A DNA stretch of 64,000 nucleotides from Terana coerulea (lineage: Eukaryota; Basidiomycota; Agaricomycetes; Polyporales; Phanerochaetaceae), in contig JAKOGH010000005.1 of NCBI GenBank assembly GCA_024811115.1, positions 992,001 to 1,056,000 of the forward strand, given 5' to 3'. The notes beneath the pieces are model-generated. The model was not told where the DNA came from. It searched no databases and was given only the letters and a program-made list of their open reading frames with translations. Shown one piece after another: positions 1 to 64,000 of the stretch (positions are counted from its first letter, which is position 1; each line of letters starts with the position of its first letter). Position numbers and translations under genes: made by a program.

Positions 1-2125
1 CCTATCGTCCAAGTCGGGATGCGCATCACGTTCCTTCCGGATCCACCGCGTGCTCACCATCCAGCGTGCAACGTCCTCTGGCGGGAGATGAAATCCGTCT
101 TTGGGCGGGCCCTGGCACCTCTCCTTCGTTACAATACCGCGCCGCTGGTCGTCCATGTCGAGCGTCGCGTAAAAGTGCATGAGGCGCGAGCTCCGCCAGG
201 CGAGGCCGCGCAGGCGCAGTCGCTGGGTGGCGCCATACGCGTACGACGCCTCTGCGTCGTCGCACGACTCCTCCGAGGACATGCACTCCATGCGTAGCGC
301 GGAGTCGAACGTCTCGTGCGCGAGCGCGCCGATTTTCTCGTGTCGCTCTTTGCGTTTCTTCAGTTTCTGCATTAAGTAAAAGAAAACGGGTCAATATCCG
401 GGAAGCGGTGCTATGCACTTGAGTCTACGTACCGCCTTTTTCCGGTCTTTGCGCCGCGCCTTGACAGCTTTGACTTCTTCCCGCTCTCGCATCCGTGCCG
501 CAGCGTCCTCGTTGACCTGCCCCTGGAATTTCTGCCGAAGGGTCTTCCACGCCTGGTCGAACGCTGCCTCGAGTTTCTTTTTCCCAAAGTCCTCGTCAGG
601 GACGTCTTTGTAAGCATGGCGGTTCGCCTTCATGTTGCCGATAATCCGCTGCTTCATCGCAGTGTTGTGCGGTGACTGTTTGATGGTGCGCTCCCAGACA
701 AAGCGGACGGGATCGTTGGGACCGAGTGGTGCACCCTCGATGTAGCTGTCCGGAATGGCATGTCGGGGCTTGCTATGCATACACTTGTAAATGTGGTCAC
801 GCATCGCGTGCTATGTAAAGTACTTAGCTTCGAGCATGAAGAAGTGCTGAAGGAGAACCGACCTGTACAGTGAAATGCCGCAAATCATGCCCGTTCTTGC
901 GGCGCTTCTTACCGCCTTCCTGGTCGGAACTGAAGTCATCTGCGTCACTGCTATCTCCAGCATAGCTACTCGCGGCGGGTGTTGCTGGTTTTCCTCGTCG
1001 CTTCCCAAGCCTTACTGTCTCCGGTGGCATAGCGGGAGTTTGCGCGGGAGACGGCAAGGCATGAGTAGGACTTAGCGGGTCCTGTGCTAGTGGCCCTGAA
1101 GCGTAAGGGTTGAACGGCGCGGCATAGGGCGCGTGTACCGGCTGTGGCGACGGAGAGTAAGATGCAGAGGATCCTGGTCTACCGGCCCGCGCCATGGCCG
1201 GAGTGATCGGTGACGGAGGAAATTGGGACACAAGGGTAGAATGGCCAGGGTAAGTGGTCATCGGCCGGCTAGAGGAGCCTTCCACAAACGCTGGAAGATG
1301 GGGTGTAAGGTACATCTGAAGACTTGATGGCCCGACGGCTGGCATCATGCTGGGAGTTGCCGGTGAAGGAAGAGACTCGGGCGGTATATGGGACAGTTGT
1401 GAGGGAGGCGGAGGAATATTGTGAGCTCCATTGTATGACCTCTCTGCATATACTTGTGGCAAGTGGTGATATCTGTCCTCGGGCCCAGGAGTCATCGGTG
1501 TACCCGGTGCCCCTTCGTAGGTGGTAGCTGCAGATATCTCCACCATATATGCGTCAGGCTGAGGTGATGTAGGGTGCTGAGATTGTTCTTGCGGTACTAC
1601 TGACTGAAGTTGTTGAGTAGCCAAAGATTCCTTCATCCGCGACATTTCCGCCTTCAATTCCATGAGCTGCCTCTCGAACGCAGCCTGATCCTGGGCGTAC
1701 TTGGCTTCATGCGCCTGTTCCCAAGCCATTCTACGCTGCTGCTCTTGCTCCCCTGCATCTTTCGTGACTTTCACTACGTGAAGAAGTCCTTGGAAAGCAT
1801 GCAAGGCAGGTGATGCCGCCTGTTGAGAGGGACTAATATCCGTGAGATACACCGATAGCTCATGGAAGCAGATGGCTCACCGAGGTGCAGGCTGTGACGG
1901 CGGTAAAATTGCAAGCTCTAGCTCGCTACTGTATGCCACATACGGTCGCGTCTGCTGAACTGCAGGTTGTGGGGACGTCTGAGGTGTAGGCTGTTGGGTC
2001 GAATCGTCCGGCTGGACCTGCAACGCCTGTGGTCGTGGTGCAACATTCTCTATTCGCTGTGGCTGGGTTCGTCGAGCACGTCTAATAGCAATGTCAGGGT
2101 TAAGAGCGTTCAGGAGTTCGCTCAT
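1..2125 (-). CDS. Unknown Agaricomycete protein with coiled coil and basic C-terminal region (3' end outside window)
   Basis: Four exons join in frame: 2125-1881, 1832-863, 810-433 and 366 running past base 1. Introns are 48, 52 and 66 nt with GT/AG ends. The N-terminal part is rich in Pro, Gln and Ser. A charged helical stretch, starting about residue 100 (near KVTKDAGEQEQQRR), should form a coiled coil. A long disordered region follows, then a basic segment (RKRRGKPATP, KKRRKNG) that could be a nuclear signal. The last two exons encode a compact basic region containing MRDHIYKCMHSKP, FGKKKLEAAFDQAWKTL and TFDSALRMECMSSEE, which looks like a folded domain. I do not recognise the family. The start is the first ATG of exon 1 and faces RPN11 across 261 bp. 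The gene continues beyond the left edge. Confidence 0.72.
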
Positions 2126-2386
2126 CGCCCCGCGTGTGTTGCAGACGTTGCGGAGATGGGCAACAGTGCTGGTGACAGAGAACGTCTAGCAGAAGAATCA
2201 TGAATACCACGCAGGCGCCCATCAGCGAGTTCATAATGGGCGCCTCGCTTAGTGTTGCTCTCGCGTGGCATCCACGTGCGCTCCTTGATGCATGCAACGC
2301 GTCAGCAAGACGCGTACTCATTCCTCTGCAGCAACTCCGTCCGTATACGTCCACATTCTCCACTTATACCGCCGAACCAAAACGAC
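2126..2386. promoter_or_regulatory. Divergent promoter, unknown gene (-) / RPN11 (+)
   Basis: This 261-bp stretch separates the two predicted start codons, so both promoters and 5' leaders must lie here. No convincing TATA box or named factor site was seen. Confidence 0.4.
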
Positions 2387-3606
2387 ATGGACGACCAATT
2401 CGAACGCATGATGGCACAAGCGCAAGCTGGTCAGCGGGGAGGTAGAGAGAGCAACGTTCCCGACAAGTATGTCTCGTTCTATGCGTGAGGGCGGAACGCA
2501 TACTAAAGTTCTCATTTAGCGGCGAAGTCATCCACATTTCCTCTCTTGCCCTGCTCAAGGTCAGCTCATACCCGGTATGAATCACGCAGTAGTAACGCTA
2601 ACAATACCCTCCGCAGATGTTAAAGCACGGACGGGCAGGTGTACCTATGGAAGTCATGGGTCTTATGCTGGGCGAGTTCGTAGACGAATACACCGTACAA
2701 GTCGTCGACGTCTTTGCTATGCCGCAATCTGGAACCACAGTCTCCGTCGAGTCTGTTGACCACGTCTTCCAAACACGGATGCTCGAGATGCTGAAACAGA
2801 CAGGACGGTGCGTCTCTATTTGACTTCCGTTATCTAGGCGGAAGTTCACGTTCTATCTATCTTGAACCCAGGCCAGAAGCCGTCGTAGGCTGGTACCACT
2901 CCCACCCAGGTTTTGGATGCTGGTTATCTAGTGTTGATATCAACACGCAACAAGTGAGTCCAGGCTTAGGTGAAACGCGCAAGATAGGACGCTTACCTGG
3001 CATGATGCCAGTCTTTCGAGTCGCTAGACCCCCGTTCAGTCGCAGTCGTCATTGATCCTATACAGTCCGTGAAGGGCAAGGTCGTTATCGACGCCTTCCG
3101 CCTCATCCAGCCGCAAACCGTCGTTGCCGGTGCAGAACCCCGGCAAACGACATCGAACATCGGCCTCATCAACAAACCCTCCATCCAGGCCCTTATCCAT
3201 GGCCTCAACAGGCACTACTATTCAATAGCCGTGAACTACCGCAAGACTGAGCTCGAGCAAAGTATGCTTATGAACCTGCACAAGCGAAACTGGACAGAGG
3301 GCTTGACGCTAAGAGACTTCAAGGGGCTGAAGGAGAGCAACGAGAAGTCTATCAAGGTGCGCACTTGTTTTTGGGAATCGAAAGCACACAGGCTGACCTT
3401 CGCGCCCTGCTGCGCAGAAAATGCTCACGCTCTCAGAGGCATACAACAAGTCCGTGCAGGAGGAGTCCACTCTCACGAGCGAGCAACTCAAGACCCGCCA
3501 TGTCGGAAAGCAAGATCCCAAGCGGCATCTGGAGGAGGCGGTCGAAGAGGCCATGGGCAACCAGGTGGTGCAAAACCTCGCTACCATGCTCTTGGCAGAG
3601 CTATAG
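2387..3606 (+). CDS. RPN11: 26S proteasome regulatory subunit Rpn11 (JAMM deubiquitinase)
   Basis: Six exons (2387-2466, 2520-2559, 2617-2807, 2872-2953, 3012-3356, 3418-3606) total 927 nt and encode 308 residues, the usual Rpn11 length. Rpn11 is the zinc metalloprotease of the proteasome lid that removes ubiquitin chains as substrates are translocated. The MPN/JAMM domain is complete. The catalytic Glu lies in [12 protein letters not shown], and the zinc-binding HxH...D is in the motif [14 protein letters not shown]. The conserved segment [19 protein letters not shown] and the C-terminal helical region ending MLLAELstop are also present. Every junction uses GT-AG and keeps frame, and no indel was found. 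A proteasomal lid role is certain by family. Confidence 0.97.
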
Positions 3607-4387
3607 ACGGCAGGCCGTGGTACTCAGCACGCTGGACAAATTTGTACAATTCACTTATGGCATCAGAACTTCACTCGTTTCACCCGCTGTTAAGCTTTGA
3701 AGCACTGCAATGAGGAGGAAGACTCTCATCCGAGTGCTTCTCGGCAGTCGGCAGAGGCTTGCAAAGCGACTTCGCGGGTCTTGTGACGGACAAACAAGGT
3801 CTAGAGTGCCTGTGACGGCGCTGACGACTGGACATATGTAATACCACGCTCTCAGGCTTCAGGGTCTGCAGGAACAACCGTCGGTGGATCATTGCGCAAC
3901 TTTCCCTAGGTCCTTACGATATCCCTCACTTGTGCGCGCACCCCTTGCCGTGATCTTCTGGTTCTGATACCTTCAGGGAGGACGCCACAGGTGATCAACC
4001 CTAGACCAGCAAGGTACGCCCAGGGAAAGGCAAAGTGTGTCAAGCCAAACGGCGTTAGCCAGGTAAGGCCACACTCTTCCCGAAGCTCGTAGAAAGTCTG
4101 AGATAAGACGAGTATGTAAAGGCAGTTTTTGCTGTGCGTTGGCCCGGAGTACCGGTCGCATTCAATTATGTGATGGTGAGGCTCGGCAAGTGAGAGAACG
4201 TGACAGCTTTTCCATCCTACTCAGATGAAATGCACGTTGAATGGCAGAGCCGCCATCGACAATCCGAAGGCTCCGAAAGATACGCAGGGTTTGGTTTCGC
4301 ACTGAAGCAGTAGAGATATATTCGGATAGAGAAAGACCTAAAGCGGCTGGGATTGTGAGTCAATGTTGCCACGTACTTCTCATTCTA
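3607..4387. other. Intergenic, no gene seen
   Basis: The 3' flanks of the convergent RPN11 and mitoribosomal S18 genes. Only short open frames without recognisable protein features are present on either strand. Confidence 0.6.
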
Positions 4388-5053
4388 CTATAGACTGTAA
4401 CGGCGGTCGGCGGGATCGCGCAGTGGCCGCTTCGACAGCAGAGGGATAATGCCCATCATCTTTGCTCTGCGAATAGCCTTGCCGATCTTGCGCTGGCTTC
4501 TCCAGGTCAACCGTGTGGCCGGGCGGTGCCGAATTTTGCCCATGGAGCTGACGTACTCTGACAAGAGCACCGAGTTTGTCGCTTCGTGAATGGGGTCAAT
4601 GTCCAGCTGGCGGAAAATGTCGTAACGCGCTGCCTCTTTCCGGGAAGGGCCGAGAGACCAGACCTTAGGTCTCGGTTTGTTTGACTCCAAGCGAGCCCCC
4701 ATGGTGAAGTCAGCAGGGCCGATGAACTGTGAAGGGAAGTTCAAAGAAGGTCAATGTGAATCGAAGAGTGGCATACGTGTTGACTTCGGTAATCCCGTAG
4801 AATTTTTTGTGGTCCAATGGGCGTTACTGGTGCTAACGAACGTTAAGTATAGATGCAAACTAAGACATAGATTTGACATACCCGCCGTCCGCTGCTGTCT
4901 GCTTTCTTCCGCGTCCCCGAGCGCATCAATTAGCTCATCGCTGGCACCTTTCTTTTCCGTGTTGCGCGACGGAACAGTGCATGAGAATGTCCGTGAACTC
5001 CCCGCTCCCAGCGTAGTAGGAATGCTCGGGCAAAGACGTGGAGCTTGGCGCAC
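4388..5053 (-). CDS. RSM18: Mitochondrial small-subunit ribosomal protein bS18m (Rsm18)
   Basis: Three exons (5053-4882, 4832-4777, 4726-4388; introns 49 and 50 nt) give 567 nt and 188 residues. The C-terminal half has the bS18 signature: a segment around DYRSQHFIGPADF, then LLSEYVSSMGKIRHR, TRLTWRSQRKIGKAIRRAK and the tail MMGIIPLLSKR. It should bind 16S-like rRNA in the mitoribosomal small subunit. The N-terminus (MRQAPRLCPSIPTTLGAG) is rich in Arg and Ser and has no acidic residue for about 30 positions, as expected for a mitochondrial presequence. The middle exon is only 56 nt. It was chosen because it alone joins both neighbours in frame with good splice sites. Confidence 0.87.
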
Positions 5054-6199
5054 CGCGGCGCGAAAAGAAGCTTGTCGTGTGAGCGAGCATGAGGGACTCA
5101 GTTGCGCGTTGTAGATGTGGAGAGGCCGCGGAGGACGTTGTCGGGCCCAATCAAATGTACTCCAAGTCTAAAGGATTGCAACGGACTCTTAGTGCGGGTG
5201 AATCGTGCACCTGACCGGTACGCCGGACGCTGAGAGCAGCCAGAGATAATGGTGTGAGTTCAGGGCTGTGACGATAGCTACGGCGATGCTCACCTCAAAC
5301 GTCCTGATGTCGGCGAGGGCAGAGCTACTGCGCTGACTGGGACCGGGCGAGCAACTCGATGTCGTGTTGAGAGTCCTGCGAGAGACGCCAAGCTGCCGAC
5401 GCAGCTGGAAACGCGGACCAGAAACGGCCAAGGCCTGGGCGAGGCGCTTGTCTGCGGCGATCAGCGAGAGGGAGTGAGGATCCGGACACGCGGCGGCAGG
5501 ACCCCGAGAGCAACGACCCTCTACGTAGTGGATCTTCGGCCCCAAATCCGACCGCGAGGCGTGGCCAGTCCGAGTCTCTCGTCTACAAACTACAACGACC
5601 CGTCCAGCAATGGCAACAAAGAATAGACAATGTGTTCCGTACGTGTACGCCGGGAAGACGGGAGATGTGAGGAGATTATGGACAGCGTCAGCAATGTCTG
5701 GGCTAAGTGCTTATCACGAGACGGGTCAGCGGTGCTGGTAACAGGGGTTGGTCGAATCTCGATGAGAAGGCAAGACCCCGAGCTGCGGTGCGGCAGCTTC
5801 TTGGTAAATTCCACACAAAGGGTCATCATTTATGGACCACAAGCTGTACAAAAATGATCACGTGGAATCCAATTGAGCCCAAGTAAGGAAGGTTTCAGAA
5901 AGCTTTGGTGCCCAAAGGGGATGTTTGGGACCACAATGGGCGGTGTACACTGGGAGAGATTCTCGGCCAGGACTCGCTCGAGGTCACTCTCCATCCTCCC
6001 GCCCTCGACTTCCACCTCCTCACCGCTACGCGCATTTTTCATACACACCCATCAATCACATCCCCCATGCTGTTCTGAGACTGCCACCTCACCATACTCC
6101 TCGGTCGTCTTCCCCCCGTCAACCAAGTCAACCGAACCCTGCACATCCTCGACGTAACCAGAGCCTTCGCAACATCCTGCAAGTGCTGCTGGGAGTCTC
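5054..6199. other. Intergenic; CT-rich leader upstream of RIM15
   Basis: No gene could be supported. A 118-codon open frame on the minus strand (5545-5189) has no recognisable domain. From about 5985 to 6199 the plus strand is strongly pyrimidine-rich, typical of a fungal promoter or 5' leader, and probably belongs to the kinase gene that follows. Confidence 0.5.
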
Positions 6200-9100
6200 A
6201 TGTCCGACTCGAGTTTACTGCGTCGCCAGCCACCTAGCCCGCTCGTGTTCTCGCCAGAGACTGTGCTCAATGCCATCCCACTGCAGTCTCAGCCATCAAC
6301 CAGCAGCTCCCATGCATCCGGCGCGAACACCGTTTCCATGCCTTTTGTGCGACGGCATGTCTACCGTCGCCTGAAGGCCGCCAAGCAAGATTGCGACAAG
6401 GAGCTTCAGCGTGTCACCAACTCTATCACCGCATTCTTCGAGGAGCGCTTGCGAGACAACGATCACGAGCAGGAGTTCGAGCGGGAGCAGCGCGAGAGTG
6501 CGAGAGACCGCGATCGCGACTCACGTTCGGGCGACGTCGAGCCACTACGAGAGCCGTTTATTCTTCAGCCACAAGCCCTTCGATCCGCTCTGCAGTTCGA
6601 TGAAGTCAGCTCGGATGGTGGATATGAAGCCGAAGCCGAAGTTAGCAGTACTAGAGGTCGTCAGTGTGCGTCTTTCAGCTCAGTCTATTCTCAATCGTCG
6701 TAGTGTCTGACCTGAACTTGACACTATCTCACCACGACAACAGCCTCCATCTCATCTGTCTATAGCCCTGCTTCCCGCAGCCCGGCATCTTTACGAAGGC
6801 AGCCTACACTTCCGCGCGAGAACAGGTCTTCGACGAATCTCCCTTCTACTGGTACAACAAGTCCCGCGAGTAGCAGTGCAACCCCGCCTCCCGAGCTGGC
6901 GGTGAGTCCTCGTAAACGGGACAACGCCAGCGCGTCGAGTGGGCAGTGGGCTGGTCAGAGCCTCGCCTCTCGCCGGTTATCGCGTACCATACACATCCCA
7001 ACTCGACCTCCTCGTTCAGGCGCCAGCTCCAGGTCAACCTCTCGCTCGCGTTCCCCGCTTCCGCGTTCTGCATTCCCAGATTCCTCCTTTAAAGACCGCC
7101 GCTCGTCGCGCATACTTGTGGACGAGCCTAATGACCCAATCATGAACACCCTCTACGAGATCATCAGCGTCGCGACGGACGTTATGGACATGTCTATAAG
7201 CCAGCTCACGGCTGATCCCAAGATATGTGAAAGGCTCGTTACGAGAGTGCAGAACATCGGCAGGGTCTGGGATGAACATCCGGATTGGCATGGGCGAAAT
7301 TGGTACGTCCAGGTGCTACTCGCGACCGCTAGTCTCAGTCGAGTGGTCGAGTGGTGGGAAGCCGAGAAGCAGTTCTGGAACTTCGACGACAATGATGATG
7401 AGCAGGAGGAGCCCCTACTCTTTGTGACGAAGCCGCAGGACGAAGGCGTCGCTGCTGTACCTTCCACGCCGTCTATGAAACATCCGATGTCGTACACCGG
7501 GAGCGTCCTTCGGGTCGGTGCTGACGAGGAGGTCAAGCTCCGGATGTCGCGCACCACCAGCGGGGGCCGGCGGGCTAGGGAACGCGAACAGCCTGGGTCG
7601 GATCTACTCATGACTCCTGCATCAAAGGAGAATAAGGATGCTGACCATCCCAGGAGCGTTTCCAAGTTTGATAACGCTGAGTCCGCCCGTGTCCTAGCGA
7701 CCGAGCGGCTTCGGTTACAGGCCGAGACTGCGCAGAACCAGAACATTGTCATCGAGCTCGACTTGGACGGTGACCATGTCATTTGGGTCAACTACGCCTG
7801 GCGTAATGTCATTGGGTAAGACTCAAGCCCCCACTCCTGTACATTGCCTGTCTCATTGTTTTTCTTGCAGCAGCGACCCGGAGGACATCCAGAGCACGCG
7901 GATATCCAAGCTCCTTGCTGCGTCTGATTGGCATGTATTCCGAGACGCCACACGGCGGTTAATGGAGGACGACTCACATACGATTGAGGTCCGCTTCAGG
8001 GTCAGGCTATACGACCAAGAGGCAGACCGGGATCCTTCCACACCCGCACTCTACCAGCAGATGGAGGGCAAAGGCATGTTAATGGTCGATCGGGAGGAGG
8101 GTACGCCTACGCATACCATGTGGGTGACCAAGCCCATCTCTTCCCCGGAATACCTGCAGGCACCTCCTCCCATTCTTCTCGAGACTGGTGATATTGGTGG
8201 CGCGCCGTCTACTCCGCCGCCCCCTACTCAGTCGGTGGGCTTCAGCGACCGTTTACCACACGAACCTGTCACGCCGTTCCCCTTCGCGAGACCGATCAGC
8301 ACTGCCCTCATCCTCTGCCGAATATGCGAGTGTAACATCCCGCAATGGTACTTCGAGAAGCACAACGAGACCTGCAGCGAGGTTCACCGTCTCGAGGCTG
8401 AAATCGGGGAATGCAACGAGAGCATCAGCGAGCTTCGTAATACCATCCGCGAACTGCAGGGTGCTATGGACCGATCTTCCCCTATGACGATTCCCGAATA
8501 CCGCGGTATGCCTATCTTCACTCCGTCGTCCAGCCCCGGTTCGAGTTCACCTCTGTCTCTCCTGCGAGCGCCGCTAAAGATGAAGCGCACGAGCGTCAAG
8601 AAGCTGCAGCGCCAGATCCTTGAGCAGCTCGAGGACGTCTTGCAGCTCGCCGCCGAGATCAAGATTCCCGGTGTCAGGGAGGAAGAGGCTCAAGAACCGA
8701 TTGAAAGACAAAGACTGCTCTCGCCTGGCTCTGAGGCGAAGGTGTCGCGTATTCGGCGGTGGAACAAGCCTACGATCGAAGACTCAGCGCTCACTCAGCT
8801 GGTTGACGACGCGGATCGCGTCATGCGCCAGAAGGTCGACAATGTCTCTCGCATGCAGAACACCATTCGGTACTCGGAGAAGATCAGGCAGGAGTGGGAG
8901 GAGAAGGTCGAGCAAAGACTGGCGTTGGTGGGCGATGGGCTCGGCTCCGAGTCTGAGTCTGAGTCTGACGAGGACGGCGAGGTCCCTCAGGAGGACGAGG
9001 ACGATGGGGAACGCCACCAGCTGACCTCTCTTCCTGAAGCTGAGGATGACCACTCAAGCACGAGGTCGGAATACGGCTTTACTATGGGGACCTCTCCGGA

Positions 9101-12100
9101 TCCCACTCCGCAAGCTACGACTTCACCCATCCCGTTCGCTGCCTCCATCTCGCGTTCCGAGAGTGTAGCGAGCAATGCTTCCTCCGTTCCCATGCCTGTA
9201 CCACAGTATGCCTGGCCGTCGATGTCGATGTCGATGAGTGCACAACAAACACGGTCGTCCACCCCATCCTCGATATCCTCACCGTTGGCATTGGCTCAGC
9301 CGATCGTTGCGTCTACTAGCTTGGATGACATTCCGCCTCGGTTGGATCTCAACGAGGGTCTTAGCCAACCCATCCCTGTACCTGCTTCGATGTTCTTCTC
9401 CAACCGTCCCCGTCGCTCGCCCCAGAATTTGGAACCCAAGCTATTCATCACTCCCCCGCTGTCGCCCATGGTCTCACCACACGACCCTCAAGCCACCGCC
9501 CGCAAATCGGGCACCCGACGCCATTCGAACGCCGTGCCACCTATCATCAGCCCGACCACCTCTGTTTCCAACATCCCCTTTCACCACGGATACCGTCCCT
9601 TGCCCACGGACCCCGTACGAGCCCGACCTCGATTAAGGACTTTGAGATCATCAAGCCTATTAGCAAGGGCGCCTTTGGTTCAGTCTTCCTCGCAAAGAAG
9701 AAGGCCACAGGCGACTACTTTGCTATCAAGGTCCTGAAGAAGGCGGACATGATTGCGAAGAACCAGATCACGAACGTCAAGGCCGAACGCATGATTCTCA
9801 TGAAGCAGGCGGAGTCTCCTTCGTCGCAAAACTATACTTTACTTTCCAGAGCAAGGACAACCTTTACCTTGTGATGGAATACCTTAATGGTGGCGATTGC
9901 GCCGCTCTAATCAAGTCTCTTGGGTCGCTGCCTGAAGAGTGGACTAGGAACTATGTCGCAGAAGTCGTTTTGGGTTTGGAATCTCTTCATCAACGGGGTA
10001 TTGTACATCGGTGAGTGTCTGGCTTCCTGGCGTTGTCGCCCGCTAAAGAGTCACTGTTCTTGTCTGCAGTGATCTCAAGCCTGATAATCTCCTAATTGAC
10101 CAGCATGGGCACCTCAAGCTGACGGACTTTGGATTGAGTCGGATTGGTCTCTTGGGCCGACAGACTCGTGACGGCCAGCTCTCCGCGGAGCGCGGTCCCC
10201 GCACGCGTCCTCGGCACAACTCCCGTCCCCCGTCCATCGATTCGTACATGTCCTCCCCACTGTTAGCAGCAGATTTGCATGGTTCGTACTTCAGCCAGCG
10301 CACGCAATCGAATCCGCGCCCAGGATCTTCGCCTTATCTACCCCTTACAGATGATGTTAGCGAGTCCAGCGGCTCCGAGTCGGTCTACAACCTCTTCCCG
10401 AGGCGGAACGGCAACCGACAGGCGAACGACAGCCCGCTGCAATCGTTCGCGACGGAGCTCACGACGGACCTTCGCTCGCATCCTACCTTGACGCCTGGCA
10501 GTACGCCCCCCGGGGAGCAGAAGGTCGTTGGAACGCCAGATTACCTTGCGCCGGAGACAATTCTGGGTCTGCGAGGAGACGACGCGGCTGTGGACTGGGT
10601 AAGTCGTTTATTATATTCGAGAAATTCTGAGACTGAGTGGCATTCCTACAGTGGGCGTTGGGCGTCATTACGTACGAATTCCTCTACGGCATCCCTCCTT
10701 TCCATGACGAGACGCCAGAGAAAGTGTTCGAAAACATCTTGTCCGGTCACGTCGAGTGGCATGAGGAGTACATCGAGATCTCCGACGAGGCCAGGGATTT
10801 CATTCAGCGACTTTTGACATTGGATCCCACTCAACGTCTGGGGGTGAATGGCGCAGAAGAGGTCAAGGCCCATCCATTCTTCTGCGGCATCGACTGGAAC
10901 GCCGTCACAACGACTGAGGCTGCGTTCATCCCACAAGTCACGGACCCAGAGTCGACGGATTATTTCGACCCTCGCGGTGCAGTGTTGCAACTGTTCAACG
11001 AGGAAGAAGCTATGGCCGCAGCGGCGGCAAACGCGCTTACCGACAGCCCCCTCACTGGATCGGATGCACCATTGCCAGCGACTCAAAGCGTCCCTGTTCC
11101 CATCGGCCGCGAGAGCATCTCGACACCCAGCGACGACGACTTTGGCTCCTTCAGCTTCAAGAACCTTCCCGTACTGAAGCAGGCGAACGACGACGTCATC
11201 CGGAAATTGCGCACTGATCAGCTTGTGCCTTTGACCCATGCGCTCTCGGAGCCTTCCACACACACACGGCGGAAGAGCATCTCCAACCGTGTGAAGAAGC
11301 CGTCCAGCGTGATCACCACAATAGAGAACCCGCCGAAGTCTGGGCCGTCCACCACGAGCCCGCCGTCCCCGGCCACGTCGACCTCGTCCATTGCGTCATC
11401 GCCCTCGCGGGGACCGCCTACCCCGGGCAGCGCAAGCGGCCACGCTCGCAAGCCCTCTGATCTGAGCACTGTCGAGCGCTTCAAGCTCAGTCACCTCGAG
11501 GGCGACATCCACCGCCGGAACTCGATGCCGAGCCGCCTGCGCACCGCGTCCGTGTCGACGAGCGGGGACGGCTCGCAGTCGGATACGTGGTCTGCGCCCG
11601 CGTCACAGGACACCGGCCGCTGGGACATCCACTCGCCGCCGTCTTCTATCGCATCCATGGACCTGCGACCGATGATTGACCTGAAGCGGGCACCGGACCC
11701 CCAGGACAGGGCGGTAACGTGCCTTGTCGCGGAGGACAATCCAATTACGGCAAAGATCATCGAGACGCTGCTCATTCGGTTGGGCTGTCGCTGTTACGTT
11801 GTTGCGGATGGTTCGGAGGCGATCAGTGTTGCAATGGGCGATATCAGTACGTCTCTGCCTTCCTTTGCTAAATGAGTTGCTAGGCTGACCGCACCCCTTC
11901 GCAGAATTCGACTGCATATTAATGGACCTTCATATGCCGATCCGTGAGTATACGAATAAGCTCTCCGCTGTGTCCGGCATCTGACTAACACTGTTGCTTA
12001 GTCGACGGTGAGGGTGCCGCACGGTATATCAAAACTACCAACAACAGGAACGCGACCACGCCAATCATTGCCGTCAGTGCATACAGCGGCTCGGAGGCGG

Positions 12101-12291
12101 ACAACAACCTGTTCGCTGCCTACGTGGCGAAGCCTGTCCAAAAGGCCGATCTTTTGGCGGTTATGCGGCAACTCGGGTTCAAGACGTCGACTGCACCGAG
12201 TCGAGGCCCAGCAGGCACGCGGGTAACCACTGGCTTCTCGTCCATGCCCCCTCCCCCTGTTCCGGCGTCCGTCGTCATTGCCGCGCGATAG
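6200..12291 (+). CDS. RIM15: Rim15-type AGC protein kinase with PAS, C2HC finger and receiver domain
   Basis: Seven exons (6200-6665, 6744-7815, 7871-10010, 10070-10598, 10652-11846, 11905-11943, 12002-12291) encode about 1,910 residues. Order of domains: a PAS-like segment near residue 490-560 ([15 protein letters not shown]), a Cys/His finger near 655 ([21 protein letters not shown]), and an AGC kinase from about 1100 with the P-loop [11 protein letters not shown], catalytic HRDLKPDN and DFGLSR. A ~130-residue insert follows before GTPDYLAPE, then the AGC tail. A C-terminal receiver has the acidic pair VAEDN, the phospho-acceptor Asp in CILMDLHMP and Lys in AKPV. Rim15 kinases act below TORC1 and PKA to promote quiescence through endosulfines. 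Two single-base deletions break the frame, at CCCC 9611-9614 and TT 9820-9821; adding one base at each restores conserved sequence. The choice of donor at 6666 and of acceptor near 7870 is slightly ambiguous. Confidence 0.93.
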
Positions 12292-12922
12292 CATTGCTGC
12301 GATCCGCGCCCGCTGTCGGTCGTCTCGCAACCCTTTTTGGCGCATTCGTTTCTGTTGGGTTTCTCGTTTGGCTTGCATCCTGATCGTCATGCCCCCACCT
12401 CTAGTTTCTCATAACGCCTTTCCTCACGTTTCATTGTCAAGTACTCAAGCAACATACTCCATCACACATCATCATGCATTTTTTCGCCCTTTCACGCATC
12501 GCATAGTCCGCTCATTATCTTCTCATCATATCTGCTCTGCACTTCAGGTTCTCGCATTCGTTGTACAGCTAGAGTGTTTACGTGTGCCCTTCTCCAATTT
12601 CATTCGGAGATCGCTTGCTAGCTCGCGTGTCGTGAAACGATTTGGTCGGTGTTGCTCCAGGCAACGACCTCATGTTTGCGCACTGGCTCGACTCCGTGGT
12701 CAACGGAGGCGGTGCTGTTGGGATTGCGGTGATAAACTCACAGGCGTGGGCGCTCTGATGTAGTGCTCTACGCGAACGCGCCCATTTGGCTTCTCATCCC
12801 GTCCCGCCCACACCTCGCTGTCTCCCCGTGCTCAAGTCGGCCGCTCTGCAAGGCCGTACTTATTCTGTATCCCTAATAATCCCGTCAGTGTACTTTCTTT
12901 TGTCTGTATTCTATTCTCCAGG
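12292..12922. other. Intergenic, 3' and 5' flanks
   Basis: T- and C-rich sequence without supported coding. A candidate acceptor (TTCTCCAG, ending near 12920) directly precedes the next start codon and suggests a 5' UTR intron in the downstream gene. Confidence 0.4.
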
Positions 12923-15474
12923 ATGGCAGGCGCACCCTGGCCAGACAGTCGATACCCACCATTTCCGCCCAGAAACTCATCTTACGCCCCTGCGCCCCGC
13001 CGCACGACCCGCGACGACAGCACTATGGCACCGTTCCGCCTGCGGGGTTCTACAACCCTCCATATTCCCTGGACAGTCTATGCCAGGCCCCAGTGCAGGA
13101 TACCCGCCCTACGCTGCGGCGAGCCCGCCTACGCCGATGCAGCAGCCGATTCCCCACATGCTGAAGCCTGGCGGGGCCCCGCGCGCCCCGACGCGCTTTG
13201 CGCCCGTGCGCGCAAACTCGGGCGACCTCGCAGGCGACCTGTTCTTCCAGGACCCGCCGAACTTCCCGATGCCGCAGATACCAGTCCCGCAGACACCGCG
13301 GGCGCACGCCTCGCACGCCCCCCACGCCCTCCACGCCCCGCAAATACGGCACACGGTCTCCGCGCCGCCCCCGCCGCTGCCGCGGAAGCCCGACTTCCAG
13401 CAGCCGCCGCTGCCGCCCAAGCCGGCGTTCGCGTCCGCGGCGTCGTCACCTGGGGTCTACCCAACAGCGGTGACCTCACCCAGCGCCTTCCCTGAGAAGC
13501 GGCCGAGCATTTCGCAAGAGCACGGCGGTCCGTCTGTCAATGTTAGTCCCAGTATGCCTGCGCCGGCTGTCAGACCTCGACCTGCGGAGGAAGACGACCC
13601 TGCGCTGAGAGAGGCGTTGGAGCAGTCTAAAGAGAGATGCAGAGGCTGCTGCGAAGCGCGAAGAGGAAGAACTGGCGAGAGCTCTGGCCGCATCTTTGAC
13701 TACCTCTCCGCGGCAAGATTTGTACGGTCAGTCGACACCAAACACTGCTTCTAGCTCACGGGCTAGACCATTTAACGATGGGTACTTTTCGGGGGCATCG
13801 CCATCGTCTGCCTCTGGATCCTCATCTGCGCCGGCGGTTCCTCTTAGCACGACCAATCCGTATGTGCAGTCACCGGAAGAAATTGGCACTGCTCCCAGTC
13901 AGGTCACCTCTGGAGAGGCGGTTCAGTTCATGTCCAGCCCGCCAACCATGGCCAAGCAGCTGATGGATGACGAGGCATTTGCACGAAGTCTTATGGAAGA
14001 GGAGCAAAGACTTGCTCAGCAGACGCAGGAGGGGCGAGCGAGGGTAGAGGTCAACACGAGAGACGCTGCCCTGGCCCGAAGAGGATCTGAACAACTGGAA
14101 GCTCGCTCTCCTCTTTCTCCACAACCTCCACAGTACAACGAGCTTGCGTTAGCTGTCCCTTTGCCATCTACTCGTCCTCCAACGGCTCCGGGATCACCTG
14201 CTGTGCCTCCTGTGCCTTCACCCATGCCTGCGCCTGTACCTGTTCCAAGCCAGCACCGGCCGCCATCACCAGAGACACCGAGATCAGCCTCGGACGGCGC
14301 GCTCCTCGGACGCAGCACGTCAGCCAACGTTGTCCCCGCACAGCCCTCCCCACACCTGCGCGAGTCACGCTCGCAGTCGTTTGCAGGATACGCAGCCGGG
14401 ACCTCGCAGGTCAGACCACCACTGCCCAACTCACCGCCGACAAGTGCGACAAGCTCGTCGGTTGCCTCTCCGCAACTCACGCCTGTGCCGGAGAGGGCGG
14501 AGAGCACCGCATCGCATGCGAGCACTGGCAGCGGCAGCCCTCACTTGAGACCGCCGTCGGAGTCTCCTGCCGGACGGCAGACGAGTCAGTATGTCGACAG
14601 TGAGCTGCTAAGGGGCGTTAGTGAGTGTTCTTCGTCTTCTACATTGAAATGCACCTACTCATCGGGCTGTACAGCCATTGGATTCAACCCGCCGGTAATT
14701 ACAGCGGTACAGGAACCTATGCAGGGGCCGATACCGAACGTCATTGCGTTACCGTACGGGCGCGCGCCGCCACTGCATATCAAAGCGCCAAATTGGCGGG
14801 ATATGCTGAAATTGATGGCGCGGCTCAGTGGGACAAGGCTTGAGCCGACCATCGAGACGATGGCGGTCGTGAAGACGACGATGAACCTCCGAGTGGTCAT
14901 CAACTTCGTCAAGGTAAATATTTCTGTAGTATGCCACACTTTCGCTAACTGCCCTTGTCTCCAGGTACATCAGTCCTCTCAAGATTGGCACGTTGTACTG
15001 TACATGACGATCGACCACCCCGTCCCGAACGACCACCGCTACAAGCTGCGGAACGCCAACGACCCCGCGCTGCTCCCGTACTCGTACACGCTCTCGCCCA
15101 CACCCGCCTACCTGCGCGAGGTCGCCGACGGACCCATGTCCAAGTGGTACGCCATCCCATCCACCGCCGCCAACCCGTTCCCGACCCTGCCGCTCGCCTT
15201 CCCGGACCTCGCGACGTACCTCATGACGGCGCTCGAGGACTCGCGGCGCGCGGCGCACGACCGCACGAGCGGGCTGCACCGGCTCGCGAAGTCCGTGGAC
15301 ACACTGTACCCGGGCCGCGGCGGCAGCGGCGACGCGGAGGACGAGGCGGAGCGGACGCGCTTCTCGGAGCGCGTGAAGGGCCTGTTTGGCTTCCGGAGCC
15401 GCGGGAACCAGTTCGCGAACGACGACCGCTCGGACCTGGTCACGCCGTTTTATGCGGACGACTTTGGGCGGTAG
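12923..15474 (+). CDS. Unknown protein with tandem UIM-like motifs and a C-terminal family domain
   Basis: Exons 12923-14620, 14675-14913 and 14965-15474 give about 815 residues. The first third is low in complexity and rich in Pro and Tyr. Around residues 220-270 come ubiquitin-interacting-motif-like helices: DDPALREALEQS, then EEEELARALAASL in the corrected frame, and DDEAFARSLMEEEQ further on. A Ser/Pro-rich linker follows. The last ~260 residues form a domain shared with two neighbours (16183 and 23551): RAPPLHIKAPNWRDMLKLMA, WHVVLYMTIDHPVP, LPLAFPDLATYL, and the tail motif FANDDRSDLVTPF. Two one-base deletions (CCCC 12995-12998, C 13078) and one insertion (AAA 13629-13631) break the frame. 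The UIM motifs suggest ubiquitin binding; no enzymatic function can be named. Confidence 0.75.
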
Positions 15475-16182
15475 CCGCGCGAGCGCGTGCGGGAGCGCAT
15501 CGCTGCGGTGCTCTCGTCTGGCGTACAGCTCGCCTGCATACTCTACCGTGCGACGTTGCTAGGTGTTGCAACGTCCAGCGCCCGTCTCGCCAGTTCCCTG
15601 CTGGACTTGGTGTAGACGGAATTCGACCGCTCTCTATGAGCACGAATATATGGATAGACATCGCTCTTCCTCTCTGCCCCGTGTGTCTTGGTCACATCTA
15701 ACATTTTGAACGGATTGACATTGTGGGATACAGAACTATATATCATCTATTTACTCCATAGTTGTATACAGTGCTGTACGCTCGCTATTCTTTCTGCGGA
15801 ATATATATCCAGGTAAATACGTATCCGCCGATGTGCCACTAGTACTGAAGCACTGGTTACGAAGGTGGGGAACCGCTTTTGCGATTCACAAACGGTGCGC
15901 CTCAATACTTCGATAATACTGCGTGAACTTTATCTTGATTACTTTCGCACCCCCAAGATGATCCGGTACCTTTCTTATACCAGTCAACAAACGTGGTTGT
16001 GCTTTGAGTATGACTACAATTGTCATGCAGGAAATGCAAGACAGGGATGTGTATAGTTCTAACCAAGATGCACAGTATGCAAGGAACTCGAACTGACTGG
16101 TAACTGGGCTCAGGTCGCAGAGCGCAGCTCCTGTGCATGCCACAGTCTTCCAGGCAAGCAACCCCAACAAGGAACGCTGAGC
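15475..16182. other. Intergenic, no gene seen
   Basis: AT-richer 3' flank of the UIM gene, with ATAT-rich patches near 15730-15815, and upstream flank of its paralogue. Only short open frames without protein character. Confidence 0.5.
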
Positions 16183-17375
16183 ATGATGGCCGTAGCCAAC
16201 ACGTTGGCGGAACAGCTGTCCTTACAGGATAAGTACCTGGGAACCGTATGTGCTGTGCTGATAATGCATTCTACACCACACCCCCATCCGCTTACCCATA
16301 GGGCACACAGACGATGTCGGGTCATCGACGGCGATCGCGAGGAGCCTCTGAGTCGACGTGGATGAGCGCGAGCCCACAACATGAGGAGTATACTTTCCAC
16401 CCAGGCAGCTACGGCTCAGATACAAGTAGCAACTGGCATCCATTGCACGTAGGGACAACCCCGCCACGCGAGTCGCTTTTGCTTCACCCGCTGCACACCC
16501 GGTCAAGCTCCGGCTCGCAGGCGAGCAGCCCACACAGTCCAAGCAGGAGCCACGACGTATACACTGTGTCCGGACCATCGTCGTCGCACACGCAAGATGC
16601 GATAGCATTGTCGAACGCCCCCGTGGACGAGCAGCTCCTGCGGGGCATCGGTTTTGGGTTCGGCCCGCCCGAGCTCGCCGCAGACCTCAGTCCCTACCGC
16701 GGGCCCATCCCACACGAGATCGGGCTCGACTACGGCATGACGCGCCCCTTCCACCTCCACGCGCCAAACTGGCACGACATGCTCAGGCTGCTCGCACAGC
16801 TCGGCAACACGCGGCTCGCGCCCACGCAGCGGGTGCGCGAGGTGATCCACGAGCCGCTGCGGCTGCGCGTCGTCGTGAGCTTCGTGAAGCTGGAGAAACA
16901 CAGCGCGGCGGAGACGCATGTCGTGCTCTACCTCACGATCGACTTCCCTGTGCCCGCCGACCACGCGTACCACTCGCGTGCCGCGGCGGCGGACCCGACG
17001 ATGCTGCTCCCGTACTCATATTCCCTCGCGCCGCCGCCGCCCCTGCTGCAGCACGGCGCAGACAGCCCCATCTCGCAGTGGTTCGTCGTCCCGGCGACGC
17101 CGCGCACGCCGTGGCCGGTGCTGCCCGTATCGTTCCCAGACCTCGCGGGCTACTTGACGGCTGCGCTGGAGGAGTCGCGGCGCGCCGTGCAGAAGAAGAG
17201 CAACGGGATGCATCGTCTGGCGAAGGCGGTGGAGTCGATATACGGCGGTGCGCGGGTGGAGGGTCCACGGGAGAAGACGAGCCTGACGGAGAAGGTGAAG
17301 AGGCTGGTTACGGTTGACGAGACGTCCGAGGATGGATTTCGTTTTGATGCACCATCACCAGCGCCAAGCGCTTGA
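16183..17375 (+). CDS. Paralogue of the UIM-gene C-terminal domain, 3' end replaced by transposable-element sequence
   Basis: Exon 1 (16183-16245) and exon 2 (16302-17375), split by a 56-nt GT-AG intron, read about 378 residues. The domain shared with the 12923 gene is clear: RPFHLHAPNWHDMLRLLAQL, THVVLYLTIDFPVP, LPYSYSLAPPPPLL, LPVSFPDLAGYLTAALEESR, GMHRLAKAVESIYGG. No UIM is present. At 17308 the family sequence stops, and the final ~22 codons (TVDETSEDGFRFDAPSPAPSA) come from the left terminal repeat of an inserted element. The natural end lies 4.2 kb away at 21513-21604. If transcribed and spliced as read, a nearly full-length protein with a foreign tail would be made. Function unknown. 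Confidence 0.75.
17301..17308 (+). repeat. Target-site duplication, left copy
   Basis: AGGCTGGT here recurs at 21512-21519 on the other side of the element. Because the outermost element base is ambiguous, the duplication is 7 or 8 bp. It is single-copy in the uninterrupted paralogue near 24450. Confidence 0.75.
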
Positions 17376-17708
17376 TGGGCGCTCCGACGGCTTGGTCCGC
17401 CCGACGGAGGCTTTGCTCTGTCGTTGCAGTGAGATCTATGTACCTACCCATAGCTACATAGCACCGCTAGTGGAATTGAGAAAGAATGAGGAGGAAGGAG
17501 CTCAGGGCCGCTCGAAAGGTCGAAATCCGAAGTTTGCTGGCGGGCGCTAAACTACGGAGGTAGCCGGGCGGTGATTGATAAACGAATGCGGTAACTTAGC
17601 GATAACAAGTCCGAGATGATCTAAGTTTGGGTTATCTAGCACGTGAGCTCCCGCCCCTCCGCCACGGCGCCACGCCACATCGAGCTTGCGCTCGTTGTTC
17701 TCAACCAT
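17309..17708 (+). repeat. Left 400-bp terminal inverted repeat
   Basis: Starts TACGGTTGACGAGACG and is the reverse complement of 21113-21512. I compared the two copies throughout and saw no mismatch. The outer part carries a short open frame that is fused to the host gene on the left side. Confidence 0.93.
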
Positions 17709-20700
17709 GCCGAAGATGTTTCAAGCCACGCTGCAGGTGACAGCGTAGGTTAAATAAAAATCCTTACCCACCTTTTTTAAGGGTTTAGATTCCGTTCGGC
17801 GAGTGTCCGAGGCTGTCCGATGCCCCTGTAAGGCCCTGTGGACGATGTGAGGATGCGATCAAAGCTAGCGCTTGCACCCTCGGAGAACGCCGAGTTCGAT
17901 TCCGAGGGGCCGCACCATCGAGAAAACCCCCAAAATTTCCCACAACCTTGTACAGCGTCTGCAATACATGCAAGCGTCTCGTGAGTGGTAGAATCATCTT
18001 GTAATCGGTGAAATTGGCAGAAGGCGTCCAATCTCTGTAGTCGCCCGGGATTGTTTGTATGCCACTTGTAATACTCTTGCAATCAGCATGCAAGTGAGTT
18101 AGGAGCTGGTTCCAAGTTGACAGACCTTTCCACCGCTTGTGGCCCGAGCAATTCTTGCCAGCTTGTGGATTATTCTCAGCTCTGCGCGCTACACATATCA
18201 TATCATTCTGAATTTCTTATATTGCTTTACACCTTTTTCTCTTGTTGTATTCTCATGCAATAACACTGATTCATTATTTAACTGATCCTTTATGTGTAAA
18301 TACATCTCGGGCGTTGCACGCCCGTAAAAATACCCTTGGCATAAGCTAGTAGCTACCATTTCGCACGCCTGCCGAGACCCTGAGTGGGGTTGTAAGCTGA
18401 GACAGAAAGGACAAGGCGTCTGAGCTCATTTCATGAAATGCCAGGATGCCCTGACTGTACTCACATCATCGACTGTCATCCTTGAAAGCTCTCCCTGTCC
18501 TCTCCTTATGCTCTAGTTCTAACTAGCATTCATCTGTCAGTAGCCAGACAGAGTATGAGACACAAACATGTACTTGTCTTGGTCATCTGTGTGGTGGCGT
18601 GAGGACGGGAGCAGGATCTAAGGTGTGGGCAGCATATCAGTACAGGTATTTGAACTTGGCGCACAGTCAGAACTCACGAGTGGGTGTGCAGAATCGCAGA
18701 GTTGTGCATGCCTTATATGCACATGCAGCTAGCTGTTGAGTCAGCACAACCGCAACAGCGCTGACTGCGCACTGACCTGGGATCTGAAACATTGTTCCCG
18801 AGTCGTAATACCCCACCCTGAAGCGTTACCCTCACGTGACAGTTGCACCCTGCACGCCGCAGGGACACCGGCAATAATAAACTCTAGTCATACGCCGAGC
18901 TCCACGTTCTATGCTGTCCAGTTGAGATTCAAATTGTGGCGCCTCAACGGTGGTGTAAGCCTTCATAAAGGATTCCCATATCACGGTGCTGGCACACGCA
19001 GAGGCGGTCGGGGTTGGGGTATATGGCTATGCCAAAGATAAAGGGCGTGTTGTCAGACAATATTGCTGAGAAATTGTGTACTCACTGTTAGAACCATAGG
19101 CACTTTTGTGCAGTGCCTGCCATTAGGGACCTAGGGTATGCAGAAAGACTGTAACTAACTAAACGTAAGCTGACTCGGACAACATTCAGATTGGGCTGAG
19201 GTACTCGCCAGAGTTTCTATCAGCCGCCGGCGCCGGACGTGAGAAATGATAAAGATGGGTGCTGAAAGAGTTCCAGCCTTTCATGAGAAAGACGCAAGCA
19301 GGTTGCAAGTCACCATAACTCTTTCAGCAATGTTGCAAGTGGTAGAATCGGTCCAAGGAGTAGAATCCGTGCAAGCGTCTTGCGGGCTGATCGGAAGCCT
19401 CTCCGAATACGGACAATGAGCGTCAAACCTCGAAATTGGCGTAATCGGTAGGAGCCGCCAGGATTCCTTTCGATGACTCACCTCCGACCATGTCCTTCCT
19501 CTCCCTTCCCCCTCACACTCGGCGCAACACCTCCGGGACCTCGTAGCATACCCTGCGCACCACCCGCTTCCCTTACGCATTGCATACGATGCTCATCCAT
19601 CCGTCACGATCGCCTACAAGACCGACACCGTCGTCCGACCGTGGATGCATCGCAGCATCCACCAGACGGCGGCAGCGTCTCCCTCGAGCCCTCGAAGGCC
19701 ACGACAAGCGTTAATAGGATGTGCGGGGTCGTGAGGGGCCCTCGAGTTATCGCAGGTACGTCCCCACCGCGTGATGTGCTCCCGACGTCGCCCGTGCCAT
19801 CCACAGCTGTGCTTTGCACGGCTCGTAGATGGGTCTATCTCGTACTGACCGAGTATTCCTTTCATTAGACTTACTACTTTCTTTTCGCTGCTGACACCAC
19901 GCCGTAAGCCGGCTCCGCGGCTGCACCGTCAGTCGGCCGCTCCCCAGCACAACAGCCACACGGGCACGTGAAGACAGCCTGGCCGGCGTGCCGCGTCGCA
20001 CGCCACTTGACGATGTCGCTGCCTGCTCGCTGCAGCTCAGGCTACGTGTCGCGCATGCGAAGGCCCCAGGAGTGCGCGGCTGCGCTCAAGCGCGGGACAA
20101 CCTCCGTCACTCATGCAGCCGTCCACGTCTCCTGGCCAGGCAGCACGCAGCCGTCGCACGTCTACTGCGCGTCAATGCGTTTACGATGCTGCTATGCCGT
20201 TGCCGCGTCGCCGTGTGCCGCCGCCGCTGCCCCGCCGCCCACCTGGACCCCGGGACTTTTGTCCCCAAGACGGCGCGCTGCTCACAGGCCCGAATGCTGC
20301 CTTAGCCATGCAACTCCTGGGCCCCGTGAGGCGAATCCGCAGCCCGACAGGCGTCGCGTGCTAGGCACAAGGTTTGTATTACAACTATTAGGCATACCCT
20401 AGCCCCTAGGCTACCATAGTAGGGGCTGCATGTATCTATATATCACATTAGTAACTCCATGAAGCAATCCAGAAGCGCGGTAGAGGGTAAATAAAGGTGT
20501 GAAGGCTGCCCAGAAGGCTGCTGGGATAGTACCTACTACCTGCTCAGGGAAAAGGTGCGATGCCACTAAGAAGAATGCTGACGTGTATGGGGATCAGTGC
20601 ATTGCTCTAGTCTCCATAGCTGACTACTATATAAACAGTCAGATGCCAGTCAATCCAAAACCTTGTATATAGTGACAGCTACGCACGTCATATTTGTTCC

Positions 20701-21112
20701 CCCACTTCTCAGTGATCTGCTCTACGACGATGCACACTACAAGGAATACCATCTCCAATGTTGCGCACTGTGTGGCGTAGGGCCGCCGCTTGATGACCAC
20801 GCTGTCATGTCTGCATTAGATAGCCATGCAGCACAGAGCACACTGCATCATGCTCACTTGTACGCTTTGAGCACGGACGCCATTGATGCAATCCCTGTGT
20901 GTTGATACAGCTAAAGCTTGGAGTATGAAAGAAAGGAGGGTGTGCACTATCTGTGGCGCAGGGCTTCGCATCATCCACACGCGTCATGACAATTAGCAGA
21001 AAGGTGCCCAGCAGCCGCGCCGGGCTTTCAAGCAGCGGCGAGCGACACCTGGCAGCTGTCAGGTCTCCCGTGGATAGAGACGGTGAAGGAGACGCCGCAG
21101 AAGGCAAGCTGT
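17709..21112. other. Interior of the inverted-repeat element
   Basis: 3.4 kb without a supported gene. Open frames are short and unrecognised (for example 18201-17785 minus, 19968-20402 plus). Two stretches, about 17950-18060 and 19330-19470, share short strings such as GCAAGCGTCT and GTGGTAGAATC and may be remnants of an internal repeat. A tRNA B-box-like string lies at about 17891-17902. A GC-rich block at 19970-20300 differs from its AT-richer surroundings. Confidence 0.5.
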
Positions 21113-21512
21113 ATGGTTGAGAACAACGAGCGCAAGCTCGATGTGGCGTGGCGCCGTGGCGGAGGGGCGGGAGCTCACGTGCTAGATAACCCAAACTTAG
21201 ATCATCTCGGACTTGTTATCGCTAAGTTACCGCATTCGTTTATCAATCACCGCCCGGCTACCTCCGTAGTTTAGCGCCCGCCAGCAAACTTCGGATTTCG
21301 ACCTTTCGAGCGGCCCTGAGCTCCTTCCTCCTCATTCTTTCTCAATTCCACTAGCGGTGCTATGTAGCTATGGGTAGGTACATAGATCTCACTGCAACGA
21401 CAGAGCAAAGCCTCCGTCGGGCGGACCAAGCCGTCGGAGCGCCCATCAAGCGCTTGGCGCTGGTGATGGTGCATCAAAACGAAATCCATCCTCGGACGTC
21501 TCGTCAACCGTA
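21113..21512 (-). repeat. Right 400-bp terminal inverted repeat
   Basis: Reverse complement of 17309-17708, identical as far as can be seen. Its 78-codon open frame on the minus strand is the mirror of the one on the left. Confidence 0.93.
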
Positions 21513-21519
21513 GGCTGGT
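21512..21519 (+). repeat. Target-site duplication, right copy
   Basis: AGGCTGGT, the partner of 17301-17308. The first base may instead belong to the inverted repeat. Confidence 0.7.
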
Positions 21520-21604
21520 GCAGAGAGGGCCGAGACGCGGAAGTCAGACCGAGTATGCGAACGACGAGCGTGCGGGGCTGGTTACCCCATATCGACTTGG
21601 ATAG
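21513..21604 (+). pseudogene. Displaced C-terminal coding segment of the 16183 gene
   Basis: Reading on in the host frame from the duplicated site gives RLVQRGPRRGSQTEYANDER followed by AGLVTPYRLG and a stop. The tail matches the end of the 12923 paralogue (FANDDRSDLVTPF) and of the 23551 pseudocopy. It is therefore the original end of the 16183 gene, cut off by the element. It has no start of its own. Confidence 0.8.
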
Positions 21605-22129
21605 CACTATCGTGTGGTGAATCCGACACATCCCGTAAGCGACACTTGTGTACAGCCAGACCTTATGGTGCACTTAGCGTTGTAAGAGTAAGTATGCATA
21701 TTTTTCACTGTCGAAAGAATGTCTGTGATTACAGTGCAGCGCTCACCAATACGCAGGTGAATAAGCAAATTCTAACAAAAATCACAAAATGGCTTACATG
21801 AAACTGTCCCAAGTGACTTTTGAGGCGATTCGGTTGCCTATAATCCAACGACCTTCCAGCGCTTCCGTGCCACGTGCATGCATTGTGGCGCTCCGAGGCG
21901 GCATTGCCATTTTCGACAGCGGCTTGAACCCAGCCACATCTCCAGTCGGTAACACTTGCTGCCATCTGCCACAACCATTCGACCAGAGGTGTCTAGAAAC
22001 GTGAGTACTTAGACACATTGTACCGCACGCCTGACAATGGTTTGTCGTTATCAGGCCTTTTCACTCGACGAGCCGCATCGCTACGAAGTCAACGCCACTG
22101 CTTCGCGCTGAGCACACCGACTGCTCGAG
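21605..22129. other. Flank between the disrupted paralogue and the F-box gene
   Basis: The first ~120 bp match the 3' flank of the 23551 pseudocopy (for example the region around GCGACACTTGT). The last ~60 bp match the upstream flank of the second F-box copy at ~28890. No coding supported. Confidence 0.5.
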
Positions 22130-23483
22130 ATGAATCTTCCACCAGAGCTTCTCGGCGTCGTCTTTGAGGAGCTACACCCGGTTGGCTGGGAAAGGGCTTG
22201 GATGGATCCTGAAGGCATGCGCGTCAGTATCCCGCGCTTGGCGCGCCGTCGCGATAACCCACCTCTTCCGCAATATTGTATGGACATTCCTCTGTTCGCC
22301 CCCTGACACGACATGGTCTCCCATTACGGAATAAGACAGGGCACGCGGCCGCACTTCACGTCCTAACCCGCCCCACAGGACTTTCCCCATGCTCGTGGAC
22401 TTTGTGGAGTCATGCGCTGCTGCTCGACTCAACATACGAGGTCTCGTTCTCGATGCCTTGCCGGATTACACCAAAGATGGCGATGTTATCGAAGTCCAGC
22501 CATTCCTCCACTTTCTCCGCCTCTTACCCCGGTTGACCGTCTTGCACCTGGTCAATGTCAACGTAACGCCTCGAGCATCTGGACTACTGTCGCATCTGCC
22601 TCTCACGCAGTTGTATATAACTGGTTGCACGTTTTTCAACAAATACACTCGAAAAAATAAACGTCTCAATATACCGTTACTATTGAACTGCTTTGCGAAG
22701 ATCACCGATTTGGGTCTGCTCCCTTGGAAATCAACTACACCACATACGCTCTCCGATGAAGCTCCGGTTCTGGAGGTGCAGTCTTTGATACTTGGAACAT
22801 TGCATGTCAGCAACCCCGTGCTCTTTCAGTATCTTGCAAGTCCACCCATTTCTCGCGGTCTACGCTCGATATCCATCAGGCCTACAATGTCGCCCTCGAT
22901 CAGCACCAATAATAACCAGCCCGTGGAACAAGCAATGTTCTTTAATTTGATTGCGCCGCAACTGCGGAACCTTTGCTATGGTGTCCTCAACGCAGCTACA
23001 ATTCGTAAGTTGAGCCTGTTGACTCTGATACTATGCTGCTAATTATATGACATTGTATGCTGTAGATCAAGGCCCGGACATAGCCAGCTGCCAGAATCTT
23101 GAGCATTTGGAAGTTGGCCTCAGGCTGACCCAGCAACCTGCCTCTATAGAGTACATCGGCGATGTACCGCTAAGGCACCTTCCGACGCTCCTCCAAAAAT
23201 CACCTCGCTTTCTGCCATACTCTTGAAACTGCAAAACTTCACTCTTCATGTTCACTTCTATGACTGCAAACGCACACGTCCGATTCCGGAAAACCTCGAA
23301 GCCGACGTGAACAATGCCTTTCTCGACCTTATTCGGCGTTACCGCATGCCTCACGTTACACTTTGCGTCAGCGTCAGCGCATTAAGCATTACTGCCATGC
23401 AGGACATACTCAAATCCTATTTACCGCGGTTATTCGAAGAAGAAAAGGTTAAGGTACAAGAGGGTCGGCAATGGGACTATTGA
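22130..23483 (+). CDS. F-box / leucine-rich-repeat-like protein, copy 1
   Basis: Three exons (22130-22315, 22379-23004, 23066-23483; GT-AG introns of 63 and 61 nt) give about 409 residues. The N-terminus MNLPPELLGVVFEELHP followed by LKACASVSRAWRAVAITHLF is an F-box of the kind common in Agaricomycetes, which would link substrates to an SCF ubiquitin ligase through Skp1. The remainder has repeated Leu-rich strands (FLHFLRLLPRLTVLHLVNVN) of LRR type. Two single-base frame breaks are seen: an extra C near 22204-22205 and a missing A in the A-run near 23196-23200. Both lie in mononucleotide runs and may be consensus errors, so I treat the gene as probably intact. The substrate is unknown. Confidence 0.62.
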
Positions 23484-23550
23484 TCAGTAAGCAGCGCAAG
23501 CAGTGCCTCCTCATTCTCTACTTGCATGTCTAACCTCCGCTTGCTTTTCA

Positions 23551-24500
23551 GCAAATCGTTTACCCAGGCAGCTGCGGCTCGAATGCAAGTAGCGACTGGC
23601 ATCCGCACTTAGGTACAAGCCCGCCGCGCGAGTCGTTCTTTGTTCATCTGCTACACACCCAGTCAAGCTCCGGCTCGCACGCAAGTAGCCCACACGGTCC
23701 AAGCAATAGCCACGACGTATATAAAATGACTGGACTGTCGACGCATACGCGAGATGCGATAGCATTGTCGAATGCCTTCGTGGACGAGCACCTCCTGCGC
23801 GGCGTCGACTTCGGGCTCGGCCCGCCCGAGCTGACCGCGGACCTCCGCCTCCTACCGCGGGCCCATCCCGCACGAAATCGGGCTCGATTACGGCATGGCG
23901 CGCCCCTTCCACCTCCGCGCGCCGAACTAGCACGACATGCTCAGGCTGCTCGCGCACCTCGGCAACACGCGGCTCGCACCCGCGCAGCGGGTGCGAGAGG
24001 TGATCCACGAGCGGCTCCGGCTGCGCGTCGTCGTGAGCTTCGTGAAGCTGCAGAAGCACAGCGCGGCGGAGACGCACGTCGTGCTCTACCTCACGATCCA
24101 CTGTCCCTTGCCCGCCGACCACACGTGTCACACGCGCGCTGCAGAGGCCGACGCGACGATGCTGCTTCCGCACGCGTACTCCCTCGCACCGCCGCCGCCC
24201 CTGTTGCAGCACGGCGCGGACAGCCCCGCCTCGCAGCAGTTCGTCGTCCCTACGCCGCCGTGGCCGGTGCTGCCCGTGTCGTTCCCGGCCCTGGTGGGCT
24301 GCCTGACGGCGGTGCTCGAGGCGTCGCGGCGCGGCTCGCTGAAGAAGGGCGGCGGGATGCCCCGCCTGGCGAAGGCGGTGGAGTCGATATATGGCGGTGT
24401 GCGGGTGGAGGGTCCGCAGGAAAGGACGAGTCTCACGGAGAAGGTGAAGAAGCTGGTGCAGAGGCGGGAGTCAGACCGAGTACTATGCGAACGATGAGCA
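23551..24500 (+). pseudogene. Truncated, nonsense-bearing copy of the 16183 gene
   Basis: Sequence from about 23551 matches the 16183 gene, but the first exon and start are missing and the join abuts the tail of the F-box gene. It has an extra base near 23846-23852 (relative to DLSPYRG), a Trp-to-stop change (AAC TAG where the paralogue has AAC TGG) at about 23928-23930, and another frame change near 24460. A 186-codon frame from 23937 (MLRLLAHLGNTRLAP) remains open over most of the domain. The insertion site used by the element in the paralogue is uninterrupted here (AAGCTGGTGCAGAGG), which makes it the empty-site reference. Confidence 0.85.
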
Positions 24501-24798
24501 TGCGGGGTTGGTGACCGCATGTCGGCTTGGATAGTACTGTCGTATAAACCCGACTCATCCTGTGAGCGACACTTGTACATGTGTACAGGCGGGCTTTATG
24601 GTACACTTAGCTTTGTAGGAATAGGACTCTTTTCCACTGTTGAAAGATTCTGTAAGTCGGGATGCCTTGCCCCGTGACTTTGTTGAGTCCTATTACAATT
24701 CTCTCGACGTCTTATCATAGAAATATCTTCCATTACATCTGTATGAAAAATCGAAGTTCTCTCTTCTTCAACCACGCTGCTCATTCAGATATTGGGTC

Positions 24799-27015
24799 CT
24801 ATTTTTCAATATCCCCTGAGCTGGGACTTCGTAGCCCGGTCTTTTCGTCGGCATCTCCACTCAAATCTGGGCGCCGCCGGTAAAGACCATAGGCTGGATG
24901 CCGTCCCTCTCCTAGACCAACCACCAGCCTCGTCGTCTCCTGCGACTCCGTGAACATCTGCATCGGACTTCGCTCCATGGACAGCTGGGCGTCGAGTTTC
25001 AGGGAGTTTCTCTTGAACAGGTCAGAGACGAGGGGCAACGGACTCGTGAGCCGCGCCTGCACCAGATCGAGTTCTGACACCTCGTTCGTGCCATTGACGC
25101 GCACAGCGGGAGATCTGGTGAAGAGGGTCGCAATGAAAATGTAGAGGACGATGAGCGCATACAGCCAGAGGAGCTGAAAGGACGAAATAGAATAGTCAGC
25201 ATCACTTGAAGCAGGACGTTGATCAGTGGCACCCACACCGACGAACACGAAGACAGGCACCGCGGGGTATCGCGCGAGTGTCTTCGTGGTTATGAGCTCT
25301 TCTTGAAGTGCAGGGGCGGAGATGAACGTGCCCCCAGCATCCCAAGCGCGAGCCTCGCCAGGTCCTGCTGCAGCGCCGCCATCACGTTGTCCGCATTCGT
25401 CTCCGCCTGTGCCGTCGCCTGCATATCGCTTGCCAATCGCTGACTTGCCAGGTTGTTGATCAGCGGGCCCCAGAAGATGTTGGTGACGTTATAGTTGGTT
25501 GGGGCTTCGTCTTGCAGGTCGAACGCGCCGTCCTCGTAGGAATACGTCACATTGAGATACGTGAACGTGCATGAGGCGTAGAGGGACATGGTGCTGGAGC
25601 TGTCGTTGCTGTCGACGGCAGAGTTGAAGCTCTCGACGAGAGCGTCCGTGGTCCCTTGGCTCCATCGCAGCTGCACAATGAGCTCGAAGGGGTTGGAGAT
25701 GGCACTAGCATCGGGGAGTTCGAGCGAGTTCGGGTCAGTGAGGACGGTGCCATTGTAGAAGGCATGGACAACATTTGATGTCCCCAAATCAGGCATCGTA
25801 GGGTAACCAATATTTGCACAGCTTTGTACGACTTCTTTGCCATCGTTACTGTTGGTTGTGTTGCAAAGAGGATTGAGGCTTGTACATGCAGCACGGCTGG
25901 CGAACGAAGTGGCGCTGTACTTCGTGGATGCATTGACAACAGCCGGTACCAGCAGCGCGGTGTCGGCGTGGTTATTCAGTGTGACGAGCGTGAAGTTCGC
26001 CGATGCGTTGGATGCCAGGAGGAAGCCTCCGTTACGAATGGCTGACGTACTGCCCCAGGAGTCTGGGCTCTGCAGACAAACTTCACCGAACCCGGGGAAC
26101 GGAACGTCGTCGCATAGCGTATTGTTAAACGTCACGCTCATTGCCTGAGGTACAGTCGTGCTCGTGATGTTCGCGCCAAGAATCGCGTGTGTTGTAGTGT
26201 GTATCCATATGTCCGCAAGGCTGTAACACTTTGTCAATAACAATTGGGAATGTCTGCTCCGAGGCCAACAGCGTACCCAATAAGATGCGTGAGTACTATC
26301 ACGAGCAAGCAGACGAAGAATGCTCTTTTAAGTATAGATGGCGCCGAGGGCCCGAGTCGTTTTCGTCGACCCAAGTATAAAGACGCATCGAAGAGGCTCA
26401 ATAAGCTGGATGATCCCAGCAGGCGGAGGAGCAGTCCGAACCTACAATTGTGATGTATCATAGATGCAATCGTGATGAGATGAGATAAACGGAAATTAAT
26501 CACTTACTGGAGTGGTGTCGGCAGCCGACTGTCAGAAGTGGTAGCTTTACCCGACTCAGAAATCCAACCAGAGGCGATGCGATAAGCATACATCGTCATG
26601 GCGAACGGTACAGTGAGGGCCAACAAGGGAGGACTGGGTATTGTTCAGCTCGCAGCAAGCTCATTTCAACCTAAATAGACATGACTTACAGCAATGGAGG
26701 ACATGGTGAGACCAATGAGTCGTGCTTCGTTGCCTCCGGCATGAGTACCTTCGTCCACGATGAAAGCGCCTTGTTTCCGGAGTGTTTCCAGAACGGACTG
26801 TCCTTGAACCGAGTGGTGTTTGACCAGCCAGACAAGGAGCATCGTGGCCAGGCCGGCCGTAAATAAGACTGTCAGAACCGTCAGGACGACTGGCATGAGA
26901 GTGGGGGTCTGAATGTCGTTTTATGATTACGACTTGGTCCGTCGTGACCATGCGCCTCGAGCACAGGCACCGTAATTGGGATGTACTCGGGAGACTGTTC
27001 CAGTGAATCATCCAT
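24799..27015 (-). CDS. Multi-pass membrane glycoprotein of unknown function
   Basis: Exons: 27015-26971, 26908-26690, 26633-26508, 26441-26277, 26220-25237, 25173-24799. Hydrophobic segments occur near the start (PVVLTVLTVLFTAGLATMLL), in PPLLALTVPFAMTMYAYRIA, in AFFVCLLVIVLTHLIGLADI and near the end (LLWLYALIVLYIFIATLF). They flank a ~270-residue, presumably extracellular domain with many N-x-S/T sites and several Cys. A cytoplasmic tail follows. This layout is a recurrent fungal membrane-protein architecture with no assigned role. A one-base deletion in the run at 25331-25335 breaks the frame; adding one base gives GMLGGTFISAPALQEEL. Exons 2 and 3 are also out of phase by one base, so either that junction or another indel is unresolved. 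Confidence 0.7.
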
Positions 27016-28950
27016 GTTCGCCGGAAGTCTGGGATGTAGCGAAACGTCTGGGGAGGTAGCAGGAAGATGCGCCGACGGAGAGAGTGGTGGGGGTAGTAGA
27101 GGCGGCGAGGGAACCGTCAGCTATCGATGTAGCCCCGCTCGACTAACTTACTTTATAGTCATTTCCTGCTGTTCCTCGCTGTCAGCGATTGCAACTTGAT
27201 CAGTTTAATTGGTTTGGTCCATGCGTGTTGAGGAACATTCCTGCACAAGCGGTTGAGCTATTGGCAAAGCTGGAGGGGAGAATCTAACCTTAAGAAAGCG
27301 CTGATGTGTCGGTCCCGTCCACGGTGAGAAGTCTGACCAGCTTGACACACGCATGGGTGCGCCGAAGTGAAGCTAGTGGATTCGGGTGGCTTTCAAGTAT
27401 GCAAGACCGCCCGACGCGAAAACAAAAACAAACGGCGTAGTCAGAGACAGCCGGGTGGAAACAGGTCTTCGCAACGAAGACTTCGAGAGCCTAGGCAGAT
27501 CAGAGACTAGTCACTTGCATTTGACCCGATCAGGATATCCATATTTCGAGCTGTCAGGTGCCAGTACCATGGTTCTGCGTTGTGCGTCTACTCTGATACA
27601 AGGTTTGAACGTTGAACGTTGTGTACGCTGCATAGGGTTTAGACATGGAACAGCCGAGTAGAGGCATGAAAACGCACCGTCGAGGATGTCGGCCTATCGC
27701 CAGCGATTGCGTGCACGGTATCAGACATGACAAGTTGGACCCACATACCGAAATATACACGATGCAGACATCGCCCTCTTCTCCACTCAGATTATTACTA
27801 GCATAAGCAATATGAGAGCTACGAGTGTACAGCACCGAGGGAATACAACATCCGTAAACTGCGAGTCTTGGAAAGCAGGTTCGACAAAGCACATAGATAG
27901 CCCGAGCTTCCAGGAAGAACACACTAGCTACCGCATTGCGAACTTGCCCTGCGTTTTACGCATCGCGTGCTTCTTCTCTCGCTCCAGTTCCTACGGACAA
28001 CAGTCAATACAGAAATACTGGTTAACAGTTCTAAACAACGTGCCTTCCTTTGCTCTGCTGCGCTCAACTTCGCCAACTTGTGGAGTTCGGCTCGACCTCA
28101 TCTCCAGCCCGGTAGGTTGGTTCGACAATGCCCCGACGCGTCTCGAAGGTGTATTGAAAGAAGCCATGGCGGGGCCGAAGGCTAATCGTGGTATGCAACA
28201 ACGTAACAGCCCTACTTCCTATAGAGAATCCAAAGAAGTCGGTGCTGCCACCTAGTTAGGATAACGTGTGAGGCTCTACAGGCCGCGTGTGCTGAGAGTT
28301 GTGCGTACCCCGTGAGACCTCCAACCTGCACGGGCTTTGTGGACTACGTGGTACATAGTAGTAAGTGTGAGTCATATATAACATGAGAAATCATATACGT
28401 CAGATATTGGTACATTAACCTCGGAGAGAGGCCCACCATGAATGCGCCTTCTTAACGTTATTGCCCATGAAGTATCACGCACGATAGAGAAGGATGGCAA
28501 CTACGAACATAGCTTCCTTTTCAAGTACTATACAATTACTTCATTCTTTTTAGTCAAGCACGTATCACGAGACATATAAAATGAATTTGAGCACGTACAG
28601 CCAGGCCGGAATACCAGGAACATCTACCGAAATTCAAGACCCTCATAGTTCTCCAGTACCACCAATGGTGAGGGAGCCACGTGTTTCAACACCTGTGCTA
28701 GAGGATTGGTAGCCATCTCGAAGGCTATGTGGTGCGACGTCGAGGGCCCTCGGAACGACGTTGGGAGCAAGGAGAGCGTCGAACTCGGTCCGCTGGCGCC
28801 GCTGTTCGACGTGCAGTCGCAGACGCTCGCCATCAATGGGCGCTAATTATAAAGAGCCCAATCGAAGGAGTCCTTCGGCGACTCGTCGTGTTGCTAACTT
28901 GCTACCAAGTCCACGCTACTACTTCGCGTTGAGCACACCGACCGCTCAAT
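27016..28950. other. Intergenic, ~1.9 kb, no supported gene
   Basis: Several short open frames, none with recognisable protein features. A 70-codon minus-strand frame at 28836-28624 (containing EMATNPLAQVLKHVAP) looks protein-like but is isolated, and may be a relic. The last ~60 bp resemble the upstream flank of the first F-box copy. Confidence 0.5.
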
Positions 28951-30398
28951 ATGAGTCTTCCACCGGAGCTTTTTGGCATCATATTTGAAGAGCTACATAC
29001 GGCCGACTAGGAAAAGGCTTGGAGGGATCCTAAATCGAGGACTCCAAAAACGACCTGACGGCATGCACCCTGGTATCCCGCGCTTGGCATGCCGTAGCGA
29101 TCACCCACCTCTTCCGCAATGTCGTATGGACATTCCAATGTTTACCCCTCGAAATGACGTGGTAAGTATCGCACTATGGAAGAAGACGTATCGTCTGCTG
29201 ATCAAGCATGCAGCTGCACGGAACGTCTTGATCCACCTCGCAGAACTTTTACCTCGCTGGTGAACTTTGTAGAGTCGTTCACTGCTGCTCGACTCAGCAT
29301 ACAAGGTCTCGTCCTCGATGCGTTGCCAGGAGGAACGGATTACACCGGAGAGGATGATGTCGTCGACGTCCGGCAATTCCTCCACCTTCTCCGCCTCTTA
29401 CCCCGGTTGGTCAACTTACACCTGGTCAATTTCAACGTGACGCCTCGGCCATTTGAACTGCCGCTGCATACGCCCCTTGCGCAGTTATTTATCGCGGGCT
29501 ACACCTTTTCCAACGAACGGTCCATTCGAGAAAATAGTCATCTCGACGCACCATTACTACTGAACTGCTTTGCGAAGGTTACCGATCTTGGCTTTTTTCT
29601 TTGGGAATCAACTTCACCGAACACACTCTCATACTTTCAGCGACGAAGCTCCGGTTGTGGAGGCCCAATCTTTGACATTGGGAAACTTGCACAGTGGCAA
29701 CGCCATGCTCTACAGATATCTCTCCAGCTCCTTTATCTCGTGGAGCCTACGCTCGTTATCCATAGGCTTCACATGGTCGATTAGCCCCGATGATGATTTG
29801 CTCATGGATATCGAAGAGGGGACGACATTATTTGGCTTGATCGCGCCGCAACTGCAGACCCTTCGCTACAATGTGCTCGCCTGGTCTACAGCGCTTCGTA
29901 AGTTGAACCTATCGACTTCGAGGCCATGCTGCTAATCATATGGTGTTACATACTATAGTTCAAACCACGGCCATAACCCACTGCCTGAATCTCGAACATT
30001 TAGCGATAAACCTTGCCCAGCATGTCAACTCCATGAAGTGTATTGACTACATGCCGCTCCATCTTCTTGCGAGCTTCCTGGAAGCACTCACCGAGCTTTC
30101 TACCAAATATTCGAAGCTGCAAACCTTTACTCTTCATGTTCTCTTCGTGGCTCGACGCGGAAAGGCAAGCCCGATTCCGGAGAGTGTCATAGCCGACGTG
30201 AACGATGCCTTCATCGACTTCGTTCGGCAGTACCGCTTACCTCAAGTTATACTCGACTGTGTTAGCGACAACGCGTTTACCTTCAGTAGCATGCAGGACA
30301 TGCTCAAATTCATGTTTCCGCGGTTATTTGAAGAAGGAAAGGCTCAAGTTCAAAGCGGTCAAACAGGCAGTACTAGCTATTGCACTCCCTTTGGATAA
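28951..30398 (+). pseudogene. F-box / LRR-like protein, copy 2 (dead)
   Basis: Paralogue of the 22130 gene across its whole length: MSLPPELFGIIFEELH, ACTLVSRAWHAVAITHLFRN, FLHLLRLLPRLVNLHLVNFN and the C-terminal LPQVILDCVSDNAFTFSSMQ. Two Trp codons are nonsense. TAG stands at about 29008-29010 where copy 1 has TGG, and TGA is formed across the first intron junction (29161/29244) where copy 1 has TGG. Both are G-to-A changes. There are also frame breaks near 29050 (A-run) and near 29630. Because of the two nonsense codons this copy cannot make the full protein, whatever the indels mean. Confidence 0.75.
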
Positions 30399-30690
30399 TT
30401 GGACAGTACAAGTGGAACCTCTTGATATTTGTGTTGGCCCATCTAACCTCCGTTATATGCCAGCGGGTCGAACGAATTTTTCACAACCATAAGATACTTT
30501 GCGCAAGCCTGCCGTGAATCATATCCAGCTTTCTGACCTAGACAAGAGCTATGCGAAAAACAGTTCATATCTCTCAAGGAGGGCATGACTGCGGATGTAC
30601 AACAAACAGTGTATGGAGCTTAGTAGATGCTACAGACGAGTTAAGCACAAATAATAGCAATGTGGTCATGCAAGCGCAGCCATCTGAGAA

Positions 30691-32803
30691 TCATTCGTCA
30701 TCTTCGTCATCCTCTTCAACCATACCAATCTCGTACTCTCCGCAAATATCCCACCGTGAGCCCTCAGCAGCCGCGCTCACATACTTCACAAAGCGCATCA
30801 CCTTTTCGTCTCGCAGAACAAGCAGCAACCTGTTGAACCCGGGCTGCGCAGTCAGCAGCGTTCCGTCGTCTTCCTCGTCAGAGTCCTCCTCGTCGGTGTC
30901 CATGGCGTCCCCACGATGGCTGCTGCCATTGCCATTGGCCTTCCCATTCGGCGACCCCTTGGCCTGCTTGCCGTTGCTCTTCGCATTGGGCGACGAGCTC
31001 GGGCCGACGTTGGCGGCGCCATTAGCCTTCTTCCGCGAGCCCGATCGGTACACCGCCGGGTCGTCCTCCTCCTCGTGCGGCGCCATATAGCACTCCCAGC
31101 CGCCCCACTCCCCGCTCTGCCACCCGTTCACCTCCGCCTTCTCGCCCTTCCTCGCCTTCTTTCTCTCCTCGCCCACCGCCACCGCGACGGCCACCTCCGG
31201 CGTCAGCCCAAGCACAACGTCGAGCCGGGACTCCGTCTCCTCGCTCGTCGCGAGCGTGTAGTCGAGCCCGGGGCGGAAGCGCCGCGCCTCGGCGGCCCAG
31301 CTCAACGGGAGCACGCTCGATACTTTCGCGAGCCACGCGCGGAAAGCGGGACTCGAGAAGAGCTCGTCCTGCAGGCTGCGGATGATGCTGTCGGGCGACG
31401 TCTGCGCGGAGCGCGGCAAGACGGCCTCGTGCCGTCCGCCCTCCGGCTGCGGCGCCAGGGTGCAGTACCGCCGTGTGTGCGGCGGGCCTCGGGGACCCAG
31501 GGAATGCCAGGCGTGTTGGGGTCGGTGGACGTGCCTGAGGCATGAGCGGGTATCCGCTTTGCGCGGTTGGGCCCGAGGCCGTCGCGGACATCGTTTGCGG
31601 CCAGTCCTGCGGAGAGCTTAGTGGCGAGTGGTTCGCAGAGGAAGGAATGTAGCTCGAGGGAAGACTCGTCGACGAAGCGAGAAGCCAGGGCGGTCATGGT
31701 GCGTTGCTGCAGGTAAACGGGGTTGAGGAACTCTGACAGGAAAGAGACGTGTTCAGGTGAGAGAGGATCGGTCGGCATGGGAGGAGCCGTAGGTGAAGGG
31801 TAGGTCGTGAATTGGGTGGATTGAGAAGCCTGGATTGCGCGGCTAAACATGCATATATTCAACAAACACAAAAGCGAACTCACCAGCTGCTCCCGAGAAC
31901 TCTTGTACTCTCCCCATTTCTCATTGGCACCGTAGCCCTCTTCCCCTTCCTGAGCCGCATGGAACCATCCGCTTATACTCAGCCTCTGTCTTCCGTCCTC
32001 GCCCTCGCCCACGATAACCTCTTCAACCGAGTGAAAACTTTGACCTGGCTGCACCTCGAAGAAAATAAACTGATTCCAGCTCGGTGGAATGCTCATGCTT
32101 GGTATGCATTCCGGCTCGGGGATCCCTCCATTTCCAGTCCTCGTAGGGTACAGCTCGAGGGCCCCACCCCACTCCGCCTGCCAGAGTTGATAATGTGGAA
32201 GGGGCATATACAGAATGTATGAGACTCGCCGCGAACCGATAACGTCGTCGTGGTTGAGCAAGTGGCAGCCTTTCGTGTAGGTGTTTACAGACATGTCTTG
32301 CTTCTTGCCCGACAGGGGCCGCAGCCTGTTATGGCGCGGACGAATGCACGGAAATTCGACGAGTAGAGTGCGTCCCGGAGGGTCAGAAGGTTTGGCAGGA
32401 GGGAGAGTTGGTCTTTCGCCAGGTAAGATAACGACGCCAGGTCCCCGGTTTGGTTGACCTGGGTGTATGCGCACATTTAGCAGATTTCATGCGGCACATC
32501 TGCGAGGACGCACCTTATAAATGTCCGTTTCCTTCTCCGTGAAGCTCAGCTCGCCCACAATCTCATCCTTCACCGCGACTAGCAATTCATCTTGGAATAG
32601 CTTGTCCACCTTGCAGTACCTGTACGGTTCTGAATTCGCGTACTCGGTATGCAGTTTCTGTATGGTGTTTTGCTGTAGGAGGTCTGGGGCGAAATGTGGT
32701 GTTGGGTCCGCCTCAGGCGGCGAGGGGTCATGGGTCTTTTCGCTCGCTTCGGAGAGTGGCCGTCCTTGTCGGCAGACGGTGAACGTTCGCGAGGACGTGC
32801 CAT
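30691..32803 (-). CDS. TPA1: Tpa1/Ofd1-type prolyl hydroxylase (2-oxoglutarate/Fe(II) dioxygenase)
   Basis: Exons 32803-32514, 32458-31884 and 31829-30691 give about 668 residues. The N-terminal dioxygenase domain has YTKGCHLLNHDDVIGSRRVS with the HxD iron ligands, LYMPLPHYQLWQAEWGGALE and, further on, GQSFHSVEEV with the distal His and LSISGWFH. The C-terminal Tpa1-type domain follows (LPRSAQTSPDS, LQDELFSSPAFRAWL) with an acidic tail. The family hydroxylates a prolyl residue of ribosomal protein uS12, affects translation termination, and in fission yeast (Ofd1) couples oxygen to SREBP turnover. Three one-base deletions interrupt the frame: TTTT 32737-32740, GGGG 32315-32318 and GGGG 31491-31494. 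One added base at each joins conserved sequence. The N-terminus is basic (PKRAK), consistent with nuclear entry. Confidence 0.88.
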
Positions 32804-34330
32804 TTTTTGTTTCGTTTGCCTGGTCGCGTGAAACGCCCCAGCTGGTAAAATCGATTCAAATGTCTCCTCTCTTATAAGATGCGACGCTCATACTCACTGT
32901 ATCCTATGGTGAGAAAGAAGTAGCTTTCAAAGGGTTTCTCCCGGAAGCGGTCGAACTAGGGGATAATAGAAGCCAGGGATGGGTAGAAGGTAGTTCGCGA
33001 GCACTACCGGGAGGATTTTGTATACACCGAGCGCGTGTAGAGTCTCGAACAGACTCCTAAGGGCTGCGGGTCTAGAGTATGCGCGTGCCTTTCAACTTGC
33101 TGTACACAGGGGACCTAGGTGAACGGCCTGGACGTTTCTAACGCTGCAGAGCGACCTGGATTGTTTGTTCCAAATAGTTGACGCTGTGAGAATCGTGCGC
33201 CAGGTTGCCGGTGAAGCTTAGGCAAGCGTACCTGAGCGAGAGAGAGCAACGGTGTATTGCTGTCGAGATGTAGGAAGGCCCTGTACCGTGGCTGCACGGA
33301 GGGCTGAGTTGGCTGGGAGGAGTGTAAGGGAGGAGAGCTGTTCAGGCTCAAGTTTACCGGGAGCCTTTCGCCCCTTTTCTTGCGCTTCGTCCGCAGTGCG
33401 ACTGGGAGTCCAGACTCGAGTGTCGACCACATACGTAGATTGATGCGGCAGCGTTTACCTCCTTCTCTGCCAAACCAGGTCGTTCGGGATCCAGACCCTC
33501 GAACAAGCTTCAGAACCAGAGCAAAACTTCGCAGACGCACGCGGGCACAATACGGAGTTCGGACAGACCTCGGACATTTGGATAGGGAGCGCGCGTAGTT
33601 GTGGAAGAAACTGAGTGCACTAAGTTACACTAAGTACTATCGGTTTGGCAGAGGATGGTTACTTGCTTGCGGATACAGTGACGTTGATCATTTGAGAGAG
33701 TAATGTGTATAACTACAGTAGAAACGACGACCCGTAAATATCGCTACAGGAATCACAAACAGTGAGGATCTAGCAAGCGCTATCGCTACATTGTACATCA
33801 TCAGTTCGAGTGCATAAGTCAAGACAAACAGACATCTACACTACTTCCAGGAATCGAGCCAGCACCAAAAATACAATATACAAAATCAGGGGATACATGT
33901 GAACAAATGCCTTTGTGTTCCGTACTGGGAATATCCACGTCCGAGCCACGAGATAGCAGGTAGGACAGCACACAGAGAGCCCAAGGAAGGTCGTCTAGAG
34001 ATACGATTAATAGACACGTAGGTTTGAGTAGCCAGAGAGACAATGACCATCACATGGGAAAGAGGAATAAATACGATACGATTTAACAAAGCAGTACGAC
34101 GATAATGCTGGACATAGGCTAGAGATGACGAGGACCCGCGAAAAATAATACAACTGCAACATGACCACGAATAAGTTAGCCTAGGACGCTGGGAATGAAG
34201 AGCGGGAGGAAAGGCTCGCACCATGTACAAGATACGGACCGCAGCCGCCCGGATGAACACGCAGTGTTGGCTGCCCTGCACCCTCCGGATGGTCCACCAA
34301 GCAAAAAGAAAAAAGGAGTCCTTAGGCTCG
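32804..34330. other. Intergenic, ~1.5 kb
   Basis: Upstream flank of the TPA1 gene and 3' flank of the WTAP-like gene. A 141-codon minus-strand frame (33540-33115) is basic and featureless and was not accepted. No RNA gene seen. Confidence 0.5.
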
Positions 34331-35619
34331 TTACAGTCCCATACGTTCCTTCAACGTCCGATCGCCCGAATGGGAGTTTGCGTTGCTGCCCCGCCGCGGT
34401 CGTCTGCCCCCACCGCCACCTCCAGCGGTACCGCCACCACCGCCATACGCACCATTCCGCTTGGAAGACCTGTCGTGGTCGCGGTTCCGATCACGGTCTC
34501 GCTCGCGGTCCCGTTCCCGCTCACGATGCGGATGTCTATCGCGCTCGCGCTCCTTTGCCGGTCGCTCCCGTTCATGCCCCCGGTCTCTATCGCGCTCCCG
34601 TTCGCGGTCTGGGACTCTGCCTTTGTCGCGGTCGTGGTCGCGAGGGCGCTCGGGCGACCACTGCCGTCGGTCCTCGTCGACCTCCATCTTCACTTTCCGC
34701 TCTGTCGGAGACAGTACCCGCGGTGATTGCTCCGGAGAGTCCTCATCTCGTCGGCGTAGCACCGAGCCGCTGTGCGAGCGGTTGCCCTTCATGGGTGGTG
34801 GCGCCTGCGAGGAAGGGGGGCAAGGATGGGGTCTCGGACAGCCGAGGCTTTTTGTGTGCGCGAGGTCCAGTTGGAGGCAATTTGCCCATGCCGTTGGGCT
34901 GTGATGGTGGCAAATTGTGGTTGGAACGGATAACAGGTGATTGTGAGTGCGACTTGTTTGAGTGATTATTCGGACGGTTCTTGTTGAGGATCGTCGATTG
35001 GGCCTTATCAAGCTCCTCTCTAGGTGGTTGTCAGACTCATATCAATAGCATCCAGTTAATGACTCACGAGAGAGAACCAATAGCTTGGTGAGATTCTGTT
35101 CATGCATGGAAGGTTAAGCCGTGATTATAAGCAGTCAGCGTCAGACGTACCCCTTAGCGCCCCTTCCAACTTCTGGACGACTTTCCTCAGCGAACGGACG
35201 TCCTCCTTCAGCCTGCCCGTCTCTCCTGTCTTTAGAAGCTCGTAAAGTTCGTCGTTCTCTTCTTGCAAGACCTTCACTCGTTGCGTGAGGGCAGCCGTGA
35301 CCGTGGTAGAAGACGAGGAGGATGTGGCGGTCGTGCGGTCGTTGATGTGAGGAAGCAATAACGAGACGAGCGGGGCCGGCAGGGATATCGGGTCAGTCAC
35401 CACCGGACTCGGTTGGTTCGTCAGATATTGTCGTAAATGAGCGACCTCATCCTGTAAAATAACGGAGTGCAGTGTGCACACGCGTCCAAGTCAGACATGG
35501 GTGCACGACCGGACACAGGGACAGGCTGTGCGCACCGTGAGGTCGGCGAGTTGCGCGTCGCGCTGCCTGAGCAGCGTCTCGAGCTCAATCTCGCGAGGTG
35601 TAGGGAGATCCATGGCCAT
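34331..35619 (-). CDS. WTAP/Mum2-like coiled-coil protein with Arg/Asp-Glu-rich tail
   Basis: Exons 35619-35536, 35451-35151, 35095-35068 (28 nt) and 35019-34331 give about 366 residues. The coiled coil reads LTQRVKVLQEENDELYELL, then LKEDVRSLRKVVQKLEGALR, ESHQAIGSLSEELDKAQSTI. It follows the pattern of human WTAP (QENQEL...QSTIL), the scaffold of the m6A RNA methyltransferase complex (Mum2 in yeast). The C-terminal half is disordered and contains long Arg-Asp/Arg-Glu arrays and Gly-rich runs typical of splicing-related proteins. One extra base in the run at 34815-34820 breaks the frame. The start is uncertain: the open frame extends upstream (SDSELSELERRR), so an earlier exon may exist. The family call is an inference from the coiled-coil pattern. 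Confidence 0.68.
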
Positions 35620-36440
35620 TGGACACGCCCGCACCGCCGCTCGTCTTCGCTCGAGCTCGGAGAGCTCACTGTCGCTGAGATGTGGAGGTCGCAACTTGCC
35701 GCACCCTCTTCAGCCCCCGCGAATCAACCACGTGGGAGGCGGCGCTTTGTTCCGGTTGGGAAGGCATCGTCGTTCACCTTTGCTTGCTGCCGCTTTGACT
35801 GTTGCAGTACTTACCCAAAGCGTAGTGATCCAAGTGGAGGTGCATCACAGTGTAGTATTCTATAGAACTACGAACTGCACTATGTAGCACCAGCGGGTGT
35901 ACATGGTTTCGCTGATCTGATGCTGGAGAACGGTTACCTCTAGTAGACGCCCACTTCAAGCTTCTGAGACAATACTGCACAGTGCGGTGCGAGTAACAAG
36001 GGAATTTGTGATGTAGAAAATACAGCATGAGATCTATGACTACATAGGAAGATGAGAACATAGCAGTATAATTCTTGGTATCCCATTATTTGTGGTATCG
36101 GCAGTACATAAGTGCAAGAAGATTGAAGTCCATGCATGAAACGATGCAAGGGAATGGAGTGAAAAGGAACGTGGAATGCATATGCAAGAACACTTGAAGT
36201 GTCGATCGGGAAACAATGAGTGTGAATGTATGTGGGTGCCTTCGGATATGTTGCAGGCAAGACTGTGACACGCGTCTACGCGCGTTGGATGATGTCCCGG
36301 TGTCCAACCTCATGATGCGGGGTCATTTATATCTGAAAGTATTCCTCGTTAACCACCAGAGCTTGACAGGATGCAACAATGAAAACTCACCAGAACCGCT
36401 ATGATGTGGCGCTAAGCCGTACATCCTTCGCTCTCCCTCC
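35620..36440. other. Intergenic, upstream flank
   Basis: The first ~75 bp continue the open frame of the WTAP-like gene and may contain its true start, possibly in an exon near 35790-35740. The rest is AT-richer and shows no gene. Confidence 0.4.
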
Positions 36441-36821
36441 TTACAGCCTGAACATCTTCTTCAGACTGGCCTTCAACGAAGGCGTGCTGCTGACCCTCCT
36501 CAACGTCCTTGCGCCGATCACGCCAAATTCCGCGTCGCTGCGGTTGGACTGCCCAAGCACGCCCCGCAGGTCCTCGTACATCGCGTGCGTCTCGCGTGGG
36601 GAGTGCGAGAACGAGAAGATGTTGAATGCGTGAGGCGCTGAGGGAGTGGTGGGGAAGAGAGCGAAGGATTGGGCGGATGCGGAGTAAGACATGTCTGTGT
36701 CGTCGACGTCGTAGGTACAAGGTAGCGTCTTGGGAGAGTTTGACAAAGCGCACTCGGCTAGCTTTAGAAAGGCGGGATTTAGGGAGGAAAGGCAGTGCGG
36801 GACCCAAGTCTGTCTGTTCAT
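36441..36821 (-). CDS. Small unknown protein
   Basis: A single open exon of 126 codons from the ATG at 36821 (MNRQTWVPHCLSSLNPAFLK). It is Ser-rich, without a signal peptide or membrane segment, and ends in a basic amphipathic stretch (SSTPSLKASLKKMFRL). The residue pattern (FALFPTTPSAPHAFNIFSFS) looks coding rather than random, but no family is recognised. The frame is open a little further upstream, to 36857. Could be part of a larger multi-exon gene. Confidence 0.45.
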   Translation of the reverse strand: MNRQTWVPHCLSSLNPAFLKLAECALSNSPKTLPCTYDVDDTDMSYSASAQSFALFPTTPSAPHAFNIFSFSHSPRETHAMYEDLRGVLGQSNRSDAEFGVIGARTLRRVSSTPSLKASLKKMFRL

Positions 36822-37455
36822 CAAGGCGACCTCCGGGTATAAGTACGAAATCCACAAGGCATGAAATCACCCGCGACGATTGCCTACAAGGTCGGTCATC
36901 CACACACGGACCCACAGAAGATTTGTTGCCCTGAAGTTGCCCTTGCGTTGTTCTGAAAAAGGAAAGGATTGTGAACCAGGCGTGCAAAGGGCGAACGCTC
37001 GGCGTTAGTCCAGATTGAGTACAAGGGAAGTAACCAGGATGGTTAGAACGCCCGTATGGACTTCCTGAGCTCGGCAGGTGATGCGCCTCTTACTGACGTT
37101 CCCTTCGGGGCGGGGTCGTAAACATACACACGAGAGACGAGCATTACGACTATAGCATACGACTGCCAACGAGTTTCTGGGCAAAACAGTACGGGTGGTA
37201 TCGAGCCGTTAGGAGTGTGTAGAGCTTGTGTGCGCATGGCCAGCTAAGTCACAAGAGAACAGGCGAGGTGAGCACATACCTTGTCTTGGAGCTGCTACAG
37301 CCTGCCGAAATGACATCCGCGTGTCTTGTACATTGGCCAACGCCACAAAGTCGTCCAGACGACCTGGGCACGCGCACATATTCGAGTGAGGAAGTAGCAA
37401 CGTCGCTTCCTGCAACTAAGATTCGCAAGTAAAGTACAAGGACAACCATTGGGAT
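36822..37455. other. Intergenic, no gene seen
   Basis: Between two minus-strand genes. Contains only short open frames. The 3' end of the STEEP1-like gene may extend into its right part if a last intron was missed. Confidence 0.45.
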
Positions 37456-38191
37456 TCAAGAGCGAAGGGGACAGGGGGTTGCTGGCGTCTTGAAAGGCAT
37501 CCAGAGTTTATCATGACTGTATGCGGTTTTCATCTGCAAAAGCATCTGGGGGACCTGACCTTGTATCTGGCTAAGGGCACCCTTCAGGACGTACACAAAC
37601 GGTCCCGATTTGACTGGTGAAGGTGTTGTCTGGTATCCAATTAACAAGTCACACCGCGGGCAATGGAACCGATACTGCCGTTCGTGCCCTCCTTGCCTGC
37701 AATCACGGGTTTCAGTGGGCGCATCACTGTGTCTCGTTATGCTGTACGCACCGCTCGACTAGAACCGCTTCCTTGAGCGTCGCGTTTAGCTTGAAGACCC
37801 TGGCCTTTCCACTCTCGCCGTCTTGCGAGCGAATCACCGTCGCGCCGTCTGTCTGCCGCCTGGGCAAGCTAGCTAAGCTTTTGTCTATCACAAGCTGTGT
37901 ATCAAGGGTCGAGGACGTGTCAATTCCTGGACGCTCAGGACACAGCTACGCGACGTACGATGAACTCGCCACAGATGCAATCTATGTGAACAGAAAGTTC
38001 GTCAGTCGGGCGCAGCAGTATCAAGATGGCTAGAAGCATTTACAGTAGACACGCAGAGCTGCGGTTGATGATGCGGTAGGTTGAGCTGGTTGAGACCATA
38101 TGTTTCAGCGTGCTGAACACCGTGGAAGAGGGTGAGAGGATTGACCGTCTGTCGAGGACGACACGGCTGAGCGGGAGACGACCTTGGGCAT
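37456..38191 (-). CDS. STEEP1-like (CXorf56/UPF0428 family) protein
   Basis: Exons 38191-38146, 38085-38044, 37981-37959 (23 nt), 37894-37752 and 37696-37456 give 495 nt and 164 residues, all in phase. The N-terminus MPKVVSRSAVSSSTD, then ALRVYYCICGEFILVIDKSL, and the late CxxC module ERQYRFHCPRCDLLIGYQ are the conserved blocks of human STEEP1 (MPKVVSRS, YYCLCG, ERQYRKKC). The four Cys of CxC and CxxC probably bind zinc. In mammals STEEP1 promotes ER exit of STING; fungi have the family but not that pathway, so the fungal role is unknown. The C-terminal ~28 residues after SQIQ are not conserved and may be mis-spliced. Diverges from the ankyrin gene. Confidence 0.8.
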
Positions 38192-38498
38192 GGCGGCACC
38201 AATTGGAGTTTACGGCGGCGTCTCAGACTTTGAGGTTTGCACGATGGCAACGGACTCCGACGGTCTCAGAATCACGTTGGGCGAGATTCGGTTGTGTGAT
38301 CGAGTGTCGGTGGGAGAGAGAAGGAACGAATTAGACGCTTAGCCGGTCACAGCGCGCTCGTAAATTGAATCCACGTGGGGTTTGGCCTCTTGTTATTCTC
38401 CCTTGCCTCTGTTCTGCCTCCGTACTTACCTCGTCACCGTCTTATCCCTTCAAATCCCTTTACCCCGGAAAGCTACGCCCGCTTTCTGTCCCGCCGAT
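38192..38498. promoter_or_regulatory. Divergent promoter, STEEP1-like (-) / ankyrin gene (+)
   Basis: 307 bp between the two start codons. It includes a CT-rich stretch on the plus strand near 38390-38480. No named site recognised. Confidence 0.4.
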
Positions 38499-40577
38499 AT
38501 GGCCGAAAAGGACCCTACGATACGTCTGAGGAGAGCCGTCAAAGGTCAGCGCGTGGAAAGCCGTGTCGTGAAGCTGTGCTCATACAAACTTCGTACAAGA
38601 GAACAACCTATTCCTCGTCAAGCGACTCGCGAAACGGACAGACCTACGAAATCCAGACCCAACACACAAACGATACACTTCACTACTGTGGGCTGCTGTC
38701 TTGGGGCACGAGGAGACGTTTGAGTACCTGCTGAGTGCTGGGCACGATGATAGAGAAATAAGTCGCGTGAGTGTGGCGGACATGTACTCCCTTCAACTGT
38801 TGATCTCATGCACGAGTACGATAGGACTCTGAGAACAACACAATACTCATTCTCCTCGCGGATACAAGACCGCCAGTCTCCAGCCCATACGACTCCGGTC
38901 CTTCGAACCATGAATTTCACAGCGCGACGCTACGCATGGCACGCCTCTACTATGACCGCTATCCGGACACGTTGGATTGGGCGAACTCAGATGGCAAGAC
39001 TGCGATTCATCTGGCTGCAATGCGAGGAAATGAGGAACTCGTCCGGGTAAGCATGATTCCCTTCTGTCGCGTGTGCCGTTATTTATTACACACTGTCAGA
39101 TGTTGTGCGACCTAGGAGCTGATGTCGACTTGGCAGACAATGAGGGGAACACGCCATTACACTTGTTAGTCATCTCAACCTTATCCGCTCATATTATGAT
39201 GCTCAACACACCTTCCCGCAGTGCCAGTGCTTGGGGACACGTTCCAGTGAGCTTGTAATTTTCACTCTTCGAAGTCACCATCTGATAATCGTACAGATCG
39301 TGCAAATTTTGATTGAGCGAGGATGCCAATACAACGTTCGCAATAACGATGGCTCTACGCCATCCGACTATGCTTATTCGTACGTGCTGGGGCATGATTT
39401 CTCTCCGGAAGTCTTATTCACCTCTACGTAGCATAAGCACAAGAGATGTACTGCAAGACACGGCGAGAAACCAATTTGAAGTGAATAAGAAGGCTCGAAG
39501 AAATGTCTTCGCCCAAGCGGCCGCAAGAGGAAATGAGTGGAGTGGACAGGTGCCACCCCAGTGTCTCGTCTATCGAATGGTAGCATCAGACGGCTTTCCA
39601 ACGGCAGCCTTCGCATGCGAAGTGGTTCAGGTACTAGTCGGACAACCGCAACATCCGACTCCGGAGATTTCGATAACCAGACCACTCCGGCCCGCAACCG
39701 CAACATTCCTACCTCATTTTCATCGACCATGTCTCCACCACGAAGTGCAGTTCCATTACCGCATCACCCTCAATCCCCTCCTCACCCATCAGCTAGCTCT
39801 GGTGGAAGTTTCAATGTGCCGTCTCCAACCCCTCAGCCTCACAGTACTCTTGCTCCGCTCAAAGGTCTTGCCCCGGGTCTGTCTCCGATCGCAACACGTA
39901 TGCGAGAACGCGACGCGGAGGCAATGGAGAAGTATAAACAGCGAGCGCGGAGTGGTAGCGCTGCTACAGCTTCCACGGACACCACATCTCAGAATGGATC
40001 AGCAGTTTCATCAGGCGCGAAGCAAGAAGAGGACATCGCTTCTCTTCATTCGCTCGTGACCGTCGGGTCTGTCGCGCCTCGACGACTATTACGTCCCTCC
40101 GCCTCTGCTGCTCAATTGCGAAGTGCAACACAGCCATCACCTCCCTTAGCGAATAACGCGACAACGTCTCGAACACCAGACACCCGTAACCGGTCAGGAA
40201 CAGACCCAGAGGGTCTTCACCAACACTCGTACTCCGCCGGATCCTACGTAGAGTTCACTCCAGCTACTCCAGCGTCGCCCGCTACCCCCACTCCCAACCA
40301 TACGATCCCGGCGCGACCTGTGCTAATGAAGGCCAGCAGTTCCCGCGACTCATCAAAGGACAAGGAGTATATCGGACCATCAAGCGACTATGCCAGATTT
40401 CCTCCACCGCCGCCTGCGGAAACCGAGCGCAGCCATACTCCTACCACGATACTACCCCGACGGCTGCCTCTCAACATCTTCTCGTCGCACCGACATAACG
40501 GTGAAAGCCACCACCATAATCCTTTCTCTCACAAACGCAATTCTTCTTCTAACTCGGTTGTATCTCGGGTAACATGA
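38499..40577 (+). CDS. Ankyrin-repeat protein, Avo2-like
   Basis: Seven exons (38499-38544, 38600-38766, 38825-39046, 39100-39164, 39222-39246, 39297-39379, 39432-40577) give about 583 residues. The N-terminal 200 residues hold ankyrin repeats: TSLLWAAVLGHEETFEYLLS, GKTAIHLAAMRGNEELVRML, GNTPLHFASAWGHVPIVQIL. A conserved basic helix follows (EVNKKARRNVFAQAAARGNE). The rest is a long Ser/Pro-rich disordered tail. Architecture and order resemble Avo2, a TORC2-associated yeast protein; this is a family-level guess. A frame break near 39535-39545 could be one missing base or an extra 5-bp copy of GAGTG, since GAGTGGAGTGG stands there. The exon of 25 nt is supported by frame and ankyrin consensus. 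Confidence 0.72.
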
Positions 40578-41006
40578 TGTTTTGTCATACCTTCTCATTT
40601 GGCTTCTTCTCCTCGGGCGGTACATTTTCTTGTAGGAGCGCATTCGGGATGGGACTAGTGACTCTCCAGTGTGTACAGCATTTCTTCGCCGATCACTCAT
40701 TATTCTTTGTACATCGCTCTGTAGCCATGCGCGGGACATTCGGTATATCTAAGAGTAGACTCGTTAACAAATTATCTTTCATGCTTTTGTATATGTTGGT
40801 TGCTCGAGCTATCGCCTCCTGCATGCCGCTCCAGCCCCGCAAAGGGCCTGGTCTCGTTTGATGACTTCATGACGCCGGCGGAAGATGCCGATTACTACAT
40901 CCATGTCTCCTCTTGCCATGCACCCAGCCGACAGGCACCGCCTACAAAACTTGAACTCTTCCTCTGCCTTCTACTACCACCGCGCCAGCGAGCTCTCTCT
41001 GCCGCC
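40578..41006. other. Intergenic flank
   Basis: 3' end of the ankyrin gene and leader of the transporter. The transporter frame is open from 40800, but the Met at 41007 is preferred because upstream residues lack conservation-like character. Confidence 0.5.
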
Positions 41007-43447
41007 ATGACATTCCCCGCCGTCGCAGCGGACCCTGCGCCGCCCGCCCAAAGAAAACGGGTCAGGGTCCAGTCCGTGGAGAGGGAGCGGTCCCGCACGC
41101 TCCCAGAGCCCTCTACGCAGAACTACCTCGCTGAGGTCGAAGATGATGACGGTAACGCGAAAGATGTCGGTGTGGGCCTATCTAAGAAGCGAATGTCGAC
41201 ATTGGACCTCGTGAACCTCAGTATCTCCATGGCGGGTGCACAGATCGCTTGGACGGTTGAGCTTGGGTACGCGATACAATAAAACTTGCAAGTACGGTTT
41301 GTGCTGAAACTCCCCGAAGATATGGAACACCCTTCCTTCTGTCGCTAGGTCTTTCCGAACAGCTTACGAGCTTGGTATGGTTGGCGGGACCCATAAGCGG
41401 CTTGATCGCCCAGCCCGTTATTGGTACGTGGAGGCATCCCGACTGATTTATATAAGACTTACGAGAATAATCTCACAAAGGTGCGATCTCTGATGCTTCG
41501 AGATCGAAGTACAGGCGGCGATACTGGATAGTTCTGTCCACCATTGTCCTCGTAGTGTCCACCTTTACGTTGGCATATTGCAGAGAAATGGCACGGGTTT
41601 GGGTCGACATGTTTGGCGGGGGGAAGGGCAGTTGGGACCCTCAATATGGCAAGGAAGTGAGTCCGGCTTGGTATATTGCGGCTTCGCGTCCTCATCGTTC
41701 TCCAGGTCAAAAATACCGCAATTACGTTCGCAGTCATATCTTTCTACCTCTTGGACTTCGCTTTGAACGCACTTCAAGCCTCACTTCGCAACCTACTTCT
41801 CGACGTCACTCCGCCAGAACAGCTCAACTCTGCCAACGCCTGGCATAGTAGGATGACCAACGCGGGCAACATTGTCGGCTTCGGCTTCGGCTTCTTGCCT
41901 CTGGCCAGCCTACCTCTTCTTCGCTTGCTTGGAGGCGATCAGTTCCGAAAGTTTTGTGTCGTTGCCATCCTTTTGTTAGTGATCACAGTTTGGATCACTT
42001 GCTGGACCCAGCAAGAGCAGTCGCGCGAAGATGATCTTCGCATCGACCGAAAGTTAGTAAACATAGTCTCAAGTATTGATAAATGCTTACATATTGCTCA
42101 GCGGCGGTCAATTTCGCGAGGTGCTTAAAAACATCTACAATGCTATCGTCAACCTGCCTAAGCCTATCCGCCGGGTTTGCTATGTGCAAGTCTTTGCCTT
42201 CATGGGGTGGTTCCCTTTCTTGTTCTACGCGTGAGTATCTTACACTATCTAAAGTGACTGGGACACTCAAGATGTCTGGCAGCACTACGTATATCGGCCA
42301 GGTGATGGCCTACGAACAAGACGGCGAGCCGGATAATGATCTTGCAACCCGTACAGGAGAGTTCGCCATGTCCATCTATAGCGTCGGTGCGTATCTCAGA
42401 ACCCGCTTGCCGAGTTTTGGCTCATCGTCCTGTAGTCGCTGTCCTTGCAGGAACACTGTTGCCACGCCTCACACAGCGAGATGCTCGTCTACTTGCCCAC
42501 GAGGGCGACGAGGATGAGGATGTGGAGTTTGCGCGTCTCAAAGCTCAGGTTCAAGAATGGCGTGCAGAGGCTGCCAGACAAGGGCGTCCCCTCAAGCTTC
42601 CCTTCATGCCTTTCTTTTTGCGCAACATCTGGACTGGTGCTCTCCTTCTCTTTCCCTGATCACGTTGTCGACTTTCTTCATCACCCGAGTCTGGCAGGCT
42701 ATCATCGCTGTCTCCCTGGTTGGTATTTGCTGGGCAGTTGCTTGTTGGGTTCCGTTCGCTATCATTATGGAGGTATGTGGTGTTGCCCTGACCCTTGCGC
42801 TGTCCTAGGCTCATTACGTGCGTCGTGTAGTTCCTCAAAGAGCGTGAACAAGATGTTACACCCACGCAAGAAGCTGGCGTGTCCGACCGCAACTGGGAAC
42901 GCCGTCCGTCGCACAGCCGGACAAGGTCTACCCCGCTTTCCGTCCCAACGTTCAGGACGAACGTCAGCCCCTCCTGCGTCGCAGACGCTCCCTCGAAGAG
43001 CTCAATGACCTGTTGGATGCTGAGGATGCGGAGCCTGTCGCAGGCGGCACAATCCTTGGAATCCACAACTTAGCCATCGTTTTCCCCCAATTCATCGTAA
43101 GCATTGAATTTACCAGATAGTTCGATATTGTGCTGAACAGTATCTGTATCAGGTTGCGCTTGTTTCTAGTGCGATTTTCCATAGCGTTGACGCAGACGTG
43201 GACGAAGATCCTAACAAGCATGATACGTACTATGGCAAGAATGGTGTTGCTTGGGTGCTCCGTTTCGGAGGGTTATGTGCTATTGTAAGCTCCATTTCAT
43301 TGACACTCAGTCTCATTTCTCTTCTCACCGTCGTTGCCATAGGTTGGAGCCGCTTTCGCACGCAAGGTCCCACCTACTCGTACAGAGAAACAAATGCGCC
43401 GTCGCCTTGCTGAGATCAGGGTTCTCGAGAAAGAAGGCACTCCGTGA
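41007..43447 (+). CDS. GPH-family sugar transporter, sucrose/alpha-glucoside type
   Basis: Ten exons (41007-41266, 41320-41423, 41481-41656, 41706-42052, 42102-42230, 42283-42386, 42436-42772, 42831-43096, 43153-43284, 43343-43447) give 653 residues. The frame shows the plant/fungal sucrose transporter pattern: LVNLSISMAGAQIAWTVELG, then GTPFLLSLGLSEQLTSLVWL, GPISGLIAQPVIGAISD with a basic loop SRSKYRRRY, and LQASLRNLLLDVTPPEQLNS. About 12 membrane segments, with an extended central loop and a basic C-terminus. Such proteins are proton-coupled disaccharide importers of the plasma membrane (S. pombe Sut1). Two one-base deletions break the frame, in TTT 42651-42653 and in CC 42917-42918. The substrate cannot be read from sequence. 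Confidence 0.88.
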
Positions 43448-43680
43448 ACCAGTTTTTCTTCGCAGCCTGACTGGACTTTGCACTCTCGTCACCGTGTACC
43501 GTACATGTAATAGTGCTTCTCTGTAATAACTTCTACATCCCATCGCCCTTGTCTTCCCATACCCCGCTGCACACAACCACGGATCCTTGCCTTCATCGTA
43601 CCAAGTTTTTGGAGTATCACTTTCTCTCGTCAATAACCGCGGCAATTGTACATGGATGGAGTGAATGGAGTACAATATCG

Positions 43681-46301
43681 TCATACACCAATGATGCATA
43701 TCGCATAGTCCCAGTCGTTCCGCTCTTCTGTGGCAACGAATGTACATGGAATCGGTGTAACGGAGATGCGCTGTGTGAGGAGAAAGTCGGGTACATCTGT
43801 GTCACGATGCAATGGTCAGCGATTCGCAAGTATTGTCTGTGAGATAAGACTTACCTGCGATCTCCAGAGATGGCCTATAGAACAGACGAACAGATAGTGC
43901 ATTCTTGAGAAGGTCTTTCAGAGAATCTTCGAGCTGTGCTTCCATCTCATCCTCAATTTTACCCTTCATGCAGATCACGGCGCAGGGAGCAGCGTCGTTT
44001 GGGAAGCTAGACCGCGCAAATGTGAGGGTTGCCTCCTCGTTTACTAGCGTACCTGTGGGGGAGCTTAGCTTCATAACCGCCGTCCGTAGTAGGAATATAA
44101 GTTCACCTTTAGTGCTGGACGGCACGAGATTCCGCACCTCATCCTCATCGTCCTCCGAGCCCACGAACCGGCCTGTGTGCACCAATACCTGCTTTTCCAC
44201 GAGTGCGTCCTTGGGCAGCGCAGGGACTCCCAAGAAGAGGGTGAGCGCATTTGTGTCCTGTTGACTCCATTAGCATTGTAAAACCCTCCTAGCTGCCAAA
44301 CAATGTTCGTGAGCCAAAGACACTCCGACTGTTGACTGTTAACATGCCAAAATCCAACAGCATGGGCGTGACAATCTTCGAGAAATTTGCTCGAGCCACC
44401 ATATAGGTTATGTACGTACCAAATCTTTCACCGCCGCTCGTACGTGCCGCAGGCTACTGAAACTCTGCATCCAGTATACGGCGAGCTGGATGTGACCTTC
44501 CCAGCCTCCACCAGAATTATTTCGGAGTGCCTTTACGACCCGATCGACGTGCTGGCAGGATAAAGCTGTCTCTGATGCAAGGGATTGCGGCGAAGGCAAT
44601 GTCAAAGTGCTTGGTACCAAGCCAATTTGACCAGATATGAAAACGCGCTGATCTTGTATCTGCATTCACTCCGTAAGTATTGACACAAGCTAAAACAAAG
44701 TGCGACATGCCGTAACGGCCTGTGAATATGGACCGATATTCGCTGGTGCCCAGTAACTCAAGCCCTGAACATGCAGAGCCTGCCGCTCCGAAGAACATTT
44801 CTCGGCGTACGCAACACATTCGATGCGAACTCGGAAGGGAGAAGGGATATCTGCTTCGACGCAAGCCCGCGCTGGTGGACTACTGCCAAAGTAGGTCCCG
44901 TAGATTGAGTTGACCCGCGCAAAGAGCTTCATAGATGCCAGGAAGATGTTAATGTTGGCGCAGTGGGAGAAGTCCAGCGAGTGCTTCTTGAGGCGTGCCT
45001 CGAGAGAGGTGAAGCATTCGGCGACTTCCTCCTCAATTGTGATGGGATGCATAGGGCTCTGAAGATTTCGATGCACGTTAGCCACTACGACCCAGTTGCC
45101 CACTTTGGAATCGGAAGTGGCGAAATGGAACATAGCGGCCTCCTTGTCGTACACGGGAACTTGGGCTTCTTCGGCTCCCGTTAGTATAGACCTTTCTACG
45201 GTTTCGCGGACAGCGTTGTATTCTTCGTCTAATTGTTGAGGCATGGTGGGCTTGATCGGGTTGCTTTCCTTCTCCTCCAAAACCGCGTTCTTAATGCGCA
45301 AGTAGGCTACAGTAGCGAAGTCGTTGTCCGAGTGTATGACTGTTTCCATCTCAATTCTAGAGTGTTCAGTCGGGTTGCGTGAATATGTAGTAGCCAAGAA
45401 TTCCTTAGCACTTACAGGTTAATTTTCCGTTTGAACAACGGACAATCAAGGGTCAAAGTTTCATATTCTCCCCCCTCGCCCCGCATATATGTGAGCCATA
45501 CAGCGAATTCTGCGGCGAATTGAGCTTTGCTCACAGGCATGAAGTGATTGTGCTTACGAGTTTGAGTAGCGTAGGCTGCATCTGTCCAAGGGTCTTTCCA
45601 AGATGCTTGGTGGTCAGGCCGACGCCTGCCACTTCTTGATGAGGACGGCTTCCAGCCCTGCGTCCACCATCTCAGAGAGCAGTTCTCCTTGGTCTCTCTG
45701 CCAGAGATAGCATAACGGCGTCAACAACAGACGGCGACATCTGCAGGGTATGAGGGGAAGTAGAGAAAGCTAAGTGAACCACTCACACATGCTCCACTCG
45801 GACACGCTGGTAGTTTGAAAGAATAGCCCCGACAGAAACGCCCTCTATATCAGGGTGTGCAGCCTCATGATAGGATGAGCTTGGTCGGGAAGTCAGAGAA
45901 TCTAGATAGATGCCCATACTTTGGCGGTGGAAAGCAAAGCATACAGGTCCTCCGTTTCGTCCCCTCGCAATGCGCCATTTTGCATAGCAATTCGAGATCC
46001 ATACTCGGAGCTCATATCAATTGCAGAGCCCGATATTACTCTGCGGTACAGCGGAACATCTAGTGCTTGTGCGACATATTCAATGGCATCCTGTCCAACG
46101 GTTTGGTACATATACGAGTCGAGTTCATCTGGTCCTCAAGTAGTCGGAATATGTCAGAGCGTGACAGGAGATGTTGTCGGACCTCTGCCTGCTTCCGGCC
46201 CCAAAGGATGCAGCCGCTACAAGTTCATGACCGTTCTTGTGACAATGTAGAAGATTATAGCAGCTGTCCTTTCCGCCGCTCAGCAACGCGACATATTTCA
46301 T
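43681..46301 (-). CDS. DPH6: Diphthine-ammonia ligase (Dph6)
   Basis: Starts at 46301 with MKYVALLSGGKDSCYNLLHC, whose SGGKDS is the ATP-pyrophosphatase loop. It continues with DELDSYMYQTVGQDAIEYVA, TPLCYLWQRDQGELLSEMVD and YETLTLDCPLFKRKI. Two YjgF/L-PSP-like domains follow (YWAPANIGPYSQAV, VFISGQIGLVPSTL), and the protein ends RISVTPIPCTFVA...DWDYAICIIGV. Dph6 makes the last step of diphthamide on elongation factor 2. Clear late exons begin at 45362, 44259 and 43796. The last-but-two intron appears to start with GC (ACG|GCATGT). Frame breaks: extra base in AAA 46203-46205, missing bases at TT 45633-45634 and CCCC 45479-45482; each correction gives consensus sequence. It diverges from UBA1. 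Confidence 0.88.
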
Positions 46302-46513
46302 GGCCGTATATGCGCTAGAAATCCCTAGAAAGATGAAGATGCTTAGTCACTGTCGCGGCGTAGAAAAATGGTGATGTGCGACACCGTGAGGGTCTGAGAC
46401 AAAGACGCTGCGAGGATTACTTGAGGTCGAGGACGCGGGCGGCTCAGCCTAAGTCCACCTCTTTCTCTCTTACTACCACCCTCTCCTACTAACTCACATC
46501 TTCACGACAACTA
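46302..46513. promoter_or_regulatory. Divergent promoter, DPH6 (-) / UBA1 (+)
   Basis: 212 bp between the two start codons. The part next to UBA1 is pyrimidine-rich (about 46450-46500). No named motif recognised. Confidence 0.45.
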
Positions 46514-49500
46514 ATGGCCGCGACGACGAATCTCTCTTCAGCGATGGACGTTGATGAGACCGCGATCGACGAGGGTCTCTACTCCCGCCAACTGTGAGTG
46601 GCTCCTGCGCGTATGTGCAGCGCGGCGAGACTAATTGATCATCTTCAAGTTATGTGCTCGGACATGAAGGTGCGTTGCGTACAATTCATTGCGATTTACC
46701 GGAAACTGATCAGAAATACCAGCGATGAAGCGCATGGCTGCTTCCAACGTTCTCATTGTCGGGCTGAGAGGTCTCGGTGTCGAAATCGGTATGTCTGCAT
46801 TAGCACACGCGTCTCCGCGCTTTAGTAACCGTGGTTAACAGCAAAGAACATCATTCTGGCTGGCGTGAAGTCTGTGACGATTTATGACCCAGAGCCTGTT
46901 CAAATTCAAGATCTCAGCTCGCAGGTACGTGGTGGTGCTTATATGGCAATGCATATGCTCAGGCATGATGCAGTTCTTCCTACGCGCAGAAGATGTCGGC
47001 AAGGCGCGGGCTGAAGTCGCAGTTCCAAGACTTGCTGAACTGAATGCCTACGTGCCGGTACGAATCCTCAGCGGCCAGCGCGGTCAAGAGATTACTGTAG
47101 ACTTGATCAAGGGCTTCCAAGTGGGTTTTGCGTCTTTGGATATCACCAAGGAATTCTTGTACTCACAAGATATTAGGCCGTTGTCCTTACAGACGTTCCG
47201 CTGAGCAAACAGCTCGAGATCAACGACTGGACACATCAAAATGGCGTGCATTTCATCGCTGCTGAGACTCGTGGCTTGTTTGGGTATGTGCATACTCAGT
47301 ATGACGCCTCTTTTGCTCATCCTTGAGTATAGTTCTGCCTTCAACGATTTCGGACCTAAATTTACTTGCGTTGACCCTACTGGCGAACAGCCTCTAAGCG
47401 GTATGATTGTCTCCGTTGAGAAGGTATGTAGAATGCTATTGGATCTATATCACATCGGCGCATCCTCATCTGCTTTTAGGACAAGGAGGGGCTTGTTACG
47501 TGTCTTGACGAGACTCGCCATGGGCTTGAGGATGGTGATTTCGTCACGTTCTCTGAAGTGCAAGGCATGGCCGAGCTCAACGGATGCGAGCCCCGGAAGA
47601 TCAGCGTCAAGGGTCCTTATACCTTCACGATTGGTGACACCACTGGCCTCGGAGACTACAAGGCTGGCGGTATCTTCACTCAAGTGAAGATGCCTAAGAT
47701 TCTGGAATTCGTATGTACCTCTTGCGCACTTTCTTCTCAAATCTCATGAAAGACCTCCCTTACTGTCTAGAAATCTCTCCGAGAATCTCTGAAGAACCCT
47801 GAGCTCTTCATCTCAGACTTTGCCAAGTTTGACCGCCCTGCGGCTCTGCATGCCGGCTTCCAGGCGCTCTCTGAGTTCAAGGCACAAGAGCAGCGTTTCC
47901 CTCGTCCTCGTAACGCGGAAGACGCGGCTAAGCTCGTTCAGCTCGCCAAGAACATCGACGCCGACGCCGACGAGAAGATCGTCACCGAACTTGCGTATCA
48001 AGCCACCGGCGACCTCGCACCGATCAACGCCGTCATTGGAGGGTTCGTCGCTCAGGAGGTCTTGAAGGCGTGTTCTGCCAAGTTCCATCCTATGTTGCAG
48101 CACTTGTACTTCGACTCGCTCGAGTCTCTCCCGTCCCAGCTCCCGACAGAAGCCGAATGCCAGCCGATCAACAGTCGGTATGACAGTCAGATTGCGGTCT
48201 TCGGTAAGACCTTCCAGGAGAAGATCGCCAACCACCGTCAATTCCTCGTTGGCGCCGGCGCTATTGGTTGTGAGATGCTCAAGAACTGGAGTATGTTGGG
48301 TCTTGGCAGTGGACCGAAGGGTCAAATTCATGTTACCGACCTGGATACTATTGAGAAGAGCAACTTGAACAGGCAGTTCTTGTTCAGGCCAAAGGACCTG
48401 GGCAAGTTCAAGTCGGAAGTCGCCGCCGCCGCCGTTTCTGCCATGAACCCTGACCTCAGTGGCAAGATCGTTAGCAATCAGGAGCCCGTCGGCCCTGACA
48501 CTGAGAGTTAGTGTTGTTGACTTCCGTCCATATTTACGACTTACACGCATACCAGATGTTTATCATGAGGAATTTTTCGCTAACATCGACGGTGTCACAA
48601 ACGCTCTTGATAACGTCAAGGCTCGTATGTAAATCCTTCTTTGTTTGTCTCTTGCTATCGCTTACGGATGGCCTAGGTTTGTACATGGACCAGCGCTGCG
48701 TGTTCTTTGAGAAACCATTGCTCGAGTCTGGCACTCTCGGCACCAAGGGTAATACCCAAGTCGTCATCCCACATGTCAGCGAGTCCTATGCCTCGTCTCA
48801 AGACCCACCGGAAAAGGAGACTCCTTCATGCACCGTCAAGAACTTCCCCAACGCTATTGCTCACACTATCGAGTGGTCCCGGCAAGAATTCGATAACCTC
48901 TTCGTCAAGCCCGCACAATCCGTCAATGCTTACCTCTCCGAGCCCAACTACCTCGAGACTAACCTCAGATACTCCGGACAGCAGAAGGAGCAGATCGAGC
49001 AGCTTGTCTCCTATCTGGTCACCAACAAGCCCTTGACGTTCGAGGAGTGCATCATCTGGGCGCGGCTCCAGTTTGAGGATAAATACAACAACTCTATCCG
49101 CCAGTTGCTTTTCAGCTTGCCGAAGGATGCGGTTACGAGCACTGGCCAGCCATTCTGGAGCGGTCCTAAGCGTGCTCCTGACGCGTTGGTCTTTGACTCG
49201 AGCGACGTATGGTTTGTTTAATATCCTTCTGAGGCACCGAGCTAACCGCCATACTACAGCCTACCCACCTCCAGTACATCATCGCTGCGGCGAACCTCCA
49301 TGCGTTCAACTACGGCTTGCGTGGAGAAACTGACCCAGCGTACTTCAAGAAGATCGCCGACAGCGTGCTTGTCCCGGAGTTTTCACCGAAGAGTGGTGTC
49401 AAGGTACAGATCAACGACAACGAGCCCGTAGCGAACGATGCCGCAGGAGACCCGTCCGATCCTACCCAGCTCGTCAAGGAGCTGCCCTCTCCGTCGTCTT

Positions 49501-50255
49501 TGGCTGGCTACCGGCTAAACCCCGTCGAGTTCGAGAAGGACGACGACACCAACTTCCACATCGACTTCATCACTGCTGCGTCCAATCTGCGCGCGATGAA
49601 CTACAACATTACTCCTGCGGACAGGCACACTACGAAGCAGATTGCCGGAAAGATTATTCCAGCGATCGCCACTACGACTTCGCTGGTCGTTGGTTTAGTG
49701 TGCTTGGAGCTGTACAAGATCATCGACGGCAAGAACAAGCTCGAGGAGTACAAGAACGGCTTCGTCAACCTCGCGCTGCCCTTCTTCGGTTTCTCAGAGC
49801 CGATCGCGGCCAAGAAGAGCAAGTACGGCGAGACAGAGTGGACCCTCTGGGACCGCTTCGAGTTCAAGAACGACCCGACGCTCAAGGATATCGTGAACTG
49901 GTTCTCGAAGGAGCATAAGCTCGATATCAGCATGGTCAGCCAGGGTGTCTCGATGCTCTGGAGCTCGTTCATTGGCAAGAAGAAGGTACGTTCGTCGCTT
50001 TTGACCGGCAAGCTCTACGCTGAAGATTGTCGCACAGAGCGAGGAGCGTCTGCCGATGAAGTTCAGCAAGCTCGTAGAAACTGTCAGCAAGAAGCCCATC
50101 CAGCCTCACGTCAAGCACCTGATCGTCGAGGTCATGGTGATGGACGAGGAGGGCGAGGACGTCGAGGTTCGTCATCGGGTGCATTCCTCCCATGATGCAT
50201 TAACTGACCTCACACGTTTCGGCCTCAGGTGCCCTTCATTGTCGTGAAACTCTAA
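46514..50255 (+). CDS. UBA1: Ubiquitin-activating enzyme E1 (Uba1)
   Basis: Fourteen exons total 3,042 nt and encode 1,013 residues, normal for Uba1: 46514-46593, 46650-46669 (20 nt), 46723-46788, 46842-46924, 46974-47120, 47177-47283, 47333-47423, 47480-47710, 47771-48506, 48556-48624, 48677-49206, 49260-49985, 50038-50166, 50229-50255. Visible are the inactive adenylation half ([20 protein letters not shown]), the active half ([39 protein letters not shown]), the catalytic Cys in [18 protein letters not shown], and the ubiquitin-fold domain ending VPFIVVKL. The enzyme adenylates ubiquitin and passes it to E2s. No frame break was found across 14 exons. First intron donors are close to GTGAGT/GTGCGT. 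Confidence 0.97.
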
Positions 50256-50505
50256 GCCATAATCAAACCAAAGGAAGGCCATCAATACAAACGTGTACAG
50301 ATAGAACCGTGTAGCCATTAGAGATTTCACAATGGTCATTGCTTCCCAAGCGTGTGCATCACGAGTCTGGTATAGCTCACAGTCCAGGCTCTGACCAGCC
50401 GTGACATGGCCTCCCGCGAAGGGTGAAAGGCGCAGATAGTACATAATCAAAGATCTTAGAGGAAGCTTCCATAGGAAGGGCGAGGGTACGATGGCGCGTG
50501 TGGCT

Positions 50506-51683
50506 TCAGCCAGACCAGACGGCGGGTCCCGCTAGCCAGTCTCATGTTATTTATGGTAGACCTCCGAAATTAAATGAGAGACTCACGAGAGGGGTAACCG
50601 GTGAAGTTCTTCGGCAGGTTGTAGATGTTCTGTCCAGGGTGTTCTCTGAGGATGCGTTCACGGCGGACGTGAGCTGATGGCGGACGTACGATGAGGATGC
50701 CGGGCTCATAGCCCGTGTAGACCCCTGGGATCGCGACGGTTGGCCCAGGCGTGCCTGTGCCGCCGTTGACGACGTTAACTTGGGCACAGCCGATGTAGAA
50801 CTTCACGACCATGGCTGGTCAGAATGCGGGTTGTGAGACGCATGGGCCGAGGGAGGCGTACCTGTGCACCCTGGTAGGTACTCGCCACATGCAGGGCGAT
50901 CTGCTCGAGACGGATGAGGTACTGGCCGCTCGGCAGGTTCTTGGGGATCGTGAAGTTGACGGACTGGACGTCTGCGGGCAGCGCCGGCCGTCAGTCGCAA
51001 TGACACTCGGGAGCATGCAGACCAGCGTACTTTCGGAGTCGAAAATCAAGCCTGTGGAAGGCGTGTACCTCGGGGCCCACTCCCAGATTTTGAACCACGT
51101 GCTGCCCGTACCAGCCTGCTCGGAGTTGGCGGCAGGGTTCGCTTTTGTCATGTACGCGGAGAAGTACTGTGTTTATTCGCGAAAAGAGCCGTAAGGACGA
51201 TGCGAGACGCAGGAGAACAACGCGGAACGCATACACCAGGGTGGCCCATGATAGCGTCCGCATGGAAGCCCACGTTTGAGCCCGCGGCGACGGTGGCGAC
51301 ACCTGTCTGGCTCGCGGTGTTCGTGAGGTCGAGCTCGTAGCAACGGAACTCCGGGTCGTTGACATTGGTGACCTACAGGCATGCACAGCGTCAGCCTTTC
51401 GGGTATAAACCAAGATCGAGAAGTGGCGTACGGGACCCTGACTGTAGTGGTTGGCCGTGATGCGAACGTATTGCCAGTCCGTAGAGGTGCTACATTTCGC
51501 AGTCGGCTTCGAGCTCTAGGAAGAGATAGGTGTGCTCACGTTCCGTTGGCAATAAAGTCGGGGAATGTGTCTGACAAATATTGTTAACCCCGCGATACCA
51601 TGACAGTAAATATAGAACACACAGTGCGCCACAGCAACCCGGAGACACGTTGCAAGCAGCACGGAGTAGAGGAACGTCTTCAT
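50506..51683 (-). CDS. AA9 lytic polysaccharide monooxygenase
   Basis: Nine exons (51683-51623, 51570-51540, 51489-51432, 51372-51235, 51166-51031, 50971-50863, 50800-50690, 50630-50587, 50531-50506) give 714 nt and 237 residues. A signal peptide ([19 protein letters not shown]) precedes the mature N-terminus [12 protein letters not shown], whose His1 starts the copper histidine brace. The second His is in [13 protein letters not shown] and the axial Tyr region is [12 protein letters not shown]. The family ending PGPAVWSG is present and there is no cellulose-binding module. AA9 enzymes oxidatively cleave cellulose or related glucans outside the cell, typical of wood and litter decayers. All splice junctions keep frame. 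The signal peptide and His1 are on a separate first exon. Confidence 0.93.
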
Positions 51684-52724
51684 CCTGGAGTCGGTTGTCG
51701 CCTCAAGCTTCTCCAGGCCGTTCCAGCAGTTCGCCGGGCAGTCTTATACACGAACATGATATGCAATACTACGCACAACAAGGTGTATCTTCGCTTGGGG
51801 GTGGAGTGCACGGCTAAATCTGCGTCTGGATGTCAATGGTTTAGGGCTGTTCCACGGTTGAACCAACGGCGAGGCCGTGCTAACGGACTCGCACAAATGG
51901 CGCGTAGACAGCAATCATATGCATCCTCGCGTCATATTGCAGGTCTGAATGTCTATCTGCATGGAAGGCTGTCGGCGCGCCCTGCTGAGAGAGAACGAGG
52001 CTCAGAGCACGCAGGCCTCTGTCGGGCCTCGTGAACTGCGCAAGCTCGCGTTGAGCCGGAGAACATCCGTTGCGCCCGTTCGTGTGCTGCGTGGGACGGT
52101 TCAATCCAGGTATAATCTCGCTTGGATGCGAAGAGACTCACCGTCGCTGACCATCCTTGTGTTCTCGGAACCGTCCTGCGGTGCGGCCGTACGCTTCACT
52201 TTGCTTCTTGCGTGTGTCGCGTGTCTTCCTTTCTCCGGCCCGACCGAAACTGTTGAGGAAGTAGCAAGCAAACACAGTTTCGTAGAGTCAATGGGTCACA
52301 TAAGAAAATCACTAATGTACCACACAAGTTACCTGGCAATAAATGTTACCGTAAGTGCTATTTGTAGAGAGAAGGATGATCGACGACAGGAAGAAAGAGG
52401 CGAGTGCAACATACAGATACAGAGCTATCACAGCGATAACAGTGGCGACGAGAGAAGGTGGCAAAACATCAAGAAATTGGGCGCGGGTTTCTCAATCGGT
52501 ATACAAGATTGCTTCGGTCGATTCGAGTCGATGGTTCATTAATAGTTTCGAGTGTCCGGGTGCGTAAAGAGGAATAATATATTAGGACTTGTCGGAGTTC
52601 CGGCCTGACGCGTCTGGGGTATATCGTACTTGGCTATTCGATCTCCTGGTCGCCGGAGACGATTCACTCTGAATAAATCGCGTCTATGAGCACCACACCC
52701 AATAGATACGCGCATATATGCAGT
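51684..52724. other. Upstream region of the AA9 gene
   Basis: About 1 kb between the AA9 start and the 3' end of the homeodomain gene. No coding supported. A 197-codon plus-strand frame (51949-52542) lacks protein-like features. The last exon of the homeodomain gene may lie near 52670 if its terminal intron (donor after 52727) is real. Confidence 0.45.
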
Positions 52725-54340
52725 TCACATACCATCCAGCTCATCCACCATCTCCTCCATCATTTCCTCCTTCACGTCTTCATCGTCTTCCTCCTGCAGC
52801 GTGGCCACAGGCGGTGTGTCGGGTTCTAGGCCCAACGACACATACGCCCCGGTCCCCGCCTTGCTGAGGAGGCTCTCCATCATCCGCTCGTACGGTGCAA
52901 ACGCCATCGTGAACTCCTCGAGCGTGCGCACGGCGGACCTCGCACCAGTTAGATTTTGTTTGATTGCGCGCAGAGACAGGGTTGCGCCCTCGAGGAACAC
53001 TTCCCCGGCGGGCGGACGCGCTCCAGCTTAGACTGTGGCGCCTCCGATGATTTTGGCGGCTGAGGTATCGCGACGGGGATCTGTACAGTCCACTGAGAGA
53101 TTTGCGGCGTTGTGGGTGTCTGTGGCGTTGGCAGCACTTGCGGCGGCTCCGGTGGCGCAGGGACCCGTGACGGCACCCATTGAAGGGTCTGTGCAGAAGT
53201 AGGGCTATGAGGCACAGTGTAGGGGATGATGACGGGCCCCTGATGCGTGGACGGGCCCGCTACCTGCACTGGGTATGGAAAGTGCGGCTGCGCGGGGCTG
53301 AAGCTGGGCTGCAGAGGGCTCACCGGAAAGGTTGTGTGAACAAAGTTCCGTTGTACAGGACTGCTCGCTGGTGAATAAAACTGCGCTTGGGTGGGACTGG
53401 GCTGTGGGTAGTGCGGCGGGGAGACGTGACTGAACGGCACGAGTATTGGCGCGGGCATGTGGGGAGGGTAGTGTATAGGTGCGGCGGTCGTTGGGCTGTA
53501 CGCCATTTGTAGGTGCGACGGTTCGGGGGACGCGGTAGCTTCTGGTGTCGGGAGGTGTGGCTCTTCAGCCATAGGTGTGCCATCCTGTGCGTCGTAAGAA
53601 CTAATGCAAGATCACAATGAGACCTGGGACGCACCTCCTCCCCTCCCCCTCCACTGGGTTATAATCCAGCCAATTTCGCACATGGGCCTCCTCCGCACTC
53701 AACGCTCTCGCCCATATCTCCACCGCCTTCTGGTCAGTCATCGTCGCCGGCCTCTCGCGCCGCAACGTCTTCAGCGTCGCGATCTTGCTCCTGTCCAGGC
53801 TCGGCCACACTGGCCACCGCGGCTTGTCAGCATCTCGCCCGTAGAACAACGCGTATGTACGCACAGATGCTCGCCGTCGACAGCTCGCCATTCTTCTTCA
53901 CGCTCGCCTTCCGCTGGCCGTGGAACCACCCGTTTATCGTGTTCAGACTGTACCAGTCCGCGCCCGGCAGCTGCCTGATGCGCGCGACCAGCGCCCTGCG
54001 CTCCTCCACGGACGGATGGTTGTTGGCCGCATAGAACTCTGGGACGGGCACGCGAGAACGGGGATCAGTATCAGTTCGATGGCGGCGGCGCGGATGATGA
54101 TGGTGTGCATGTACCTCGCAGGATCGCAAATCCCTCCTGCGGCAGCCTTCTGTTGTGCTTCGTCGCGGGGGCGCTGGGTTCTGCGCTCGTACTGGCCTGC
54201 ATGCTGACGCCGCCGCCGCCGCTGCTGCTGCTAGCCATGCCGCTATCGATCTGCAGGCTGAACTGCGCGTTGTACTGAGCCTTGTATGCTGCGTAGGCCA
54301 CCGCTATTTCGGGGTCGACGCCGGAGAGAGAGGTGGGCAT
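52725..54340 (-). CDS. Homeodomain protein (probable transcription factor)
   Basis: Exons 54340-54115, 54039-53865, 53809-53635 and 53584-52725 give about 480 residues. A homeodomain-like region spans residues ~70-120: LPQEGFAILREFYAANNHPS, then RALVARIRQLPG and the recognition-helix motif LNTINGWFHGQRKAS with the WFxxxR pattern. A second helical segment follows (DQKAVEIWARALSAEEAHVR, NWLDYN) and may be a divergent second domain. The C-terminal half is Pro/Gln/Ser-rich, like an activation domain, and ends with an acidic tail (EEDDEDVKEEMMEEMVDELD). Missing bases at CCCCC 53645-53649 and CCCC 53003-53006 break the frame. No partner gene of a mating locus is seen beside it, so I do not call it a mating-type factor. 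Confidence 0.75.
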
Positions 54341-55743
54341 GAAGGTCTAGAAAAAGAAAGGATGGGTTTTGAATACCCCGGGCGACTGTGCCAGGCAAGG
54401 GCTCCACCTTTGGAGGACGGCAAGTATGCCGTTTCGGTCAGAGTTCGTGCGCCCACGTTCCCAGTCCATACACTCGTTATCGTCCCTTCGCTTCTGCCAA
54501 TGCATACAAGGGGTCGAAGCATAATTATAGTTACCGTCCAAGCGATCGATAGCGCATATTTTCACAGACGCAACACACGCAAATGAAATCGAGTGACAGC
54601 AGAATATCATGTCTTCGACAACTACAGCAGTACAGAGCGGTACTACTATGGCAGTACAGAGAGCAAACACATGTAGCTACTGACTACGGGTCAAAGGAGC
54701 AACTAATCAAAGCCGGACACGGGGCGGACGGTCTGGACGGGGAGGCGAGCGGATAAAATGACGGGGGACGGGTGGGACGTCGATGACGATGCAGAAATAC
54801 AGCTGAAACGTTCAGAAACTATGGAAAGCGGGAACGAGACTGGAAGAGGTCGAAACGTGTCATAAGCAGGTTTTCCGCAGGTGTTTTCCGTTGTTTTTGT
54901 CGTTTTTGTCGATACGGCGGACTCGATCGCAAAGAGGAAAAAAGTACACAAACAAGCGGAAAGACGAGGGCGAAAAAAAAGCGTGAACATGGAAGAGGAA
55001 TGGGCGCGCCGGCGAGCGGTCGAGCCAGGGGGAATCGGAACAGCATGGGCTGGACGTGAACGACATTAGTGTAGCTAAGAGCGTCTTCAAGAGTAGAGGC
55101 AGAGAAACATGTACACAGCGAAAATCTCCAGCGCACGGAGGAATGCGGGGGTGATATCGAGGGGGCCCAGTGGGTTGTCGTCCAGAAGGTGGATGTGAAA
55201 GCTTGACAACATCCAAGTGGCGACCTGGCAGATATCTTGTACGACTGCCTCGACGGGATGACCGGCGATGGGTTCATTCGAGACCCCCTAAGTAGATGAT
55301 GGTGAACGATGTCGATGCACTAAAGCAATAGATACGATGATGGAGCCATGATGTGAGGATCCGCGAGGACGATCCCGACAGACAGGATGGATATGTCGTG
55401 GGTGATGGAAAGGCCTGGGACAGATACGGAAAAATGAGACCGTGTCGATGGATGGAGAACAGAGGAAACGAAGCCTGGAGATACCGGAAGAAACGTGGAA
55501 CAGATGCGAGAATTTACAGCACGCTGCAAGGCGACGAAGAGAGCGAAGGATGGACGGGCCTCGCGCAAGCACAAGGGGCGTCCATGTCGGAGGGTGTGGG
55601 TTGAGGGTGGTTGCAGCGATGCGAGGAGTACGATAACGAGCGGGAAACGAGAAAGGATGCGGGCGAGCCTCCACGGTGGGAGAGCCGTAGTGCGGCTTTC
55701 TATGCCTCTCGAATATGCAGTCTAATACAGGCGCAGCGCTCCC
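54341..55743. other. Intergenic, ~1.4 kb
   Basis: Between two minus-strand genes. A 60-codon hydrophobic minus-strand frame ends near 55074 (contains FLRALEIFAVYMFLCLYS) but could not be joined to anything. Otherwise only featureless frames. Probably promoter of the homeodomain gene plus 3' flank of the cyclin gene. Confidence 0.45.
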
Positions 55744-58132
55744 TCACACCTTGACCAAGGGCCTGGAACGGAAATCGTACATATGGGAATCATAGAGGGG
55801 CTGGAAGAGTCCACGAGCGAATGTTGCAGGCCACGAAGGGGCGGCAGGAGCAGGAAGAGGGTGTCGCGCTTGCGAGTAGTTGAGGTCGGGGCACACGTCG
55901 TACTGGTTTTGCGAGTACGACCGGTAGTGTCCCTGCGGCTGTCCAACACCTGGAGCGCTGAACGACAAGCTGTGCGAGCGGGAGTGGGACTGGGGCGGCA
56001 GCGGCAGCGGCGGAGGGTACGTGTACTCGTAGCCCGAATATGCGGGGTGCGGCGCAGCGTACATGGGCGCGGCGGGCACCGCATATTGCTGGCGCGCAAT
56101 GTGCTCGTCCGCAGGCCAAATGCGGCGACTCATGTCCATTGCCTGGTGGAAGGGCGCAGGCGGTGGGGCAGGGGCACTGGCCACATGCTGGATGGGCTGC
56201 GGGGCCACGTAGGACTGAGAGCGTCCATTGTACCTGTAGATCGGCTCGTCCGCAGCTGGGCTCCATTTCGCCGGAGGCGGCAAGTTTGCGTTGACGCGTT
56301 CCTTCTCCTGAAGGTGAGCAGGCCGCGTGTTCGCCGCCCCGCTGGTCCTGCGTCTGGGCTGATACTCCTCTCGCAAAGGACCATCCGCGTCAAGGTCGAC
56401 CGCGGACACGTCCTCGTCTTCCACTAGCTTCTTCTTCTCCTCGCAAAAGGTAGGCTGCACGCTGGTCTCAGCCACGGCCGCCTGTTCGATGAGCGTCTCA
56501 ATAACATTCTTGACGATGTTGAACGGACTGGCCGAGGGACGCGAGATGGGCTGAGGGAAGGCAGGAGACGAAAGAGCCGAATGGTGCTTCTCGAGCGATT
56601 GCAGCCAGTGGGACCACTCGCCTGTAGGGATGGAGAGGTCGTGGTTGAATAATTCGAGGGCGAGAGCCTCCAGCTTGTTCAGCGAGCGAACTGGAACGTT
56701 AGAGATGGTGTGCCTATGTGAACGCTTAAGAACACTGCATATGAGATCGTCATTACGAGCCATGACGTACCAAGTCTTGTTAGAGAACGTATGGTCGTCC
56801 AACCACTTGTTTGCCAGCATACAGCCAAGGAGGACGAGCCGGAAGGGCGCGTACGACTCGAGGGTATCCCGATCCTGCGCCATGTGCGGCTCGCCGAGCA
56901 ACTCGGCGCGGAAACGCATCTCCCGGACGTGTTCGGGCCCTAGGTTGACGGGACCGAAGAACACTGGGAGCCGCGCGATGTACCACAGCGCAAGCATGAT
57001 CGCCGAAGGCTGCAAGAGCGTAGAGAGCAGCATGGAATGTGTCGACCTGGCGAGGTGGCTAGGCGGCTGACTGGGATAGTGCTTGTACAACGCCCTACAG
57101 AAACGCGAGTCAGACATGATATTGCATAGGAAAAGAAACTACTTACGATGGCTGGGCATATTTCTGGCTCATGCCGACCGTGCACATCTTCCATACGAAG
57201 GAAGCGAACCAATCGGCAAGAGGCTCGGCAATCTTCTTGTACTCGACGCTGGCGGTGGGCGTCACCACGGGCTCGGGTGCCGGCGGAGCCTGCACAACCT
57301 CTTGGGGAACGTAAGGTTGGCACTGGTAGCATTGAGCAGCGCAGCATGAGTCGGTGTATGTATAGTGAGTGGGGGGAACGTTGACGGCTGCGAGAGCCAC
57401 ACTCCCGACAGCTTGAGAACCGACAACGCGGTCGACGTAGTCCCCGAAAGGCGTGTTCGGACCGAGCGGGCTGGAGCACGGGTCGTTGTCTGGCGAAGCC
57501 TCCTCACAGACCGGGCTGAACGCGCCGCGCTCGTAGGTGCGGATGTATGCGTCGTTGTCGAGCTGCATATCCTGCTGATATTCGACGGTGTAGTCGACAG
57601 ACTCGGAGTCAGAGGCCGGCTCGGCGCCCATCTCGTCGTCTTCGTCACTGTACAACGCGATGTCTTCGCCCTGCCATCCGACGACGGACTCCACAGGGCT
57701 CATTTCATCATCTGCGTCGTTCTCGACAGACCCGTACTGGGAAACGTACATGAGAGCGGAGGCTCGGTCTGCAGTCGCGAGCAGGGTCGAGATGGGCGGA
57801 ATGCCTGCTTGCGAAGGCGTTCCTTTAATGACCGCTGCGTTGCCCGCAGTGATCAACCCTTCTTGAAAACCCTGTCGCCCAAACTCGAAGTTGCGCAAGT
57901 CTTCTTCCCAAATCCGACGCGGCTTGTTCCTCCTCCAGGAAGGAAGGGAGCTGATCCACTCCTCCCGCGACGCGAAGGCGGGCGGCGGCCCCAACGGGGG
58001 CTGAGGCAGCGAGTTGGTCAGGTGCTGGAAGACAGAGTGGCGGCGATGGTGAGAGTCTTCAGCTTGAGCGTGATTGCTCTTGATTATGGGATGCGCTGGA
58101 GGCTTGTTGTAAACGGGAACGGGAACTGGCAT
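55744..58132 (-). CDS. Pho85-type (PCL) cyclin
   Basis: Three exons (58132-57147, 57094-56771, 56713-55744; introns 52 and 57 nt) give about 760 residues without frame breaks. The N-terminal third has an acidic disordered region. The cyclin box runs from about residue 320: LADWFASFVWKMCTVGMSQK, then LYKHYPSQPPS, FRLVLLGCMLANKWLDDHTF, SNKTWHTISNVPVRSLNKLE and ALALELFNHDLSI. The late Trp/Leu-rich part matches PCL1/2-type cyclins that partner Pho85 kinases in nutrient and cell-cycle control. The C-terminal ~280 residues are Pro/Tyr-rich. The ATG at 58132 follows directly on an acceptor-like TTTGCAG, suggesting a 5' UTR intron. The frame is open further upstream but without an ATG. Confidence 0.82.
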
Positions 58133-59623
58133 CTGCAAATTAGTGATGGCTGTTGTAGCCTCTCGCGAGCTGCTCAAGACGGGCAGGCGAAATGAAATCC
58201 GCTGAGTCTGAGCTGAGCTTGCGAGGATGTCGAGAGACGGTGGGATAGGAAAGCCGGTCGTAAAGTATGTCGTGAAAGGAGCAGGAACGGAGTCGAACAG
58301 AGACGGTTGTGGCGGGATAGACAGAGTCCTGTGGCGAACGCGCAACGAAGGCGTGCCTTTTTGTAGAACAACGATATCTCAGACGAGGAGTCTTAGTGGC
58401 CGCTGTGTGGCTCGTGAGGAACAATGAGGCCACTCAGTCGCTCGTCTCCGTCCGGGCAGAGAGAGTCGCTGTGTCGGGAGTTAAGGGAGTGAACGCCCTC
58501 TCCTGTCGGGTCGCCGTATGTCGTCGTCGTCGATGGGGAGAAGGTGGGTGCAAGCAACGAGGGGATCGACTCGACGGGTCTTGTCGAGGGGAGGGTCGAT
58601 CCTTCGAGGTGGTGACTGGCAGAGCCTGAAAGACAACACTCTTTTTGAACCTTTCTTTTCTTTTCGAGCGCAGGCTTACGTCAAGCGCCGGACAGTCTCC
58701 CGGTTTCCATGACCCGGCCGGGCTGCGGTACACAGGGTCCACGCTCCATCGGGCCCGGTCCCGGCGGTCTCCTCCGGTGCCTGCGTGTGGTCTCCCGGCG
58801 CGGCCACTGTCTCAACCCAGTGAGTCGCGCGCGCTATATCGGCTGCATCGTCCCTATCTGCTACAGCATCGGTTGATTGAGCTCTTCTCACCTGCGCGCT
58901 GCGGGTGCGCGATGACTCGAGGGAACATCTCCACGACCGTCAGCGGCACATCGACGTGCGTATGCCCCGCAACTTGACGTCTAGACTCGCCCCGGGTCGC
59001 CCGGGTGGGCCGGCGCACCACCTGCCTTTTTCGGACGAAGGCGTTTCGGGGTCGTCTTGAGCCTCGTTCGAAAATAATAATATCACCGCCGCCCGCATCA
59101 TGGCATGCTCTGCGGCAGCTTACGACAGTCTTCTACACGTCTCATGTCGGCGTGAATGCGCTCGGCGTGTCTCCCATCCATCGGGATCCGGAGACGGTCG
59201 CCTAGACGGAAATAGGTGGACGTCGTGAGACATCTGTCGGTCGCCAGTAGCACGGTGAGAGGTTCTCGGCCCACGCTTTCCGCCAATACTCTGCGTGGTA
59301 TTTGCTCCGTTCCCTGTCTACATACCACTAAATTGCATGAGCAACTCCTATCGTTGGGACGACTCGCCGAAGGAAGACTCGATTTCTTGGAAATACGAAG
59401 CGCCAAGCCACAATGCCGGCGCCTGCTGGTAGACGCCCCAAAGCATGTTCGGACGAGTCGTGATCGCGTTGATGCACGACCTTCATGTCGGTCTGACCCT
59501 TGCTGCCTCTACACCTACACGCGTCTTTGCCGTTGAATTCACGTAACAGTACGTGTGACTGTCTGTTGACTCAATTCAAGACTCATGTTTATGTCTCTTC
59601 GGGTCTGAAGCGCAAGCGATATC
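58133..59623. other. Divergent intergenic region, ~1.5 kb
   Basis: Separates the cyclin (-) and FAR11 (+) genes. The part near the cyclin is open in the cyclin frame and is probably 5' UTR. No other gene recognised. Confidence 0.5.
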
Positions 59624-62600
59624 ATGGTAATGCCTCAGTTGCCGTCATATTCCAGCGCAGGCTCATCGCAGGATGGCATGGCTTCCGGACAGCAAGTCAA
59701 TCTCGACTCCAATTACCCTCGGGCAGCTCAGAGCAATGGTGGGCTCTGCCCCGAAGCCAAAGGCACGTTCAGCGCATCGCCTACATGCACCGCTCACTTC
59801 TCATGCCTCGCTGAGAAAGTAGCAGTCCTATTACGACTTTCGGTACGACGACGAAGACACTGTTCTGAATGAAATTGAAGAGTTTTACTCGTATGTGGAG
59901 ATGCCCGCAGGTTTCAGAGAACCTAAGAGCATGGGAAGGGTCATTCCCAGGCAGTACGTCCGCATACACATCGTGTTCGGCTTCAATCTCACCACACTAT
60001 GTTCGGGCCATATAGGGTGGATAGATAGCACATTCAATCAACGAAAAGCACACGTAGATAGACTCCTCGAGGGTCTTGAGCATCGAGATGCCGAGTTCCG
60101 GTTCCTCAATGCACGAAGACTGCTCTATATCCTCCAGGGTGCGTGCAGTGGGTAGCGTTCATAACAGATGACTGAACTTGGATCTCAGGGACCTTTGCGG
60201 AAACTTCATCTCCCGAGCACCAGCTGCACTGGATTGTGGAAAACTGCAAGGTGGTCCGAGCTGCGAACGGTGTTAGCAACATTGTGGAAGCAATGAAGAT
60301 TGCATGCTCGAAGCATGATTTGTTATGGTATCATCTCCGTCAGATTCTGTGTGAGAGTCCCGCTCAATAATGCCTTTCACGCATATAGTAGCCTAAGCGA
60401 CTCAGATGCCGCACACTTCAACATCTCACTTCAAGAAAAAGCGGACTTCATGGAAGAAGTCACCACAGAACTTTCTGTGTATCTGGGCATGCTCTATCAT
60501 ATGGTAGAAGTGTTCAAGGGTCATGACGACTTTGCTGATGAACTAAGTGAGTGTGTAGGAGTCTTCCGAAATCAGATACGGCTGATCACAGGAGTCATAG
60601 TGAGTCTGGAACCACCATTACCCGTCTATCTCTTCAACGTGGTGGCGGGACTCAAGGACAAAAGCGCTAAAGGGTATCCCGTCAAGAAGGTGAGACTCCC
60701 GCATGACATCACTCTCACGAATACGAGAGCTAACCTTGTGATAGCTGCTACTCGTGTTATGGAAATCTATCCTCACCTGTTGTGGAGGTATCCGAGAACT
60801 AGCCCGTGTTAAGAAGCTCTCTAGGGAGCTGGCGGGCCTTGGACGGGTGCCTGACGAAGGTCTCATACGCCATCGATTGCGCATCTCCTCATGTTGCTCA
60901 CATTATTCTACTTACAGCTGCGCCCATTAAAGCGTCGCCTCTCGACATTGAAGCTTTCCATTCGGAGATTAGCGTCAAGTACCCTACGTTCGCACCTCAC
61001 GACAAGCAGCATCCGGATCTGGACCAGATACCGGCACCAACCCCAATCGCAGCTACCAAGCTGGCAGAGGCGTACTCGCCAATACCCATACGACACCACT
61101 ACGAACATGATGACCCAGAATCTTCTCACGGTCTACCCCCTGGACATCCCCACGGACTGCCCTTCCACCCGCCTCAGGCCGGTTCGGGCTTCCGCATGCC
61201 CCAGACCGCAACTCCAGCGCCCAGTCCACCGCCGTCACCGAAACCGAAGAAACAGCAGTTCCAGACGGACCAGACACGGCCCTTCCTATTCCCGTTCTCC
61301 AGGAGTATGTGGGGCCGCCGCGGCGGCTCCGCTGGTGCCCTTCGCCATTGACGAGGCCGACAAGCTGTACCACAAACACATGTACGTGAGTCTTTCGCTG
61401 TGGGAGATGTGGAAGACCCGGGAGGAGTGTATGACGGCCGAAAGCGGGCTGGAGCGCATGCCCGGCACCGAGAAGGTCTTCGAGCCGAAGGTGGCGCCGA
61501 CCATCGCCGTGCGTGTACCATTCAGTTCTGGCCGACTGCGAGTTGCTGATGTGTGCTTTCGCCCGCCGCGCATGTCCAGGATGACGAGGCCTCGGAGACA
61601 CTTCCCGACGTCGCGCAGCTGGATGCGATGATTGCGGAGGCCGAAGAAGCGATGGCAAATGCCGGGACGACCGCGGAAAAGAGGAAGGCCAAGGAGCGCA
61701 AGGAGGATCTTATGCGCCTGAAGCGCGTCGAGCAAATATACGTACGTCAAGCTGCGGGCTCGCGTCTCGCGCCGTTCGTGACTAACGCGGCTATATTTTA
61801 TATAGGGCGCAGTTCTCCCCGTGCTTTCTGGTTGGGTGCTTGTTTTGCTCAAGCTGCTCCTCGCCACGGTCACCGCCAATGCCGGAAATGCTCAGCAGGC
61901 CAACGGTGGGTTTCCGCCAGGTGTCCCGTCTCGTAAGCAGCAATTTGTTAATACCCCCGTGGTGCCGCTGACGGCTGTGTGCCAGCAATGGAGCAGCAAC
62001 CGCCGCAGCCTCCGCCGAGTCTGGATGATATTGACGTGACTCGGCATCGCGAGATTACTTCGAAGGCGGTCTCGGCGATACTGCTGCTCACCTTGAAATG
62101 GCTCAAGGTCTCCCGTACGTGTTCCGCACAAGTGCAGCCCAGACATGATACTGAATGAGAGATAGATGTGATGAAGTTCCATCACTTGGGTCAGATTTTG
62201 TTGGATACGAACTGTTTACTCCTTATTCTGAAGATGTTTGGACTTCAGGAGGTCGCCAACACTATCGTATCCAAAGCTGATGCGCCCGACAACAAGTACG
62301 GGGATTGCGGTCTTCATCCCTGTTCATCGCTGACATACTCGCCTCAGTTTCTTCAGGTTCTGTCAGTTGCATTTCTCTAGCAACCCGCAGCCGTATCGGC
62401 CTGAAGATGACATGCTCAAAGCGCCAAGGCAGACTATCATCAGGGTCACGACCCTACCCAATGGCGAGAAACGCGAAGAGGAGGTCGACTTGCTCACTGA
62501 CTTCTCGTGGAGGAATTTCTTCTCTACCATCAACTTCGCTAAGATTATGCAGAAGCTCTCCAAGCACCGCTCCCACAGAATAAGGATGCTTGTTCAGTAC

Positions 62601-63892
62601 AAGAGCTCTGTAAGTGATTCATTTGTTCCTAATGAAGATGAGGGTCTCACCAGATATCGCAGGCAGTCCTGAAACGCATACTGAAAGTCCAGCATCCAAT
62701 GCTGCAACTGCATGTGCTGAAGTTGATCAAGAGCCAAGTGCCCTTCTGCGGCCGGAAATGGAGGCAATGTAAAAGTCCCCTGTGATGCGCGTCTCACGGT
62801 CGGCTGATCGGTCTCCGGCCTAGCCAACATGCAGGTCATCACTGCAGTGTACCTCAACTGTCGCCCAGATCTGCGGGACGAATGGCTCACGGGCATCGAG
62901 GTTGACGACGTCTCGGACGCACAGGTATGACTCCTCGGCGCGCCGCGTGCCGCCACAAGTTCTGTCTGACTGTCCGTCCCTACAGGCACAGGAGCAGGCG
63001 CTGCGCCATCTCGTCAAGTTCTGTACGTTGCCGCACGCGCATCTGCAACGTGTGATAGACCCGCTGACGGCTGATGCGCATCAGACAACAGCAAGCGGTA
63101 CGGCGCGGTGGCCGCGCAGCAGTCCGCGGGCGGGCACCGCCGCTCGATGAGCCTGTCCCACCACCTCGAGGGCCTGCACCCGGGCCCCGAGATCGCGGGC
63201 ATCATCCGCCCCGTCGGCACGCCGAACACGGCCGACGCGGACGTGTTCCCGCCGCTGCGCGCGCACGCGCCGGACAACAACTTCCTGCCCTACGTCACGG
63301 AGGACATCGCGTTCGAGGAGGAGTACGAGGAGTACCTGTCGGACATCGGGTTGACGGACTCGCAGGGGTCGCCGAGCAGCTACGGCGGCTCATCCGCGTG
63401 GAGCCGGCTGCCCGAGCTCGCGTCGGACATCTCGGACGGCATTAGCGACAGCGAGAGCATCGTCTCCATCGGCGAGCTGGGCGACGAGGCTCGCATGGAC
63501 GCCAACCGCGAAGACCGCGATATCCCCGATGAGAATCTGAACAACTGGGAGGTGGGCACTGTGCTGCGCCCGGATGGCATGTCGTTGACACTGACCAATC
63601 GTTGACAGCACATGAGCCCAAAGACCATGGCCGCATTGACGAAGTCTCCTGCCGGCGGCCGGCGGTCGAGCTCCGGCGGCGGGCTGCGCCCCGTGCTGCC
63701 CTTCGAGTTGGATGTTGAGGGTAGCGCGGTCGAGCTTGACGTGGACGATGAGGAAGAACTGGGGCCCATGCCAAAAGACCAGTCGGGGCCGTTCAACGCG
63801 GGCGCTGGCGTCGACGAAGTCGAGTATGCCTATGGGTGCGTATGAATGCCATTTCAGTATCGCGCGTCACTGACTTGAATCGCAGGGTGTGA
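59624..63892 (+). CDS. FAR11: Far11/STRIP subunit of the STRIPAK complex
   Basis: The N1221 domain starts SYYDFRYDDEDTVLNEIEEF (about 59830) and continues VSENLRAWEGSFPG, AHVDRLLEGLEHRDAEFRFL. Later blocks include PLPVYLFNVVAGLKDKSA, FAIDEADKLYHKHMYVSLSL, and the C-terminal half with FHHLGQILLDTNCLLLILKM, FFRFCQLHFSSNPQPYRP and LQLHVLKLIKSQVPF. It ends with a long acidic tail. Clear exons include 60016-60138, 60189-60327, 60389-60546, 60601-60689, 60745-60859, 61580-61741, 61806-61905, 61986-62114, 62166-62295, 62348-62610, 62664-62768, 62824-62924, 62986-63022, 63085-63551, 63609-63835 and 63886-63892. STRIPAK joins PP2A to growth, hyphal-fusion and cell-cycle control. The first ~65 codons are not securely spliced. 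An extra C at 59904-59906 and an unresolved shift near 61296-61314 break the frame. Confidence 0.88.
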
Positions 63893-64000
63893 GTTGTGGG
63901 TCGCCCTGTAGGACGCCCGTAGCATCAATGTCGCTGTCAGTGGGATGGTATAACAATATTGTACGATAAATACGATGCAAGGAATCATGCGCCTCGCTGC

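What the first reader, a model, noticed from the sequence alone, without database searches (positions are those of the whole stretch)
17301..21519. Recent insertion of a long-inverted-repeat element inside a gene, with a built-in empty-site control
Two 400-bp arms, identical by eye, in inverted orientation surround 3.4 kb. They are bordered by a 7-8 bp direct repeat (AGGCTGGT). The host protein frame stops at the left border and resumes, in frame, at the right border. The pseudocopy near 24450 shows the same site without insertion. No transposase is recognisable inside, and repeat length plus duplication length fit no common superfamily neatly, so it may be a non-autonomous member of an undescribed family.
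Basis: partly seen in the sequence, partly recalled or inferred. Interest (0 to 1): 0.78.

Follow-up and report, generated by a model that had tools for sequence, protein, structure and literature searches.

The report
Fungal jumping element with long arms
A 4.2-kb mobile DNA element with two identical 400-base arms has recently jumped into a gene of a wood-rotting fungus; it belongs to a small family that copies a 7-base landing site and shows no enzyme of its own in the parts tested, so it probably borrows one that was not found.

Summary
Arms 17309-17708 and 21113-21512 are 100% complementary (400 bp). The element (17309-21512, 4,204 bp, TACGG..CCGTA) is flanked by GGCTGGT, an exact 7-bp duplication; the eighth base is the element's own A. 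One arm has 29 matches in this 48.4-Mb genome. Of 13 end pairs read, 12 carry exact 7-bp duplications, all different. Contig C718, collinear with the locus, has the site empty (670 of 671 bases). Nine interior ORFs tested showed no transposase. The 8.2-kb copy holds helicase and DUF6589 genes, but these lie in a separate nested element with its own 10-bp duplication. The ends fit the fungal IS3EU signature TAYGG..CCRTA, yet IS3EU usually duplicates 6 bp, as an integrase-type family in this genome does at 7 of 10 loci. Verdict: a recent, probably haplotype-specific insertion of a non-autonomous TIR transposon, probably moved in trans. IS3EU is the best lead, but the duplication test fails, so it is not filed there. 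A nested 1,560-bp Plavaka-like repeat lies inside. The two arms of each element evolve in concert.

The parts
17309..21512 (.). whole element, 4,204 bp, TACGG..CCGTA
17309..17708 (+). left terminal inverted repeat, 400 bp; its first 40 alignment columns are identical in the representatives of three subfamilies
21113..21512 (-). right terminal inverted repeat, 400 bp, identical to the left
17302..17308 (+). target site duplication, left copy GGCTGGT
21513..21519 (+). target site duplication, right copy GGCTGGT
17916..19475 (.). nested, unrelated repeat (CATCGAG..TTTCGATG, 1,560 bp, 2-bp duplication AC at 17914-17915 / 19476-19477), Plavaka-like ends
17709..17915 (.). element interior, left piece
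19476..21112 (.). element interior, right piece; two ORFs tested, no Pfam match
16314..17308 (+). interrupted host gene up to the insertion; the frame runs into the arm and stops at 17375
21520..21604 (+). displaced 3' end of the host frame (27 codons and the stop, after a V codon split at the junction, as read in the empty contig)
23562..24647 (+). diverged paralogue of the host gene (approximate limits), same site empty (after 24457)

Best explanation
A recently inserted, non-autonomous cut-and-paste DNA transposon with ~400-bp terminal inverted repeats. Shown: it is one of 12 dispersed two-ended copies (plus fragments) in three subfamilies; each of the 12 sits in its own exact 7-bp target duplication; the site is empty in a collinear contig; no transposase was recognised in nine interior ORFs from the three subfamilies. 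Inferred: a DDE transposase encoded elsewhere (lost, unassembled or not recognised) binds the conserved outer ~40 bp and pastes the element at a 7-bp staggered cut; the arms are kept alike by arm-to-arm gene conversion. For the transposase, the IS3EU lineage is the best lead (about 0.45), a Mutator-type enzyme the next (about 0.15), a hAT with 7-bp duplication about 0.1; the rest is an enzyme not considered here.
For: 29 arm matches, a lower bound by the tool's own note. Exact 7-bp duplications at 12 of 13 end pairs, all 12 different. A 20-bp end search with up to 3 mismatches gave 29 places, 25 of them exact, against 5 for the reversed control. Outer 40 alignment columns 100% between subfamily representatives; deeper blocks of 20 range from 30 to 100%. 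Empty site in C718: 670 of 671 bases, one GGCTGGT, in a contig collinear with window 21.5-33 kb. Nine interior ORFs without a Pfam match over a cut-off. Arm differences between subfamily representatives shared by both arms: 43, 55 and 69 sites, with 0 sites where arms disagree. IS3EU lead: ends TAYGG..CCRTA and TA..TA.
Against: No copy with a transposase was found, so movement in trans is inferred; only nine ORFs were tested against Pfam. IS3EU is reported with 6-bp duplications, 'usually', and a PF24764 integrase-type family with TAYGG..CCRTA ends in this genome shows 6 bp at 7 of 10 loci and 7 bp at none. One of 13 end pairs (C524) has no duplication. The assembly is in 896 contigs, so an autonomous copy may be missing.
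Confidence: 0.9

Rival explanations
1. The family is moved by a Mutator-like (MULE) transposase; long TIRs are common there and the 7-bp duplication is an unusually short variant.
For: TIR length of ~400 bp fits MULEs (recalled); MULE transposase traces exist in this genome (2 matches, one over the cut-off).
Against: MULE duplications are mostly 8-11 bp (recalled); here 12 of 13 end pairs show exactly 7. No MULE match in the nine interior ORFs tested.
Confidence: 0.15
2. The family is a hAT lineage with 7-bp duplications (hAT7), as described from rust fungi.
For: hAT7 makes 7-bp duplications (passage of PMC12730594).
Against: hAT ends usually read YARNG (recalled); TACGG does not. In the passage hAT7 comes from Puccinia and Melampsora, not from wood-rotting fungi. 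No hAT match in the nine interior ORFs tested; hAT transposases elsewhere in the genome were not searched for.
Confidence: 0.1
3. The 8.2-kb copy C497 is the autonomous partner and the family is a helicase/DUF6589 (AcademH-like) transposon.
For: C497 carries a DEAD helicase and DUF6589 reading frames between the arms.
Against: The coding block (about L018:1386-7397) is an insertion of its own: its two ends occur together, without the genes between them at full length, at five other loci; it has its own ends TAGGTTCGG..GAGACTA and an exact 10-bp duplication at 4 of 6 loci (read); and it interrupts the left arm of a copy otherwise like the ~2.15-kb ones.
Confidence: 0.03
4. The inverted structure is an assembly artefact or an ordinary segmental inversion.
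For: Perfect 400-bp arms can attract mis-assembly; no reads were available.
Against: Twelve dispersed copies with the same outer ends and 12 different duplications; the empty contig carries one copy of the site.
Confidence: 0.01

Closest known systems
IS3EU / GingerRoot superfamily (PMC12730594, PMC10045372; passages read)
   Same: Ends TA..TA, here TACGG..CCGTA fitting TAYGG..CCRTA; TIR longer than 30 bp; integrase-type elements (PF24764) with TATGG ends exist in this genome.
   Different: 7-bp duplication instead of 6; arms of ~400 bp; no transposase recognised.
Galileo / Foldback-like P-superfamily elements of Drosophila (PMC2775673; passages read)
   Same: 7-bp duplications, long TIRs, subfamilies that share an almost identical outer 40 bp, arms alike within a copy but diverged between copies.
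   Different: Animal family; Galileo sites have the consensus GTAGTAC, the 12 sites here do not; no P transposase seen.
Kyakuja (KDZ) of mushrooms (PMC12730594; passage read)
   Same: 7-bp duplications in Agaricomycotina; KDZ transposase matches occur in this genome.
   Different: The Kyakuja families described end CA..TG and have no TIR.
hAT7 of rust fungi (PMC12730594; passage read)
   Same: 7-bp duplications.
   Different: Described from Puccinia and Melampsora; ends not compared here; no hAT match in the ORFs tested.
Non-autonomous TIR element at the Agaricus bisporus A mating-type locus (PMC10051438; passages read)
   Same: Mushroom, no intact transposase, TIR element present in one homokaryon and empty in the other; some relatives share only the outer 21 bp.
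   Different: 9-bp duplication, 93-bp TIR.

Membership tests
IS3EU | Ends TA..TA (in rust fungi TAYGG..CCRTA) | tested here: met
   TACGG..CCGTA at both ends of 12 two-ended copies; signature from passages of PMC12730594 and PMC10045372
IS3EU | TIR longer than 30 bp | tested here: met
   306-400 bp aligned in 12 copies
IS3EU | 6-bp target duplication (said to be usual) | tested here: not met
   7 bp at 12 of 13 end pairs, none with 6; the PF24764 family in the same genome has 6 bp at 7 of 10
IS3EU | IS3-like integrase-type transposase | tested here: inconclusive
   no transposase recognised among nine interior ORFs; a non-autonomous copy need not carry one
Kyakuja | 7-bp target duplication | tested here: met
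Kyakuja | CA..TG ends and no TIR | tested here: not met
   TACGG..CCGTA, arms of 306-400 bp; definition from the passage
Galileo (P superfamily) | 7-bp duplication with consensus GTAGTAC | tested here: not met
   length met; the 12 sites show no such consensus; definition
Dada | 6-7 bp duplication, inserted in small RNA genes (U6 and U1 families described as lacking TIRs) | tested here: not met
   long TIRs; the window copy lies in a protein-coding frame; definition from passages. Sites of the other 11 copies were not tested for RNA genes
Mutator-like (MULE) | 8-11 bp duplication (recalled) and MULE transposase | tested here: inconclusive
   7 bp found; definition recalled, no transposase to test
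hAT (hAT7) | 7-bp duplication and hAT transposase | tested here: inconclusive
   length met; ends and transposase could not be compared

The most novel reading that the evidence does not exclude
The family is the non-autonomous part of an undescribed transposon lineage of wood-rotting fungi that has IS3EU-type TA..TA ends but a 7-bp staggered cut, and whose ~400-bp arms are maintained by continual arm-to-arm conversion, so that only the outer ~40 bp are under transposase selection.
Probability: 0.35. Interest if true: 0.5.

Novelty: new member of a known kind. Interest (0 to 1): 0.36.

Why it matters
It gives a clean case (empty site in a collinear contig, 12 distinct duplications, three subfamilies whose interiors differ but whose outer ends do not) for asking how long TIRs are kept identical, and whether a lineage with IS3EU-type ends can change its staggered cut from 6 to 7 bp. 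It also warns against naming a family by the genes inside one long copy: here these belong to a second, nested transposon. As a side result, DUF6589, a Pfam family without a function, looks like a DDE transposase.

Tried and rejected
C497 as autonomous partner: rejected, because the helicase/DUF6589 block is nested. Autonomous partner by its ends: the 20-mer search with up to 3 mismatches found no further two-ended element; C793:452904 is a lone end (28 of 30 bases over the outer 30) with no partner in the 9.4 kb read beside it, C510:81233 (3 mismatches) looks like chance. KDZ locus C437 (8.5 kb read, one of six contigs with matches): no inverted repeat longer than 32 bp. Other integrase-type elements: C121 has flanks GCGGTCT / GCGGTCA (6 of 7), a single case for 7 bp; against it, the left flank of the C883 relative (..GCGGGGAA) and the right flank at C115 (GGGGAAG..) share 6 bases on different contigs, which proves nothing; no second end was found in the 2.2 kb read at each of C270, C115 and C883:25380-27600. 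So whether such elements can make 7-bp duplications stays open. Folding of the outer 92 bases as single-stranded DNA: z -1.55, 15 of 200 shuffles as good, no more than chance. Gene capture: a 362-bp interior piece (window 20677-21038) is 76-77% alike to C598 and C52, but four ORFs of C598 tested gave no Pfam family. The original AcademH paper is not held; its duplication length is taken from a passage in PMC10045372. Papers holding both IS3EU and '7 bp': one, PMC12730594, where the 7-bp passages shown concern hAT7 and Kyakuja. Searches gave no listing that described this family (titles and abstract starts only; 0 papers, 8 of 9 listed).
Full report
What is there. The window lies in a 48.4-Mb, 896-contig genome. 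The host protein at 13696-15474 has its best named relative in Phanerochaete carnosa (54% identity) and further ones in other mushroom-forming fungi (28 hits listed). The arms 17309-17708 and 21113-21512 are 400 nt, 100% complementary, and the only inverted pair of at least 40 bp that the search found in the window. The element is 17309-21512, 4,204 bp, TACGGTTGACGAG...CTCGTCAACCGTA.

A family. One arm finds 29 matches in the genome, a lower bound by the tool's note. Twelve two-ended elements account for 24 of them (C5 = the window copy, C717, C96, C71, C754, C698, C117, C207, C497, C272, C335, C534); the others are one arm at C510, three at C524 and one at C525. Thirteen end pairs were read: 12 have exact 7-bp duplications, all different. 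The thirteenth (C524:41477/43960) has none; its left end pairs instead with a damaged right end that lacks about 12 bases near its tip and is followed by the same 7 bases, CGCAGTA. C525 repeats that C524 end and may be its other haplotype (inference). The host base next to the element varies from copy to copy, so 7 is not a misplaced 6.

Subfamilies. Against the window arm, C510 is 96% identical, nine copies (eight of 2.0-2.5 kb and C497 of 8.2 kb with a nested insert) 84-87%, and C335/C534/C524 70-77%. In the comparisons printed, interiors are alike within the nine (about 94-99%) and within the last group (about 88-93%), but outside the arms little is shared between subfamilies. The outer 40 alignment columns are identical between representatives of the three subfamilies, while deeper blocks of 20 range from 30 to 100%; single arms of C510 and C524 differ at one base each within the outer 20. 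That is what one would expect if a transposase reads the outer ends.

Arms in concert. Within each of 12 elements the two arms are 97.4-100% identical. Over the first 300 alignment columns, the subfamily representatives (L009, L011, L020) differ at 43 (C/A), 55 (B/A) and 69 (C/B) sites at which the arms of each element agree, and at 0 sites where arms disagree. Among the 36 pairs of the nine-copy subfamily the count is 50 shared against 181 where arms disagree; many of the latter lie in L016, L018 and L019, so not every change has been copied across. Arm-to-arm gene conversion is the simplest reading (inference). A like pattern is described for Galileo, with TIRs alike within copies and ~7% divergent between copies (PMC2775673, passages).

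Empty site. Contig C718 carries the flanks joined with one GGCTGGT: 670 of 671 bases. It is collinear with the window from the target site to 33 kb: long pieces at 99.5% (2.6 kb), 98.5% (3.6 kb) and 96% (4.1 kb), one 305-bp piece at 88%, with gaps of about 0.2 and 0.4 kb. So it is most likely the other haplotype; a recent duplication is not excluded. C718 leaves the window sequence 30 bp upstream of the insertion point, with 347 bases of other DNA up to the contig end. This may be a second insertion in the same exon or an assembly end. The paralogue at 23.5-24.6 kb is also empty, at 83% identity.

Effect on the host gene. The frame from 16314 runs through the left border and stops at 17375 inside the arm: EKVKRL-VTVDETSEDGFRFDAPSPAPSA. 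The empty contig reads EKVKRL-VQRGPRRGSQTEYANDERAGLVTPYRLG, like the tail of the paralogue at 13696-15474. Neither the interrupted protein nor that paralogue has a Pfam match.

What is inside. Of the 3,404 bp between the arms, 17916-19475 is a nested repeat with matches on 29 other contigs. Its ends are CATCGAG..TTTCGATG, with a 2-bp duplication at the window copy and at all five other loci read (6 of 6, by eye). This is close to PlavakaB (CATCA..TGATG, 2 or 3 bp; PMC12730594 passage). Nine interior ORFs, chosen among the longest of the three subfamilies, gave no Pfam match over a cut-off; the only two rows had E 0.13 and 0.17. C497 has a DEAD helicase and DUF6589, but this block has its own ends, TAGGTTCGG..GAGACTA, occurs in shorter copies at five other loci, and shows exact 10-bp duplications at 4 of 6, read by eye. 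AcademH is said to duplicate 9 or 10 bp (PMC10045372 passage).

Which superfamily. IS3EU elements of rust fungi end TAYGG..CCRTA, with 6-bp duplications and TIRs over 30 bp (PMC12730594 passage); complete IS3EU families always end TA..TA, usually with 6 bp (PMC10045372 passage). The ends here fit, and the lone end at C793 reads TATGG. As a control I looked for integrase-type transposases (PF24764) in the genome: 11 matches. The C304 element runs 2911-11685 with like ends TATGGCGGCC.. (86 of 86 bases compared). That PF24764 is the IS3EU transposase is my inference from these ends. Its end 20-mer (up to 3 mismatches) occurs 44 times against 0 for the control. Ten loci were read: 6 bp exact at 7, 5 bp at one (C533), none at two (C304 itself and C486a), 7 bp at none. 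So that family behaves as published, and the long-arm family differs by one base in its cut. A second integrase-type element (C121) has 6 of 7 matching bases, one case only, and its relatives gave no clear pair. Because a defining feature was tested and not met, the family is not filed as IS3EU.

Side result. The DUF6589 fold, predicted for a public relative from 34 aligned sequences, has solved DDE transposases and integrases in its best 14 rows. The rmsd values are high, and only Hermes stands clearly above the Z level at which chance arrangements occur, so this is good but not final evidence that DUF6589 is a transposase.

Verdict. A real, recent, probably haplotype-specific insertion of a non-autonomous TIR transposon from a small family with 7-bp duplications. 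The kind is well known. What is unusual is the mix of IS3EU-type ends, a 7-bp cut and ~400-bp arms evolving in concert, with no enzyme found.

Noticed in passing
L018:1386-7397 (G000:C497), also L028-L032: A separate 6-kb transposon nested in a family copy: DEAD helicase and DUF6589 frames on opposite strands, ends TAGGTTCGG..GAGACTA, exact 10-bp duplications at 4 of 6 loci; AcademH-like.
   Followed up: partly
[not shown]
   Followed up: partly
window 17916-19475: Nested 1,560-bp repeat, CATCGAG..TTTCGATG, 2-bp duplications at 6 of 6 loci read, matches on 29 other contigs; Plavaka-like, no coding capacity looked for.
   Followed up: partly
G000:C304:2911-11685 (L047, L048): An 8.8-kb integrase-type (PF24764) element with TATGGCGG ends, and short relatives with 6-bp duplications at 7 of 10 loci read, C304 itself without one.
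   Followed up: partly
L041 (G000:C718), last 347 bases: The probably allelic contig leaves the window sequence 30 bp upstream of the insertion point, possibly a different insertion in the same exon.
   Followed up: no
L047:809-1168; also in L020, L022, L023/L042, L030, L036: A ~360-bp repeat shared by several loci and absent from the C408 copy of the C304 element; looks like a MITE.
   Followed up: no
window 13696-15474, 16314-17375, about 23562-24647: Three related copies of a fungal gene family; the first two have no Pfam match, the second is interrupted by the element; best named relative P. carnosa at 54%.
   Followed up: partly
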